DNA of 64,000 nt, from positions 47,277,166 to 47,341,165 of the forward strand of contig NC_012873.2 in NCBI RefSeq assembly GCF_000003195.3, given 5' to 3'. Of this stretch, positions 1 to 64,000 are shown one piece after another. The DNA comes from Sorghum bicolor. Lineage: Eukaryota > Streptophyta > Magnoliopsida > Poales > Poaceae. The position numbers were made by a program, and so were the translations under genes. The notes below the pieces were generated by a model, which saw only the letters and a program-made list of their open reading frames with translations, did not search any database and was not told the origin of the DNA. How positions within the stretch are numbered: the first letter of the stretch is position 1; every line of letters begins with the position of its first letter.

Positions 1-2
1 GA

Positions 3-2384
3 GCTGCATACCGCACCAATCTGGAGGAAACAAAAGAAATTCAGCAACAAGTTGAAGAATTGATGAGAAAAGGGTATGTGCAGGAAAGTCTTTCACCTTG
101 TGCAGTCCCTGATCTTTTAGTTCCTAAAAAAGATGGTTCATGGAGAATGTGTGTTGACTGTAGAGCTATTAATAACATCAGAGTAAGATATAGCCATCCC
201 ATTCCAAGACTTGATAATATGCTTGATGAACTTAGTGGTGCAATAATTTTCACTAAAATTGACTTGAGAAGTGGCTATCACCAAATAAGAATGAGAGAAG
301 GAGATGAGTGGAAAACAGCTTTTAAAACCAAGTTTGGGTTGCATGAATGGTTGGTAATGCCCTTTGGATTGACTAATGCACCAAGTACCTTTATGAGATT
401 GATGAATCATGTGCTTAGATCTTTCATTGGCAAGTTTGTTGTGGTTTACTTTGATGATATATTAATTTACAGCAAGTCTCTTGATAAACATGTTGAGCAT
501 ATCCAAAGTGTGCTTGCTGTCCTACGTGAGCAAAAACTGTATGCTAACCTTGACAAGTGCACAATTTGCACTTACAAGGTAGTTTTTCTTGGCTTTGTTG
601 TTTCAGGAGATGGTGTGGAGGTGGATGAGGATAAGATCAAAGCTGTTCGTGAGTGGATGCCTCCACAAAATGCAAGCCAAGTGCGTAGCTTCCTTGGATT
701 TGCTGGTTTCTACCGGCGATTTGTGAAAGATTTCAGTACCATTGCTCCTCCAATCAATGAGTTGACAAAGAAAGAAGTGCCTTTTAAATGGGGAGAAGCA
801 CAAGAGAAGGCATTTGAAGAACTGAAAATAAAGTTGACAATAGCCCCACTTCTTGCACTTCCAGATTTTGGTAAGACATTTGAAATTGAATGTGATGCAA
901 GTGGTGTAGGAATTGGTGGTGTTCTCATGCAAGAAAGGAGGCCGATTGCATACTTCAGTGAAAAGCTAAGTGGTCCAACTCTGAATTACTTAGTTTATGA
1001 TAAATAATTATATGCTCTTGTTAGGAGTTTGGAAACTTGGCAACACTACCTTTTGCCTAAAGAATTTGTGATACATTCGGACCATGAATCTTTGAAACAT
1101 CTTAAAGGCCAACTTAAACAGAAACGAAGGCATGCAAAATGGAGTGAGTTCATTGAGTCCTTTCCTTATGTTGTCAAGTACAAGAAAGGGAAAGATAACA
1201 TTGTAGCTGATGCTTTGTCTCGACGTCATACTTTGCTTTCACGACTTGATACTAAAATTCTTGGATTAGAAAGTATAAAAGAATTCTATGTTAAGGATTC
1301 CATATTTGTTGTGGTTGATAGATTTAGCAAAATGGCACACTTTATTCCCTGTCATAAGAGTGATGATGCTTCACACATTGCTAAATTGTTTTTCAGAGAT
1401 ATTATGCGTCTACATGGAGTGCCACGTACCATCGTGTCTGATCGTGACACCAAGTTTTTGTGCTACTTTTGGAAAACCTTGTGGGGAAAACTAGGGACAA
1501 GGCTGCTGTTCTCCACAACATGTCATCCTCAAACGGATGGACAAACCGAAGTTGTGAACCGCACACTGTCAACATTGCTGTGAGCTGTCCTAAAGAAGAA
1601 TCTGAAATTGTGGGAAAAAAGCTTGCCTCATGTGGAGTTTGTATACAATAGGGCAGTACATTCGACCATAAAATTTTGTCCATTTGAGATTGTCTATGGG
1701 TTCAAACCTACTGCTCTCATCGATCTTTTGCCTTTGCCTATGCTGGAACATATGAACTTTGATGCAAGCAAGCGAGTAGAATTTGTCAAGAAGCTTCATG
1801 ATCGAGCTAAAGCAAACATTGAGAAGATGACCAAGTTATATGAGAAGCGCGCCAACAGGGGTCGTAAGAAGATGTTATTTGAATCAGGAGACTTAGTTTG
1901 GGTGCACTTGCGCAAGGATCGCTTTCCTGAACAACGCAAGAGCAAGCTACAACCCCAAGCCGATGGCCCATTCAAAGTGCTTCGCAAGATCAATGATAAT
2001 GCATATGAAATTGATCTCCCAAGTACGTATGGTGTTAGTACAAGCTTCAATGTTGCCGATTTATCTCCTTTCTTTGGATTGGACGAGTCGAGGACGACTC
2101 CTTTTCAAGAGGGGGAGGATGATATGACCATGCCAGCAAACAAGATGTCACAAGCTCCAAGTCAAGCTGCAACCACTCAACTTTTACCTACACCGACACC
2201 AGCCCAAGTCATCGATGGACCGGTTACACGTAGTCGTGCAAAGAAGCTTCTACAAGAGGTCCACGCGCTACTTTGTGAGATTCATTTTAACATTAATGAG
2301 AATTGTATACTACCTAAGTGTTGTACCTTGATTATACTCAGGTATATAGAAGAAGAGAAGGATGAATCGGACTCTGAAGAATGA
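3..2384 (+). pseudogene. TE1 pol: RT, RNase H and deleted integrase
   Basis: The frame is open from base 3, already inside the reverse transcriptase. The catalytic motif YFDDIL lies near 447-464, and RNase H starts around [13 protein letters not shown] (near 893). The frame is broken by TAA at 1004-1006 and TGA at 1581-1583, yet it continues unchanged after both. Between RNase H and integrase (about 1285-1305) a deletion removes the HHCC zinc domain and the start of the catalytic core. The integrase Asp residues in DRFSKMAHF and SDRDTKF and the Glu in GQTE remain. The C-terminus reads through the polypurine tract and ends at 2384 in an acidic tail. The nonsense codons and the deletion make it a pseudogene. 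Confidence 0.88.
2106..2119 (+). other. TE1 polypurine tract
   Basis: A purine run, AAGAGGGGGAGGA, lies directly before the TG that opens the 3' LTR. It would prime plus-strand synthesis. It is unusual in lying inside the open reading frame. Confidence 0.7.
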
Positions 2385-3321
2385 ACCAGTGCCAGTCCCA
2401 GAAGACACTACAAAATAGACCAGAAGAGTCAAAAACGGACCAGTGGAAGTCAAGAACGGACCAGTGCAAAGAAATCTTCATAACTTTTTACTCACGAAAG
2501 CTATGAAGGCCCATGAGGACTTTTTGGAAAGCTTGTCAAGTCTACTTTACAATGAATCTAGTGGTGACCAGTTTATTTACACCATATTACCTGCAGACCA
2601 GAATTAATACAGACTGCTCAGAAGGTCAACAGTCTATCATGACAGAATATTGGTACAACTTGCCGTGTAAAACTGTACCAATTTAAAACGTTTCGTGATG
2701 CATGGCATACATTGGTGGGAAGCTCTTGGAGTCTAGTTTCACACTCAAGAAACGGTTTGTCATTTGGACTTCCCAATAGAAAGTTATGGTCAGTTTACAG
2801 GAAACTGGAGGCCTACAGTCACGCGAAGCTAGTTCGTGAATCCATTCTGAGGGGTCCTTTCACATTGCCTTCCCTCACAAACTCTATTTCATTTTCATAC
2901 CAATCTAGGAGGATTGTTTCTAGGATAAATATCCCCTACCTCTAAGCTATTAGCAACCTTTGATCATTTTAATAAACTACATGATATTGCAGCTGCGCTG
3001 CTACTCAACCTTTGTTCTTCCTTGTTCTTCTTGGACTTGTGAAGTGAATCCTCTGGGTCCCCCTACTTCGTGCTCTACGGCTTCCGTTCGGCTGCGCCGT
3101 ATTGTGTGGATTAGTTCCGGATTGTGGTTCTACGGTTGTTCGGAGATCGAGTCGAAGTCTTCGCGGTTTCAGTGCCTCTCTCCCCGTCGCTTGGTCGCAT
3201 CCAACCTTTGTCAGGTATAAAGCTAGTTATCCGCTGTTCGCAGCAAGTTATCCTTATTCTTTTGATCCACTGTCGTGAAGATCGGGCCACCCTCGTACCA
3301 ATTCATATCGGTAGCCTATCA
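2120..3321 (+). repeat. TE1 3' LTR
   Basis: The LTR is bounded by TGATATGACC at the left, right after the polypurine tract, and GCCTATCA at the right, where the sequence changes to TE2 DNA. Its length is about 1.2 kb. The first 265 bases encode the end of the TE1 polyprotein. The rest is noncoding. The partner 5' LTR is outside the window, so the right boundary rests on the CA end and the change of context. Confidence 0.65.
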
Positions 3322-3974
3322 TTCTTCCTCCACAAAGGAACTCTCTCTAAAGGGGGCGATGTCTAGGTTTGCAAAGGGGCCAGGGGCTTAGACCAGGGAG
3401 AGGGCGTAGCTAGATATTCTTGCCTTGGATCTTGGGAGAGCTTAGCACACTTGGTGAGAGGGAGAAGAGAAAGGTTTGGTGTGAAGAATTGAGAGGCCTA
3501 GGGGCTGCTTATGTAGGTTCTTCCGCGCACCTAAATAAGGAGTCAAACTTGATCGTAGGCGGTAACACGATACTGGAGGGATCCAGGGAGGTACAAAAAA
3601 GATTGGGGCCGATTGGCTAGGCCAGGGGTGCGGCCGCACCTAGGTGCGCCTGAACCCCCAGGGCCACTAGTCGGCCTCCGTTTTTTGGCAGCTCGCGTTA
3701 TTTGTTTCCCTAATCGTGGTCCCACTTACGATCAATGTTGATTCGCAGTGTATTGGCGGGATGGTAAAGAGAATAATTTTTGAATTTTGAATAAAACTTT
3801 CTAAAACTCAAGAGATTGCAGTATCATGCATTTATGATGAGAAGATGCTATGATCAAAACAGATTTTAAACAAGATATACAAGATCATAGGGGCATTTTG
3901 GGTAAAACATAAATGCATAAATCAAGAGGCTTTACTTAAAGTAAAATAAATACAACAACAAAATATATATTATA
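3322..3974 (-). other. TE2 noncoding region downstream of integrase
   Basis: No supported gene is present. The stretch includes a GC-rich palindromic block near 3615-3665 (TGCGGCCGCACC) and an AT-rich part from 3770 that leads to the integrase stop codon. The equivalent region of TE5 (39130-39560) has the same general layout, which is why I assign this stretch to TE2 rather than to flanking DNA. Confidence 0.55.
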
Positions 3975-4556
3975 TTATTTTTTTAAAACTCCTTTCGTGT
4001 ATTCATTAAAAGAAACTAAATTTATTTCATCAAAGGAATGGGGTTCGGGTTCGAGAAATACCTTGAGACGTTGGACATTTACCTTATGGATGTTGCCACT
4101 GTCGTCATTTATTGTGACAGCTCCGTGTGGTGCCACCTCGATCACTGTGTAAGGTCCGTCCCATTTGCTTTTGAGCTTTCCTTTCCCGAACAATTTGACT
4201 CTTAAGTTGAAGAGCAGGACTTTGTCGCCGATCTTGAATTCTTTATGTAAGATCTTTTTATCGTACCATCTTTTTGTTCTTTCTTTGTAGAGCTTGGCAC
4301 TGTGATAGGATTTTTCTCGCCATTCTTCTAATTCTACGACTTGCCTTTGCCTGTTTCTTCCAGTAGCCTTGATGTCCATATTCCAAGTCTTGATTGACCA
4401 GTGAGCTCTATGTTCAATCTCAATAGGCAAATGACAGCTTTTGCCATAGACCAACCGATAAGGTGACATCCCGATGGGAGTTTTGTAAGCTGTCCTGTAT
4501 GCCCAGAGTCTATCAGGGAGCTTATCTTTCGAGCCCGTTCCCGTTTCATTCACCAT
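3975..4556 (-). pseudogene. TE2 integrase C-terminal part
   Basis: This 193-codon fragment covers the end of the integrase core and the C-terminal domain of an Athila-like integrase. Typical strings are [41 protein letters not shown] and SKWDGPYTV. It is separated from the core by a TAG codon just upstream (4557-4559, probably an ancestral Glu codon), with the frame unchanged. There is no chromodomain, as expected for Athila. It ends at the true stop at 3975. Confidence 0.85.
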
Positions 4557-4559
4557 TTT

Positions 4560-5438
4560 CTAGAGTATGTTCTTGATCTGCTTATTGGAAGTTTCGGCTT
4601 GCCCGCTGGTTTGGGGATGATAAGGAGTAGCAACATTGTGACGGGTGCCCAAATCTCGCAAAAATGTTCTGAAGGCTTTATCAATGAAGTGCAACCCTCC
4701 ATCACTTATCACCATTCTTGGTGTCCTAAAACGAGGAAAGATGATCTCGTGAAACATCTTTCTTGCATACTTGGCATCTGCTGCTCGACACGGTAATGCT
4801 TCTACCCATTTTGATACGTAGTCAACTGCTACAAGGATGTGCTCGCAGTCACCTGATTTCTTGAATGGCCCCATAAAGTCAATTCCCCAGATGTCAAAAA
4901 TTTCGACTTGGAGATTGAAGTGAAGTGGCATGGCGTTGCGTGCACTGATGTTGCCTTGTAGCTGGCACTGACGGCATCTATGGATGAACTTCTTTGTGTC
5001 TTGATGCATTGTAGGCCAGTAGAATCCGCACGTCCAGATTTTGGACTGTGTGCGAAATACTCCATAGTGACCTCCGTATGGTGAAGCGTGACACTTCTTG
5101 ATGATTTGTGCACCCTCTGAGGTGGGCACACATCTTCGTAGCAGTCCATCAGCACAGACCCAATATAGGTGGGGGTTGTCCCACAGGTGGCGTCGACTTT
5201 CATATTCAAGCTTCTTCTTTGATTCGCCTGGGGGTACATAACCTGAAACCATAAAGTTAACAATATTTGCATACCATGGGTTCGTGTCGTTGATCATCAG
5301 GAGCATGTCGTCGCGTAGGAAGTCGTTAATCTCCTGTTCCTGCATGTTAGTGACTTGCATACACGAAAGATGATCTGCAACAATATTTTCTACTCCTTTC
5401 TTATCTTTTATCTCAATATCAAACTCTTGTAACAACAA
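4560..5438 (-). pseudogene. TE2 RNase H tail and integrase core
   Basis: The segment begins at the RNase H / integrase junction (DIEIKDKKGVENIVADHLS). It continues through the integrase zinc domain, with its HASPYGGHYG histidine part and CRQCQ cysteine part, and the catalytic core. The DDE residues fall in [17 protein letters not shown] and GQAETSNKQ. It is bounded by in-frame stops, TGA at about 5439-5441 and TAG at 4557-4559. The domains are recognisable but the frame is interrupted on both sides. Confidence 0.87.
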
Positions 5439-5444
5439 GATCCA

Positions 5445-5930
5445 TCAGAGTAGACGAGGTTTAGCATCCTTTTTGGTGAGCAAATATTTGAGAGCAGCAT
5501 GATCCGTATAAACAATTATCTTTGCTCCCACCAAATAGGATCTAAACTTATTGATAGCAATGACTATAGGGAGGAACTCTTTTTTTGTAGTGGCATAGTT
5601 AAGCTGAGGTCCTGTCAAAGTCTTGCTAGCGTAAGCGATCGCGTGATGCTTTTTGTCCTTGGTTTGGCCGAGGACCGCCCCAACAGCATAATCGCTGGCA
5701 TCACACATGATCTCAAAGGGTAGCGACCAATTCGGAGGTTGGATAATGGGCACTGAGATGAGTGCCTTCTTTATGGTTTCGAAAGCTCTTAAGCACTCAT
5801 CTGTGAACTCAAAGGGAATGTCTTTTGCTAAAAGGGACGTCAGTGGCCGGGTGATTTGATAAAAATCTTTGATAAATCGTCTATAAAACCCGGCGTGGCA
5901 TAGAAAGCTACAAATTCCCTTGACGTTCAC
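5445..5930 (-). pseudogene. TE2 RT C-terminus and RNase H
   Basis: The fragment covers the connection region (CHAGFYRRFIKDF) and most of the RNase H domain (MCDASDYAVGAVLGQ, then YTDHAALKYLL). A one-base deletion near 5931 shifts it relative to the RT segment that follows at 5927-6145. A TGA codon at its 3' end separates it from the integrase part. RNase H would degrade the RNA strand of the RNA-DNA hybrid. Confidence 0.85.
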
Positions 5931-6145
5931 AGGGGAGGTAGTTGTTCTATGACTTCTATTTTTGCTTTATCTACCTCGATTCCCCATTCAGACACTAAGT
6001 GTCCCAAAACAATGCCTTCTCGGACCATAAAGTGGCATTTTTCCCAATTAAGTACCAGGTCCTTCTCTTGGCATCTTTGCAAAACTTTGTCCAAATTTTC
6101 AAGGCAATGATCGGAAGTTTTTCCATAGACCGAAAAATTGTCCAT
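5927..6145 (-). pseudogene. TE2 RT fragment cut by the TE3 insertion
   Basis: This RT piece starts at MDNFSVYGKTSD (FMDD in related elements, here with Asn for the second Asp) and runs through NWEKCHFMVREG to QLPPL. It stops exactly at the GAAAC target duplication where TE3 inserted. The upstream half of the same RT resumes at 21640. The Asp-to-Asn change in the catalytic motif would inactivate the enzyme even without the insertion. Confidence 0.87.
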
Positions 6146-6150
6146 GAAAC
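6146..6150. repeat. TE3 target site duplication, left copy (GAAAC)
   Basis: These five bases lie directly before the TGTCACAG end of TE3 and are repeated at 21635-21639. The two copies tie the two halves of the TE2 RT together. Confidence 0.9.
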
Positions 6151-9100
6151 TGTCACAGAACCGACCAAATTATAAGAGTTCAAGTGCAGAAACGATCGCC
6201 AAGCAATCAAGTTTCCAAACTTGAGCCCATATAATCCCGGTAGTCAATTGAAATCACGAAGGACTTCAAACCAACTCGCAACAAACCAAGATCGTAATAG
6301 TTCAACATAAACACAGCGAATGTTACATAGTCATTCATTGCCGTCGAAGCGGCACCACATCGGAGTCATTAAGTTATTACAACCCAAGTTCGAAGTAGCG
6401 GAAGCAAAATAATTACACACACTTGTTCAAAGTTCAGTTCACAAGTTTTTGTTACTGCCAGAGTCTATGCCATCCTTCCAAAAGCATCAGAGACGAGATT
6501 GTTAGAGAAACGTGCCCAACGGTTAGTCCTCATCCCCAGCGGGATGGAGACAGGTCTTGCAGAATCCGTCATAAAAGATGTTATCTGCAACAGGTGGGAA
6601 TAAACCCTGAGTACGAGGATGTACTCAGCTAGACTTACCCGTCTAGTAAAACATAAAAGACACCAAGGATCATGCAAGGCTAAATATCAATTGGAGCTGG
6701 TTAACTCACCTTTTTTGCCAAAAGCTTAAATTACAACTAAATTATTTCGAGAGCATCATATTTATTCATCACCAGCCTACCACTAGATTAGCACCTGTAC
6801 TACAGCACATCACTTGATTATTACAATCAATAATAACCATATCAAATTCATCATATGTTCTTCCTGCTATCATCATTATCATGAACCAGGTTCATCAGTG
6901 AATGCTACGTTTGCCGCTGCTCTGTCAAGTTCTCACTAACCGGGAGAGACGACGATTCGAATCGAATTCCTATCCAGCTGGAGGGTTATTCCTATCACTC
7001 ACCCAAGCATCCCCTGCCGGAGAGCCAACGGGTCACCTTTGGTATAACTCAGGAATCGCGGCTCCGATCAGCGCCGCACTCCCAGGGCTACCACTCTGCC
7101 AGGGAGGTCAGGAATTTTAACTCACCTGCCTTTGGACTTACGCCAGTGGTCCCCCGCACACCGCACTTCCTCCGGTAGTGCGCACTTTATACTTGCCGGT
7201 CTTCCGGCCTGAGTCATACTACTCGGCTTCGCGGTCGGAACGAGTTATCCGGCCAACTAAGTGTTAGGCATGCGTTCAACATGACAAGAGGACGTACAAC
7301 GATCGGTCCTTAGCTGCCACAGACGGAGTTACTACAAACTTGCAAAACTCCGCCCGACTTAAGTCAATTTAATCAGGTTCCATCCACGATAGCACATATA
7401 GACCATCGTGATCCGACATAACCCTATATCGCGCAGGTGACAAGATATCACCCGACTTCTACCGATTAAAGCATGGCTAAGCTGCTACTCGATCCTAACT
7501 CTACAACCAGGGTGTGGTGAGTTATCTGGACAAGGATAGAGTAGAATGCAACAACAGTTTCATCACAACTCCTATACGTAATGCATCAATAGATAGAACA
7601 TATTAAGTGAACTTTCGAAAATAAAAGGGAGACTTAGAATGCTCTGGGGCTTGCCTTTCACGAACGATGCCGGCTCGTGATTCGGGCACTCAACTTCTTC
7701 TTCGGGCTCCTCGAGTCCGGCTTGCTGGACCTCCACCTCTTGGCTGCCCTCCTGGCCTTCGGGATTCACATGCAGCTCGTAGGAGGCTGTCGCGTCCGAT
7801 GCACCTATTGCATGCTCGAACAATAAGAAGATGCACATGCTAAAGATGAATGCTTGATAACATGAGTAACTCACTGGACACTCATTTACGGAGCAAAGTC
7901 ATACAAGCTCACATAAGTAAACAAGTCAACTCAGCTCAAAACCTATCATGATACTAAAACAGCAAGCAACACAAAACAAGTATACCCAGTAAATAAATCA
8001 TAACTAATGATAGACAGGTCCAACAATCATGAGTGAAGACATTCTGGAAAGCTTAAGAAATTGTCCACAACTCATCTTTAAATATGACAACAAGATTCAA
8101 ATATTAAACTAGCCATTTAAACAAAGTTCCAGGTTCTGTCCCAGAAAAACAGAGTTCTACACCTATTTCTGGAACCCAAATTGGAACAGCTATAACTTTT
8201 AAACTACTTGGCCAAATGACCTCAAATTTAAACCACAGCTAGTTCAATAAGTTTAGAACAACTTTGATGTAGACAAGTTTCACAGAAAGTCAAGTTATCC
8301 TTAAGCAAAGTTAAATCCTTTCCTTGCTGTCCAGAACAGCCTTTAACCCTTTAAGTAATTATTTAATGACATAACCAAAACATAACCCATGCCAACCACA
8401 TGGCCTATGAGCACAAACATATTACAAGGTTACCAGAACATCAGATGGAAACCCCCAAACATTTACTTAACAAGGCATTTATTAATTAATTCTAGATAGG
8501 AGCATAATTACAAGATACTAGTTAAAGTGCTCAGAAAAATCTATAAAAATTACAGAAGCACAAATATAGCATCAGAGCATCACATAAAAATTTCAGAGCC
8601 ATTGCACATACCAAATGAAAGATATGTATTTAACATGTACCAAGGTATTTATTCCACAAATTCAGAAACATGACTTATATGGTGTCAAACAACAGATTTC
8701 AGATTATTTCTATATTAAGAATACCATAAACAAGTTTACCACCAAGGTAGAACACCAGCATAAGCACCAATTATTTTATATAATTTAATCAAGGAAACAA
8801 GCCAAATTTTAACCATAAATTATGATATATTTATCAAAGCACTCTAATACCATACAGAGGCTACCATAAACTTTTCAGAGCAAACTAAACAGTAAAACAA
8901 GAGATATGAATTTATCCATGAATAACAAGATTAAATCCTTAATAAATAATTTCCCAGAAAACATGGTTCATTTTATATTTTTATTAAAAACTAGCCATCT
9001 CAAGGAATACCACAAAATTTGTTTCAACATTTTTGGATCACCAGAACTAGAGATATGATTTTTGCAAAAACAGCTCAAACCCTAGTTTAAACAAAGGAGA

Positions 9101-10542
9101 AAGAGAGACTGACAGAGGGGACCCGCGAGTCAACGGACCCCACATGCCAGCGACCCGAGAGCAGAGCCGCGACTTGACCGCCGGAGATCTCGTCGACGGC
9201 GAGGTCTTGACGATGGCCAAGGGCACCATCGTGCTCCCCACTGCATTCCGCATCTAGCGGTACCCAAAACCCTAACTCTACTGGACTCTAGGTACCTCGC
9301 CCTCGCGAATGGCAGCACGGCGGTGGTGCGCGGCTGACCGCCGGCGTCTCTGGCCGGAGACAGAGCAGAAGAGAATGCGAACGAGCAACAGCAAGACCTA
9401 GCGAAGCTTTTGGGACAAGAATGAGGAAGAATGGTGGACTACAGAGCCCTGGCCACGACGCCGGTGGCCATGGCGGAGCTCCGGCGAGGTAAGCTCGCGA
9501 CGGAGAAGGCAATGCGGGCTCACCGAGGCTCGGCAGTCGCAGCCAACTTGACGACGGTGAAGTGGAGAGGCTGGCGGAGCGCTGGGCGGAGTTGCTTGGC
9601 CGGAGACACAGAGACACGCGCGCGCGAGCTCGCCGAAACAACGGCGGCGACGCGGAGACGACGACGCACGCGAGAGGGAGGGAACCGGGAGTGGAATGGC
9701 GCTGTCCACGCGACCGGGGGCGCCGTGGCGAGCTGTAGGACGCGCTGAGGACTGACGTGCGGGACCAACGGCGACGTACGGACGCCACGGGTCCAGACAC
9801 GCGGCGTCACCGGCGAGCTCCCCCTTGTCTGACGGCGATCCCATTCAGTTCCCAAACCCGACTGAAACTCGATTTTGCCCTATGATTATCTCCTAAACCA
9901 CTCGATGATTTTGCTGGCTAATTACTCTATGCTGGAGAGCTACATGAGTACTCCAACATTGCTTACAAGATCAAAGCTTGATTCGACCTAGAATTCAAAC
10001 TGGAGGATGAACAATACCCCCTCGAGCAAACTGCAGTGATTCCAGACTTAGAAAATTTTCTAAGTGTTGGAAACAGCCCCAAATCTGCCTTGTGGGTCAA
10101 ATTTGAGCTATTTGTGATCATTTTCATGAGATGGCCATAAAAGGACTTTTGTTCCTTAAAATAATTTGCTACAACTTTGCTGTAGAAAGTTTTGACATGC
10201 AAACATTTTATGAAACACTTTTTAAGAGCCTAAGCAAAAGAGGTTTCTAAGGCCTATTTTCATAAGTATGACTTAAAAGCATATTTTGGAGAAGTGACCA
10301 ACATGAACATTGTTCCCAAAGTCAAGTTAAGCATAGATAAACTGATTACCAAGGCATTGAGTACAAACACAAGAATGGTTCACTCAAACATAAGCATAGG
10401 AAGTCTATTTAAGCAATTTAAATCATATTTTTGCATAGAATGACATGGCTCAAGATAGATGATGACCATGATATGCTTTGAGGAGATGATGATGCTTATG
10501 CTATGCACATGATTAATGCAACCATAACACTGGGGTGTTACA
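6151..10542 (-). repeat. TE3 3' LTR (4392 bp)
   Basis: On the + strand it runs from TGTCACAG to GGTGTTACA, which is TGTAACACC to CTGTGACA in element orientation. It holds a short acidic ORF (7572-7874), an AT-rich middle part (about 7900-9050), a GC-rich part (9100-9850) and an AT-rich end (9860-10540). Small ORFs in the GC-rich part have no supporting features. No host gene is seen in this stretch. Confidence 0.93.
7572..7874 (-). other. Small acidic ORF inside the TE3 3' LTR
   Basis: This 100-codon ORF starts with a hydrophobic stretch (AFIFSMCIFLLFEHAIG) followed by an acidic, glutamate-rich tail (EVEVQQAGLEEPEEEVE). The same ORF is in the other LTR (18634-18936) with one residue changed, which is expected because LTRs are copies. 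No family is recognised. The TE4 LTR holds a possibly related acidic reading near 26030-26130 that has a stop. Whether it is translated is unknown. Confidence 0.3.
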
Positions 10543-10557
10543 GCCCTCCCCCCTTAC
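10543..10557 (-). other. TE3 polypurine tract
   Basis: On the minus strand this reads GTAAGGGGGGAGGGC directly before the LTR start TGTAACACC. The purine run is the expected primer for plus-strand synthesis. Confidence 0.85.
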
Positions 10558-10559
10558 AA

Positions 10560-10578
10560 AAATCTCGTCCCGAGATTT
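10560..10578. repeat. Short inverted repeat next to the TE3 polypurine tract
   Basis: The arms AAATCTCG (10560-10567) and CGAGATTT (10571-10578) have a 3-base loop. They lie between the integrase stop and the polypurine tract. A near-identical inverted repeat is at the same place in TE4, so the structure is conserved between the two families. Confidence 0.7.
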
Positions 10579-10584
10579 GAAAGC

Positions 10585-11775
10585 TTACTGATTTTCGAAG
10601 AAGGTTTTGTAAACTTCTTTAAAATAATCCTCCGTCTCCCAAGTGGCATCTTCTTCCCCGTGGTTGCTCCACAACACCTTGTAGAGCTTAACCACACGAT
10701 TACGCGTCTCCCGTTTCTTGCGATCAAGAACCGCTACGGGTTTCACCTCATACACCAAGTCTGACTTCAACTTGATATCTCGAACTTCCACTCGTTCCTC
10801 CGGTACACGAAGGCACTTCTTCAATTGTGATACGTGGAAGACAGGGAAAATAGCTCGAAGCGCAACTGGGAGTTGAACTTTGTATGCCACATTCCCTTTC
10901 TTTTCGAGAATCCGATAAGGTCCCACATAGTGAGGTGCAAGCTTTCGCTTGACTCCAAACCTTTGTACACCCTTCATCGGAGACACCTTGATGTACACAT
11001 GGTCACCAACTGAAAACTCAATCGGCTTCCTTCTCTTGTCGGCATAACTTTTCTGACGGGCTTGAGCAGCTTCCAGATGTTGCTGGATGGTACGGACTTT
11101 CTGCTCTGCTTCGTTCACGAAATCGATGCCATAATACCTTCGCTCTCCAGCTTCTACCCAATTCAACGGGGTTCGACACTTCCGACCGTACAAGGCTTCA
11201 AATGGAGCCATCTTGATACTCTCTTGATAACTATTGTTGTAGGAGAACTCAGCTAATGGCAACCACTTAACCCAAGAACCTTTCGATGAGAGAGCACATG
11301 CTCTCAACATATCTTCAAGGATTTGGTTAACTCGTTCAGTTTGACCGGCCGCTTGGGGATGATAAGCAGAGCTACGGACTAAATGAGTACCAATTTGCTC
11401 ATGCAGACATTCCCAAAATCGAGCAGTGAACTGTGGTCCACGATCTGATATGATTGTTCGAGGCACACCATACTGACGAACAATGTGCTCGAAATACAAC
11501 TCCGCATACTGATGTGGACGATAGTCAGTTCGGACTGGAATAAATCGAGCAACCTTGGTCAAACGATCTACAATCACCCAGATGGAGTCATAACCCTTAA
11601 CAGAAGTTGGGAGTTCACTGATGAAATCCATGCTGACTTCTTCCCATTTCCAACCAGGAATTGACAAGGGTTGAAGCAAACCAGCTTTCATGTGAACAGC
11701 CTTCACACGACAACAATTGTCACAACGAGCGACAAAAGCAGCTATCTCCTTTTTCATCTTTGTCCACCAAAACAA
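10585..11775 (-). pseudogene. TE3 integrase with C-terminal chromodomain
   Basis: This part of the polyprotein is a 396-codon open stretch. It begins inside the zinc domain (CDNCCRVKA) and continues through the DDE core with catalytic residues in WVIVDRLTKVARF, ISDRGPQF and GQTERVNQILED. The GDHVYIKVSPMKG / LAPHYVGPYRI segment follows, then a chromodomain at the end (LYKVLWSNHGEEDATWETE, about 10600-10740). Chromodomains of this class are thought to steer integration to particular chromatin. The open stretch itself is intact, but a frameshift near 11770 separates it from RT-RNase H. Confidence 0.9.
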
Positions 11776-11887
11776 AGGTTTTCAAATCCTGATACATCTT
11801 GCTACTACCAGGATGGATAGACAATTTAGATGAATGAGCCTCAGATAAGATCTGATTTCGCAGCTCACGGTCTTTTGGGACCACAAG

Positions 11888-13480
11888 TCAATCCTTGAAC
11901 CAAAGGATTCCGTTCTCATCGACCCGGAAATGCTTGGTTTCTTCTTCTTTTATTTTCCTCTTTATATGGTGGATGCCTACATCTGTCTGCTGCAATTCGA
12001 TGACTCGATTGCGAATGGTACTTTCCAGAGAAATCTGGTTGAGCACAAGTGGATGCATAAGATGTGACAACAACGGATCTTCCACCTGGATTGAGTGACA
12101 GTGCGCTTTCCGACTCAAGGCATCCGCCACCACGTTTGCCTTGCCCGGATGATAGTGCACTTGGAGATTATAATCTTTAATCAACTCAAGCCACCTTCGC
12201 TGTCGCATGTTCAGTTCAGGTTGAGTGAAGATATACTTGAGGCTCTTATGATCGGTGTAAATATTACACAGATTACCCAGCAGATAATGCCTCCAGATTT
12301 TCAAAGCATGAACAACTGCTGCCAATTCTAAGTCATGAGTAGGGTAATTGACCTCATGCTTTCGAAGTTGGCGCGAGGCATATGCGATAACGCGACCTTC
12401 CTGCATCAACACACAGCCTAAACCAATGCCTGATGCGTCACAAAAGACATCGAAGGGCTTCTCGATATCAGGTTGAGCTAGGACAGGAGCTGATGTCAGC
12501 AATGTCCTCAACTTGTGGAATGCCTCTTCACACTCAGGTGTCCACACAAACTTCTCATCTTTCTGAAGCAGACGGGTCATAGGCTTGGATATTTTGGAGA
12601 ATTCCGGAATGAATCGACGGTAATATCCAGCAAGACCGAGAAAACTCCGAACCTCGTGTACCAGAGTTGGAACTTTCCAATCCAGCAGTTCTTGCACCTT
12701 AGCTGGATCCACCGATATGCCTTCTTCAGATAAGACATGGCCCAAGAAAGGTACTTTCTTTAACCAAAATTCACATTTGCTAAACTTAGCATAAAGCTGA
12801 TGTTCGCGCAAACGCGACAACACTATACGCAGATGCTCTGCATGCTCCTCTTCATTGCAAGAATATACCAAGATATCATCAATGAAGACCACCACAAAAT
12901 TGTCCAATTTGGGCATGAACACCGAATTCATGAGATACATGAAGTGAGCAGGTGCATTCGTAAGACCGAAGGACATGACAAGGTACTCATACAGCCCATA
13001 CCTCGTCGAGAAAGCTGTCTTAGGTACATCTTCAGGACGGATCTTGATCTGATGGTACCCAGATCGCAAATCAATCTTGGAGAACACTTTAGCTTTAGAC
13101 AACTGATCAAACAAGATATCAATGCAAGGAAGAGGGTATTTGTTCTTGATAGTCACCGCATTTAGGGGACGATAGTCCACACACATGCGCAAAGATTGAT
13201 CCTTCTTCTTCACAAAGATAGCCGGACAACCCCAAGGAGAAGAACTAGGACGAATAAGACTCTTCTTCAACAACTCATTTAGTTGGGTCTTAAGCTCAGC
13301 TAATTCATTGGGTGGCATTCTATAAGGTCTTCTAGAGATAGGAGCGGTACCTGGAATCAATTCAATTTTGAACTCCACATCCCGATCCGGAGGAAGCCCG
13401 GGAAGATCATCAGGAAAAACATCCGGAAACTCACACACCACCGGAATATCCTGAATAGCCTTAGATGTAACTGCATTCAC
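11888..13480 (-). pseudogene. TE3 reverse transcriptase and RNase H
   Basis: This 530-codon open stretch contains the complete RT and RNase H. RT begins after the [12 protein letters not shown] linker and has its catalytic motif FIDDILVYS near 12868-12895. RNase H covers [16 protein letters not shown] to [11 protein letters not shown] and [11 protein letters not shown]. The start of the integrase zinc domain follows (HCHSIQV to LWFKD). It is bounded by a TAA separating it from gag-protease (same frame) and a TGA at about 11885-11887. Between 11775 and 11888 the reading continues (RELRNQILSEAHSS) but is then frameshifted. Confidence 0.9.
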
Positions 13481-13492
13481 AGTGCTACGGAT

Positions 13493-14950
13493 TTAAATAT
13501 CACGAGGGAGTTGCACTAGAAATGCCTCCTTGGTATTTGGGTCTTTCAACATCACTACACGAGTAGTGGTGTCGATAAGAACTCCATTGCCACTCATCCA
13601 CTTCATCCCCAGAATTACATCTATGCCCACACCGGGTAGAACAACCAGATCAGCAAGAAACTGACGGCCTCCAATTTCCAGAGTTGCCCCCAAAACCACT
13701 TGATTGGTGGAAATATCATTTCCCGCAGCACTAATACAATAACTGCCCTTATCAAGTGTAATGGCCTTGATGTTATGCTTATACACAAATTCAGAACTCA
13801 CAAAGGAATGCGATGCTCCAGAATCAAAAAGCACGAGTGCATCATGTTGATTTACCAGAAACTTACCAGCCGTGACTACCTCACCAGCGGGGATTGCTTC
13901 CACAGCGGTGTAGTGAACACGCCCCTGACGGACGTTCCCTTGGTTGCCCTTCTTCGGCGGGTAAGGACAGTTGCTCTGCCAATGCCCGGTCTGATTGCAG
14001 TTCCAGCACGGACGGTTGGCAGGTGGAGTCTTGGCATAGTTGGGACCCGTGTTGCCCCTAGGAAGAGCAATAGAGTACCCCTTGCGAAAACCCGTCTTCG
14101 CCTGATTCTTCTTCACCGGAGGGCGGTATCGCTGGTTGGGGGTTGGAGCGCGGAACGGTGGCTTAGCTGCCACTGGAGCCTTGGACTGAGATGACCTGGC
14201 ACCGGCCTCAAAAGCCCTCTTGCGAGTCTTGGTCGCAGTGTACACAGTGTTATAGTTCTCTTGCGTGAGAGCATCACTGACAAACTCATTGAAAGTTGCA
14301 CACTTTGTGCGGCCCATAGTCTTTAGCAATTTGGGGCCCAAACCCCGCTTGAAACTAGCAATCTTTTTCGTCTCCGTGTTCACAAACTCAGGAGCATACC
14401 TAGACAAATGATTGAAAGCATGCAAATACTCCTTCAGAGTTTTGTTGCCCTGAGTCAACTGCATAAACTCGGTATGCTTCATCTCCATGACACCAGGAGA
14501 AATGAAATGCCCCTTGAAAGCTTCACGGAAAAGATTCCAGTCAATCACTGTGTTGGCTGGAAGAGCTTCTCGATACTGATTCCACCAGATGCCTGCCGGA
14601 CCTTGCAGTTGGTGAGCAGCATACTCTGCCTTCAAACCTTCAGTCAACCGAAGTAAGCGGAACTTTTGTTCCACCGTATTCAGCCACTCTTCAGCTTGAA
14701 GGGGTTCTTCAGCTTCTTTGAAAGGTGGGGGCTTCGTATCCATGAAGTCCTTGAAGCTACTGTACTGGTTAGGAGCTGGCCCTTCCTGTGCATTACGACC
14801 ACCTTGATTTGCCATCCGATTGATGGTCTCAGTGAGCATCCTCTGATTTTCCACCATCATTTGCATTAACTCAGCTAGATTTGGTGGTGGAGGAGGAGGG
14901 GGTGGATTCATGTTTGCACGCTGTTCCGCACCTCGGGTGCCACGAGACAT
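13493..14950 (-). CDS. TE3 gag-protease
   Basis: I choose the ATG at 14950 (MSRGTRGAEQ). The frame is open further upstream, but only with a GTG start. A proline-rich start is followed by the gag capsid-like region (FKDFMDTKPPPFKEAEEP to FISPGVMEMKHTEFMQL). One zinc knuckle, CWNCNQTGHWQSNC (CX2CX4HX4C), lies near 13970-14012, and a retropepsin with active site LFDSGASHSF near 13798-13833. Gag packages element RNA and the protease cuts the polyprotein. The stretch ends at TAA 13493-13495, after which the same frame goes on into RT, so this TAA may be a nonsense mutation in a single gag-pol frame. Confidence 0.88.
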   Translation of the reverse strand: MSRGTRGAEQRANMNPPPPPPPPNLAELMQMMVENQRMLTETINRMANQGGRNAQEGPAPNQYSSFKDFMDTKPPPFKEAEEPLQAEEWLNTVEQKFRLLRLTEGLKAEYAAHQLQGPAGIWWNQYREALPANTVIDWNLFREAFKGHFISPGVMEMKHTEFMQLTQGNKTLKEYLHAFNHLSRYAPEFVNTETKKIASFKRGLGPKLLKTMGRTKCATFNEFVSDALTQENYNTVYTATKTRKRAFEAGARSSQSKAPVAAKPPFRAPTPNQRYRPPVKKNQAKTGFRKGYSIALPRGNTGPNYAKTPPANRPCWNCNQTGHWQSNCPYPPKKGNQGNVRQGRVHYTAVEAIPAGEVVTAGKFLVNQHDALVLFDSGASHSFVSSEFVYKHNIKAITLDKGSYCISAAGNDISTNQVVLGATLEIGGRQFLADLVVLPGVGIDVILGMKWMSGNGVLIDTTTRVVMLKDPNTKEAFLVQLPRDI

Positions 14951-15310
14951 CTGTAAAGACACAGTCAGTGAGCATTGATGATGACAAGATTTGCCGCAGA
15001 AGAACTTATATTCATGCCTGAAAGTATTCGAGAGAATAGCTTTACACAAAGGCACAACAATTCAATTCCACAAAACAACATCACCAATCCAACACATGAC
15101 ATAGATATCCGCAATACGCACCACAACGGAAAACATCGGCATAACATAACGATCATATTAAGACTGCACATTGGGTCCATAAAGTTATTACACCATCACA
15201 GTACATGCCATGAGTCAAGGTCAAAGTTTCGGATTACAACATGGTTACAAAAGCACCACGGCTGACTGGCACACTACAAAAGATCCTCACATAACACTAC
15301 CCACTACTCC

Positions 15311-16396
15311 CTACACTCCAGGCTCGTCGTCCGAGTCAGCGTCGAAGATCGCCTCTCCATCCTCGTCGCTAACCGGCTCAAGCTCCTCGTCCTCCACGTC
15401 CTCGTGCAAAGGTGGTGCAGCCGCTGCTGGTCCATCAACCTCCATACCATCATCATCGGCCACAATCACCTGAGGTCCCACCTCTGGATACACGGGTATA
15501 AGGTGAGGAATAGGGTGTAGCAAGTTGTTGAGACGGTGAATCTCCACAAGACCAGCCTCAATCTGATCCTGCAGATAGTTCTCCCGCTCAAGCGACTGAA
15601 CTCGGTGCATCTCCCATGCTCGGCGCCTGTTCTCCGACACGCGGAGTGCAGTGTCCCTCTCACGGGTGAGCTGCACCAAGCGCTCCTGTATGGTCTCCCT
15701 CTCTCTAGCTAACTGGCTCATCTGATCCTGCTTATGATCCCTCTCTCTAATGGCCTTCACCCACTGCTGCCTACGATACTCCGCAATGTCCTCCCAGTCG
15801 TTGTGGTCCTTCTGTGCTTGCTCCAGGAGTCTAGCTTGCTTGCGAAACTTGCGAGCACGCTTTTCAGCCTTCCGCTGCATCTCCTGGGCCCTGCGAACAG
15901 CCACCATCACCTGTGCATAGGTGCCCTCTCGCTGACTGATCAGCTTGAGCACAGCCATCATAGCACTCATAGCAGGACTAGAACTCTCAGCCCTCTCTCC
16001 CCTGCCTCGAACCAAAGCACAACCGTCAGCCTGTTTCCACTCCGCTGCTGCTGGGTCAGCACTGGGAATGGAGGCCGCTGGTCCTCCCATCATCTCATCT
16101 CCACACCTCTAACAGATATCGAGCAGGATAGTCTGGGCTGCAACCTGAGCTGCCTCCTAGGGAGTCTGCCCATCTGAGCTGCAAGTCCAGCCTGTCCATG
16201 CAGGCTTGTCCCCATGTGGAGGGACAACTCCCTGCACAGCAAACCACTGAATCCCTCTTGTGCTCTCCATCTCCCACCAAGAATACTGAGGTGGCTCAGT
16301 ATACCCAACAGTCCGTAACACTCTCCAGAGCAGGGTAGGACTGCCAAACTCGTGCAAGAAAGTGTCACTGGAACGGGGTGAAGCGGGTGCGTCCAT
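15311..16396 (-). pseudogene. TE3 extra ORF upstream of gag (ORF0)
   Basis: It lies between leader and gag on the same strand. I start it at the ATG at 16396 (MDAPASPRSS). A TAG at 16157-16159 interrupts the frame, which then continues to the stop at 15311. The N-terminal part has YSWWEMES and WFAVQGVV. The C-terminal part is a long charged coiled coil (about 15560-15960) and an acidic tail. No catalytic motif is seen. Extra ORFs at this place are known in RIRE3-type elements, to my recollection, and their function is unknown. It occupies the same place as the TE4 ORF at 32778-33707, but the two are not clearly alike. Confidence 0.7.
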
Positions 16397-17196
16397 CTGT
16401 GGAAAGGAATAGGAATACCATGGGTGAAAGAGGATTAGTTTAAGCAACATTTATTTATTGAAAAGGGACGAAATTGTAAGGGAAGGAGTAGACAGAATGT
16501 ATGTATGAATGCGACATGATGCATGCACGAACCGTACGTCCTCACAAACTTAGAAAATTAATATTCTAACGGATATACGGTGGCATACATTCGTCTCTCG
16601 ATACGATAACTATCGGTTTACACGTGCGCTGTTAGAGTACCTGCAGAAAACTTCATTTCAGCCCAACAGTTCCTAATATATCACTCAAGAAAGCAGTAAA
16701 CTAAGTGCACATTGCTTGGACATGCCCAACATGCACAAACAATGACACCACAACTACCCGAGAAATTAAATACTCCCCAACTAAGTTTCTTTCGTGGTTC
16801 CATGGTTTCAACATGTAACCACTCCAGAAAACCACCGCGAACACTCCCCTAGACCGCCGTTTGGACGATCATGCTCTCACAGCTCACACTTACCAGGGCG
16901 TAGGTGCGACGTTGCATAATTTAAATCTAGCAACATATGTGGCTAATTCACATATGAAGGCTACCTCCACCATTAGACCACAGGGTAGCATAGTACGGTC
17001 ATCACACATCTATACCTGAGTACTGCCGGAGATACATAAATAAAACCCCCCAAGTCAGTACTTAAATAGCCACCTATAGTCCTTATGTGGGCAAGGAGGA
17101 TTCGACCACTGGCATAACTTAAATATTTGTTTTACACCATTTTATTTAAAAACTCTTTTGTTTTAAATACACAAACGCTGCATTTATAATGCTGAA
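16397..17196 (-). other. TE3 leader between primer site and ORF0
   Basis: This stretch of about 800 bases has no convincing ORF. It lies between the primer binding site and ORF0 and would form the untranslated leader that may carry the packaging signal. Confidence 0.6.
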
Positions 17197-17211
17197 CTTG
17201 CTCCGATGCCA
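17197..17211 (-). other. TE3 primer binding site (initiator-tRNA type)
   Basis: On the minus strand, two bases after the 5' LTR end, the sequence TGGCATCGGAGCAAG resembles the usual TGGTATCAGAGC complement of initiator methionine tRNA, with two changes. TE4 has the unchanged form at the same place. Confidence 0.75.
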
Positions 17212-17213
17212 GC

Positions 17214-20200
17214 TGTCACAGAACCGACCAAATTATAAGAGTTCAAGTGCAGAAACGATCGCCAAGCAATCAAGTTTCCAAACTTGAGCCCATATAATCC
17301 CGGTAGTCAATTGAAATCACGAAGGACTTCAAACCAACTCGCAACAAACCAAGATCGTAATAGTTCAACATAAACACAGCGAATGTTACATAGTTATTCA
17401 TTGCCGTCGAAGCGGCACCACATCGGAGTCATTAAGTTATTACAACCCAAGTTCGAAGTAGCAGAAGCAAAATAATTACACACACTTGTTCAAAGTTCAG
17501 TTCACAAGTTTTTGTTACTGCCAGAGTCTATGCCATCCTTCCAAAAGCATCAGAGACGAGATTGTTAGAGAACCGTGCCCAACGGTTAGTCCTCATCCCC
17601 AGCGGGATGGAGACAGGTCTTGCAGAATCCGTCATAAAAGATGTCATCTGCAACAGGTCGGAATAAACCCTGAGTACGAGGATGTACTCAGCTAGACTTA
17701 CCCGTCTAGTAAAACATAAAAGACACCAAGGATCATGCAAGGCTAAATATCAATTGGAGCTGGTTGACTCACCTTTTTGCCAACAGCTTAAATTACAACT
17801 AAATTATTTCGAGAGCATCATATTTATTCATCATTAGCCTACCACTAGATTAGCACCTGTACTACAGCACATCACTTGATTATTACAATCAATAATAACC
17901 ATATCAAATTCATCATACGTTCTTCCTGCTATCATCATTATCATGAACCAGGTTCATTAGTGAATGCTACGTTTGCCGCTGCTCTGTCAAGTTCTCACTA
18001 ACCGGGAGAGACGGCGATTCGAATCGAATTCCTATCCAGCTGGAGGGTTATTCCTATCACTCACCCAAGCATCCCCTGCCGGAGAGCCAACGGGTCACCT
18101 TTGGTATAACTCAGGAATCGCGGCTCCAATCAGCGCCACACTCCCAGGGCTACCACTCTGCCAGGGAGGTCAGGAATTTTAACTCACCTGCCTTTGGACT
18201 TACGCCAGTGGTCCCCCGCACAACACACTTCCTCCGGTAGTGCGCACTTTATACTTGCCGGTCTTCCGGCCTGAGTCATACTACTTGGCTTCGCGGTCGG
18301 AACGAGTTATCCGGCCAACTAAGTGTTAGGCATGCGTTCAACATGACAAGAGGACGTACAACGATCGGTCCTTAGCTGCCACAGACGGAGTTAGTACAAA
18401 CTTGCAAAACTCCGCCCGGCTTAAGTCAATTTAATCAGGTTCCATCCACGATAGCACATATAGACCATCATGATCCGACATAACCCTATATCGCGCAAGT
18501 GACAGGATATCACCCGACTTCTACCGATTAAAGCATGGCTAAGCTGCTACTCGATCCTAACTCTACAACCATGGTGTGGTGAGTTATCTGGACAAGGATA
18601 GAGTAGAATGCAGCAACAGTTTCATCACAACTCCTATACGTAATGCATCAATAGATAGAACATATTAAGTGAACTTTCGAAAATAAAAGGGAGACTTAGA
18701 ATGCTCCAGGGCTTGCCTTTCACGAACGATGCCGGCTCGTGATTCGGGCACTCAACTTCTTCTTCGGGCTCCTCGAGTCCGGCTTGCTGGACCTCCACCT
18801 CTTGGCTGCCCTCCTGGCCTTCGGGATTCACATGCAGCTCGTAGGAGGCTGTCGCGTCCGATGCACCTATTGCATGCTCGAACAATAAGAAGATGCACAT
18901 GCTAAAGATGAATGCTTGATAACATGAGTAACTCACTGGACACTCATTTACGGAGCAAAGTCATACAAGCTCACATAAGTAAACAAGTCAACTCAGCTCA
19001 AAACCTATCATGATACTAAAACAGCAAGCAACACAAAACAAGTATACCCAGTAAATAAATCATAACTAATGATAGACAGGTCCAACAATCATGAGTGAAG
19101 ACATTCTGGAAAGCTTAAGAAATTATCCACAACTCATCTTTAAACATGACAACAAGATTCAAACATTAAACTAGCCATTTAAACAAAGATCCAGGTTCTG
19201 TCCCAGAAAAACAGAGTTCTACACCTATTTCTGGAACCCAACTTAGAACAGCTATAACTTTTAAACTACTTGGCCAAATGACCTCAAATTTAAACCACAG
19301 CTAGTTCAATAAGTTTAGAACAACTTTGATTTAGACAAGTTTCACAGAAAGTCAAGTTATCCTTAAGCAAAGTTAAATCCTTTCCTTGCTGTCCAGAACA
19401 GCCTTTAATCCTTTAAGTAATTATTTAATGACACAACCAAAACATAACCCATGCCAACCACATGGCCTATGAGCACAAACATATTACAAGGTTACCAGAA
19501 CATCAGATGGAAACCCCCAAACATTTACTTAACAAGACATTTATTAATTAATTCTAGATAGGAGCATAATTACAAGATACTAGTTAAAGTGCTCAGAAAA
19601 ATCTATAAAAATTACAGAAGCACAAATATAGCATCAGAGCATCACCATAAAAATTTCAGAGCCATTGCACATACCAAATGAAAGATATGTATTTAACATG
19701 TACCAAGGTATTTATTCCACAAATTCAGAAACATGACTTATATGGTGTCAAACAACAGATTTCAGATTATTTCTATTTTAAGAATACCATAAACAAGTTT
19801 ACCACCAAGGTAGAACACCAGCATAAGCACCAATTACTTTATATAATTTAATCAAGGAAACAAGCCAAATTTTAACCATAAATTACATAACAAAGCTGCA
19901 GTGCTCCAAAAATCTTAAAATATTTATCAAAGCACTCTAATACCATACAGAGGCTACCATAAAATTTTCAGAGCAAACTAAACAGTAAAACAAGAGATAT
20001 AAATTTATCCATGAATAACAAGATTAAATCCTTAATAAATAATTTCCCAGAAAACATGGTTCATTTTATATTTTTATTAAAAACTAGCCGTCTCAAGGAA
20101 TACCACAAAATTTGTTTCAACATTTTTGGATCACCAGAACTAGACATATGATTTTTGCAAAAAGAGCTCAAACCCTAGTTTAAACAAAGGAGAAAGAGAG

Positions 20201-21634
20201 ACTGACAGAGGGGACCCGCGAGTCAACGGACCCCACATGCCATCGACCCGAGAGCAGAGCCGCGACTTGACCGTCGGAGATCTCGTCGACGGCGAGGTCT
20301 CGGCGATGGCCAAGGGCACCATCGTGCTCCCCACTGCATTCCGCATCTAGCGGTACCCAAAACCCTAACTCTACTGGACTCTAGGTACCTCGCCCTCGCG
20401 AATGGCGGCACGGCGGTGGTGCGCGGCCGACCGCCGGCGTCTCTGGCCGGAGACAGAGCAGAAGAGAATGCGGACGAGCAACAGCAAGACCTAGCGAAGC
20501 TTTTGGGACAAGAATGAGGTAGAATGGTGGACTACAGAGCCCTGGCTACGACGCCGGTGGCCATGGCGGAGCTCCGGCGAGGTAAGCTCGCGACGGAGAA
20601 GGCAATGCGGGCTCACCGAGGCTCGGCAGTCGCAGCCAACTTGACGACGGTGAAGTGGAGAGGCTGGCGGAGCGCTGGGCAGAGTTGCTTGGCCGGAGAC
20701 ACGGAGACATGCGCGCGTGAGCTCGCCGAAACAACGGCGGCGACGCGGAGACGACGACGCACGCGAGAGGGAGGGAACCGGGAGTGGAATGGCGCTGTCC
20801 ACGCGACCGGGGGCGCCGTGGCGAGCTGTAGGACGCGCTGAGGACTGACGTGCGGGACCAACGGCGACGTACAGACGCGACGGGTCCAGACACGCGGCGT
20901 CACCGGCGAGCTCCCCCCTGTCTGACGGCGATCCCATTCAGTTCCCAAACCCGACTGAAACTCGATTTTGCCCTATGATTATCTCCTAAACCACTCGATG
21001 ATTTTGCTGGCTAATTGCTCTATGCTGGAGAGCTACATGAGTACTCCAACATTGCTTACAAGATCAAAGCTTGATTCGGCCTAGAATTCAAACTGGAGGA
21101 TGAACAATACCCCCTCGAGCAAACTGCAGTGATTCCAGACTTAGAAAAATTTCTAAGTGTTGGAAACAGCCCCAAATCTGCCTTGTGGGTCAAATTTGAG
21201 CTATTTGTGATCATTTTCATGAGATGGCCATAAAAGGACTTTTGTTCCTTAAAACATTTGCTACAACTTTGCTGTAGAAAGTTTTGACATGCAAACATTT
21301 TATGAAACACTTTTTAAAAGCCTAAGCAAAAGAGGTTTCTAAGGCCTATTTTCATAAGTATGACTTAAAAGCATATTTTGGAGAAGTGACTAACATGAAC
21401 ATTGTTCCCAAAGTCAAGTTAAGCATAGATAAACTGATTACCAAGGCATTGAGTACAAACACAAGCATGGTTCACTCAAACATAAGCATAGGAAGTCTAT
21501 TTAAGCAATTTAAATCATATTTTTGCATAGAATGACATGGCTCAAGATAGATGATGATCATGATATGCTTTGAGGAGATGATGATGCTTATGCTATGCAT
21601 ATGATTAATGCAACCATAACACTGGGGTGTTACT
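17214..21634 (-). repeat. TE3 5' LTR (4421 bp)
   Basis: This is the partner of 6151-10542, nearly identical by eye. The main difference is a block of about 31 bases near 19886-19918 that is missing from the other LTR. The last base is T where the other copy has A (GGTGTTACT instead of GGTGTTACA), and the GAAAC duplication follows directly. The copy of the small acidic ORF is at 18634-18936. Confidence 0.93.
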
Positions 21635-21639
21635 GAAAC
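21635..21639. repeat. TE3 target site duplication, right copy (GAAAC)
   Basis: This matches 6146-6150. The TE2 reverse transcriptase resumes directly to its right. Confidence 0.9.
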
Positions 21640-22021
21640 CTTCCATGATCTCCTCAATCATTTCTGAGAAAATGGACATCATGCATCTTTGGAATGAGGC
21701 GGGTGCATTGCACAACCCGAACGACATTCTTCTGTATGCATACGTTCCATATGGGCATCTGAATGTAGTTTTGCTTTGATCATCCGGATGGATGGGAATT
21801 TGGTGATAACCAGAATACCCATCGAGGAAACAGAAATAGGAGTGTTTCGCCAATCGTTCCAACATCTCAACGATGAAGGGCAATGGGAAATGATCCTTTT
21901 TTGTTGCCGCGTTAAGTTTTCTATGATCAATACACATTCTCCATCCCGTGACGGTACGCTGAGGGATAAGCTCGTTCTTAGCATTCTTAACTACCATCAT
22001 TCCTCCTTTTTTCGGAACCAC
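21640..22021 (-). pseudogene. TE2 RT N-terminal half
   Basis: This is the upstream half of the RT interrupted by TE3. It runs from VPKKGGMMVV through WRMCIDHRKLNAATKKDHFPLPF and FCFLDGYSGYHQIPI to SFGLCNAPASFQRCMMSIFS and ends at the GAAAC duplication. A TAG at about 22022-22024, probably from a Trp codon, separates it from the linker upstream. The residues around DGYSG match the first catalytic Asp of RT. Confidence 0.87.
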
Positions 22022-22036
22022 TCGGACAAGACTAAC

Positions 22037-22867
22037 CTAGTCGCTATGTGGTACGGGATAAATAATTCTGGCATGAAAAAGTTTGAGGACTTCCTTTTTC
22101 ACGACTTCCCTCATCGCATTATTGAGCCTGCGCTGTGGTTCACATGTGGGCGTGCTTGCAGGGTCAATAGGTATACGATGGGTACAGAGTGTTGGGCTAA
22201 CCCCCTTGAGGTCTTGCAAGGAATACCCGAAGACCGACCTACCCTTTTCTAAAACGGTGATGAGTCGAGAGGTTTCGTCATCAAAAAGCTTATCACTAAT
22301 GATGACGGGCGTGTTTTTGTTACCATGAAAAAAGCATATCTTAATCCTTCGGGTAGGGTTTTAGCTCAACTGGAGGTGGAGTCAGCACTTCCTCCTTAGG
22401 AAGTTCGAGGATTTTTCCTATGTCGTCCTCTTCTTCTATAAAGAAGTTAGAGTCATTTTCTAAGGACGTCTCAGGAGTTTCGAATGGCATTACCGACATA
22501 ACCTCCTCGGGCATAGAAGAACAGGGAGGTTCTGCTATCGAGTTTCTAGCTCGAGAGAATGGGATCGAAAATTTATTCCTCTCTATCTTTACATCTAATT
22601 TACCTATGTTGGAGGCATCGTAAAATAATGTCTCCAGGGGTGCCCGATTAGCACATCGAAGCCTATGTCGTCAAAGATATGAAAATCTAGAGTCAAGACG
22701 ACATCTTCATGCTGAATGTTCACGTTGTAAACCACTCCTTGTCCCTTTTTAATGGACCGTGGTCCATCTCTAAAAGACAAGTTGGTAGGAGCTAAAGTCT
22801 TATCACCAAGATGGGTGAGTGCAAAGCCTAAGGAGACTATGTTTGCTCCTACCGTGGGATTATACAA
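22037..22867 (-). pseudogene. TE2 protease remnant and RT linker
   Basis: This is a decayed region between gag and RT. The upstream part (22604-22867) encodes the second half of a retropepsin-like domain (FHIFDDIGFDVLIGHPW). I cannot find an intact Asp-Thr/Ser-Gly triad. The downstream part (22037-22219) is the RT linker, with TPTCEPQRRLNNAMREVVKKEVLKL just before RT. Several stops and shifts lie between. The assignment rests on position and the D-V-L-I-G pattern. Confidence 0.65.
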
Positions 22868-22906
22868 CGTCTCTACCCAATCATCCTGGATCTTGCAGTG
22901 AATGGT

Positions 22907-23878
22907 TCATGAAGGTGAGCAAATCTGAATTACTTTAGATGAAGACTCTCTTTCATTCGTCCTTTCATTGCTCATGATCACTGTCAACTCCTTAATGGAT
23001 TCTTTAAGGGAATCACGATCAGGTTCTAGAGTGACACGAACATGATTGATCTTATTTTTATTATACTTCGAATAATTATAGAAATCATCAATGAAATCGT
23101 CATCAAAGCATGGAAGGGCATAGGGTAGAGGGTTCTCTCTTAGCTCATCTTGTTCGGGTGAGGATGTCTCAAGTTGTGCGTTTGTTTCAGCCTCAGCCGA
23201 AGAGACTTCCTCAAAACATGACTCTAGTTCTACGTGGAGGGGTTCTAAGGGGGGAGTATTCTCTAGAATGCGATCTAGCAGAGCTTCTCCCTCCTCTGTA
23301 GTTTTGTGCGTGAATGATCCTCCCGTGGATGTGTGAAGCATTAGGGTAGATTCCTTATTAAGCCCTAACCAAAAGTGTTGTAATAGCACATGGTTGGGGA
23401 TAGACAAGTCTGGGCAAGATTTGGTCAAAGTTGTGAATCTGTCCCAAGCTGCTCTTAGGGATTCCTTCTCTTCTTGACGGAAGTTGAGAATCTCTTGACG
23501 TAGGGCATCAATTCGGGATAAGGGGTAGAATGCTAGGCAGAATTTGTTTTGCAATTCTTCCCAATCGCCAGCTACCTTCCCTATGTTTTGGGCATACCAT
23601 TGCCTCGCCCTCTCATTAAGAGAGAAGGGAAACAATTTCCACCGCATTGTCTCGGGTGGCATGCCAGCAATGGTGAGGCATGCACAGAGCTGCTCAAATT
23701 CCCTCAAGTGGTGATATGGGTGTTCGTAATCTAAGCCTGAGAAGGATTGTTCCCGAACCATGGCTATAAAAGCCGACCAGAGTTCTTAACTCGAAGCTGT
23801 GATGGGCTTCGCGGATTGTGGAGGTGTGGCGAACTCGGCCTTGGGAACAGACATATTGGAGATGGTAGGTTGCTCCAT
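22907..23878 (-). pseudogene. TE2 gag
   Basis: I read the start at the ATG at 23878 (MEQPTISNMS). A TAA at about 23786-23788 breaks the frame, which then stays open to 22907. The capsid-like part is typical of Athila gag: YHHLREFEQLC, WKLFPFSLNERARQWY, FCLAFYPLSRI, SCPDLSIPNHVLLQHFWLGL and LHTSTGGSF. The C-terminal part is acidic. No zinc knuckle is seen. The protein would assemble the particle around element RNA. Confidence 0.82.
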
Positions 23879-23954
23879 CGGAACAAAGTAAGAAAAGAAA
23901 GGTAAAAACAAAAGATACACGGGCAACAGGTTTGGAGACTAAGACGACAACTGT

Positions 23955-23972
23955 TCCCCGGCAACGGCGCCA
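23955..23972 (-). other. TE2 primer binding site (tRNA-Asp type)
   Basis: On the minus strand it reads TGGCGCCGTTGCCGGGGA, the pattern used by Athila elements and complementary to the 3' end of tRNA-Asp. It lies 8 bases from the LTR, the same spacing as in TE5, TE6 and TE7. Confidence 0.85.
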
Positions 23973-23980
23973 GAAATGCT

Positions 23981-24776
23981 TGTTGGCGCTTCTTAGCGAC
24001 AGCAGAGAAATCCGCAAGCGCACGGAAGTACCATTGTAGCACTTCACCTGGAAGTATTCAGGGTATCGTATTTATCCACAGGGAACGACAAAACGTCACT
24101 TAGACTCTAAACTAATCACCCTAGAAGATAGTAGGGAGGAGAACACGGCTGAGAGGATACACTAAAGTGATGAACCACTAAGTGGAAAGACCTTCCCACT
24201 ACTTGCTTGCTTTAGGCCCACTAAGAGTCCTAGGTAACTAGGCGATCCCAGTATCAGCACTACGCTACGACTGATCGTGGGGGATTACTACGGATGCCAG
24301 ATATTTTCACTACAGTGACACCTAACCCTCTGTCCGAAAGCCGTACCGCATACGAAGGAAGCCCACAACTTAGACACCACGTCTACGAAGGTGACTACTG
24401 CTCTAGCGATGCACAGGATTATCCGTCTTTATCAGGAGTCCTCTTACTAGAGCACCCGTTCTAAGAATGAGCGACGATACCACAAGCAAATAGCTTTATG
24501 AAAGTAATTCACTTAATGAATCAAAACTAAAATGCAACACAAACCTCTTACTTCAAGTAGTAAGAACAAATGTAGATGTTCAAGAAGTAGCGAGAGCCGA
24601 CAGGTCTGACACTTCGTCCACCCTAGAGTAGAACTTGCTTCGACCCCGCTTCTACACTTCAACTCTTCCCTCTCTCTATAGCCTAAGTCTAGAATAGCTG
24701 GAGCTAAACTAATGGAAAAATAAAGCACCACTCCTTCTATTTTCTTGTATCTTGATATATTTAAATGGAGGAGTGG
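23981..24776 (-). repeat. TE2 5' LTR, first part
   Basis: It starts TGTTGGCGC on the + strand, next to the primer site. The conserved Athila block (TCCGCAAGCGCAC, then GCACTTCACC and GTATCGTATTT) lies near 24009-24073. It is interrupted by TE4 at the AGTGG duplication and continues at 36781. The joined length is about 1256 bp, close to the 1225 bp of the TE5 LTR. Confidence 0.82.
24772..24776. repeat. TE4 target site duplication, left copy (AGTGG)
   Basis: These five bases directly before the TGTCACACC end of TE4 are repeated at 36776-36780. Confidence 0.9.
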
Positions 24777-27578
24777 TGTCACACCAAATTTCAAGGAAGA
24801 AATTGAATGCATAAACTTATGTGCGCCCAGAGATCAATCACACACATAAGCCACAAACTAAATACCATCATCGCAGTGTTTACAACAAACGTAGTTATTA
24901 CATCACAAAGTCTGGTACAACAGCGGAAATATAAATAAGATAATCTAAGATAACTATCTCATGGCCCTCACACAGGGAAGGTCGACTGGTGAAGCACAAG
25001 CCTAATAGTCCTCCGGGTAGTCCTCATAGCTACCACCATCTATTACCCATCCGGGATTTTTATCCAAAGAAAAGAAATATACAAGCGTGAGTACATCTCG
25101 TACTCCACAAGCATAGCATGAGGATTTATGAGGCTCAAACAGGCTAATCTATGTTTATAGCATCAGCATTTTAGTAGGTCGGCATTTTATCATTAATTAT
25201 TATTAGGTTATGCTTAAGCTCCCAAGTATCCCATATGATCAGTTATTAGAACCATAGTAAGTCATTAAGTCACATTAAAGCATAATTATACATCATTATA
25301 TACCATATAGCCATCAGTAACCAGTTATTCTGTGAGTTTTTTAGGGCCGCTCGTGACCGTGAGCACGGCTGTTATAACAGTTATACACTCTGCAGAGGTT
25401 GTGCACTTTCACCGTGAGTCGTGTTGCCCATATGCTCGGGGTCCGTCCACCCCCAAACACTACCAAGGTGAGCGGGCAGGGTACACTATGAAGCCTTCCA
25501 TAGGCCTATTCTAACCAGTTAGGGCCGTGAGGATTCCTCGGCAGGCAGATGTAGAAAACCCCCTTTTCTATGGCACATTTCCATCGCGGCTATACTCATA
25601 GAAACAGGGGCAGCACTACACCCAAAGTGGCAAGCCCCTCTTGTGCCCTTTCGGGTAACTTCTAACGAGTTAGAAAAGATCCTATTACTGAGCTAAAGTC
25701 AGAGCCATGTGACTCTCCCGATTGCACTGTAAGTCCCAGCTTTTGCCGACAGATAGGTCCTTACGGAGGGTCTAGGACAACATGACCAATGGTCATTTGT
25801 ACCATAGCCCTATGTTTCATTTATCATAATCATGTTTAATCAATTAACCATGGTTCCATCACTGATTTCAGATCATATATAATTGGAGTTAGAGCACTAG
25901 CATTCTACCCATATGCAATAAAAACCCTCGAGAACAAGGTAATTGTCATTAATAGCTAGGATGTCCTTATAGTTTGCAATATTATACACATGCAGGGCGA
26001 AATGCTTAAAAATGAGTAGGACAACAAGGTAGGCCCATGCTATACTTGCCTTGGTTCCCGTACTCCTACTGATCTTGCTGGTCCTGCTGGTCCCCAAAGA
26101 GCTCCGCACTCCTAAAATACTCCTCACCGTCTGGGCTCGATCAATACATCACAATCATGACGCATACCAAGACAAACATGCAAGAGAACAATTCCTAAAG
26201 TTAGAACAATACACCAGCAGTAAATAAATTAAATAAAAGTTTTCCAAAATCATCTACGTGCTGCTACGATCACGTCAACGCGAAATTCACGAAAAATGGA
26301 CTTACGACGCGAAAGTTAAGCTTTTAACAGGATTTCAACAGCAATCTACGGACTTGTAATTAACTAGGAAATCTAACAGTGGTAAACCTAAGCAACAGTG
26401 TTACCAACATGGAGCTTACAAAATTACGAAACTAACGCAACTTGAACGGATCGATTCGGAGTTGAAACGACGATTTTATAGCTGAAAAAATGCGGTGGCA
26501 ATTCTGTAAATAAGGCAGAGTTTAAACGAATTTAAATAAATAATTAAATCCTGGAAAGTCCCTCTGGCCGAGGACTGCGCGCGCAAAATCAAGATTTTTG
26601 AGGGGCTCTTTAACAAAGTTGCCCCCGAAGGGGTATGAGGCGCCCTGGACCGTTGATCTCCCGATGAATGGCCAGGATTAGAAGGGGGGGAGGGGAGAGA
26701 GGAGCCCGGCGGCCGAAGCTCGCCGGAGAAGCCCCAAAACCCGCTACGAAGCTCGCTTTCGCGAACTAAAAGCTCCAGGAGAGAGAGGGGACGAAGGCGA
26801 GTCCAACCCAAGATCTTGCGCGGCCGAGGAAGGGTCCGCGCACCACGGACCGCAGTGGCGCCATGCCGGAGTCCTCGGAGCTCACGGCCACGACGAAGGA
26901 ACGCATCGATTCGCAAGGAAAATGGACGAGAATGAAGCAGGGGAAGAGAGGATCTCACCTACACGAAGAAACGGCCGAGAAAGGCACGGCTCGACAGAAA
27001 TCGTGCGGAGGTTGCCGGCGGCGTTCTTCTACGACTTCACAGAGCTCATGCGATTTGAGAGAGAGCGAGGAGGAGAAAATGAGAGGGGAGGAGCGGTTCA
27101 ACGCGGCTTCGGCCCACTTCAACCCGAGCGCAGGGGAGAGAGAGGTCGTGGGCGCGGGGGGTGCGGCTCGAGGTTCTAGGAAGAGAGAGGAGCGAGGCGG
27201 CGGTTGGGGGAAGAGGAAACTGAGAGGCGGGCCCGGCCTATCAGCGGGGGGGAGAGAGGGGGCGCGGGGCGCGGGGTTTTTGGCCAAAATGGCCGAAAGA
27301 AGGAGGGGGAAAAATCCATTTCCTTTTAATTTTTTTATACCAAATTTCCAATTGAATTTTGGAGGAGGAAAAGAAAATAAATAAAACATTTTGTTTTCCA
27401 ACCAATCATCACAAAAGAAATGCTCCAGCATGAATGCAACAAAAATTATTATTCCAAACTTATATTAAATTTTAATTTCTCCAAATTTATTTATTTTTCC
27501 TATATTGAAAATGCTCACAAAATAATTCATTAAATTCAATTCATCTATTTAGAAGAAATAAAATTTTTGGGTGTTACA
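24777..27578 (-). repeat. TE4 3' LTR (2802 bp)
   Basis: On the + strand it runs from TGTCACACC to GGGTGTTACA. A GC-rich, purine-rich region at about 26560-27300 contains ORFs on both strands without recognisable features. An AT-rich end follows. Compared with the partner LTR it lacks a block of about 50 bases (right copy near 35812-35868) and one of about 40 (right copy near 36410-36455). Confidence 0.92.
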
Positions 27579-27594
27579 ATTCTACCCCCCTTAA
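27579..27594 (-). other. TE4 polypurine tract
   Basis: The minus strand reads TTAAGGGGGGTAGAAT directly before the LTR start TGTAACACC. Confidence 0.85.
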
Positions 27595-27598
27595 AAAT

Positions 27599-27616
27599 AA
27601 TCTCGTCCTCGAGATT
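27599..27616. repeat. Short inverted repeat next to the TE4 polypurine tract
   Basis: The arms AATCTCG (27599-27605) and CGAGATT (27610-27616) have a 4-base loop. It matches the TE3 structure at 10560-10578 in sequence and position. Confidence 0.7.
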
Positions 27617-27625
27617 GGGTGGTGC

Positions 27626-28836
27626 TTACTCAAACAGTTGTGGACACGACTTTCTCAAATCCTCTTCTCTTTCCTAGGTGGCTTCATCTTCGGTATAACG
27701 GTTCCACTGTACTTTACACATCTTTATGGTTCTGCTTCTTGTAACTCTGTGTGCAGTTTCCAAGATCTTTATCGGGTACTCTTCATATGTGAGATCTTCT
27801 TTAACGGTCAACTCTTCTATAGGAATCTGCTCTTCGGGTACCCGCAAACACTTTTTCAACTGAGAAACATGGAATACATCATGTTCACCTGACAAGCTCT
27901 CAGGAAGTTCTAACTGATAGGCTACTTCTCCACGTCTTGCAAGAATCCTGAAAGGTCCGACATATCTTGGTGCTAGCTTACCCTTCACATTGAATCTCTT
28001 CACACTCCTCATTGGAGATACCTTCAGATATACAAAATCACCCTCTTTGAAGCTCAAGTCCCTTCTTCGGGTGTCGGCATAACTTTTCTGCCTCAACTGT
28101 GCCACTCTTAGATTGTCCCTAATCATCCTCACTTGTTCTTCAGCACTTCTTAGGACGTCTGGTCCAAACACTTGTGTTTCACCAGTTTGATTCCAGAATA
28201 AAGGTGTCCTACACTTGCGACCATACAAAAGCTTCAAATGGTGCCATTTTGAGACTCTTCTGGTAACTGTTGTTATAGGAAAACTCAGCATACGACAGAC
28301 TTTTATCCCAACTAGTACCATATTGCAGAGCACAAGCTCTAAGCATATCCTCCAAGATCTGATTAACTCTTTCTGTCTGCCCATCAGTTTGGGGATGATA
28401 AGCAGAACTTAAGTTCAGCTTAGTTCCCGAGGATCTATGTACTTTATGCCAAAAGTGCGATGTAAACTGAGTTCCTCAGTTGGACACGATCTTCATTGGA
28501 ACTCTGTGTAAGCACACAATCCTTTCCATGTACAGCTCGGCTAACCTTGCCCCCTTTGTAGTTGGTTTTGACTGGTAAGAAATGTGCAACCTTAGTGAGT
28601 CGGTCTACTATTACCCAAATCGAGTCATACCCACGTTGAGTACGTGGCAACCCGGTAATAAAGTCCATACCGACTTCTTCCCATTTCCATTCGGGTATCT
28701 GCATTGGTTGCAACAACCCTGCAGGTCGTTGGTGCTCAGCTTTCACCCTCTGACTGGTGTCACACAAAGCAACATGCTCTGCTACATCCCTTTTCAATCC
28801 ATACCACCAATATCTCTCCTTTAGGTCCAAATACAT
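27626..28836 (-). pseudogene. TE4 integrase with chromodomain remnant
   Basis: Two open stretches (28444-28836 and 27674-28384) and a short tail make up the integrase. The zinc domain has CDTSQRVKAEH where CDTCQRVKAEH is expected, so one Cys ligand is lost. The core begins with WVIVDRLTKVAHF. A stop and frame changes near 28385-28500 remove the continuous DDE core. The C-terminal part has VYLKVSPMRSVKRF, KLAPRYVGPFRI and a chromodomain (MCKVQWNRYTEDEAT). A TAG (Trp codon expected) at about 27671-27673 precedes the natural end at 27626. Confidence 0.83.
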
Positions 28837-28896
28837 CTTGGTACTCCCAGGGTGTATTGAATAAGCAGAGTCATGCGCCTCACGTAGAATTGTGTC

Positions 28897-29193
28897 TCAG
28901 ATAGCCTTCACTTCAGGCACACATATCCTTTTCCCAAACCAAAGGGTACTATTCTCATCTATCCTGAAGCCTGGTGCCTTTCCAAGCACTACATTATCTG
29001 CTATCTCTTTTAATTTCTCATCCTCCAACTGACTCTTACGTATCTCTTGTTCTAATGTTGGCTCTATCTCTAGACCCATGGTACGATTCACAAAGCCTAT
29101 GTTGAGGTGTTCTATTTCGGCTCGCAACTCAGCTGGAATAAATGTCAGCTGAAGTCTGTTGACATAGCTTTTCCTACTAAGTGGTTTCTGCAA
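28897..29193 (-). pseudogene. TE4 RNase H to integrase linker
   Basis: This 98-codon stretch downstream of RNase H includes RLQLTFIPAELRAEIEHLNIGF and ends in FRIDENSTLWFGKRICVPEVK, which matches the linker and the start of the integrase N-terminal region in TE3. It overlaps the end of the RT-RNase H frame by 17 bases in another frame, which marks a frameshift near 29180. Confidence 0.72.
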
Positions 29194-30820
29194 CTACATT
29201 TGCTTTCCCAGGGTGATAATGCACTTCCAGGTCGTAATCCTTGATCAGCTCTAACCAACGATGTTGCCTCAGATTCAGGTCTGACTGGGTAAAGATATAC
29301 TTTAGGCTCTTATGGTCTGTGTAAATATCACACTTATGACCAATCAAGTAATGCCTCCAAATTTTTAAAGCATGGACCACTGCGGCTAGCTCTATATCAT
29401 GAGTAGGGTAATTCAACTCATGTTTCCTCAACTGCCTAGATGCATAGGCCACTACTCTTCCTTCTTGCATGAGCACACAACCTAAACCTAAGCGAGAAGC
29501 ATCACAATAGATGGAGAAGCTCTTGCTTAAGTCAGGTAAGGTCAACACTGGAGCTGTGGTCAACCTCTTCTTTAACTCGTCAAAGTTAGCCTGACATTTG
29601 TCTGACCAAACAAACTTAGCACTCTTCTCTAATAAGGCCGTCATGGGCTTAGCAAGTTTAGAGAATCCTTCAATGAATCTCCTATAATATCCAGCCAATC
29701 CCAGAAAGCTACGGATTTCACTCACATTGGTTGGAGGTTTCCAATTCAACACATCTTGCACCTTGCTGGGGTCCACGGCTATCCCTCCATTGGAGACCAC
29801 GTGTCCCAGAAAGGAGACCTCCTTTAGCCAAAACTCACACTTGCTTCTTTTGGCATATAGCTTATGTTCTCTAAGCTTTTGCAAGACTAGCCTTAGATGC
29901 TCCGCATGTTCCTCTTTAGTTTTGGAAAAGATGAGTATGTCATCAATGAACACCACTACAAATTTATCCAAGAACTCCATGAACACCTTGTTCATGAGGT
30001 ACATGAAATATGCGGGTGCATTGGTTAGCCCAAAAGACATAACTATGTACTCATACAGGCCATACCTAGTAGTAAAGGCTGTCTTAGGTACATCTGATGC
30101 ATGAATTTTCAGTTGGTGATAACCGGATCGAAGGTCTATTTTTGAGAACACACAAGCACCTTTTAACTGATCAAACAGGTCATCAATTCTAGCCAAAGGG
30201 TACTTGTTTTTGATGGTTACTTCATTTAGTGACCGGTAATCCACACACATTCTCCTGGTACCATCTTTCTTATCGACAAAGATAACGGGTGGTCCCCAAG
30301 GTGATGAACTAGGATGAATAAAACCCTTCTCTAACAACTCCTTAATTTGTTTCTTAAGTTCCTCTATTTCATTCACTCCCATTCTACAAGGTCTTTTAGC
30401 TATAGGTGCAGTTCCAGGTAAAAGTTCAATAAGGAATTCGATGTCTCGGTTAGGTGGCACACCTGGCAATTCATCAGGGAACACATCAGGGAAGTCATCC
30501 ACCACTTGGTTCTCCTCATTGACCTCATCAGTCAACTGGTTCACGGTAGCAGTTGGAGGTGCTTGCACTGCCACTTCTATACAAATTCTATCCCCTTTAG
30601 GTGATGTTACTACCACAGACTTCTCCTGGCATTGAATCACTGCCCGATGTTGCTTCATCCAATCCATCCCAAGGATAAGGTCAATACCAAAAGTTCTTAG
30701 AACAATGGGGTTTACTTTGAACTCTACCCCCCCTAGAGAAACACTAGTGGAGGGACTCCAATAGTTCGCTGGCATAGTACCCCCTGTGAATTCACTAGCG
30801 TTGAGTTTTTCATGGCACAT
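29177..30820 (-). pseudogene. TE4 protease C-terminus, RT and RNase H
   Basis: This 547-codon open stretch starts in the second half of the protease ([12 protein letters not shown]). It continues through the RT, with [11 protein letters not shown] near 29935-29957, and the RNase H ([33 protein letters not shown] at the end where VVADALSR is expected). The catalytic motifs of RT are intact. A frameshift at about 30733-30820 separates it from gag. Confidence 0.88.
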
Positions 30821-32097
30821 AAAGCTATGCTATGTACTCTAACAAAAGCTTGCGAGATGAAAGAATGCGAAGCTCTGAAATCAAAAAGTACAGTAGCAGG
30901 GATGGAGTTGATACTGAACGTACCCAGCATGACCTCGGGTGCCTCCTGAGCTGATTCAGTAGACACATGGTTCACCCTTCTAGTGTGGGGTGGTCGAGAA
31001 CTGGGCCTCTGATTGTTGTTCTGATTCTGTGGGGCTGAGGGGTTCTGCTTCTTTGGGCACTGATGGGCATAGTGACCCACTTCGCCACAACGGTAGCAAG
31101 CGTTGGGGTTGTTTGCCACTGTTGTCTTCACCGGAGCATTGTTGGGCACACCCGGACGTGGTGCCTGGGGGTTAGCTTGCTGCTGAGGGCGTTGATTACC
31201 AAACTGCTGCTGGTACTGGGGACGTTGCTGGTTTTGGTTTTGGTTGCGCGGAGAGTACTGGTCCTGATTCCACTGACTAGGGGGCCTCTGGTTCCTGGGA
31301 GGAAAACCCTGCTGAGAAAACACGTGCGGACGAGTGTTGCTGCTAGATGCCTGCCCCTGAATCTTGCTCTTCTTAGCATCCATCTCTTTGCGCTTATTGT
31401 CAATCACAATAGCACGGTTCACAAGTTCCTGGAAGCTGGGGTAAACATTGGACATCAACTGCAGTTGCAGGCCATCATACAGTCCTTTCAGGAAATGACG
31501 TTGCTTGTCAGAATCCTTGGCTACTTCACTCGGAGCGTAACGTGACAATTGAGCGAACTTGTCGCGGTACTCAGCGACAGTCATGGAGCCTTGCTTGAGA
31601 GCACGAAACTCCTCTTGTTTGAGCTCGATGAGCCCCTCTGGAATGTGGTAAGACCGGAAACTCTCGGTGAATTCCCTCCAAGTGACAGGCAGTGCATTGT
31701 TTGGGCGTCCATATTGGTAGGACTCCCACCACTCCTGTGCAGCCCCTTGTAGTTGTCCAGAGGCATACAACAGCTTCTCCATCTCATTGCACTGAGCAAT
31801 ATTCAGCTGCTTCTCCACAGCTCTTAACCAATCATCAGCTTCTAAAGGGTCACTAGCATGTGTAAAAATAGGGGGACGTCCCTTCATGAACTCTCCCCTC
31901 TTATCGCGAACCTGGACCGGTGGTGGTACGATGGCGGGCTGGTGATCCAGGCGATCCATCATAGTTTGCATCAATTGTGCTTGCATCAACATGAGCTGCT
32001 CCACTGTCACAGGCTGTGGTGGTGGCGGTGGGTCCACCGGTGCGCCACGGCCACGGCCTCGACCTCGATCACGGCCTCTTCCTCCTTCATCAGCCAT
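30733..32097 (-). pseudogene. TE4 gag and start of protease
   Basis: The ATG at 32097 opens a 454-codon frame. An Arg/Gly-rich start (GGRGRDRGRGRGRGAP) is followed by the gag capsid-like part (PPIFTHASDPLEADDWL to SEVAKDSDKQRHFLKGLYDGL), a Gln-rich region, a zinc knuckle CYRCGEVGHYAHQC near 31073-31115, and the start of the protease. The protease active site reads LFDFRASHSF where LFDSGASHSF is expected, so the Asp-Ser-Gly triad is destroyed. The frame then shifts relative to RT. Confidence 0.87.
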
Positions 32098-32777
32098 CTG
32101 TTTCCAACAAAGGAATAAGCTTTTAGAGGTCTTTCAATAATTATAAACTGATTATAATATCAAATAAGCTTTGCTGAAATTTTTCTGGACAAGATGCAAA
32201 ATCAGCAGTGCAGTATTTAACTCATAACTCGAGTTTCTGAGATCCAACAGAGGCGTGCCATACATGTTTGGAAAGCTTATAAAATTTTTTACAACTTTTG
32301 TTCAGACAACGTTTACAGATTCGGAAATTATCTTGATCAAAAACAGGGGTAAATAGAATCTGTTCTGTGTTCTAGTCTGCGCAATAGTCCCATATTGTAA
32401 CAAGGATATCTCCCAGACCCGAGCAGGTTTTGACGTGGTTCCAGTTGCAGATGAGAGATACATCAGTCTAGATTCCTCCACAAAGAGTTCAGAATTTTTG
32501 GACGTACCACTTCAGAGATAAAAGTTAAACATCACAGGCTGCTCCATAAAAACAGTACAGCAACAGCAGAATATACCAACCCAACTAAGCATTCGATAAT
32601 TAAACTTAAGATAACAGAAGTTTGTAGATAAATCCACAACCTTCCAGCAGTCATTACAAAGATTCAAATCATACAAAGACATAAACAAATTCAACGGACA
32701 CATCAATTGTTCACAAACACTCCAGACTCAACTGACACAACGGGACTACGAAATAAAACAACTATGGCATCCTAGGC

Positions 32778-33707
32778 CTATGGTGCGTCGCCGGAGATGC
32801 TAGGAGGTGCGGTCTTCTTCTTGTAGAGCGGTGGCAACTCAAGCTGCTCTCTAAGGCTGTCAACTATCTCCTAGAAGCGATCTAGGGAATCCTGCTGGTC
32901 ACGTAGCTCCTCCTGTAGATCATCATTGGCCATCTGCAGGACATGCATATGCCTAACAGTTACATCCAATGGCGTGTCAACCTCCTGCGGGTTCTCGATG
33001 GACCAAGTACCAATAGTAGAATCATGGCGAGGGAGGAACTTGTACTGGTCTGCTCTTATGGCCTCATAGCGAAGGCCATGGTAGTGAGTGTAAGCCATCT
33101 GGGCGGCGTCCTCCATGTTGTCCTGTGCCTCAGCTCGCCTAGCAATGTGACCATGAATGCTCTCTACCATATAGCTGTCATGTGTATCATTCCCCACTGT
33201 GATGGTAAGATCCGACCTCCAGTATGTGGCCTCATAGGGGTGTGTGTACTCTGCACAGCAGTACCTGATGCCAATCTCCTTATCAGCATAGTAAGTATCC
33301 AACATCTCCCTAAGCAAGTTATGAAAGTAGGCTGTCTGCGAAGGATACTTATAGTGGATGGTGGTAGTCCATCCTGGGTCTTCTTCCTCAGGACCATCTG
33401 GAGACACCACCTCTGGTACAGCAGGGGCAGCAGGTGCAACTAGTGAAGCTGGTGGTGTAGGTGCAACAGATGCCACTGGAACAGCTGGTGGCGTGGGTGC
33501 AGTGGGTGGAACAGGTGCAGCTGCTACAGGAGAGTCCATCCCGTTTTCGTCATCATCATTCACCTCTGTCACCATCGCTGGGTCCTCTTCATCCATAGGG
33601 ACAGTCTCGTCATCGGAGATGTCCACCACTGGCTGGGATGACTGGGGCATGAACTGAGAGATGTAGCTCCTAGTGCTAGTGCGGCGAGACCTCATGACAG
33701 GCGGCAT
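32778..33707 (-). pseudogene. TE4 extra ORF upstream of gag (ORF0)
   Basis: Its ATG is at 33707 (MPPVMRSRRTSTRSY). A TAG at 32871-32873 interrupts it, and the same frame then ends at TAG 32778-32780. The N-terminal part is acidic, followed by a Pro/Ala/Val-rich linker. The central part has many aromatic residues (IHYKYPSQTAYFHNLLREML, EATYWRSDLTI), and the C-terminal end is a coiled coil (MANDDLQEELRDQQDSLDRF). It occupies the same place as ORF0 of TE3 and shares the disordered-plus-coiled-coil design, but the sequences are not clearly alike by eye. The function is unknown. Confidence 0.68.
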
Positions 33708-33875
33708 CTATAAATTTTATTTTAAGATTAGATCAACATTTTGGCAATAGAATGAGTGATATAAGCATAATAAATTTTATAAATTAATAAAAAGTAAGGT
33801 AGAAAGCATTAAATAAATAAAACAAAGACACTATATCGACCATTGCAACCTAGGCTTGCGTCCTACAGTCAACAC

Positions 33876-33888
33876 GGCTCTGATACCA
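33876..33888 (-). other. TE4 primer binding site (initiator methionine tRNA)
   Basis: The minus strand reads TGGTATCAGAGCC, the standard complement of plant initiator tRNA-Met, three bases from the 5' LTR. Confidence 0.92.
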
Positions 33889-33891
33889 ATT

Positions 33892-36775
33892 TGTCACACC
33901 CAATTTCAAGGAAGATATTGAATGCATAAACTTATGTGCGCCCAGAGATCAATCACACACATAAGCCACAAATTAAATACCATCATCGCAGTGTTTACAA
34001 CAAACGTAGTTATTACATCACAAAGTCTGGTACAACAGCGGAAATATAAATAAGATAATCTAAGATAACTATCTCATGGCCCTCAAACAGAGAAGGTCGA
34101 CTGGTGAAGCACAAGCCTAATAGTCCTCCGGGTAGTCCTCATAGCTACCACCATCTGTTATCCATCCGAGATTTTTATCCAAAGAAAAGAAATATACAAG
34201 CGTGAGTACATCTCGTACTCCACAAGCATAGCATGAGGATTTATGAGGCTCAAACAGGCTATCTAGGTTTATAGCATCAGCATTTTAGTAGGTCAACATT
34301 TTATCATTAATTATTATTAGGTTATGCTTAAGCTCCCAAGTATCCCATATGATCAGTTATTAGAACCAAAGTAAGTCATTAAGTCACATTAAAGCATAAT
34401 TATACATCATCATGTACCATATAGCCATCAGTAACCAGTTATTCTGTGAGTTTTCCGGGCCGCTCGTGACCGTGAGCATTGCTGTTATAACAGTTATACA
34501 CTCTGCAGAGGTTGTGCACTTTCACCGTGAGTCGTGTTGCCCATATGCCGGGGTCCGTCGACCCCCAAACACTACCAAGGTGAGCGGGTAGGGTACACTA
34601 CGAAGCCTTCCATAGGCCTATTCTAACCAGTTAGGGCTGTGAGGTTTCCTCGGCAGGCAGATGTAGAAAACCCCCCTTTTCTATGGTACATTTCCATCGC
34701 AGCTATACTCATAGAAACAGGGGCAGCACTACACCCAAAGTGGCAAGCCCCTCTTGTGCCCTTTTGGGTAACCTCTAACGAGTTAGAAAAGATCCTATTA
34801 CTGAGCTAAAGTCAGAGCCATGTGACTCTCCCGGTTGCACTGTAAGTCCCAGCTTTTGCCGACAGATAGGTCCTTACGGAGGGTCTAGGACAACATGACC
34901 AACGGTCATTTGTACCATAGCCCTATGTTTAATTTATCATAATCATGTTTAATCAATTAACCATGGTTTCATCACTGATTTCAGATCATATATAATTGGA
35001 GTTAGAGCACTAGCACTTCTACCCATATACAATAAAAACCCTCGGAAACAAGGTAATTGTCATCAATAGCTAGGATGTCCTTATAGTTTGCAATATTATA
35101 CACATGCAGGGTGAAATGCTTAAAAATGAGTAGGACAACAAGGTAGGCCGATGCTATACTTGCCTTGGTTCCCGTACTCCTACTGGTCTTGCTGGTCCTA
35201 CTGGTCCCCAAAGAGCTCCGGACTCCCGAAATACTCCTCACCGTCTGGGCTCGATCAATACATCACAATCATGACGCATACCAAGACAAACATGTAAGAG
35301 AACAATTCCTAAAGTTAGAATAGTACACCAGTAGTAAATAAATTAAATAGTTTTCTAAAATCATCTACGTGCTGCTACGATCACGTCAACGCGAAATTCA
35401 CGAAAAACGGACTTACGATGCGAAAGTTACGCTTTTAACGGGATTTTAACAGCAATCTACGGACTTGTAATTAATTAGGAAATCTAACAGTGGTAAACCT
35501 AAACAACAGTGGTACCAACATGAAGCTTACAAAATTACGAAACTAACGCAACTTGAACGGATCGATTCGGAGTTCAAACGATGATTTTATAGCTAAAACA
35601 ATGCGGTGGCAATTCTGTAAATAAGGCAGAGTTTAAACGAATTTAAATAAATAAATTAAATCCTGGAAAGTCCCTCTGGCCGAGGACTGCGCGCGCAAAA
35701 TCAAGATTTTTGAGGGGCTCTTTAACAAAGTTGCCCCCGAAGGGGTATGAGGCGCCCTGGACCGATCTCCCGATGAATGGCCAGGATTAGAAGGGGGGAG
35801 GGGAGAGAGGAGGCCGGCGGCCGGAACAGGGCCTTCCACGGCGGCGCCGCCATGGCCGGCGGCCGAAGCTCACCGGAGAAGCCCTAAAACCCGCTACAAA
35901 GCTCGGTTTCGCGAACCAAAAGCTCCAGGAGAGAGAGGGGACGAAGGCGAGTCCAACCCCAGACCTTGCGCGGCCGGGGAAGGGTCCGCGCACCACGGAC
36001 CGCGGCGGCGCCATGCTGGAGTCCTCAGAGCTCACGGCCACGACAAAGGAACGCATTAATTCGCAAGGAAAATGGACGAGAATGAAGTGGGGGAAGAGAG
36101 GATCTCACCTACGTGAAGAAACGGGCGAGAAAGGCACGGCTCAACGGAAATCGTGCGGAGGTCGCCGGCGGCGTTCTTTTGCGACTTCACAGAGCTCACG
36201 CGAGTTGAGAGAGAGCGAGGAGGAGAAAATGAGAGGGGACGAGCGGTTCAACGCGGCTTCGGCCCACTTCAACCCGAGCGCAGGGGAGAGAGAGAGGTCG
36301 TAGGCGCGGGGGGTGTGGCTCGATGGTTCCAGGAAGAGAGAGAGGAGCGGGGCGGCGGTTGGGGGAAGAGGAAACTGACAGGCGGGCCTGGCCTGTCAGC
36401 GGGGAGAGGGGGAGGGGGAGCCAGCCAACAGGCTGGCTGGGCCGCGGCCCATGAAGGGGGCGCGGGGCGCGGGGTTTTGGGCCAAAATGGCCGAAAGAAG
36501 GAGGGGGGAAAATCCATTTCCTTTTAATTTTTTATACCAAATTTCCAATTGAATTTTTGAGGAGGAAAAGAAAATAAATAAAACATTTTGTTTTCCAACC
36601 AATCATCACAAAAGAAATGCTCCAGCATGAATGCAACAAAAATTATTATTCTAAACTTATATTAAATTTTAATTTCTCCAAATTTATTTATTTTTTCTAT
36701 ATTGAAAATGCTCACAAAATAATTCATTAAATTCAATTCATCTATTTAGAAGAAATAAAATTTTTGGGTGTTACA
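33892..36775 (-). repeat. TE4 5' LTR (2884 bp)
   Basis: This is the partner of 24777-27578, with the same ends. It carries two blocks missing from the other copy. The block near 35812-35868 is flanked by CCGGCGGCC repeats, and the block near 36410-36455 contains the palindrome AGCCAGCC..GGCTGGCT. The AGTGG duplication follows at 36776. Confidence 0.92.
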
Positions 36776-36780
36776 AGTGG
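36776..36780. repeat. TE4 target site duplication, right copy (AGTGG)
   Basis: This matches 24772-24776, and the TE2 5' LTR continues to its right. Confidence 0.9.
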
Positions 36781-37240
36781 GGGTCTCAATTTATAGCTCC
36801 ATAAGACGGTTCGGTGTGATCTAAATTTGGTAGTAGGTGAAACCGTCCTATGCATGCCGCCATGCAACCGCGTGAAAAAGGTGGGACCGAGTTGCCGCCA
36901 CGGGGGGTGCGCCCGCACCAGGGTGCGGCGCACCACTGGTGGGCCCCCCTAGCCACCGCCTTCGCGTGGTCGGTTCGTCTCTGGGCCCTAATCCTTCCTG
37001 TGGTTATGGATGGATCCAGTTCGGTGTTTTGGTGGGCTTTTCCATTTAATCTTGATTTGCACCTTTTCTGAAAATGCTTTCTTGAAGTGTGCTTTCTCGT
37101 GCCTTTTGCACCTTTCCACGTGTCATACCTAAAATTGATATTTACAATAAGCTTGTGGAAAGGTTAGATAAAAGCCCTATCATCTATTTATTTTATTTAT
37201 AAAAATTATGTTTATAATTATAAGATAAAAAGTGCCAATA
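36781..37240 (-). repeat. TE2 5' LTR, second part
   Basis: This is the rest of the TE2 LTR beyond TE4. It holds a GC-rich palindromic block near 36895-36950 (GGTGCGCCCGCACC) and ends with GTGCCAATA, read as a mutated GTGCCAACA end. The following bases (37241 on) match the end of the TE5 LTR. The right boundary is inferred from that switch of homology. Confidence 0.65.
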
Positions 37241-37521
37241 GCGGCCGCCCCTGCCCTCTGACAGATGGGTCCCACCTTTCAGGTGGTGGCTCCTAGAGTC
37301 TTCTAGAGTCTTCCTGAGTTGACATTCCGATCTTCTCTCTATGTAAATCTGACATATGGACCTTATTTTATTATTATTCCGGTAATCCCCTGCAGAAATA
37401 GACAATCACCAAAACTCGTGGAATTCTGTTAGTGATAACCCTATATCTACTAAGTGGTTGCAAATAGGTCCTTTTCATGTTAAGTTGACGGTTAAAATTA
37501 GGAGTTATCTACCATCAACAA
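37241..37521 (-). repeat. TE5 3' LTR fragment
   Basis: This matches the end of the TE5 5' LTR (about 44975-45253), including GACAGATGGGTCCCACCTTT and the AACCCTATATCTA stretch. It ends ATCAACA next to the polypurine tract. TE2 begins at its left edge. Confidence 0.85.
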
Positions 37522-37536
37522 ACTCCCCCACACTTA
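37522..37536 (-). other. TE5 polypurine tract
   Basis: The minus strand reads AAGTGTGGGGGAGTT directly before the LTR start TGTTGATGG. Confidence 0.8.
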
Positions 37537-39643
37537 TCTTTTACTCGTCCTCGAGGAAAAAGGATAGATAGATTATTTTAATCATAACCTCAAACCAAGA
37601 CATCACTAGATTCATTCCAAGTCATACCTACACTGCGGGATTCAAAGTGTCTACCATAAAACTTTGAGAGGTTGAGGATGGAACATTACAAAATAGAGTT
37701 CTCTTTTCCTTTAGCCCTGTCACTTGGAGTTTTATAATATTCTTTGCAAATAAAAACTTAGCTTACCCTTCTCCATCATGTAGCACACTCGAATCGCTCA
37801 TTATAGGTGGTATTTGTGGAACTCACCAAAGTAAATAGATACATCCTACTCTATATAGGCTTATATGGAGTTTAAAGGTAATTCAAGGAAATAGCATACT
37901 TACCTTGCATATCTTGCTAAGTCAAAACTCAGATCCATGGAGGAGAATAGCATACTCTTAGATCAAGAAGTGCATGTGTGTGGAATATATATAGTGGCAA
38001 ATCCTAATTCTACATTGCTCTTTTGGAAAATGTCTTCTTTCTCTAAAGCACTAATGATCTTTGCATAGGATGGTATGGGCTATCTTTTATTCTTCTTTCT
38101 TTCTAGGACACTTGTCCTTTTTCTTTTCTTTTTTCTCTCATTTTGAATACTTTTATTTAGCATAGCCACATACCTCCTTCTGTAACCAGAAAATATTGAG
38201 AAAGACTTTTTAAAGAACTTAGAGCAATTATTCCTACTAAGACTCGTTTTGTGTTTTCTTCTAGTGTAGGAGTAAAACATTTTTTAGTGGATGGAAAAGC
38301 GTGTTTGTGCGCACTCCTAGTGTAGGAATGGTAGATATATGTGGGTGTACGTGATCTGGATCTTAGGAGCATGATAATCCTCTCAACATAGGTCAATAAG
38401 GTTTGACAAAACTCAATACAAAGCAAGTAGCTTACGAGCTGGTTTATATCTATCATGCATGGCTCTAGTAGGACATTAATTCTTGCTATAGAGGAGAAGT
38501 ATAGCTAACCATTTTAAGATTTGAAAAGTAAAATTCTCCAAATGACTAGACATCAGAAATCAAGTTCTCATATTCATACTATCTCTCTTTCCACAACAAC
38601 TTAATTAATATGTGGTCCCTATATTAAAGGTCCCAACAGCAACAGGAATTTCTAGGAATTATCATGGTATAAGTCTATCTCATGAATAAAACATCTTTTA
38701 ATTATTTATGCATAGGGTGACTTAACTAAAGATATTTTATTTCAAACCAAAACAGTAGCAATAATAACAATTTATAACTTAGAGAAATCATACCTGATCG
38801 TGGTTTGAAGCGGAGACCAGGGGGCTTTTCCCCCTAGGTGGGCGCCCAACGATGAATGGGGCAGCCGCCCCTCGCCAGTGGCCCTTTGGGGTCAACTTCG
38901 TCGAGCGTGGTCTTCGTGTCATGTCTTTTCCAATTTTGTTAACTTTTCATGAGAATTCGTTCATTTTGATCGTTGGGTGTCTCCCCCACACTAGTTTCCT
39001 GTTATCCTTCATTCACAACATGGTGGAGATAAAAGAGAGACAAAACATATATAATAATAATAATCATCTTCACACATGGCTTATTATTACAGTAGCAAAC
39101 CTTGAAAAATAAACACACTTAGAATGAAACTAAACACTCGCCCTATCGGATGTTAAGATAAATGGACCCTACTTCTTAGGGTTCTCTAAAGCCTTCACTC
39201 TCTCCTTTAGAGAGGTGGAATCATGCTATTATGGGGATCATTCTCCTCTCTAAATTCTTCTTAGCCATTGCTGAGCAAACATGCGTTGCTAGATCTTAAG
39301 AAAGAGTAGAGAAGAGCTATAATGAGATGAGATGAGACCAGGGGCATGGGTTGCTTATATAGGGGTCTAGAAAAGTATTTTTGGAAGTAAAATGATGAAG
39401 GATGGGAAGAAAATCGAAAGATTCACTTTTTATAAATAAGGAAGGTCTCAAAATGTAAATGGAGAAAGGTAGCAGCGAATGGCTTTGGGGGAGGGGCGGG
39501 CGCCCCTATGGTTTTGGGCGGCCACCCGACCTTTGAGCCCACTCTACCTCAACTTTTTCTCACACTTTATTAATTATATTCTTATTTGGAAAAAGTTGAT
39601 TTTCTCTAATAATTCAAAAATAAAAAGGTTGGGCCTAAATATT
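37537..39643 (-). other. TE5 long noncoding 3' internal region
   Basis: This is 2.1 kb between the integrase stop and the polypurine tract, the place where some Athila elements carry an env-like gene. I see no ORF with a signal peptide or membrane segments here, only short ORFs. It holds two GC-rich palindromic blocks (TGGGCGCCCA near 38839, and GGGGCGGGCGCCCC near 39492) and pyrimidine-rich tracts at 38090-38130. Confidence 0.6.
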
Positions 39644-40555
39644 TTAATTGAGAAAGAAAGTAATTATGTCTACTTCCTCTAATTCATTGTTGGGCTCTAA
39701 AAATAATTTAAGGCATCGACCATTTACCTTGAATAACATACCTTTGTTGTTGCGAAGCGTGATGGCTCCATGCGACGATGAGATCACTACCTCAAACGGT
39801 CCTTCCCATTTGCTTTGAAGTTTTCCATGCCCAAAGAGCTTCACCCTGGAATTAAAAAGTAATACCTTATCGCCTGGGGTGAACTCCTTCTTGATCCTTT
39901 TGTCATGCCATCTTTTTACTCTCTCTTTATAAATCTTGGCATTGTGATATGCTTTGAATTCTAGCTCTACTGGTAAGTGACAAGTTTTTCCATAGACAAG
40001 TTGATAGGGTGACATCCCGATAGGTGTCTTGTATGTTGTCCGGTATGCCCAGAGTGCATCATGAAGCTTGTCCTTCCAAGCTGTCCCCATCTCATTTGCT
40101 GTCTTTTGTAGAATATTCTTAATTTGCTTGTTTGATGTCTCTGCTTGACCACTTGTCTGAGGATGGTAAAGAGTAGCAACGTTGTGACGTATCCCATGCT
40201 TTGACAAGTATTGCTCAAAGCGCTTGTCGATGAAGTGAGAACCTCTGTCACTTATCACTATCCTTGGAACTCCAAATCTTAGAAATATTATTTCTTTGAA
40301 CATCTTCTTTGAATGCATACTGTTAGTATTCCTGCATGGCATGGCTTCAACCCACTTGGAGACATAATCTACTGCCACCAGGATGTACTCATACTTCTTT
40401 GATGGTGGAAATGGCCCCATGTAATCAATTCCCCAGACATCAAAGAGCTCTATCTGGAGATTACTGATGAGTGTCATGGCATCCCTTGAATTGATATTAC
40501 CATGTCTTTGACATAGGCCACATCTACGAATTAATTCTCTTGTGTCTTCATACAT
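39644..40555 (-). pseudogene. TE5 integrase
   Basis: This 303-codon stretch contains the CGLCQRHGN zinc ligands, the DDE core ([26 protein letters not shown]) and the C-terminal domain ([26 protein letters not shown]). Compared with TE2, about 30 residues are missing between VELEFKA and YHNAKIYK. It lacks a chromodomain. The upstream zinc-domain part is in another frame (near 40600-40720), so the polyprotein is broken. Confidence 0.86.
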
Positions 40556-40980
40556 TGTTTGCCAAAAGAATCCACATTGCCATATTTTGGCGTGTGTTCA
40601 GAATGCCCTATAATGACCTCCATATGGTGATGAATGACATCTTTCAATGATTTTGATTCCTTCTTCAGTTGGCACACATCTTCTGCGTAAGCCATCAGAG
40701 CATACTCAGAAGAGGTATGGTTCATCTCATATGTGAGAACGGCTCTCCTAGATTAGCTTCCTTTTGTTGCCTCCTAGTGGTACATAACCTGTAACCATAA
40801 AATTAACAATATTTGCATACCAAGGGTCAGATATATTGATTCCATAGAGCATGTCATCTCGAAGTGAGTCACCGATGGGTAGTTCCTGTGGATTCTCAAA
40901 TTGCATTCTAGACAAATGATCGGCAACATAATTTTCTACTCCCTTTTTATCTTTTATTTCTAAGTCAAATTCTTAGAGTA

Positions 40981-41568
40981 CTATCTTATCAAATGGCGTT
41001 TAGCATCTTTCTTAGTGAGAAAGTATTTTAAAGCAGCATGATCAGAATAAACAATTACTTTAGCTCCCACTAAGTAAGATCTTAACTTATCAATAGCAAA
41101 AACAATAGCTAGGAGCTCTTTTTCGGTAGTAGCATAATTAAGTTGAGGTCCTATCAAAGTTTTGCTAGCATAGTCTATTGCATGATGCTTTTTATCTTTA
41201 GTTTGTCCTAATACTACCCCCACAGCATAATCACTAGCATCACACATAATGTCAAAAGGTAAAGACCAATCAAGGGGTTGAATGATTGGTGCTGAGATGA
41301 GTGCTTTCTTAAGAATTTCAAAAGCTTGTAAACATGCATCATCAAATTTAAAAGGAACATCCTTAGCCAATAAGCGAGTAAGAGGTCTAACAATAAATGA
41401 AAAATCTTTAATAAACCTACAATAAAAACCAGCATGACCAAGAAAACTCCTAATTCCTTTTATATTAATAGGCGGAGGTAATCGTTCTATTACTTCTATT
41501 TTAGCTTCATCTACCTCAATGCCTCTTTCAGACACTAAGTGTCCTAGCACTATTTCTTCTCTAACCAT
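40981..41568 (-). pseudogene. TE5 RT C-terminus and RNase H
   Basis: The stretch starts at MVREEIVLGHLVSERGIEVD and includes the connection region (GHAGFYCRFIKDF, Cys for the usual Arg) and RNase H (MCDASDYAVGVVLGQ, YSDHAALKYFL). It ends in a stop at 40981, before the RNase H tail and integrase linker (40730-40980), which is interrupted by stops. Confidence 0.85.
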
Positions 41569-41639
41569 AAAATGACATTTTTCTCAATTATGGACTAAGT
41601 GCTTTTCTTCACACCTTTGCAAAACCTTATTTAAGTTTT

Positions 41640-41990
41640 CTAGACAATCATCAAAAGTTTTTCCATAAACAGAAAAATCATCCATGAAAAAACTTCCATA
41701 ATCTTTTCAATCATATCAGAAAATATAGACATCATACATCTTTGGAAAGAAGCAAGTGCATTACATAACCCAAAAGACATTCTACAATAGGCATAGGTTC
41801 CATAGGGACATGTAAAGGTGGTTTTGCTTTGGTCATCAGGACGGATAGGGATTTGGTGATATCCTGAATATGCATCTAAGAAACAAAAGAAGGAATGGTT
41901 GGCTAACCGCTCTAGCATCTCATCAATAAAAGGCAATGGAAAGTGATCTTTCTTAGTTGCCTTATTAAGCTTTGTATAGTCTATACACAT
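41640..41990 (-). pseudogene. TE5 RT N-terminal part
   Basis: This 116-codon piece has MCIDYTKLNKATKKDHFPLPF, FCFLDAYSGYHQIPI and SFGLCNALASFQRC. Near 41690 a frameshift disrupts the FMDDFSVYG catalytic motif, which can still be read in another frame. The upstream end has stops (TAG after W/M near 41991), and VPKKGG-type sequence is recognisable at 42040-42075. Confidence 0.84.
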
Positions 41991-42161
41991 CTACCACCCT
42001 GTGATGGTGCGTTGAGGGATTAACTCATTCCTCTCATTTTGGATTACAATCATACCTCCCTTTTTAGGTATGACTTGAATAGGGCTTATCCACTCACTAT
42101 GCGGCACGACATAAATAATGCCTACGTGCAAGTTTTAAAACTTCCTTCTTTACAACCTCCC

Positions 42162-42749
42162 TCATCGCATTATTGAGTCTATGTTGAAGTTCTCTAGATG
42201 GTGGAATATTAGGATCTGTAGGAATGCGATGGTGCAAAGAGCAGGACTAATTCCCTTGAGGTCCTGGAGTGAGTAGCCAAAGGCTGAGTGATGTTTTTCT
42301 AGGACTGCCATTAGACAAAGAGTCTGCTCCTGAGTGAGTTTATCACTAATAATGACAGGAGATTCTAGATCGTCACCTAGAAAAGCGTATCTAAGACCGA
42401 TTGGTAAAGGTTTAAGCTCAATAAGAGGTTTAGGTGGTACTGCAAACTCATCAAAAGGTTCTTCCTCAGAAGGGTCAGCTTCTTCTATGAAGAATCTAGC
42501 TTCATCTTCTAATCCTGGTTTCGCTAAAAAGTCTAAGGATGTAGCTCTAAATTCCTCCAGCGGGTCTTCTTGTGGATAAGGTTCGGTCCTAGAGTTTAAA
42601 GAATGTGAGATGGACAATGGAAATTGAAGTTTCTTGCCTAAGTGGATTTTAAGCTTCCCAGATTGTCCTTCATAGAGAAGTTGCCTAAAAGGTTGTCCTA
42701 TCAACAGGTCAAAGTCCCATGTGTCAAAGATATAAAAGCTTAAATGCAC
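42162..42749 (-). pseudogene. TE5 protease end and RT linker
   Basis: This 195-codon stretch begins in the last part of the retropepsin (FDLLIGQPFRQLL). An acidic linker follows (EEADPSEEEPFDEF), and then the pre-RT segment (PVIISDKLTQEQTLCLMAVLEKH, GYSLQDLKGISPALC). The protease active site upstream (42750-42900) is not in an open frame. Confidence 0.75.
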
Positions 42750-42907
42750 TGGGGTTCCTTATACCTAGATGGGTAGGATGTCTAGGATTCCTAAACTAGG
42801 GATAATATATACTGAGAGACTTCTCATGAATGTTATTGTTGGAATTAATGTCATGTCTTGTATTAAATGTTCTACAAGAGACATGGACATGATGTTTATC
42901 CCAACAA

Positions 42908-43384
42908 CTAGATTATAGAGAGCTTTATTTGATCCGTATTGATTATAGGAATAGAAGATGAATCTAAGCAGATTATTTTAGTGGAAAGCTCTGATTCTTC
43001 TAACCATTCATTACTTATAACCGATACTAATTCTCCTGAGGTTCTTCCAGAGGGAATATCCTTAGGGGGGTCAAAAGAATCTCTAGAGTTTCTCTGTGGC
43101 CTCTTCACAGAGTGATAATTCAAGACATTTCCAATTTTGGAAAAGAGATCAGGTTCTATGTCTAGCATAAAATCTAGAAACAGAATTTCTTCTTTTTCTT
43201 GCTCTACATATGTGTTAGGTGAGGTAGATGGTGTGTCTGGTGAAGGGTTGGTTTCAGCTAACTGAGGTTGAGGCTCTACTTCTAGGAGGTAATCTAATTC
43301 AGTGGATAGGATTTGATCTATGATTAATCTTGCTTTTTTAGAAGAGACATGCAATAAAGATCCTCCTGATGTAGTGTCGAGCAA
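42908..43384 (-). pseudogene. TE5 gag C-terminal part
   Basis: This is the C-terminal part of the Athila-like gag. It starts at LDTTSGGSLLHVSSKKARLIID, the counterpart of LHTSTGGSF in TE2, and continues into an acidic region. It is separated from the N-terminal part by a short damaged stretch at 43385-43401. Confidence 0.75.
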
Positions 43385-43401
43385 CTTTCTACTTTCTCTA
43401 C

Positions 43402-43884
43402 TCAGACCTTTATAAAAATGTTGTAAAAGATTCTAGGTCGGGCCAAGGTTTCTTTAGATTCTTGCTTTATAGTGAGAACCTTGACTCTAAGGTCGATGAT
43501 TTGGGAGATGGGATAGAAATCTAGATAAAAGTTGGAACGTAAAGATCCCCAATCTCCTTGTATGCAAAGATAGTCCAATCTCCTTGGAACGTAAAGAAGT
43601 CTAGCTTTTCCCTTTAATGAAAAAGGAAATAGCTTCCAATGGAGAGTTTCATCAAATATGCCTTCTATATGAAGATAGTCACATGTTTGCTCAAAGTCTC
43701 TAATGTGTAGGTAAGGATTTTCATCTCCTTCTCCTGAAAAGGATAGGCTTTGGACCAGCGCAATCAACCGTGGACTCAGCCTACAGCTACATGTTTGGAT
43801 AGGTTGTGATGACTCATGTGGCACTAGGCTGGTCTCCGTGAGTGCAGAGAACTGAAGGATAGGAATGGAATTTAAGGTATCCAT
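43402..43884 (-). pseudogene. TE5 gag N-terminal part
   Basis: The ATG at 43884 (MDTLNSIPIL) is the likely gag start, 118 bases from the primer site. Capsid-like strings are YLHIRDFEQTCDYLHIEG, HWKLFPFSLKGKARL and FYLDFYPISQI. A frameshift near 43435 breaks the match with the downstream gag part. Confidence 0.8.
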
Positions 43885-44002
43885 AAAAGAAAATGAAAGA
43901 TATACGAAAAGGTAAGATATAAGAAAAGGTAAGATAACAGAAAAAGATAAAAGTGTGATACAACATAGAGTAAGACAAGGTTATCTAAGCAGATCGTCTT
44001 TC

Positions 44003-44020
44003 TCCCTGGCAACGGTGCCA
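44003..44020 (-). other. TE5 primer binding site (tRNA-Asp type)
   Basis: The minus strand reads TGGCACCGTTGCCAGGGA, two changes from the TE2 site and with the same 8-base spacer to the LTR. Confidence 0.85.
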
Positions 44021-44028
44021 GGAATGCT

Positions 44029-45253
44029 TGTTGATATTAGTTACGCACATGAAAGAATCAAAGAGAAATAATCCATAAGCGCACAAATATCGGAGAGCAC
44101 TTCACCCAGGAGATAAGTCCAGAGTATCGTATTTATTTTTTACCACTAGGAGAAAGCATGCAAAAGACAACCTTTTATCCTACCTACTACCCACGAGTTG
44201 GAAGACAAGATAGCTAGAATTAAGCGATATAGAGATAACTCTTTCTTCAGTCTTCTTCTAACCTATGGTAAGTGTGTAGATATCGTTCTAAGGGGAGTAA
44301 CTAGAGAAAAGAGACACCTCAGAGAGTGCTTAACCCTAGTACCATATACCCTACCTTACCTCCTGACGGGATGTGGATTACTAGACCCAAGAGGATTGTC
44401 ACTTCCCCCAAAAGGCTACCACAAATCTGGCCAAGCAAGGATATCTACAAGTATTCCTTGCCCAAGCACCATGCTTATGCTATGAATAATTACTCTATTC
44501 CCTACGCGAAGCGAATAAAGTAAACTCATAAACCAAAGAACAATAAGAACAATAAATTACTAGTATCAGAAGTTGAATTGTCAAACAATTCTCGAACCAA
44601 GCCTCGGGTTAGGAGATTTGACCCTAAAGATACGAAGAAGAAGGCACCGACAAGTCGGGCTAGCTTCCTCAACTCCTATCTTCACCCTATACTCTCTCAA
44701 TCTCTCTTGTTGCTATCACCCTAAAGAGATAGATCCATTCGAGGGACCCCTCTCTGTCTAACTCTCTCTAGAAAATATGAATTAGGGTTTTAGAGTTACA
44801 TTTCAGGGGGGTAGGGTCTTTATTTATAGCCCCCTAGGAATCACCACAGCCCATAGATCAAACTAACTTAAACGTGTGCTTAAGATTAATCCTCAAAGTC
44901 GGTGGAGGCAGGATCCGTGATAATGAATTTGATTGGTCTCTGCCCCCGGGCGGCCGCCCCTATTAGGGTAAGGCGCGCGCCCCTGCCCTCTGACAGATGG
45001 GTCCCACCTTTCAGATGGTGGCTCCCAGAGTCTTCTAGAGTCTTCCTGAGTTGACATTCCGGTCTTCTCTCTATGTAAATCTGACATGTGGACCTTCTTT
45101 TGTTATTATTCTGGTAACCCCCTGCAGAAATAGACAATCACTAGAAGTCATAGAATTCTGTTAGTGATAACCCTATATCTAGTGAGTGCTTGCAAATAGG
45201 TCCGTTTTCATGTTAAGTTGACGGTTAAAATTAGGAGTTATCTACTGTCAACA
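44029..45253 (-). repeat. TE5 5' LTR (1225 bp)
   Basis: On the + strand it runs from TGTTGATATTAG to CTGTCAACA. It holds the conserved Athila block near 44070-44135, short ORFs without features, a TATTTATAG box on the + strand (TATAAATA in the element direction) near 44820, and a GC-rich palindromic block (GGGCGGCCGCCC) near 44948. To the right the sequence changes to the TE6 LTR. Confidence 0.88.
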
Positions 45254-45607
45254 CCTCATTGATCCTTGGTATCCTCCTTCCGTTTGTAGGATTGGTAGGA
45301 CTTGGTTGCATAGGTGAAACATCCTCTGCTGATGTCTTTTTCTAGATACATCCCCATTAGAACAGCGTTAGCATAGCTTGCTAAAGGTTAGAACTAGGAT
45401 GCCTTAGTGACCTCCTCTATATTCCTATCATCTCCATCCTTCATTGCTCCTCAGGGGGTTAAGTATAGTCTTAGTTAGTCTCGCATGTTTTCTTCTTGTG
45501 GATAAATATGATACTTAGGAACATCTCTCGGGTGAAGTGCTCACCAGTATCCATGCGTTTGTGGATTATTTCTCTTTGACTCTTTTATGACGTTAAATTT
45601 ACCAACA
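45254..45607 (+). repeat. TE6 5' LTR, 3' end
   Basis: The last 354 bases of an Athila-like LTR. It contains the conserved block in the + direction (GGGTGAAGTGCT near 45530, GCGTTTGTGGATT near 45556) and ends ACCAACA, followed by the 8-base spacer and the primer site. Confidence 0.75.
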
Positions 45608-45615
45608 AACATTTC

Positions 45616-45633
45616 TAGCATCATTGCTGGGGA
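45616..45633 (+). other. TE6 primer binding site (tRNA-Asp type)
   Basis: TAGCATCATTGCTGGGGA is a decayed version of TGGCGCCGTTGCCGGGGA, placed 8 bases after the LTR end. Confidence 0.75.
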
Positions 45634-45848
45634 GAAAGAAAGTCTGCTAAGATAACTTCAAGCCTAGCTTAACCATGTATTATACTTTTATCCTTTTATC
45701 TTTTTATCTTTTCATTTTATTTTCTATCCTTATGTTTAACCAACACTCCAATCCTATCTTTGAATTTTCTACACCTTTAGAGATCGGCCATAGACCATGG
45801 GAATCATCAAAGCTAATCTTATCCCCTACTTATGAGTTGCATCCGTAG

Positions 45849-46463
45849 TTGATTGAAATAGGTCAAGGCTACCCCTTTTCTAGAACCAAGATCCTATCTT
45901 TTAAGGAAGGTAATGAATCTTTGGCCACATCATGGGGATGGTTTAATCTTCTTAAGAATTTTGGTCTAGACCTAGCCTTACTAAGATCCATGTATTATGC
46001 CCTCAATCTTAGTAATAATTCTACGAAATCCCTAGGTGTAACCTTTGGAGAAGCTTTCCTTTCTTTATTTGTTAGTGAAGCAAGGTTTGTCTTTGATCAA
46101 ATCAGTGGACATACTCGCATCATTAAGGTTCATGGGAAACTCCTAGAGAAAGAGAAGGAATCATCTCCTAAACAAGAAGAGGAAGTTTTAATAGTCATAG
46201 TACAACCATTTAAATCCCATGACATGGCTACCAATCCCAAACTATTAGTACTCCAAAATCCTCCAAGGGAAGAAGAAATTCTACCCTTGGAAATTCCTTC
46301 TAGTGATGATTTTGGGAGGAGTTTAAACTTCTCGCTTCATAAGAGACCTCAGAGGGTATATACTTCAACTCCTTGCAAGAAGAGATCTCTTAGAAAGCAT
46401 CTCAAAGGATATCTAGAAAGACTCAAGAATGGCATGTCAAGTGAAGCCATAGAAGGAGAGTGA
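45849..46463 (+). pseudogene. TE6 gag-like ORF
   Basis: This 204-codon stretch lies 240 bases after the primer site, where gag is expected. FGEAFLSLFVSEARFVFDQI resembles the end of the Athila gag capsid region (GGSLLHVSSKKARLIIDQI in TE5), and the rest is acidic then basic. The usual N-terminal capsid part is not visible. The opening codon is not ATG, and an in-frame stop lies just upstream at 45846. I read it as a shortened gag remnant of a non-autonomous or decayed element. Confidence 0.5.
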
Positions 46464-46797
46464 AGCCATCTAGAAGCCACTCCTATCATTTCCCCTTCTA
46501 TGACCACATTAGATGACTTACCCGAACCCATCTTTAAACCCATCTTGACTCTATGACTCCTCCTATGATCTTTCCCTTGAGACTCATGATGATCCTAGAA
46601 ATCCACCTAGATATACAGATCATAGGATTCATCAAGACCATAAGAATGACCAAGAAGAGCAACATCAATAGCTAGAGAGCAGTAAAAACTTATGTGCTAT
46701 TGCCATTGAATAGATGAACGAGGCTTTAGATGAGACCAACTTGAGAGACAATCTAATGGAAATTTTGTACATTCACAAAGAATCACCCTTGGAGGTT
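46464..46797 (+). other. TE6 internal remnant up to the TE7 insertion
   Basis: This is probably the rest of the gag region with many stops. MNEALDETNLRDNLMEIL can be read near 46711-46764. No other feature is visible. Confidence 0.4.
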
Positions 46798-48311
46798 TGT
46801 TGACGCTCCTTAACGTCCACACTGTACCATCAATTCATGCACCATACAACAAGAAAAGAGTTGTTAATGCATAGTTATAAGGTTTTATCCTAACAAGTTC
46901 CACAAGTTGTGTTGCTCCTACTTGTTTTGTAGGTTATGCATATCTTTCCACATAAAAGTACCTCAAATGATAAAATAGAGCACACCATTGTGAAGAGCTT
47001 GTCAAGATTATCAAAACAGACATATCGTTTGCCCTAATCGAAGTCCCAACGATAGTCCCCATTTGACACGATTGGACTCCTCTAGAATACTTCGGAACCA
47101 TCACCACAAGAGAGCTACAGGGACCAACCTAATAAATTTCATAGCTTTAGTGTAATTCTGGATATTCATGGACTAAAGCAGAAGAATCTGAGGAGGAGTA
47201 GGGATCAAGGAGACCGAATGAGATCAAGTCAGAATCATGCACAAATCAGCGGGAAGGATCTAGAAGACATGAGAAGACACTAGAGCGAAGCGGGAGCGGA
47301 GACAGGTGGGGCCGGTCGGCCTGGGCTCACCTAGCTGTGGCCCCTCCTCGGTGGGGCGGCCTCCAATCCAGCTCTTCGACGCATCCTGGCCCTTGTTTGA
47401 GTTGGTTTTGATTCGAGGGCTGCGGTGCACCGCACCGAACTATAAATGAAGGGGTAGATCCCCCCTTGAGGCAATCACCAGCATAGTTAGATTAGCTTTA
47501 GGGTTATACTCATGTTCATATAGCACTTACCTAGAAAGCCAAGGGGTGAGTGGTAGACATTGTGTAGGCATGGTGCTTAGACATCATCTATCTACGAATG
47601 CACCCTATGTTCCAGGCCTTGTGGTAGATCGCGAAAGTGACTATTATAACTTCATTGAGTCCTCTGCATTTCACCCTCGAATATAGGCCTAGTATAGCCC
47701 AGGACGGGAGGGAAATGTCTTACTATGTTTCTGATCCCCCTCTTAGGACTGCTCCTTAGTATGAATACGGGTTAAGTCTAACCATGATTGCTAGATGTAA
47801 TTGCACTAATTATGGTAGCTCAATGACCTATGATTAGAATAACCTTAGGATTAGTGTTTAGTTTCTAGTTCTTTCCAGAGTCACCCCTAGGTAGGAACAT
47901 GCGCTGTGGGACCGCCCTGTCGAATATCTTAGTTATTATTAATTATCTTTATTTATGGTTTGGTTGATTCCTATTTGAGTAGATCTAGTGGAACTCTTCT
48001 CACAAGTATAAGTTACGGCTTTTATTCTTTATACCTTCACCTGCCTTCCCAGTGGTAGAATTATAAATAACGATACCTATAACTTTCCTAGGTGAAATGC
48101 TACAACAGGAGTATTTTATCTGTGTGCTTGCGGATAACCTTTATTCATCTTTTAAGAGTGCTATGATCATAAGTACTACCACACTTCTTGCATTGTGTTA
48201 GGGATGACAACTTAGTGTAAGCAACATAAGCAGTGTCTCAAACATTTCTGGCACTGTTGTTAGGATTAGGGTTTTCCTCTACTTCTAGTTACACCGTTAG
48301 AAATGTCAACA
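46798..48311 (+). repeat. TE7 5' LTR (1514 bp)
   Basis: It runs from TGTTGACGCTCC to AATGTCAACA. A GC-rich block lies near 47300-47440, a TATAAAT box at about 47441, and the conserved Athila block (GGTGAAATGCTACAAC, GTGCTTGCGGATAA) near 48090-48142. No ORF is supported. Confidence 0.8.
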
Positions 48312-48319
48312 AGCATTTC

Positions 48320-48337
48320 TAGCGCCATTGCTGGGGA
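48320..48337 (+). other. TE7 primer binding site (tRNA-Asp type)
   Basis: TAGCGCCATTGCTGGGGA lies 8 bases after the LTR, a two- to three-base variant of the TE2 site. Confidence 0.82.
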
Positions 48338-49137
48338 AGGCATGGAGGTTAAGAATAAACATTGAATATTTAAAGCATAACTTTGTAATTGTGATAATTG
48401 AGATACACTATTGATCTTTTACTCAAACAGCCTCACCCTATCATTTGTCTATGTGTTTATATTTTAATGCAGGGTAATGTTTGATTGGTTTTGATCATCT
48501 GACATACTACATTGAGGATCTTGAGACACTAATCAGAAAAGCTAAAGCAAAACTCAGGAAGAAGATCCCTCCCACTTTGTTAGAGGAAGACCAGCCAAGA
48601 AGAAGCTTAGCACCTAAGTTTGAAGCAATGACCAAGACTCTCCATTAATTCTCCGCTCCAACCACTACCAACATCAGGACTGGACCCACAGTCAATGTGG
48701 GAGATGAAGTATTCGAGCTCAAGCCAGATTTGATCAACATGGTGCAAGGAAATCAGTTCTATGGGAAAGCACATGAAGATGCGAGTGCTCACCTTCAACA
48801 CTCCCTGAAGATTTGCAACACTTTCACCCTCAAGGGAGTATCCAAAGATGCTATATTACTCCATTTATTCCCATTCTCACTCTTGGGAAGGGGAAAACAA
48901 TGATTCTATGCCAACAAGGATAAGAATACTACATGGGATATATGCTCCACTGCTTTCCTAGCCAAGTTCTTTCCCGTAGGCAAGACGAATGTCTTACATG
49001 CAAAGATCTCAACCTTTTAGCAACAATATAAATAATCTATCCCTAAGGCATGGGAACGCTTCAAAGATTACATATCAGAATGCCCTCATCATGGGATGGA
49101 AGATTAGCTACTTACGCAGCATTCTATCATGGGCTCA

Positions 49138-49383
49138 CTACAAGTGCCCGTGAGAACATGGATGTAGCTGCTGGAGGATCATTTTTATCACTAACTATTC
49201 TTCAAGCCACCGCTCTTGTTGAGAAGATAGCTTCTAACCAAGGATGGAACAAAGAACGCTCTACAAGTGCCCGTGAGAACATGGATGTAGCTATTGGAGG
49301 ATCATTTTTATCGCTCACTATTCTTCAAGCCACCACTCTTGTTGAGAAGATAGCTTCTAACCAAGGATGGAACAAAGAACGCT
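49138..49383 (+). repeat. 123-bp in-frame tandem duplication in TE7 gag
   Basis: There are two copies, 49138-49260 and 49261-49383, each 41 codons (from TSARENMDVA to QGWNKERS). They differ at only a few bases. The duplication keeps the frame. Confidence 0.9.
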
Positions 49384-49636
49384 CTCAGCCATGTAAGAGG
49401 AGAAGAATGCATCAAGTCAAGGAAGTAGACATGCTATTTGCCAAATTGGACCTACTCATGAAGAAGCTTGATGAATGTGATCAAAAGAAGGAAGTCATGC
49501 ATATCCACGACTCTAGAATGACTTGTGAAGTGTGTGGAGGCACTGGCCACATAGGAAGCAACTATCCTGAAGTTCGAGAGGATGCCAACTACATTAACAA
49601 CAACTGCAACTATCATCCCCAATAGAACCAAGGATG

Positions 49637-49641
49637 GAATC
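49637..49641. repeat. TE8 target site duplication, left copy (GAATC)
   Basis: Five bases before the left LTR, repeated at 62011-62015. Confidence 0.92.
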
Positions 49642-50338
49642 TGTTGACACCGTTTTTGGGCACGTGTCTAGGATGGCAGGATAAGGTGGCAGTACGATGT
49701 TTACAAAGTGGGTTGCCGATGAGGATGGTTGCCGATGAGGGAGAAGTTGAACGTGACTAAGTCCACAGGCAGTAATATGGTGCCGATGGCTAGATAAGAA
49801 AGTCTGCCAATGACTATGGCAAAGGGTCTGCCGATGATGCAAAGAGGGAGTCCGGAAGCTGCCGGTCGTTATGTGGAGGAGTTTCGGTTTGTCACGAGGG
49901 ATAGTTTTGTTATTTCCTTAATTATTTGCATCGTTTTGTATACGGATTCCGTGTAATTTGGAATTCGAATTCTAATCGTTTCTGGTTGTAGCTCTTTGAG
50001 CAGGGTATAAATATAGACCCTAGGGCCTTGTAATAAAAGATCAATCAAATGAATCAAACACACGTTTTTACTCATATTCCAGCATTTACTTTTCGACGAC
50101 TTCGTCATACTTTTTCCTTTTGTTACGAGTTCTTAGGAATTCGTCGACTTAAGCTCGGCGTGTTCTCAAGTTCCGCGTGAGTACCTCTTAGCCATGACAT
50201 CCGGGCGCATCGCTGTTGTCAGGACTAAAGTATTCGAGTTATCACCTTTGCCGATAGCAAGATCAAATCGGCTGGCACGCCTTAACGTTTGAATCGGGTA
50301 TTAGCCCTTTGTGTTTGCAGATCAGTTTTGCATCAACA
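49642..50338 (+). repeat. TE8 5' LTR (697 bp)
   Basis: It runs from TGTTGACACC to TGCATCAACA. It includes GCCGAT copies near 49713-49836 and 50250, a TATA box (50006-50015) and AATAAA near 50031. It has 24 bases near 49805-49830 (GCCAATGACTATGGC..) that are missing in the 3' LTR. Confidence 0.93.
50006..50015 (+). promoter_or_regulatory. TE8 LTR TATA box
   Basis: TATAAATATA lies after CAGGG, about 25 bases before AATAAA. It is conserved in the 3' LTR at 61678-61687 and is probably the core promoter for genomic RNA. Confidence 0.7.
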
Positions 50339-50342
50339 CATC

Positions 50343-50362
50343 TTTTGGCACGCCCAGTGGGA
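50343..50362 (+). other. TE8 primer binding site
   Basis: TTTTGGCACGCCCAGTGGGA lies five bases after the 5' LTR. TTTGGC..GCCCAGTGGG-type sites are seen in Tat-lineage elements. I cannot name the tRNA with certainty. Confidence 0.6.
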
Positions 50363-50385
50363 CAGGATTCAAGATCAAGATCAAC

Positions 50386-53300
50386 ATGTCGATCTCTGAC
50401 CTCGATCAAGAGAACGTCATCCCCGTGACGGAGGCCAACCTCAAGGATGAGCAGAAGCAAGCTATTGCCCAAGCCATGGAAGAGTTCAAGCAGCAATGCC
50501 TGAGGTCTTTCAGCATAAACAGGAGCGGCGAAGTGGTCCAGAAAGATGCACTGCCGGCACCACGGTAGGTTACCTTTGACGCCAATCCTGGCAAGCTTCA
50601 AGATATGGTTGACAATGCCATCAATCGAGCGTTGATTAACCAAGCTGGTGTACTGTCTAATACGGTTTTCAATGCCGTGGCAAGAACTTTCAAGGAAGGA
50701 CAAATCCCACCAGATTATGTGGGCCCCTCCCATCATCAGCCAACGGCACCAGAGGTCACGGCTCCATCGGCTGCCTTGACGACTGCAAGTGCACAATCTG
50801 CCGTCCCTCCAAGTACATCGGGGACTACTGGTGCACTATCTATGCCGATGACAACCAACCCACAAATTTCAGTTGGGCAGCATAGACTGACAACAGATAT
50901 GTTGGCATCGGCAATGTCAGGGTTGACTCTTCCTCCCAACTGGTGGGGTTACGGTATGCCTCCAGAGTTGACACCGGGAACATCACAAATAACTGACATG
51001 AGGGGCAAAACTCCTATGACATCGGCACCTCCCAATGCGCCGGTGAACCAGAGTCCTCGGTATACCACAACTACTACTGCAAGGCCTCACACTGGAAATC
51101 CTCAAGATTCAATGTTCCAGATGCCCAACGCATCGGCAGAGTCAATGCTGATGCAACAGAGGTCTATGGCCCAGTCGGGGTATGTCAATTCAACGACGGT
51201 ACCCAATTACCAATCATCGGCAGCACCTATGCTGATGAATGCTAATAATGGATGGCTTGGACAGCAAGCCTTTCCACAATCGCCCCAGCAGAGTTACCAG
51301 ACTACAGGGTTCCAGCAAGGGCAGGTCTATCCCGGGTTCCAAGGTCAGGGGATTCCCAACCAGCCAATGAATTTTGGACAGCAACTCGGGGGACAGCCAA
51401 TCGGTGGACAACAGTTTGGTGGTCCGCAGATTGGAGGACAGGTGATCAATACAATGTTCCGTGCAGATCACGTCCCGAACAGAGACGTGGAGGTTCGCCA
51501 CCAAGTGCCAGATCCGCAGCCGCCTCATCGGCAAGATGCCGATGCATATTGGGCCGATAAGATTGCTGAAGTAATGAGGGAACAATTTGGGATAAAATCC
51601 AAAGTCAACACTTACTCTTATCGGACACCGTATCCTCCCGCGTATGATTTGATCCCACTTCCACATCGGTACAAGGTACCGGATTTTACAAAGTTTTCCG
51701 GGCAGGACGACACGTCAACCATGGAGCATGTCAACAGGTTCATCATTCAATGTGGAGAGGCTGGTAACAGGGACGAATTGAGGGTTCGTCTATTTTCATC
51801 ATCATTGTCTGGATCGGCCTTTACTTGGTTCATATCATTACCTCCCAACTCAGTAATTACTTGGGCCGATCTAGAGAAGCAATTCCACAAATACTTCTTC
51901 TCGGGGGTTCATGAGAAGAAGATCACCGACTTGGTCAAGTTGAGGCAACGTAATGATGAGTCGGTTGAGGGTTTTGTGCAGAGGATACGAGAGGTCAAGA
52001 ATAAATGCTATAGCTTGGTTCTGGATGATCGGCAGCTAGCCGATTTGGCTTTCCAGGGTTTGTTGCCACATATCAGGGATAAGTATGCCTCTCAGGAGTT
52101 CGAAAGTTTAAGTCATTTGGTGCAGAGGATTTCTGATCAAGACATCAAGCCTTTCGAGCCTAAAAGAGCATGGAATAGGAAAGTGTCATTTGTCGATGAA
52201 GCAACAAGCTCAGATTCTGATGAAGAACCAGTAATCGGCTTGGCAGAGTGGGTAAAAAACAAGAAGCCGATGTCTTGTCCTTTTGGGCAGAAGGAACCAG
52301 AGAAGTTTGCTTTTGACACCGCTAAGGCTGATAGGATATTTGACTTTCTACTTCAGGAAGGTCAGATCAAACTGTCACCTAACCATGTGATCCCATCGGC
52401 AGAAGAGTTGAAGAGGATGAGATATTGCAAGTGGCATAATGCAACTTCCCATGACACCAACGAGTGCAAAGTATTCAGACAGCAGCTACAATCGGCTATA
52501 GAGTCAGGGAGAATCAAGTTTGACAGTTCCAAAGCCCAGAAGCCGATGAAGATAGACCAACATCCTTTCCCGACAAACATGTTGGATGCTAAGGGGAAGG
52601 CTAAGGTCTTAACATCGGAGACAACTAAGAAGAGTGCATCGGTAGATCCTCAGCATCAAGTTACTACTGCCGATGCAAGAAGTAAGGGCTTGGTCCAGGA
52701 AGGAACTAGCTCAGGAAGGCCTCCTCGATCTGGTATCGTCATAACTCATAGAAGGCCTCGAGAAAATTGGCAACAACGGGAATATCGGTATCGGCGCCAG
52801 CAGGAAGATTATCGACGGGAAGAAGAAAGACGCCGACAGGAGTGGAATCGGCACAGGGATCATTGGAATTGTCCATTCTTCATCCATTGTTGGGAGGAAA
52901 ATATCAAGCTTCCTACTGTCAGAGACTGCCCTGAGTGCAACGGTTATGATCGGTACGATAGGATCGATCGGCATTATCATGATGGTGAACGGCGATTTAA
53001 TGGGCTGATCAGAGGAAGGGTGTCAGTTCATGACCGGCTGGGGGGCAGATTTAGTGGGCACGGCAGACTTAGTGACCGTGTCCAGTATTTTCCCAGGAAC
53101 CAAGAAGAGCTCGAGGAAATGGCTGATGCGCGGGTTCCCGATGAATTCATATTTTGCAGGGATGCTAACACGCATCGTATGGAGTCAAGGGAGAACCGAC
53201 GCCCGACGGCAAGGCAAAGGCCACTTCCTCCATGGTGCCCTGGAGGATTAACCAAGACACAGAAAAGGAGATTGCAACGTGAAAGGCAAGAAGAGCTAAA

Positions 53301-54033
53301 CAAGGGAGAGAACTCTGGAAGTCGGCAGCCGTCAGACACTAAGAGGGAAGGTCCATCGGCAGGCGTCAACATGGTCTTCATGTTGCCGATGGAGTTTCTT
53401 GCACCAGCCAGTGATGATGAGTTGGAATTTTCTGATCAGATAGCTCAGTTGGCTCTGGATCCGATGACGGCTATCTTTGAGAAACCTGCCGATGACGAGA
53501 GGCAGCATCTTAAAGCTCTGTTCCTCAAAGGAAGGGTTGATGGGCAGCCAATGACCAAGATCCTAGTTGATGGTGGAGCTGCTATTAATATTATGCCGTA
53601 TGCAGTATATCGGAAGCTTGGGAAAGGGGATCAAGATTTGACCAAGACCGATATGATGCTCAAAGACTTTGAAGGAAACGTGTCTCCAGTCAAGGGGGCG
53701 ATATGTGCAGAGTTGACCATCGGCAGCAAAACCTTGCCGACAACTTTTTTCGTGATCAGCGGAAAAGGTGCTTACAACTTATTATTGGGAAGAGATTGGA
53801 TTCATGCCAATTGTTGTATCCCATCTACAATGCATCAATGCTTGGTTCAGTGGGTAGGTGACAAGATTGAGATTGTCCCAGGAGATTCTTCTTATGTTAT
53901 CGCATCGGCAGAAGCGGATACTTACGAAAGGACCAGGTGCATTTCAGGAGAAGTTTGGGAGAAAGATTTTCTCAAAGTTGCCGATTATGAGATTCCACCG
54001 ATCCAAGCAGTCAGTTCTGACGACGGTTTTTAA
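50386..54033 (+). pseudogene. TE8 gag-protease
   Basis: The frame opens at ATG 50386 (MSISDLDQENVIPVTEANLK). It is broken by TAG at 50566-50568 (ancestral Gln likely) and then stays open to TAA 54031-54033. A long Pro/Gln/Gly-rich N-terminal region (about 50700-51450) is followed by the gag capsid-like domain (YKVPDFTKFSGQD to GLLPHIRDKYASQEF, about 51670-52110). A Cys/His cluster (CKWHNATSHDTNEC) and an Arg-rich segment come next. The retropepsin has ILVDGGAAINIMP near 53560-53600, the Asp-Gly-Gly form common in Tat elements, then NLLLGRDWIHAN. Its stop overlaps the start of the next frame (TAATG). Confidence 0.88.
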
Positions 54034-55571
54034 TGGATAGATTCGCCGATGATGGAAAATTAGGCCAGGGATTCACATCAGCCGATGATTTGGTAGAAGT
54101 AGATATAGGTAGTGGTGATAAGCCTAGGCCTACTTTTATTAGTGCTAAATTAGATCCTGAGAGTTTGTTAAAGGAATATAAAGATTGCTTTGCTTGGGAT
54201 TATACCGAGATGCCTGGTTTAGACCGATCAATTGTTGAACATCGGTAACCCATCAAGTCTGGATTTCGGCCACATCAGCAACCAGCCCGCCGATGTAATC
54301 CTAACATTCTACCTGATATTAAGGCCGAAATCACCAAACTTATTGAAGCTAAGTTTATTCGGCAGTGTCGGTATGCCGAGTGGATTTCCAATGTTGTTCC
54401 GGTTTACAAGAAGAACGGGAAGCTTCGGGTGTGCATTGATTTCAGGAATCTCAATAAAGCTACGCCGATGGATGGATACCCAATGCCTGTCGCCGATCTA
54501 CTGGTTGATGCTGCGGCTGGTCATCAGGTCATCAGCTTCATGGATGGTAATGCAGGTTACAATCAAATATTCATGGCGGAGGAGGATATTCCAAAAACCG
54601 CATTCAGGTGTCCTAGTCATGTTGGGCTATTTGAATGGATAGTCATGACTTTTGGGTTGAAGAATGCTGGTGCTACTTATCAAAGGGCTATGAATTTTAT
54701 ATTTCATGAGTTCATCGGCAAGCTCGTGGAGATTTATATTGATGATGTGGTGGTTAAGTCTGGAGATTTCTCAAAGCATCTTGCCGATTTACAAAAAGTG
54801 TTAGAGTGCACAAGGAAGCATGGATTGAAGATGAATCCCAACAAGTGTGCATTTGGTGTATCGGCAGGGCAGTTTCTTGGTTTCATGGTACATCAGAGGG
54901 GTATTGAAATTAGTCGAAGATCTATTGATGCCATCAATAAAATAGTGGCCCCTACCAACAAAACCGAGCTCCAATCCTTGATCGGCAAGGTAAATTTTAT
55001 CACGAGATTTATATCAAATTTGTCTGGTAGGATTCGTGCTTTCAGTCCTCTTCTTAAATTGAAAGCCGATCAAGAGTTTATTTGGGGAGAAGAACAGCAG
55101 TTGGCTCTGGATGAAATCAAGAAGTATCTAGTAAATCCTCCAGTTCTAGTTCCACCTCAACAAGGGAAGCCCTTCAGATTGTATTTATCTACCGATGGAT
55201 CGGTTATCGGTTCAGCTTTAGTTCAAGAATTTGAAGGGAAAGAAAGGGTAATTTATTATTTGAGTAGGAGGTTGATTGATGCTGAAACCAGGTATTCGGC
55301 CATTGAGAAACTATGCTTATGCTTATATTTTTCATGTATCAAGCTGAGACATTACCTGTTATCGGCCGAATGCACTGTTGTTTGCAAAGATGACGTGGTC
55401 CGATACATGCTATCTATGCCTATTATGAGTGGTAGGATCGGTAAATGGATTTTAGCGCTGTCGGAGTTCGATTTGCGTTACGAATCGGCTAAGGCAGTCA
55501 AAGGGCAGATTATGGCCGATTTTGTGACTCAGCATTGCGGTCTAGTGGAAACCTTGGAAATTGTAGCCTAG
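54033..55571 (+). pseudogene. TE8 reverse transcriptase and first RNase H
   Basis: The frame starts at an ATG overlapping the gag stop (TAATG at 54031-54035). It is broken by TAA 54246-54248 (Leu codon likely) in the pre-RT linker and then open to TAG 55569-55571. RT has RVCIDFRNLNKATP, SFMDGNAGYNQIFM, FGLKNAGATYQRAM and the catalytic YIDDVVVKSG near 54735-54764. The first RNase H is derived (LYLSTDGSVIGSALVQE, RLIDAETRYSAIEKLCL, VVCKDDVVRYML), consistent with a degenerate original RNase H in Tat elements. Confidence 0.88.
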
Positions 55572-56384
55572 ACGCTCTTCTTTGATGGATCTACCTGTGA
55601 CCGGGGGGCAGGAATCGGCATTGTATTAGTTTCCCCTAAGGGGAGGAAGTATGAGTTTTCCTTGCCGATTATTGCCACATCAACAAATAATCAGGCTGAG
55701 TATCAGGCTCTGATCAAGGGATTGGAGTTGTTAAGAGAAGTTCGTGCTGATGCTGTTGAAATATTTGGGGATTCTATGTTGGTTATAAATCAATTGGCCG
55801 GAAGCTATGAATGCCGAAGTGAAGTTCTCATAACTTATTTCGAGAGAAGTATGCAACTGTTAAAGGAATTCAAGGATTTCCGATTGGAGCATGTTCCCCG
55901 ACTGCATAATGAAGACGCTAATCGGTTAGCTCAGCATGCCTCGGGATATCAGCCAATGATTAATGCGACATCGGCAGTCGGTGCCGGTGATTGGAGGAAA
56001 GAAATTATTGATTATCTAAAAGATCCATCCAAAAAAGTTGAAAGACGGGTTCGATTTCAAGCAACCAAGTATGTGCTCCTTGAAAATGAATTGTATTATC
56101 GAACTATCGACGGAATTCTTCTCCGATGCTTGGGTGATGATGAAGCTAGAAGTTTGATGGGGGAAATCCATGAAGGAGTGTGTGGAGCGCATCAGTCAGC
56201 TTTTAAGATGAAGTGGATGATTCGAAGGAATGGATATTTTTGGCCAACCATACTTGAAGATTGTTTTAAATATTTCAAGGGATGTCAAGGTTGTCAAAAG
56301 TTTGGTAATATCCAGAGAGCACCCGCATCGGCTATGAATCCTATAATAAAGCCTTGGCCGTTCCGGGATGGGCCATCGATCTGA
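55572..56384 (+). pseudogene. TE8 second RNase H and integrase zinc domain
   Basis: This is the same frame as RT, after a TAG (Trp expected). The second, archaeal-type RNase H reads LFFDGSTCDRGAGIGIVL, TNNQAEYQALIKGLELL, IFGDSMLVINQL and EDANRLAQHAS, so the D-E-D-D residues are present. It is followed by the linker and integrase zinc domain (HEGVCGAHQSAFKMKW, CFKYFKGCQGCQKFG). A frameshift at about 56360-56380 leads to the integrase core in another frame. An extra RNase H of this kind is a known mark of the plant Tat lineage. Confidence 0.87.
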
Positions 56385-57247
56385 TCGGCCAGATTTATCC
56401 ACCATCTAGCAAAGGGCATAAGTTCATTCTAGTTGCCACTGACTATTTCACTAAGTGGGTTGAAGCTATTCCTTTGAAGAAAGTCACATCGGCCAATATG
56501 ATTGATTTTGTGAAGGAGCATATTATTTACCGATTTGGGATTCCCCAAACGATTACTACCGATCAGGGCACCATGTTCACATCGGGGGAGTTCGATGAAT
56601 TCGCAATCGGTATGGGAATTAAAGTGTTGAATTCTTCTCCTTATTATGCTCAAGCCAATGGGCAGGCCGAAGCGTCTAACAAAGGAATTATCAAGCTTAT
56701 TAAATGAAAGATTGAAGAAAATCCTAAGCGGTGGCATACATTATTAAATGAAGCATTGTGGTCTTATCGGATGGCTTGTCATGGATCGACCAAAGTATCA
56801 CCCTATCAATTGGTGTATGGACATGATGCAGTGTTGCCTTGGGAAATTAAGGCTGGATCTAGGCGATTATCTTTTCAAGATCAATTAACTTCCGATGGTT
56901 ATGCCACTTTGATGACCGATGAATTGGACGATCTAGCAGGGCATCGGTTAAAAGCTTTAATGAGTATAGAAGAAAATAAGAAGAGAGTTGCCAGATGGTA
57001 TGATAAGAAAGTGAAGGCTAAAGAGTTTGCCGATGGGGATTTGGTATGGAAATTAATTTTACCAATTGGGACCAAAAGTTCGAAGTTTGGAAAGTGGTCT
57101 CCTAATTGGGAGGGTCCTTATCGGATAAGTCAATCGGCTCCTGGTAATGCCTACATTCTAGAAACCTTCGAAGGAATTGAATTTCCCAGAGCATTAAACG
57201 GCAAATATTTAAAGAAGTACTACCCCAGTATATGGGTCGATGCATAG
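56354..57247 (+). pseudogene. TE8 integrase core and C-terminus
   Basis: After the frameshift the core reads GWAIDLIGQIYPPSSKGHKF with the DDE residues in VATDYFTKWVE, TTDQGTMFTS and GQAEASNKGI. TGA 56705-56707 interrupts it, and the frame then continues with [38 protein letters not shown] and SPNWEGPYRIS to the stop at 57245-57247. There is no chromodomain, as in other Tat elements. Confidence 0.87.
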
Positions 57248-57348
57248 AAGTTTAGGTGCCGATAACACTCCTATCGGCTGGATCCAAATGCTTAGGGACA
57301 AGACTTGGTGTTTCAAAAGTTTAGGTGCCGATAACAGTCCTATCGGCT
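57248..57348 (+). repeat. Two 32-bp direct repeats with inverted GCCGAT arms
   Basis: The copies are at 57248-57279 and 57317-57348 with one mismatch. Each contains GCCGATA, a 7-base spacer and TATCGGC, so each is also an inverted repeat. They lie in the gap between the integrase stop and the end of the antisense gene. Confidence 0.88.
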
Positions 57349-57400
57349 AGACTAAAAGCTGAGGAAGCAGGAAAGCGCAGATATAATGCCGATGGAAACT

Positions 57401-60400
57401 CTATGTGTTAAGCAGCGTCTGGATTGCCGATATAGCGCGTAGCCGAATTTGGTTGGCTGCTTCTATCTCCTTGATGTCATCATCGGCAGAACCTTCTATC
57501 GGCTTCAGCTTCTTCTTCAGTTGAAGTGCCTTGCGACCATGAGCATTTCGCTCGTGCTCAAGAAGCCTGATGGTCTCTGGCAATTGGCTCTCTTCCTGTT
57601 GGGCTTGGGACAGAGCGTTCTCTACTTCCTTGAGTTCCGCCAACAGGGATTCTTTTCTTGCCGATAGATCGGATATCTTCTGCTTCAGCGCGTCTCCAGA
57701 AGATCTCAGGATACCGATGTTCTTGTGCTTCTCATCGGTCAAAAGCTTCTCTTTCCTCATTTCATCGGAGAGTTGAGTCTGAGCGGCTCTATCGGCAAGA
57801 CGCCGAGAAGCTCTCTGGTACTGCAGCTGGCGACTCTCTAGATGAGCGGCTTGGAACAGGATTTCTTCAACATCGGCTGGGATTTGGCCTCTGAGAGTTC
57901 TGAACAGGGTCTTGGTAGGGTCGGAATCATCAACCAATTGCGCTGTGTCCTGGTGAAGGAGAGCTGACAATTCTTCCAGCCTGACCCTGATCTCTGCCGA
58001 TGTGATGCCGACCGTCTGAGAAGAGCTTGCTTCTTCACCTTCTTCTTCAGAGAGATCGATGGCGAAGGAGAACAGGCTATCGGGAGAATCTTGTTCCTGG
58101 GAGGGAAAGCAAAATTAGCTCATACTCAGAGAATCAGCAAATAGTGCTAACGGTAAACGGTGACTTACTTGCTTCAAGGCGATCTCTTGTCTTTGACTGA
58201 GAAGTGCTGACGGAGCTGCAGGCTGATCGGCCAAAGATGCCGATGGAGCTACAGGTTGATCGGCTAAGATTGCCGATGGAACGATATCAACTGAAAGAAG
58301 ACAAAAGGAGTTATGAGACTAAATAATAATAAGTTCATCGGTAGCGATATTGTTAAAGTATGTTACCTGGAGGAGGGACAACGGTTGTCTGAACCGGGAG
58401 AACTGCCGATGGTATAACTGGACCCACCGGGCCAGTTGTTTGTTCACCCATGTCAGCTCATGTATCTTCTGTTTGAGATCCTTCCTGTTGGGGTTCTTCT
58501 ATCTATGGTGCTTCCTGCATAGGTGGGGGAGATGGTGCTTGCTGTGGCTGGGCTTCTGGAGAAGAAGGAGAAGACTCCACCGGAATTGGAGATACCGGAG
58601 GAGGAGGGGGAGTTGCTACCTTCTGGCGCTTTGTTCCAGTCTTAGCACCCGTGGTGCCCTTTCTCTTGGGTTGGCTAGACTGGGGGGCATCGGTACTCTC
58701 ACGCCTGGCTTTCGCCGATGCGCCGGTTTGCTGCAATAATGAACAAGAGTTTATAAGCATAAATATGGCCGATATAAAGATAGTCAGCATAAAGGAAAAG
58801 ATTTGACAAATTGCCTTGAAAGCCCGCGCAAGAGTGGGAGCAGCTACCGTTGGTGATGTCTGGGTTCTTCTGGTGGTGACTTTCCTGAGGCGTACACCCC
58901 GATGCACGATGGAAGCTAGAGTGGGAGCATTGTGGCCGATTGAGGAAATCGGGCCTGATGGAAACAAGTCGATCGGCCTGCCACTCCTGCTAACCAATGG
59001 AGGAATATTGTCAACCTGCAAAAGGAATACAAGGGTAAGCTGCCGATGGAGGTAATATTGAGAAAATGAAACGTTGGTTTGAGTTACTTACAGTGTCATC
59101 GGGAACTTCGTATTCGGAGTCAATCATGCCGCGGTATGAAAGTGCCGATCTGCAGAATAGATGCTCTTTCCATTCTGCCCACCATAACTTGTATGCCTGA
59201 GTGATAAAAGCAGCCGGAACCCATTCTGACAGATCTACATCTATATCGGCGTTTGGTGGTAGTTGGGCTGCTCGAGTCCACTCAAGAAGGTTGTTGATAG
59301 TTTCTCTGGGTTTTATCACATCGGCATAAGGAAGTGCAATCGGCAACTGGCCGAAAGCTAACTGGCGAGCTAATGCCGATGGATTGTAAAATTCGTAAGT
59401 TTGAGGGGAGGTTTTTGTGCTACCAAAGAAATTCACTGGAATGATTCTGGGAGTCACAATTGCCATCATCGCCTCATTGTCCCTGTCGAGAGCTTCATCA
59501 AATGGATTGAAGGTTAGAGGGAGCATGCTATCTGGGTCATCATAAGCCAACCATGGTCGTTCGTCTCTGGTCAAACCCTCATACAGAATCTGGAAGAATC
59601 GGCCGATCTGATCTGGATTACCCCCTGAACCAGGCAGAACTATGACAGCTTCGCCAAAGTTCAAGGGGGCGCGTGTTGCCGATTCCTCTTCACCCAATAC
59701 ATGGTTTTCAGCTATATCTCTTGGGAAACGCTGTGTGAACAGGTTGAAGTTGAGACGCTTGTGCAGATGCAGATTGAGCCACATGTTGACAAACCACCAG
59801 GGGCCTCCCAAGTTGCCAGTGGATTGGCCGAGCAGAAGTTTCTGGGCTACTTGATGGAGAAGGTGGTAAGCAGCGCCAAGCAAGTATCGGCCGAGAGGGA
59901 ATCGGCCACTGTTAGCCAGTCTTTCTGCTGCCGATAGGTTGACAGAAGTCGGTCCTGCCGATCGACCACAGAATACAAACTTGTCTAGCCACATGTTCAG
60001 AAAGGTGGTTTGTTCCTTTATGGTGACAGATCCTTCCCCACGGTACTTCTGAATGTACCCCGACCAACCGCCGATAGCGCGAGTCTCCACTTTGGCACTA
60101 GGGGCAGTATCAAAAAAGTGGGTGCTATCGGCAGAAGATATATCTAGACCAGTAAGCATGGCTACATCGGCAAGAGTAGGAGAAGCAGGGCCGTGGCCAA
60201 AGGCAAAAGCATTGAGGGTGTCTGACCAAAAGTAGGATGCAGCTATCAGCAGTGACTCGTTCCTATGCATATCGGCAATGGACAATCTAATGCATTGGGC
60301 TAGATTCCTTTCACCCCACTGAACTTCATTAGAGTTGCTGACCCTCAAGAACCAGTCTTTCCACCCTACAGTTGGGCTGGGCCAAGAGCGGAAGGTGTCC

Positions 60401-60697
60401 TTCCACAGATCTAAGGAAAAATTTTCGGCTCTGAAGGGGATCCTGTTGGTTTCTGCGTTGATAAGGTCAGTTGGATCTAGGTCCCCTAGAGGGCCGAGGC
60501 ATTGAAGGTGTGGTTGATCGGTGGGGATGACAATTTTGTTGGACAATTCCTAGTGATTTTGGGCGTAAAAAGAAATACAAAGAGGAAAGAAAAGGAAGAT
60601 GTTCAGTAAAATGAATTGCGAGTGAACAGGGATATGAAGAAAAATACAGAAGACGGGGTGGAGATTTGACCTCAGGGACGACGAACCCGACGGCCAT
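57401..60697 (-). CDS. TE8 antisense six-exon plant mobile domain (PMD) gene, two in-frame stops
   Basis: The ATG at 60697 sits in a good context (AAGATGGCC). Exons, by my reading: 60697-60671, 60549-59092, 59015-58815, 58730-58367, 58290-58169 and 58096-57401, giving 955 codons with the frame kept at all five junctions. Introns start GTCAAA, GTAAGT, GCAATT, GTAACA and GTAAGT, and all end in AG. Exon 2 holds the plant mobile domain (FSLDLWKDTFRSW, LTGLDISSADS, GGPWWFVNMWLNLHL). Exons 3-4 are basic and proline-rich, and exon 6 is a coiled coil (about 57480-57850). Exon 4 has TAG at 58503-58505 and TGA at 58458-58460, so the copy may be dead. Related PMD proteins of Arabidopsis (MAIN, MAIL1) affect transposon silencing. 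The role here is unknown. Confidence 0.8.
58214..58279 (-). repeat. 33-bp tandem repeat in PMD exon 5
   Basis: Two 33-base units (58214-58246 and 58247-58279) each encode an 11-residue unit of the type LADQPxAPSA. Each unit contains both ATCGGC and GCCGAT. Only a few bases differ between the units. Confidence 0.85.
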
Positions 60698-60847
60698 CTT
60701 GCTGCGAAGGAAGCGTTTGAAGGCACCGGAGTTGGTGAAGAGGGGTACTTGTCGGAGACCTTGGGAGTTTTTGGTGGCGCCGCCGCTGGAAAAGTAAAGT
60801 TGGGTAGTAGAATGGTGTGATGGGGAAGGAGTACCCAAGAAGGAACT

Positions 60848-60855
60848 ATTTATAG
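60848..60855 (-). promoter_or_regulatory. TATA box of the antisense PMD gene
   Basis: TATAAATA on the minus strand lies 151 bases before the ATG. A transcription start about 30 bases downstream would give a leader of about 120 bases. No comparable box is nearer. Confidence 0.6.
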
Positions 60856-61323
60856 GACAGAATGGGCAAGGGCAAATCCGACTTATCTCTTTGCCGCATC
60901 CGAGAAATCCGAGGGCACTCAGGTGGATATGGTAACTGTTCGCACGGTAATCCAGGGATTGTGCAGGTGATTTGACGGGAAGCGGTCATTATCCGAAGAT
61001 ATTTTACTGTGCGAGATCTCCTGGTCGGTCCATCGGCAATATTCTATAACGGTCATATTGCCGATGGGCGGATAGAGGGGAAGTAACCGTTTGTGCGAAT
61101 ATCCTGGTCAGAACATCGGCAGGTCTTTGTAACGGTATTGTTGCCGATGTACGGCTGAGAAAAATGCCCGTTTAGGAAGTTGGGGATTTTGAGAAATCTG
61201 CGGAGGAATAGGATCAGAGTTGTTCAGATTGAGGTTGTCGGTTACCAGATTAGGAGCATTAATTGCGGGAAAAGGCATCATTACTGCAGAGAATTTCGGA
61301 GCATTAATAGTTTTATACTCCGA
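60856..61323 (-). promoter_or_regulatory. Upstream region of the antisense PMD gene
   Basis: This 470-base stretch between the TATA box and the polypurine tract has no supported ORF. It holds two similar modules with a period of 83 bases (starting TCCTGGTC at 61019 and 61102). Each contains an inverted GCCGAT pair around a TAACGGT core: arms 61030-61042/61055-61067 (13 bases, perfect) and 61113-61121/61142-61150 (9 bases, perfect). Confidence 0.65.
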
Positions 61324-61337
61324 AACTGGGGGGCATG
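61324..61337 (+). other. TE8 polypurine tract
   Basis: AACTGGGGGGCATG lies directly before the 3' LTR start TGTTGACACC. Confidence 0.8.
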
Positions 61338-62010
61338 TGTTGACACCGTTTTTGGGCACGTGTCTAGGATGGCAGGATAAGGTGGCAGTACGATGTTTAC
61401 AAAGTGGGTTGCCGATGAGGATGGTTGCCGATGAGGGAGAAGTTGAACGTGACTAAGTCCACAGGCAGTAATATGGTGCCGATGGCTAGATAAGAAAGTC
61501 TGCCGATGATGCAAAGAGGGAGTCCGGAAGCTGCCGGTCGTTATGTGGAGGAGTTTCGGTTTGTCACGAGGGATAGTTTTGTTATTTCCTTAATTATTTG
61601 CATCGTTTTGTATACGGATTCCGTGTAATTTGGAATTCGAATTCTAATCGTGTCTGGTTGTAGCTCTTTGAGCAGGGTATAAATATAGACCCTAGGGCCT
61701 TGTAATAAAAGATCAATCAAATGAATCAAACACACGTTTTTACTCATATTCCAGCATTTACTTTTCGGCGACTTCGTCATACTTTTTCCTTTTGTTACGA
61801 GTTCTTAGGAATTCGTCGACTTAAGCTCGGCGTGTTCTCAAGTTCCGCGTGAGTACCTCTTAGCCGTGACATCCGGGCGCATCGCTGTTGTCAGGACTAA
61901 AGTATTCGAGTTATCACCTTTGCCGATAGCAAGGTCAAATCGGCTGGCACGCCTTAACGTTTGAATCGGGTATTAGCCCTTTGTGTTTGCAGATCAGTTT
62001 TGCATCAACA
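61338..62010 (+). repeat. TE8 3' LTR (673 bp)
   Basis: This is the partner of 49642-50338, with the same ends, TATA box at 61678-61687 and AATAAA. By eye it differs by a handful of substitutions and one 24-base deletion. Confidence 0.93.
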
Positions 62011-62015
62011 GAATC
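62011..62015. repeat. TE8 target site duplication, right copy (GAATC)
   Basis: This matches 49637-49641. The TE7 gag continues to the right. Confidence 0.92.
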
Positions 62016-62452
62016 TATAGAATCAAGGGTGGAATCAGCAATAAAGATCCAATTACCAAGGAAACTACTTAGGTAACTGCTAAGGTAATAATTTCAACCA
62101 ACCACCTTTGAGAGAGATGATTTCTAATGAAAATAAAGTTATTGATAGTATGTCTAGAAAGATTGCTTCCAATGATAAAATTCTTGAAAATATAAATAAT
62201 AGAATGGATAGCTTTACTTCTGCCATAAAGAATCAACTTAGCTTTAATAAGATGATAGAGTCCCAAATCTCTCAGCTAGCAACTTCCGTACCAATGGCTA
62301 AAAAAGGTAAGATTCTAGAGAATCCAGAAGAATTAGAAACTATAAATCTTGTAGACATCTTTAATGCAGGAGAGTACTTTGTCGCACCACCAAGACCACT
62401 ACAGTCTGAGTGGGACGAGGAGTTTATGCCAGAGAAGAAAGTTGATCTATAA
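62016..62452 (+). pseudogene. TE7 gag C-terminal part
   Basis: This is the continuation of the TE7 gag beyond TE8. A likely coiled-coil stretch (DSMSRKIASNDKILENINNR) is followed by FNKMIESQISQLATSVP, the conserved string before the protease in Athila elements, and an acidic tail. It ends at TAA 62450-62452, after which the same frame continues into the protease. Confidence 0.75.
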
Positions 62453-62707
62453 AGACCTCTAATCCCCATCCACATCGGAGCTCACACATTTGACGAAGTT
62501 GTCTGTGATCTTGGAGCTAGTGTCAACATAATGCCTAAGGAAATTTACGAGAAAATTCATGGTCCACCTTTGTTGTAAACAACCATATGTTTGCAGCTTG
62601 CAGATCAGACATTGTGCTACCCACTAGGAATCCTTGAGAATATCTGGGTAGTAGTTGGACAATCGTCTCTTCGAGTAGATTTCATGGTGATAGAAACTGG
62701 AGGAGAT
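62453..62707 (+). pseudogene. TE7 protease
   Basis: The retropepsin-like part reads IPIHIGAHTFDEVVCDLGAS with VNIMPKEIYEKI, where the Asp-Leu-Gly form is usual for Athila. It continues with LADQTLCYPLGILENIWV and VDFMVIETGGD. A TAA after GPPLL (about 62576-62578) interrupts it. It is cut at 62707 where TE9 begins, and no RT follows. Confidence 0.75.
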
Positions 62708-64000
62708 TGTTGACACTAGCTAACACCACTTAGATACTAGGTTGTCATCCGCAGCATGGTGCCAGAGTGTACAAAGGTATTTATAAATTTAAAGGCTCTC
62801 TAGAAAATAATCTATTCTATCCGCAAGCGCACAGATAAAACACCTCATTGTAGCATTTCACCAGGATAAGTATTCTAGGTATCGTTATTTATAATTTTGC
62901 TCAAGAGAACTAAGGAGATTAAATTAAGGGCAAAATCTATCAAGGCATAGACTAGAGATAAACTTGCAAGAACATGATTACTAATGAGAAACTCGTCACA
63001 CAATCACATACTTAAGCAGGGGGTAAACCATAAAGATAATGATAATGAATTATAAGTTCAAGGGATAAATAACACAGCGATTAGAAAATAGACTACTCCT
63101 CATATATGTAGGTGATGTCGGATTAGCTAGAAAATGGATTCTAAGTTATCTACTAACTACTAAGTCATAATCTACTCTAGTTATCTACAAGATCATATAT
63201 AGCATAAAAGACTCTTCATTCATGTATAAGGAACATTGATAAAGTAAATCAGAGCATCGCACGACTTACTCCACAATACCGGTTCTGCCTGTCCTATCAA
63301 CGGAGGGTGGACTATATAAGAATCAACGAAGCTGTCACTATCGCGAACTACCACACGACCCGGCCAATAGGATACATTTGCAGATAAATAACATCTAAGC
63401 GCCACACTCACATGTGATCTATCACCTAACTCCCTCGCGTCAAGAGCTAAGCGCTTTGCAAACTTATACATAAACTCATTATTAATCATAACTATATCAA
63501 ATATAGAACTAGAGCAAACTAAGAACATAATAATTAGAGACATAATGCTTAGAACAAAGAATTAGAGAAAGATATGAATAATACCTATCTTTATTACCGA
63601 AGATCCGAATCCAGAGCGTAGTGCTCTACTTCTCTAATTGCTATCTAATCAAACCTCTAAACTTGAAGGATTAGGGAGTAGCTAATTCTAATTCTCTGTG
63701 GGAGAGAAGCTCTAAACCCTAACTTTGATGGCTACCTCTGAATAATGATTTCTTCTCTTCTCCTCTCTCCTCAAGTGAATAATGGTTTTATAGTCCCTTC
63801 AAGTGAATTTGGGCCGTCGGATCAAACCGACATTGATTGTATGGTTTAGATTGATCCTTTAGGTCGGTGGAGATCTCCCACGAAACAGAGTCCTGATTGG
63901 ACTCACAGAGGGGGCGGGCGCCCAGGGCAGGAGGGCGGGTGCCCTGCCTCTGGCCCCGTTTCGCCTCCGCTTCGGTCTCGTGGCTTCTGGAGTCTTCTAG
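62708..64000 (-). repeat. TE9: partial Athila-like LTR, cut by the window edge
   Basis: It starts TGTTGACACTAG directly after the TE7 protease. The conserved Athila block lies near 62818-62893 in the minus orientation (TCCGCAAGCGCAC, GCATTTCACC, GTATCGTTATTT). It includes short ORFs without features and a GC-rich palindromic block near 63911-63945 (GCGGGCGCCC), and it ends at GGAGTCTTCTAG, a string also found near the end of the TE5 LTR. A TGGTGCCA stretch at 62758 looks like a primer-site remnant, so the true LTR edge may be 62768 instead. Confidence 0.6.

What the first reader, a model, noticed from the sequence alone, without database searches (positions are those of the whole stretch)
49642..62010. 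About 100 copies of GCCGAT/ATCGGC spread through TE8
By hand I count about 100 occurrences on the two strands in 12.4 kb, against about 6 expected for a random hexamer. They occur in LTRs, gag, pol, the antisense exons and introns, and intergenic DNA, in every reading frame, so protein coding does not explain them. Many extend to TGCCGATG/CATCGGCA. The flanking elements have only a handful. A dispersed, strand-neutral short motif limited to one element suggests a binding site or mark that has spread within it.
Basis: seen in the sequence. Interest (0 to 1): 0.9.

Follow-up and report, generated by a model that had tools for sequence, protein, structure and literature searches.

The report
Retrotransposon studded with selected DNA motif
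A plant retrotransposon family carries about a hundred copies per element of one six-letter DNA word, kept by natural selection even inside its genes, which looks like an address label read by a DNA-binding protein, most likely the element's own.

Summary
In detail: 103 GCCGAT/ATCGGC in 49642-62010 (53 +, 50 -) against 11 in the other 51.6 kb; it is the most enriched hexamer, and the others of the same composition average about 5. The element is a young Ty3/gypsy retrotransposon with an antisense frame encoding a Plant mobile domain (PMD).

The motif is GCCGAT, probably RCCGAT, strand-neutral, with no longer repeat around it. All six sister loci read (70-93% identical) carry it densely. Sites are kept in place far more than other hexamers (TE8 vs L038: 19 shared, of 35 and 23 alignable; background 11-16%). 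Third codon positions inside motifs are better conserved than outside, in gag-pol and the PMD exon. Among 29 close copies, motif columns vary normally in single copies (48 variants) but almost no variant is shared (1; elsewhere 657:190). So selection, not mutation bias or coding, maintains it.

Best reading: a dispersed array of binding sites for the element's own PMD protein, working like the VANC anti-silencing system of Arabidopsis VANDAL transposons. Selection on a DNA motif is shown; the binder and the effect are inferred. A PMD-bearing MULE has its own clustered motif.

The parts
49642..62010 (+). Ty3/gypsy LTR retrotransposon (TE8), 12,369 bp, carrying 103 GCCGAT/ATCGGC sites
   Evidence: TGTTG...CAACA ends, 5-bp duplication GAATC at 49637-49641 and 62011-62015, LTR pair; site count
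49642..50338 (+). 5' LTR, 6 motif sites
50339..50568 (+). leader after the 5' LTR; no motif site
50569..54033 (+). gag-protease frame (PF03732, PF13975), 28 motif sites
54034..57247 (+). pol region: RT, RNase H, second RNase H-like domain (RVT_3), integrase; 21 motif sites
57248..57400 (.). spacer between pol and the antisense frames, 5 motif sites (32.7 per kb, the densest stretch)
57401..58114 (-). antisense frame, coiled-coil-like by eye, with a weak DUF1409 match (E 0.15, below cut-off); 7 motif sites
58205..58280 (.). 33-bp tandem repeat (2.3 copies) whose consensus unit holds a motif pair
58503..59087 (-). antisense frame with a Lys/Arg-rich, NLS-like stretch (by eye; splicing not established)
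   Evidence: by inspection
59011..60549 (-). antisense frame encoding the Plant mobile domain (PF10536, E 1.4e-14), 17 motif sites; start codon and splicing not resolved
60550..61337 (.). region upstream of the antisense frame, 4 motif sites
61338..62010 (+). 3' LTR, 6 motif sites

Best explanation
GCCGAT (often TGCCGATG, with ACCGAT as a likely weaker form) is a sequence-specific recognition site on double-stranded DNA, kept by selection at about 9-11 RCCGAT per kb through the whole element, silent codon positions included. The most likely reader is the element's own antisense-encoded PMD protein. Bound along the whole element it would mark the element as 'self' and open or demethylate its chromatin, counteracting host silencing as VANC proteins do for VANDAL transposons. 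Shown: enrichment, conservation, selection, family specificity. Inferred: binding by PMD (about 0.6) and anti-silencing or activation as the effect (about 0.45).
For: (1) 103 sites, strand-neutral, no shared flanking sequence. (2) In diverged sisters GCCGAT is kept in place in 328 of 484 aligned occurrences (eight overlapping pairs, both ways), rank 1 of 150 frequent hexamers (median 0.26); excess conservation is confined to the 6 bp and slightly the next base. (3) Third codon positions, motif vs outside: gag-pol 87/91 vs 1302/1923 (L048) and 81/91 vs 1227/1912 (L049); PMD exon 0.76-0.97 vs 0.51-0.61 in four sisters (Fisher p 0.0065 to 2e-10). (4) Within-family test on 29 copies: motif 48 singleton vs 1 shared variant, elsewhere 657 vs 190, p 1.2e-4. 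(5) RCCGAT totals 78, 78 and 77 in the gag-pol piece of TE8, L048 and L049, although many GCCGAT positions differ. (6) New sites arise at 7/169 opportunities vs 0.0155 for other CpG hexamers, p 0.017. (7) The 512-aa PMD frame is kept: 77 of the 84 copies scored have no stop in the match. (8) A PMD-bearing MULE (L044; PF10551 and PF10536) has its own clustered word ACCTCGGCGT (1,635 vs 672 control hits; clusters of 14 and 12 sites around PMD hits). (9) Host PMD proteins MAIN/MAIL1 are linked to a promoter DNA motif (passages of PMC7156037), and an anti-silencing use of MULE-captured PMD was speculated (passages of PMC5418596).
Against: The sister loci were found through their PMD frame, so motif and PMD go together partly by construction. 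No methylation or chromatin data were available. Motif CpGs in these copies do not mutate clearly more slowly than other CpGs (15/2401 vs 69/8016, p 0.30), so there is no sign of lasting protection from methylation. A parsimony count of losses is lower than for other CpG hexamers (85/286 vs 0.467) but ranks only 38th lowest of 110 hexamers. VANC sites lie in noncoding tandem arrays; these do not. For the MULE, L057 lacks the motif-bearing stretch and L056 did not reach it, so the word was read at one locus and otherwise seen as listed places.
Confidence: 0.5

Rival explanations
1. The sites bind a host transcription or chromatin factor that the element exploits, not the element's own protein.
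For: Selection on the motif does not say who reads it. RCCGAT is one base from the DREB/CBF site RCCGAC (recalled).
Against: The DRE form GCCGAC is not enriched (4 in TE8) and rarely kept (4 of 31; 10 of the 31 face GCCGAT); ACCGAC was not counted. About 100 sites over coding DNA is unusual for promoter use (inference). Outside dense clusters the 8-mer is near background: 8 isolated hits among the first 100 plus-strand places on C1 (0.98 Mb), against about 6 expected from the genome-wide control. A PMD MULE has another word.
Confidence: 0.25
2. The sites are needed for another nuclear step of the element, such as chromatin compaction, nuclear positioning or integration-complex tethering, through PMD or a partner.
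For: Host PMD proteins act in silencing and appear to contribute to heterochromatin condensation (passages of PMC5418596). The effect of binding is untested here.
Against: Self-silencing would not obviously be selected in a transposon (inference); the 5-bp target duplication GAATC is not the motif.
Confidence: 0.15
3. RNA-level motif (splicing, packaging, translation).
For: Most sites lie in DNA that is presumably transcribed.
Against: 53 vs 50 on the two strands, sites in LTRs and in the antisense frames too; kept above background in all 20 region-by-sister comparisons of the 3' piece.
Confidence: 0.03
4. Mutation bias, a methylation-protected word, or spread by tandem duplication or gene conversion.
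For: The motif contains CpG, and one 33-bp array holds motif pairs. In two motif-dense pieces of other copies LTR sites are spaced 24-25 bp (L031, L034).
Against: Singleton rates in motifs are like those elsewhere (48 in 238 columns, 657 in 4,015); no homology beyond the motif; Tandem Repeats Finder gave only three rows in TE8.
Confidence: 0.03
5. Codon usage or conserved protein sequence.
For: 49 of 103 sites lie in gag-pol and 17 in the PMD frame.
Against: Both strands and several frames, third positions, LTRs and spacers.
Confidence: 0.02

Closest known systems
VANC/VANDAL sequence-specific anti-silencing (Arabidopsis VANDAL DNA transposons; VANC21 motif YAGTATTAY, VANC6 motifs AGTTGTCC/AGTTGTAC; PMC5735166, PMC10398659)
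   Same: A short motif dense in one transposon family and rare elsewhere, an extra protein encoded by the transposon, variants of the motif among related families.
   Different: LTR retrotransposon rather than DNA transposon; PMD rather than a VANC protein (DUF1985, DUF287); motif on both strands through coding DNA, LTRs and spacers rather than in same-orientation arrays in noncoding regions; sites largely kept in place between sisters at 70-85% identity.
Gypsy-encoded PMD (PMD-A clades; PMC5418596) and Ogre elements with PMD extra ORFs (PMC6317226)
   Same: A Ty3/gypsy element with an extra ORF encoding PF10536.
   Different: In the passages read these are described without any DNA motif or binding site.
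Retand elements with antisense TRP28 (Transposase_28) ORFs and tandem arrays (PMC11963269)
   Same: Antisense frames between pol and the 3' LTR; the TRP28 domain is proposed to bind DNA (abstract).
   Different: Different domain. Four of the six TRP28 loci read here have 70-71-bp arrays with other words (AGTCCCCGAGC, CGACCAGTC), and GCCGAT is sparse in all six (0-7 in about 6.2 kb).
MAIN/MAIL1/PP7L and the 'DOWN' promoter motif (PMC7156037)
   Same: PMD proteins linked to a short DNA motif.
   Different: Host genes; the motif lies in promoters, and direct binding is only one hypothesis there.

Membership tests
VANC/VANDAL anti-silencing system | short motif dense in the element family and rare elsewhere | tested here: met
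VANC/VANDAL anti-silencing system | motif mainly in noncoding regions, arrayed in the same orientation, often in tandem repeats | tested here: not met
VANC/VANDAL anti-silencing system | encoded protein is a VANC homologue (DUF1985/DUF287) | tested here: not met
   Pfam scan of three antisense frames listed PMD and no DUF1985/DUF287 up to E 1
VANC/VANDAL anti-silencing system | element is a DNA transposon | tested here: not met
   gag, RT, RNase H, integrase and LTRs
VANC/VANDAL anti-silencing system | protein binds the motif; loss of DNA methylation | not testable with these tools
   no binding or methylation data
Gypsy retrotransposon with PMD extra gene (Tat/Ogre-type) | extra frame with PF10536 between pol and 3' LTR | tested here: met
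   54.5 bits vs cut-off 34.9
Gypsy retrotransposon with PMD extra gene (Tat/Ogre-type) | second RNase H domain | tested here: met
   RVT_3 PF13456 E 9.4e-19 beside RT_RNaseH; that this marks the Tat lineage is recalled
Gypsy retrotransposon with PMD extra gene (Tat/Ogre-type) | position in the RT phylogeny | not tested
   no RT tree was built
DRE/CRT (DREB/CBF) host binding site | core RCCGAC enriched or conserved | tested here: not met
   GCCGAC 4 in TE8, kept 4 of 31; ACCGAC was not counted; the core is recalled

The most novel reading that the evidence does not exclude
The plant mobile domain is a sequence-specific DNA-binding module, and gypsy retrotransposons have written its binding site into their whole genome, silent codon positions included, as a self-recognition code by which an antisense-encoded protein finds and de-silences only its own family. 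Different PMD transposons carry different codes. This would be a retrotransposon branch of sequence-specific anti-silencing, and it would give the orphan PMD domain a molecular function.
Probability: 0.45. Interest if true: 0.92.

Novelty: new variant of a known kind. Interest (0 to 1): 0.82.

Why it matters
Extra antisense genes of plant gypsy elements are described without a known function (abstract of PMC11963269), and the function of the PMD is undetermined (passages of PMC5418596). A family-wide, selected DNA motif gives a concrete, testable ligand. It also shows selection for a DNA word overriding silent-site freedom across a whole transposon, which bears on how abundant retrotransposon families may escape silencing: the excess of TGCCGATG suggests about 3,000 element equivalents, near 5% of this genome (inference at TE8 density).

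Tried and rejected
Coding bias, mutation bias, RNA motif and repeat spread were considered and rejected. DREB-type host site: not supported. One search was mis-oriented (15 of 29 copies reversed) and is discarded; one search is the corrected run. Structure prediction could not be run. Search for solved relatives of the PMD: nothing significant. Distinct words in other PMD or TRP28 transposons were checked with limited DNA: the MULE word ACCTCGGCGT is supported by a genome count; GTACTCC (L042, L058), TTTCAGCAA (L043) and the TRP28 array words are leads only. The gain-rate excess is modest, ranks 154th of 2,047 hexamers, and its triplets overlap, so it is weak evidence. That ACCGAT is a second form of the site rests on its enrichment (24 in TE8) and exchange with GCCGAT (48 of 210); its conservation (92 of 210, 0.44) is matched by GCCCAT (20 of 45) and so does not stand out.

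Rows dropped: L022 left out of the within-family test because it contains N; L047 (only 0.8 kb homologous) and L046 (interrupted by another insertion) left out of the gag-pol alignment. The 30 close copies were the best protein matches, not a random sample, and gap-rich columns were left out (4,253 of 4,466 columns kept). Shared variants are counted per column, and copies are related, so the p value is approximate. Of the 56 and 84 places listed for the two diverged PMD queries three each were read. Papers: PMC5735166 abstract and three results sections; PMC10398659 abstract and discussion; PMC11963269 abstract and passages; PMC5418596, PMC7156037, PMC6317226, PMC12859917, PMC6419827 and PMC11728184 passages only. 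No report of a dispersed motif in a PMD gypsy element was seen in the listings (20 rows each at most; only open-licence papers are held).
Full report
Observation. The count in 49642-62010 is 103 (53 GCCGAT, 50 ATCGGC), 8.33 per kb, against 11 in the remaining 51.6 kb, 0.21 per kb. Markov-1 and Markov-2 models expect about 5 and 11. In 100 dinucleotide shuffles of the window the largest count was 27 against 114. It is the top hexamer; the next two are overlapping shifts; the other 101 hexamers of the same composition average 4.8. In 6-kb steps over the window no stretch outside the element has a comparably enriched hexamer. TGCCGATG accounts for 39 of 103. Sites fall in both LTRs, gag-pro, pol, the antisense frames and the spacers, but not in the 230-bp leader. 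Gaps between sites are irregular, and one small tandem array (58205-58280) carries a motif pair in its unit.

What the element is. TGTTG...CAACA LTRs at 49642-50338 and 61338-62010, flanked by the duplication GAATC. The LTR alignment (703 columns, 24 gaps, 95.7% identity) leaves about 6 substitutions, so the copy looks young (inference). Pfam gives gag, protease, RT, RNase H, a second RNase H-like domain and integrase on the plus strand, and a Plant mobile domain (PF10536, E 1.4e-14) in a 512-aa antisense frame. Two further antisense frames look coiled-coil-like and Lys/Arg-rich by eye; start codon and splicing of the antisense gene are not resolved. The genome is 709 Mb; its size and the grass PMD relatives (Miscanthus and others) suggest Sorghum bicolor, which is inference. 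The PMD frame matches at 97-100% identity in the 84 places scored of 5,695 candidates, 77 of them without a stop.

Family-wide. TGCCGATG occurs 64,990 + 64,604 times in the genome against 4,400 + 4,334 for the reversed pattern. Of the first 100 plus-strand places (C1, 0.98 Mb), 92 lie in six clusters and 8 are isolated. Four pieces were read, from three of these six clusters (L031-L034): all match TE8 (main alignments 77-98%) and have GCCGAT as top hexamer. Among loci found by their motif, L032 also matches TE8 across most of the PMD exon, and a listed PMD match lies in a third cluster, at C1:593313. The 30 close copies found by protein have 38-43 sites in 4.5 kb, except L022, which contains N and has 20. 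The six PMD loci read after searches with diverged grass proteins (L035-L040; 70-93% identical to TE8 in the aligned 3' piece) have it as top hexamer too, 25-40 sites in about 4.5 kb. In fourteen other loci read (PMD/MULE and other L041-L045, TRP28 L050-L055, PMD/MULE L056-L058) the count is 0-7 in 4.5-6.3 kb; the highest, 7 with 3 TGCCGATG, is L055.

Selection between families. In the 3' piece, TE8 and L038 are 70% identical yet share 19 sites, of 35 alignable in TE8 and 23 in L038, while 16% of all hexamers and 11-13% of CG-centred non-motif hexamers are kept. TE8 and L035 share 23, of 35 and 28, background 17-22%. Across eight overlapping family pairs taken both ways, GCCGAT is kept in 328 of 484 aligned occurrences, first of 150 frequent hexamers (median 0.26; second is GAAGCA, 64 of 96), and the excess is confined to the six bases and slightly the next one. 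In gag-pol, TE8 shares 44 sites with L048 (57 and 55 alignable) and 36 with L049 (55 and 50), CG-hexamer background 0.29 and 0.24; with L033, 16 shared of 30 and 26, background 0.20-0.26. By region of the 3' piece, TE8 sites are kept above the local hexamer background in all 20 region-by-sister comparisons, with small numbers outside the PMD exon.

Selection is on DNA, not protein. At third codon positions of four gag-pol frames, identity inside TE8 motifs is 87/91 and 81/91 against 1302/1923 and 1227/1912 outside (L048, L049; Fisher p 1.7e-10 and 2e-7). In the PMD exon it is 30/33, 32/33, 25/33 and 29/33 against 0.58, 0.61, 0.51 and 0.55 (L035, L037, L038, L039; p 0.0065 to 6e-6).

Selection, not mutation. 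In 29 close copies (mean identity 0.98, 4,253 usable columns), variants seen in one copy only arise in motif columns about as often as elsewhere (48 in 238 columns; 657 in 4,015), but variants shared by two or more copies, which were presumably passed on by transposition, are 1 in motif columns and 190 elsewhere (odds ratio 13.9, p 1.2e-4). Among CpG columns alone the contrast is 15:1 against 81:36 (p 0.04). The simplest reading is that inserted copies lose the motif at the normal rate while lineages that go on transposing keep it.

The real word. Among single-base variants ACCGAT is enriched (24 in TE8) and exchanges mainly with GCCGAT (48 of 210), while GCCGAC is neither enriched nor kept. 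So the site is probably RCCGAT, though ACCGAT is not exceptionally conserved (92 of 210). The sum RCCGAT is nearly constant while positions and the G/A balance drift: 78, 78 and 77 in the gag-pol piece of TE8, L048 and L049, and 8.7-10.8 per kb in eight 3' pieces. Density, rather than each single position, seems to matter. New sites arise about 2.7 times as often as other CpG words (7/169 vs 0.0155, p 0.017); the loss count (85/286 vs 0.467) points the same way, but neither is extreme among all hexamers (ranks 154 of 2,047 and 38 of 110).

Mechanism. Strand neutrality and the short footprint point to a protein reading double-stranded DNA. The element's own antisense PMD protein is the best candidate: it is the family's extra gene and its frame is kept open. 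The closest working model is VANC: a transposon-encoded protein that binds a dense short motif of its own family and induces loss of silent marks (sections of PMC5735166; abstract and discussion of PMC10398659). Ikeda et al. placed PMD-A clades in Gypsy elements and speculated about anti-silencing by captured MULE PMDs (passages). Nicolau et al. linked host PMD proteins to a promoter motif and left direct binding open (passages). Here a MULE with a PMD (L044; PF10551 E 1.9e-22, PF10536 E 7.6e-38) has its own word, ACCTCGGCGT: 1,635 against 672 control hits in the genome, with clusters of 14 and 12 sites around two PMD hits on C1. A third listed cluster of 7 has no PMD hit in the visible list. 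Of two further loci of this MULE, the stretch read of L056 ends before the motif region and L057 lacks that region. Both words contain TCGGC, which may be chance.

What is not shown. No binding, structure, methylation or expression data. Motif CpGs do not mutate clearly more slowly than other CpGs in inserted copies (15/2401 vs 69/8016, p 0.30), so there is no trace of lasting hypomethylation. A host reader cannot be excluded, because motif and PMD are inherited together in the sister loci, which were found through the PMD.

Noticed in passing
L032:2851-3200, L041, L046: Next to or inside TE8-like copies lies an element with dense CACCGGAC/GTCCGGTG words in both orientations; in L041 a frame has a copia-type gag match just under the cut-off (26.8 vs 27 bits) and zinc knuckles. 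Another dense-word transposon, with no PMD seen in the frames scanned.
   Followed up: partly
L044:419-629; G000 C1:5389614-5399268 and C1:17182145-17191794: A MULE with a PMD gene has clustered ACCTCGGCGT sites; in L044 they lie outside the frames of 100 aa or more, in both orientations.
   Followed up: partly
L050, L051, L052, L055: Four of six Transposase_28 (TRP28) loci carry 70-71-bp tandem arrays rich in AGTCCCCGAGC and CGACCAGTC, perhaps the array form of the same idea.
   Followed up: partly
L042, L058: A second PMD MULE family (93% identical pieces) has GTACTCC repeats, 8 and 5 copies.
   Followed up: no
49105-49350: 123-bp tandem duplication (84% identical) just outside TE8, in a frame with a zinc-knuckle-like stretch by eye.
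   Followed up: no
50339-50568: The leader after the 5' LTR is the only part of TE8 in the region table without a motif site, although 230 bp would carry about 2 at average density.
   Followed up: no
P0006: A Miscanthus protein joins a PMD to an integrase core and a retroviral SH3-like domain, possibly an annotation artefact.
   Followed up: no
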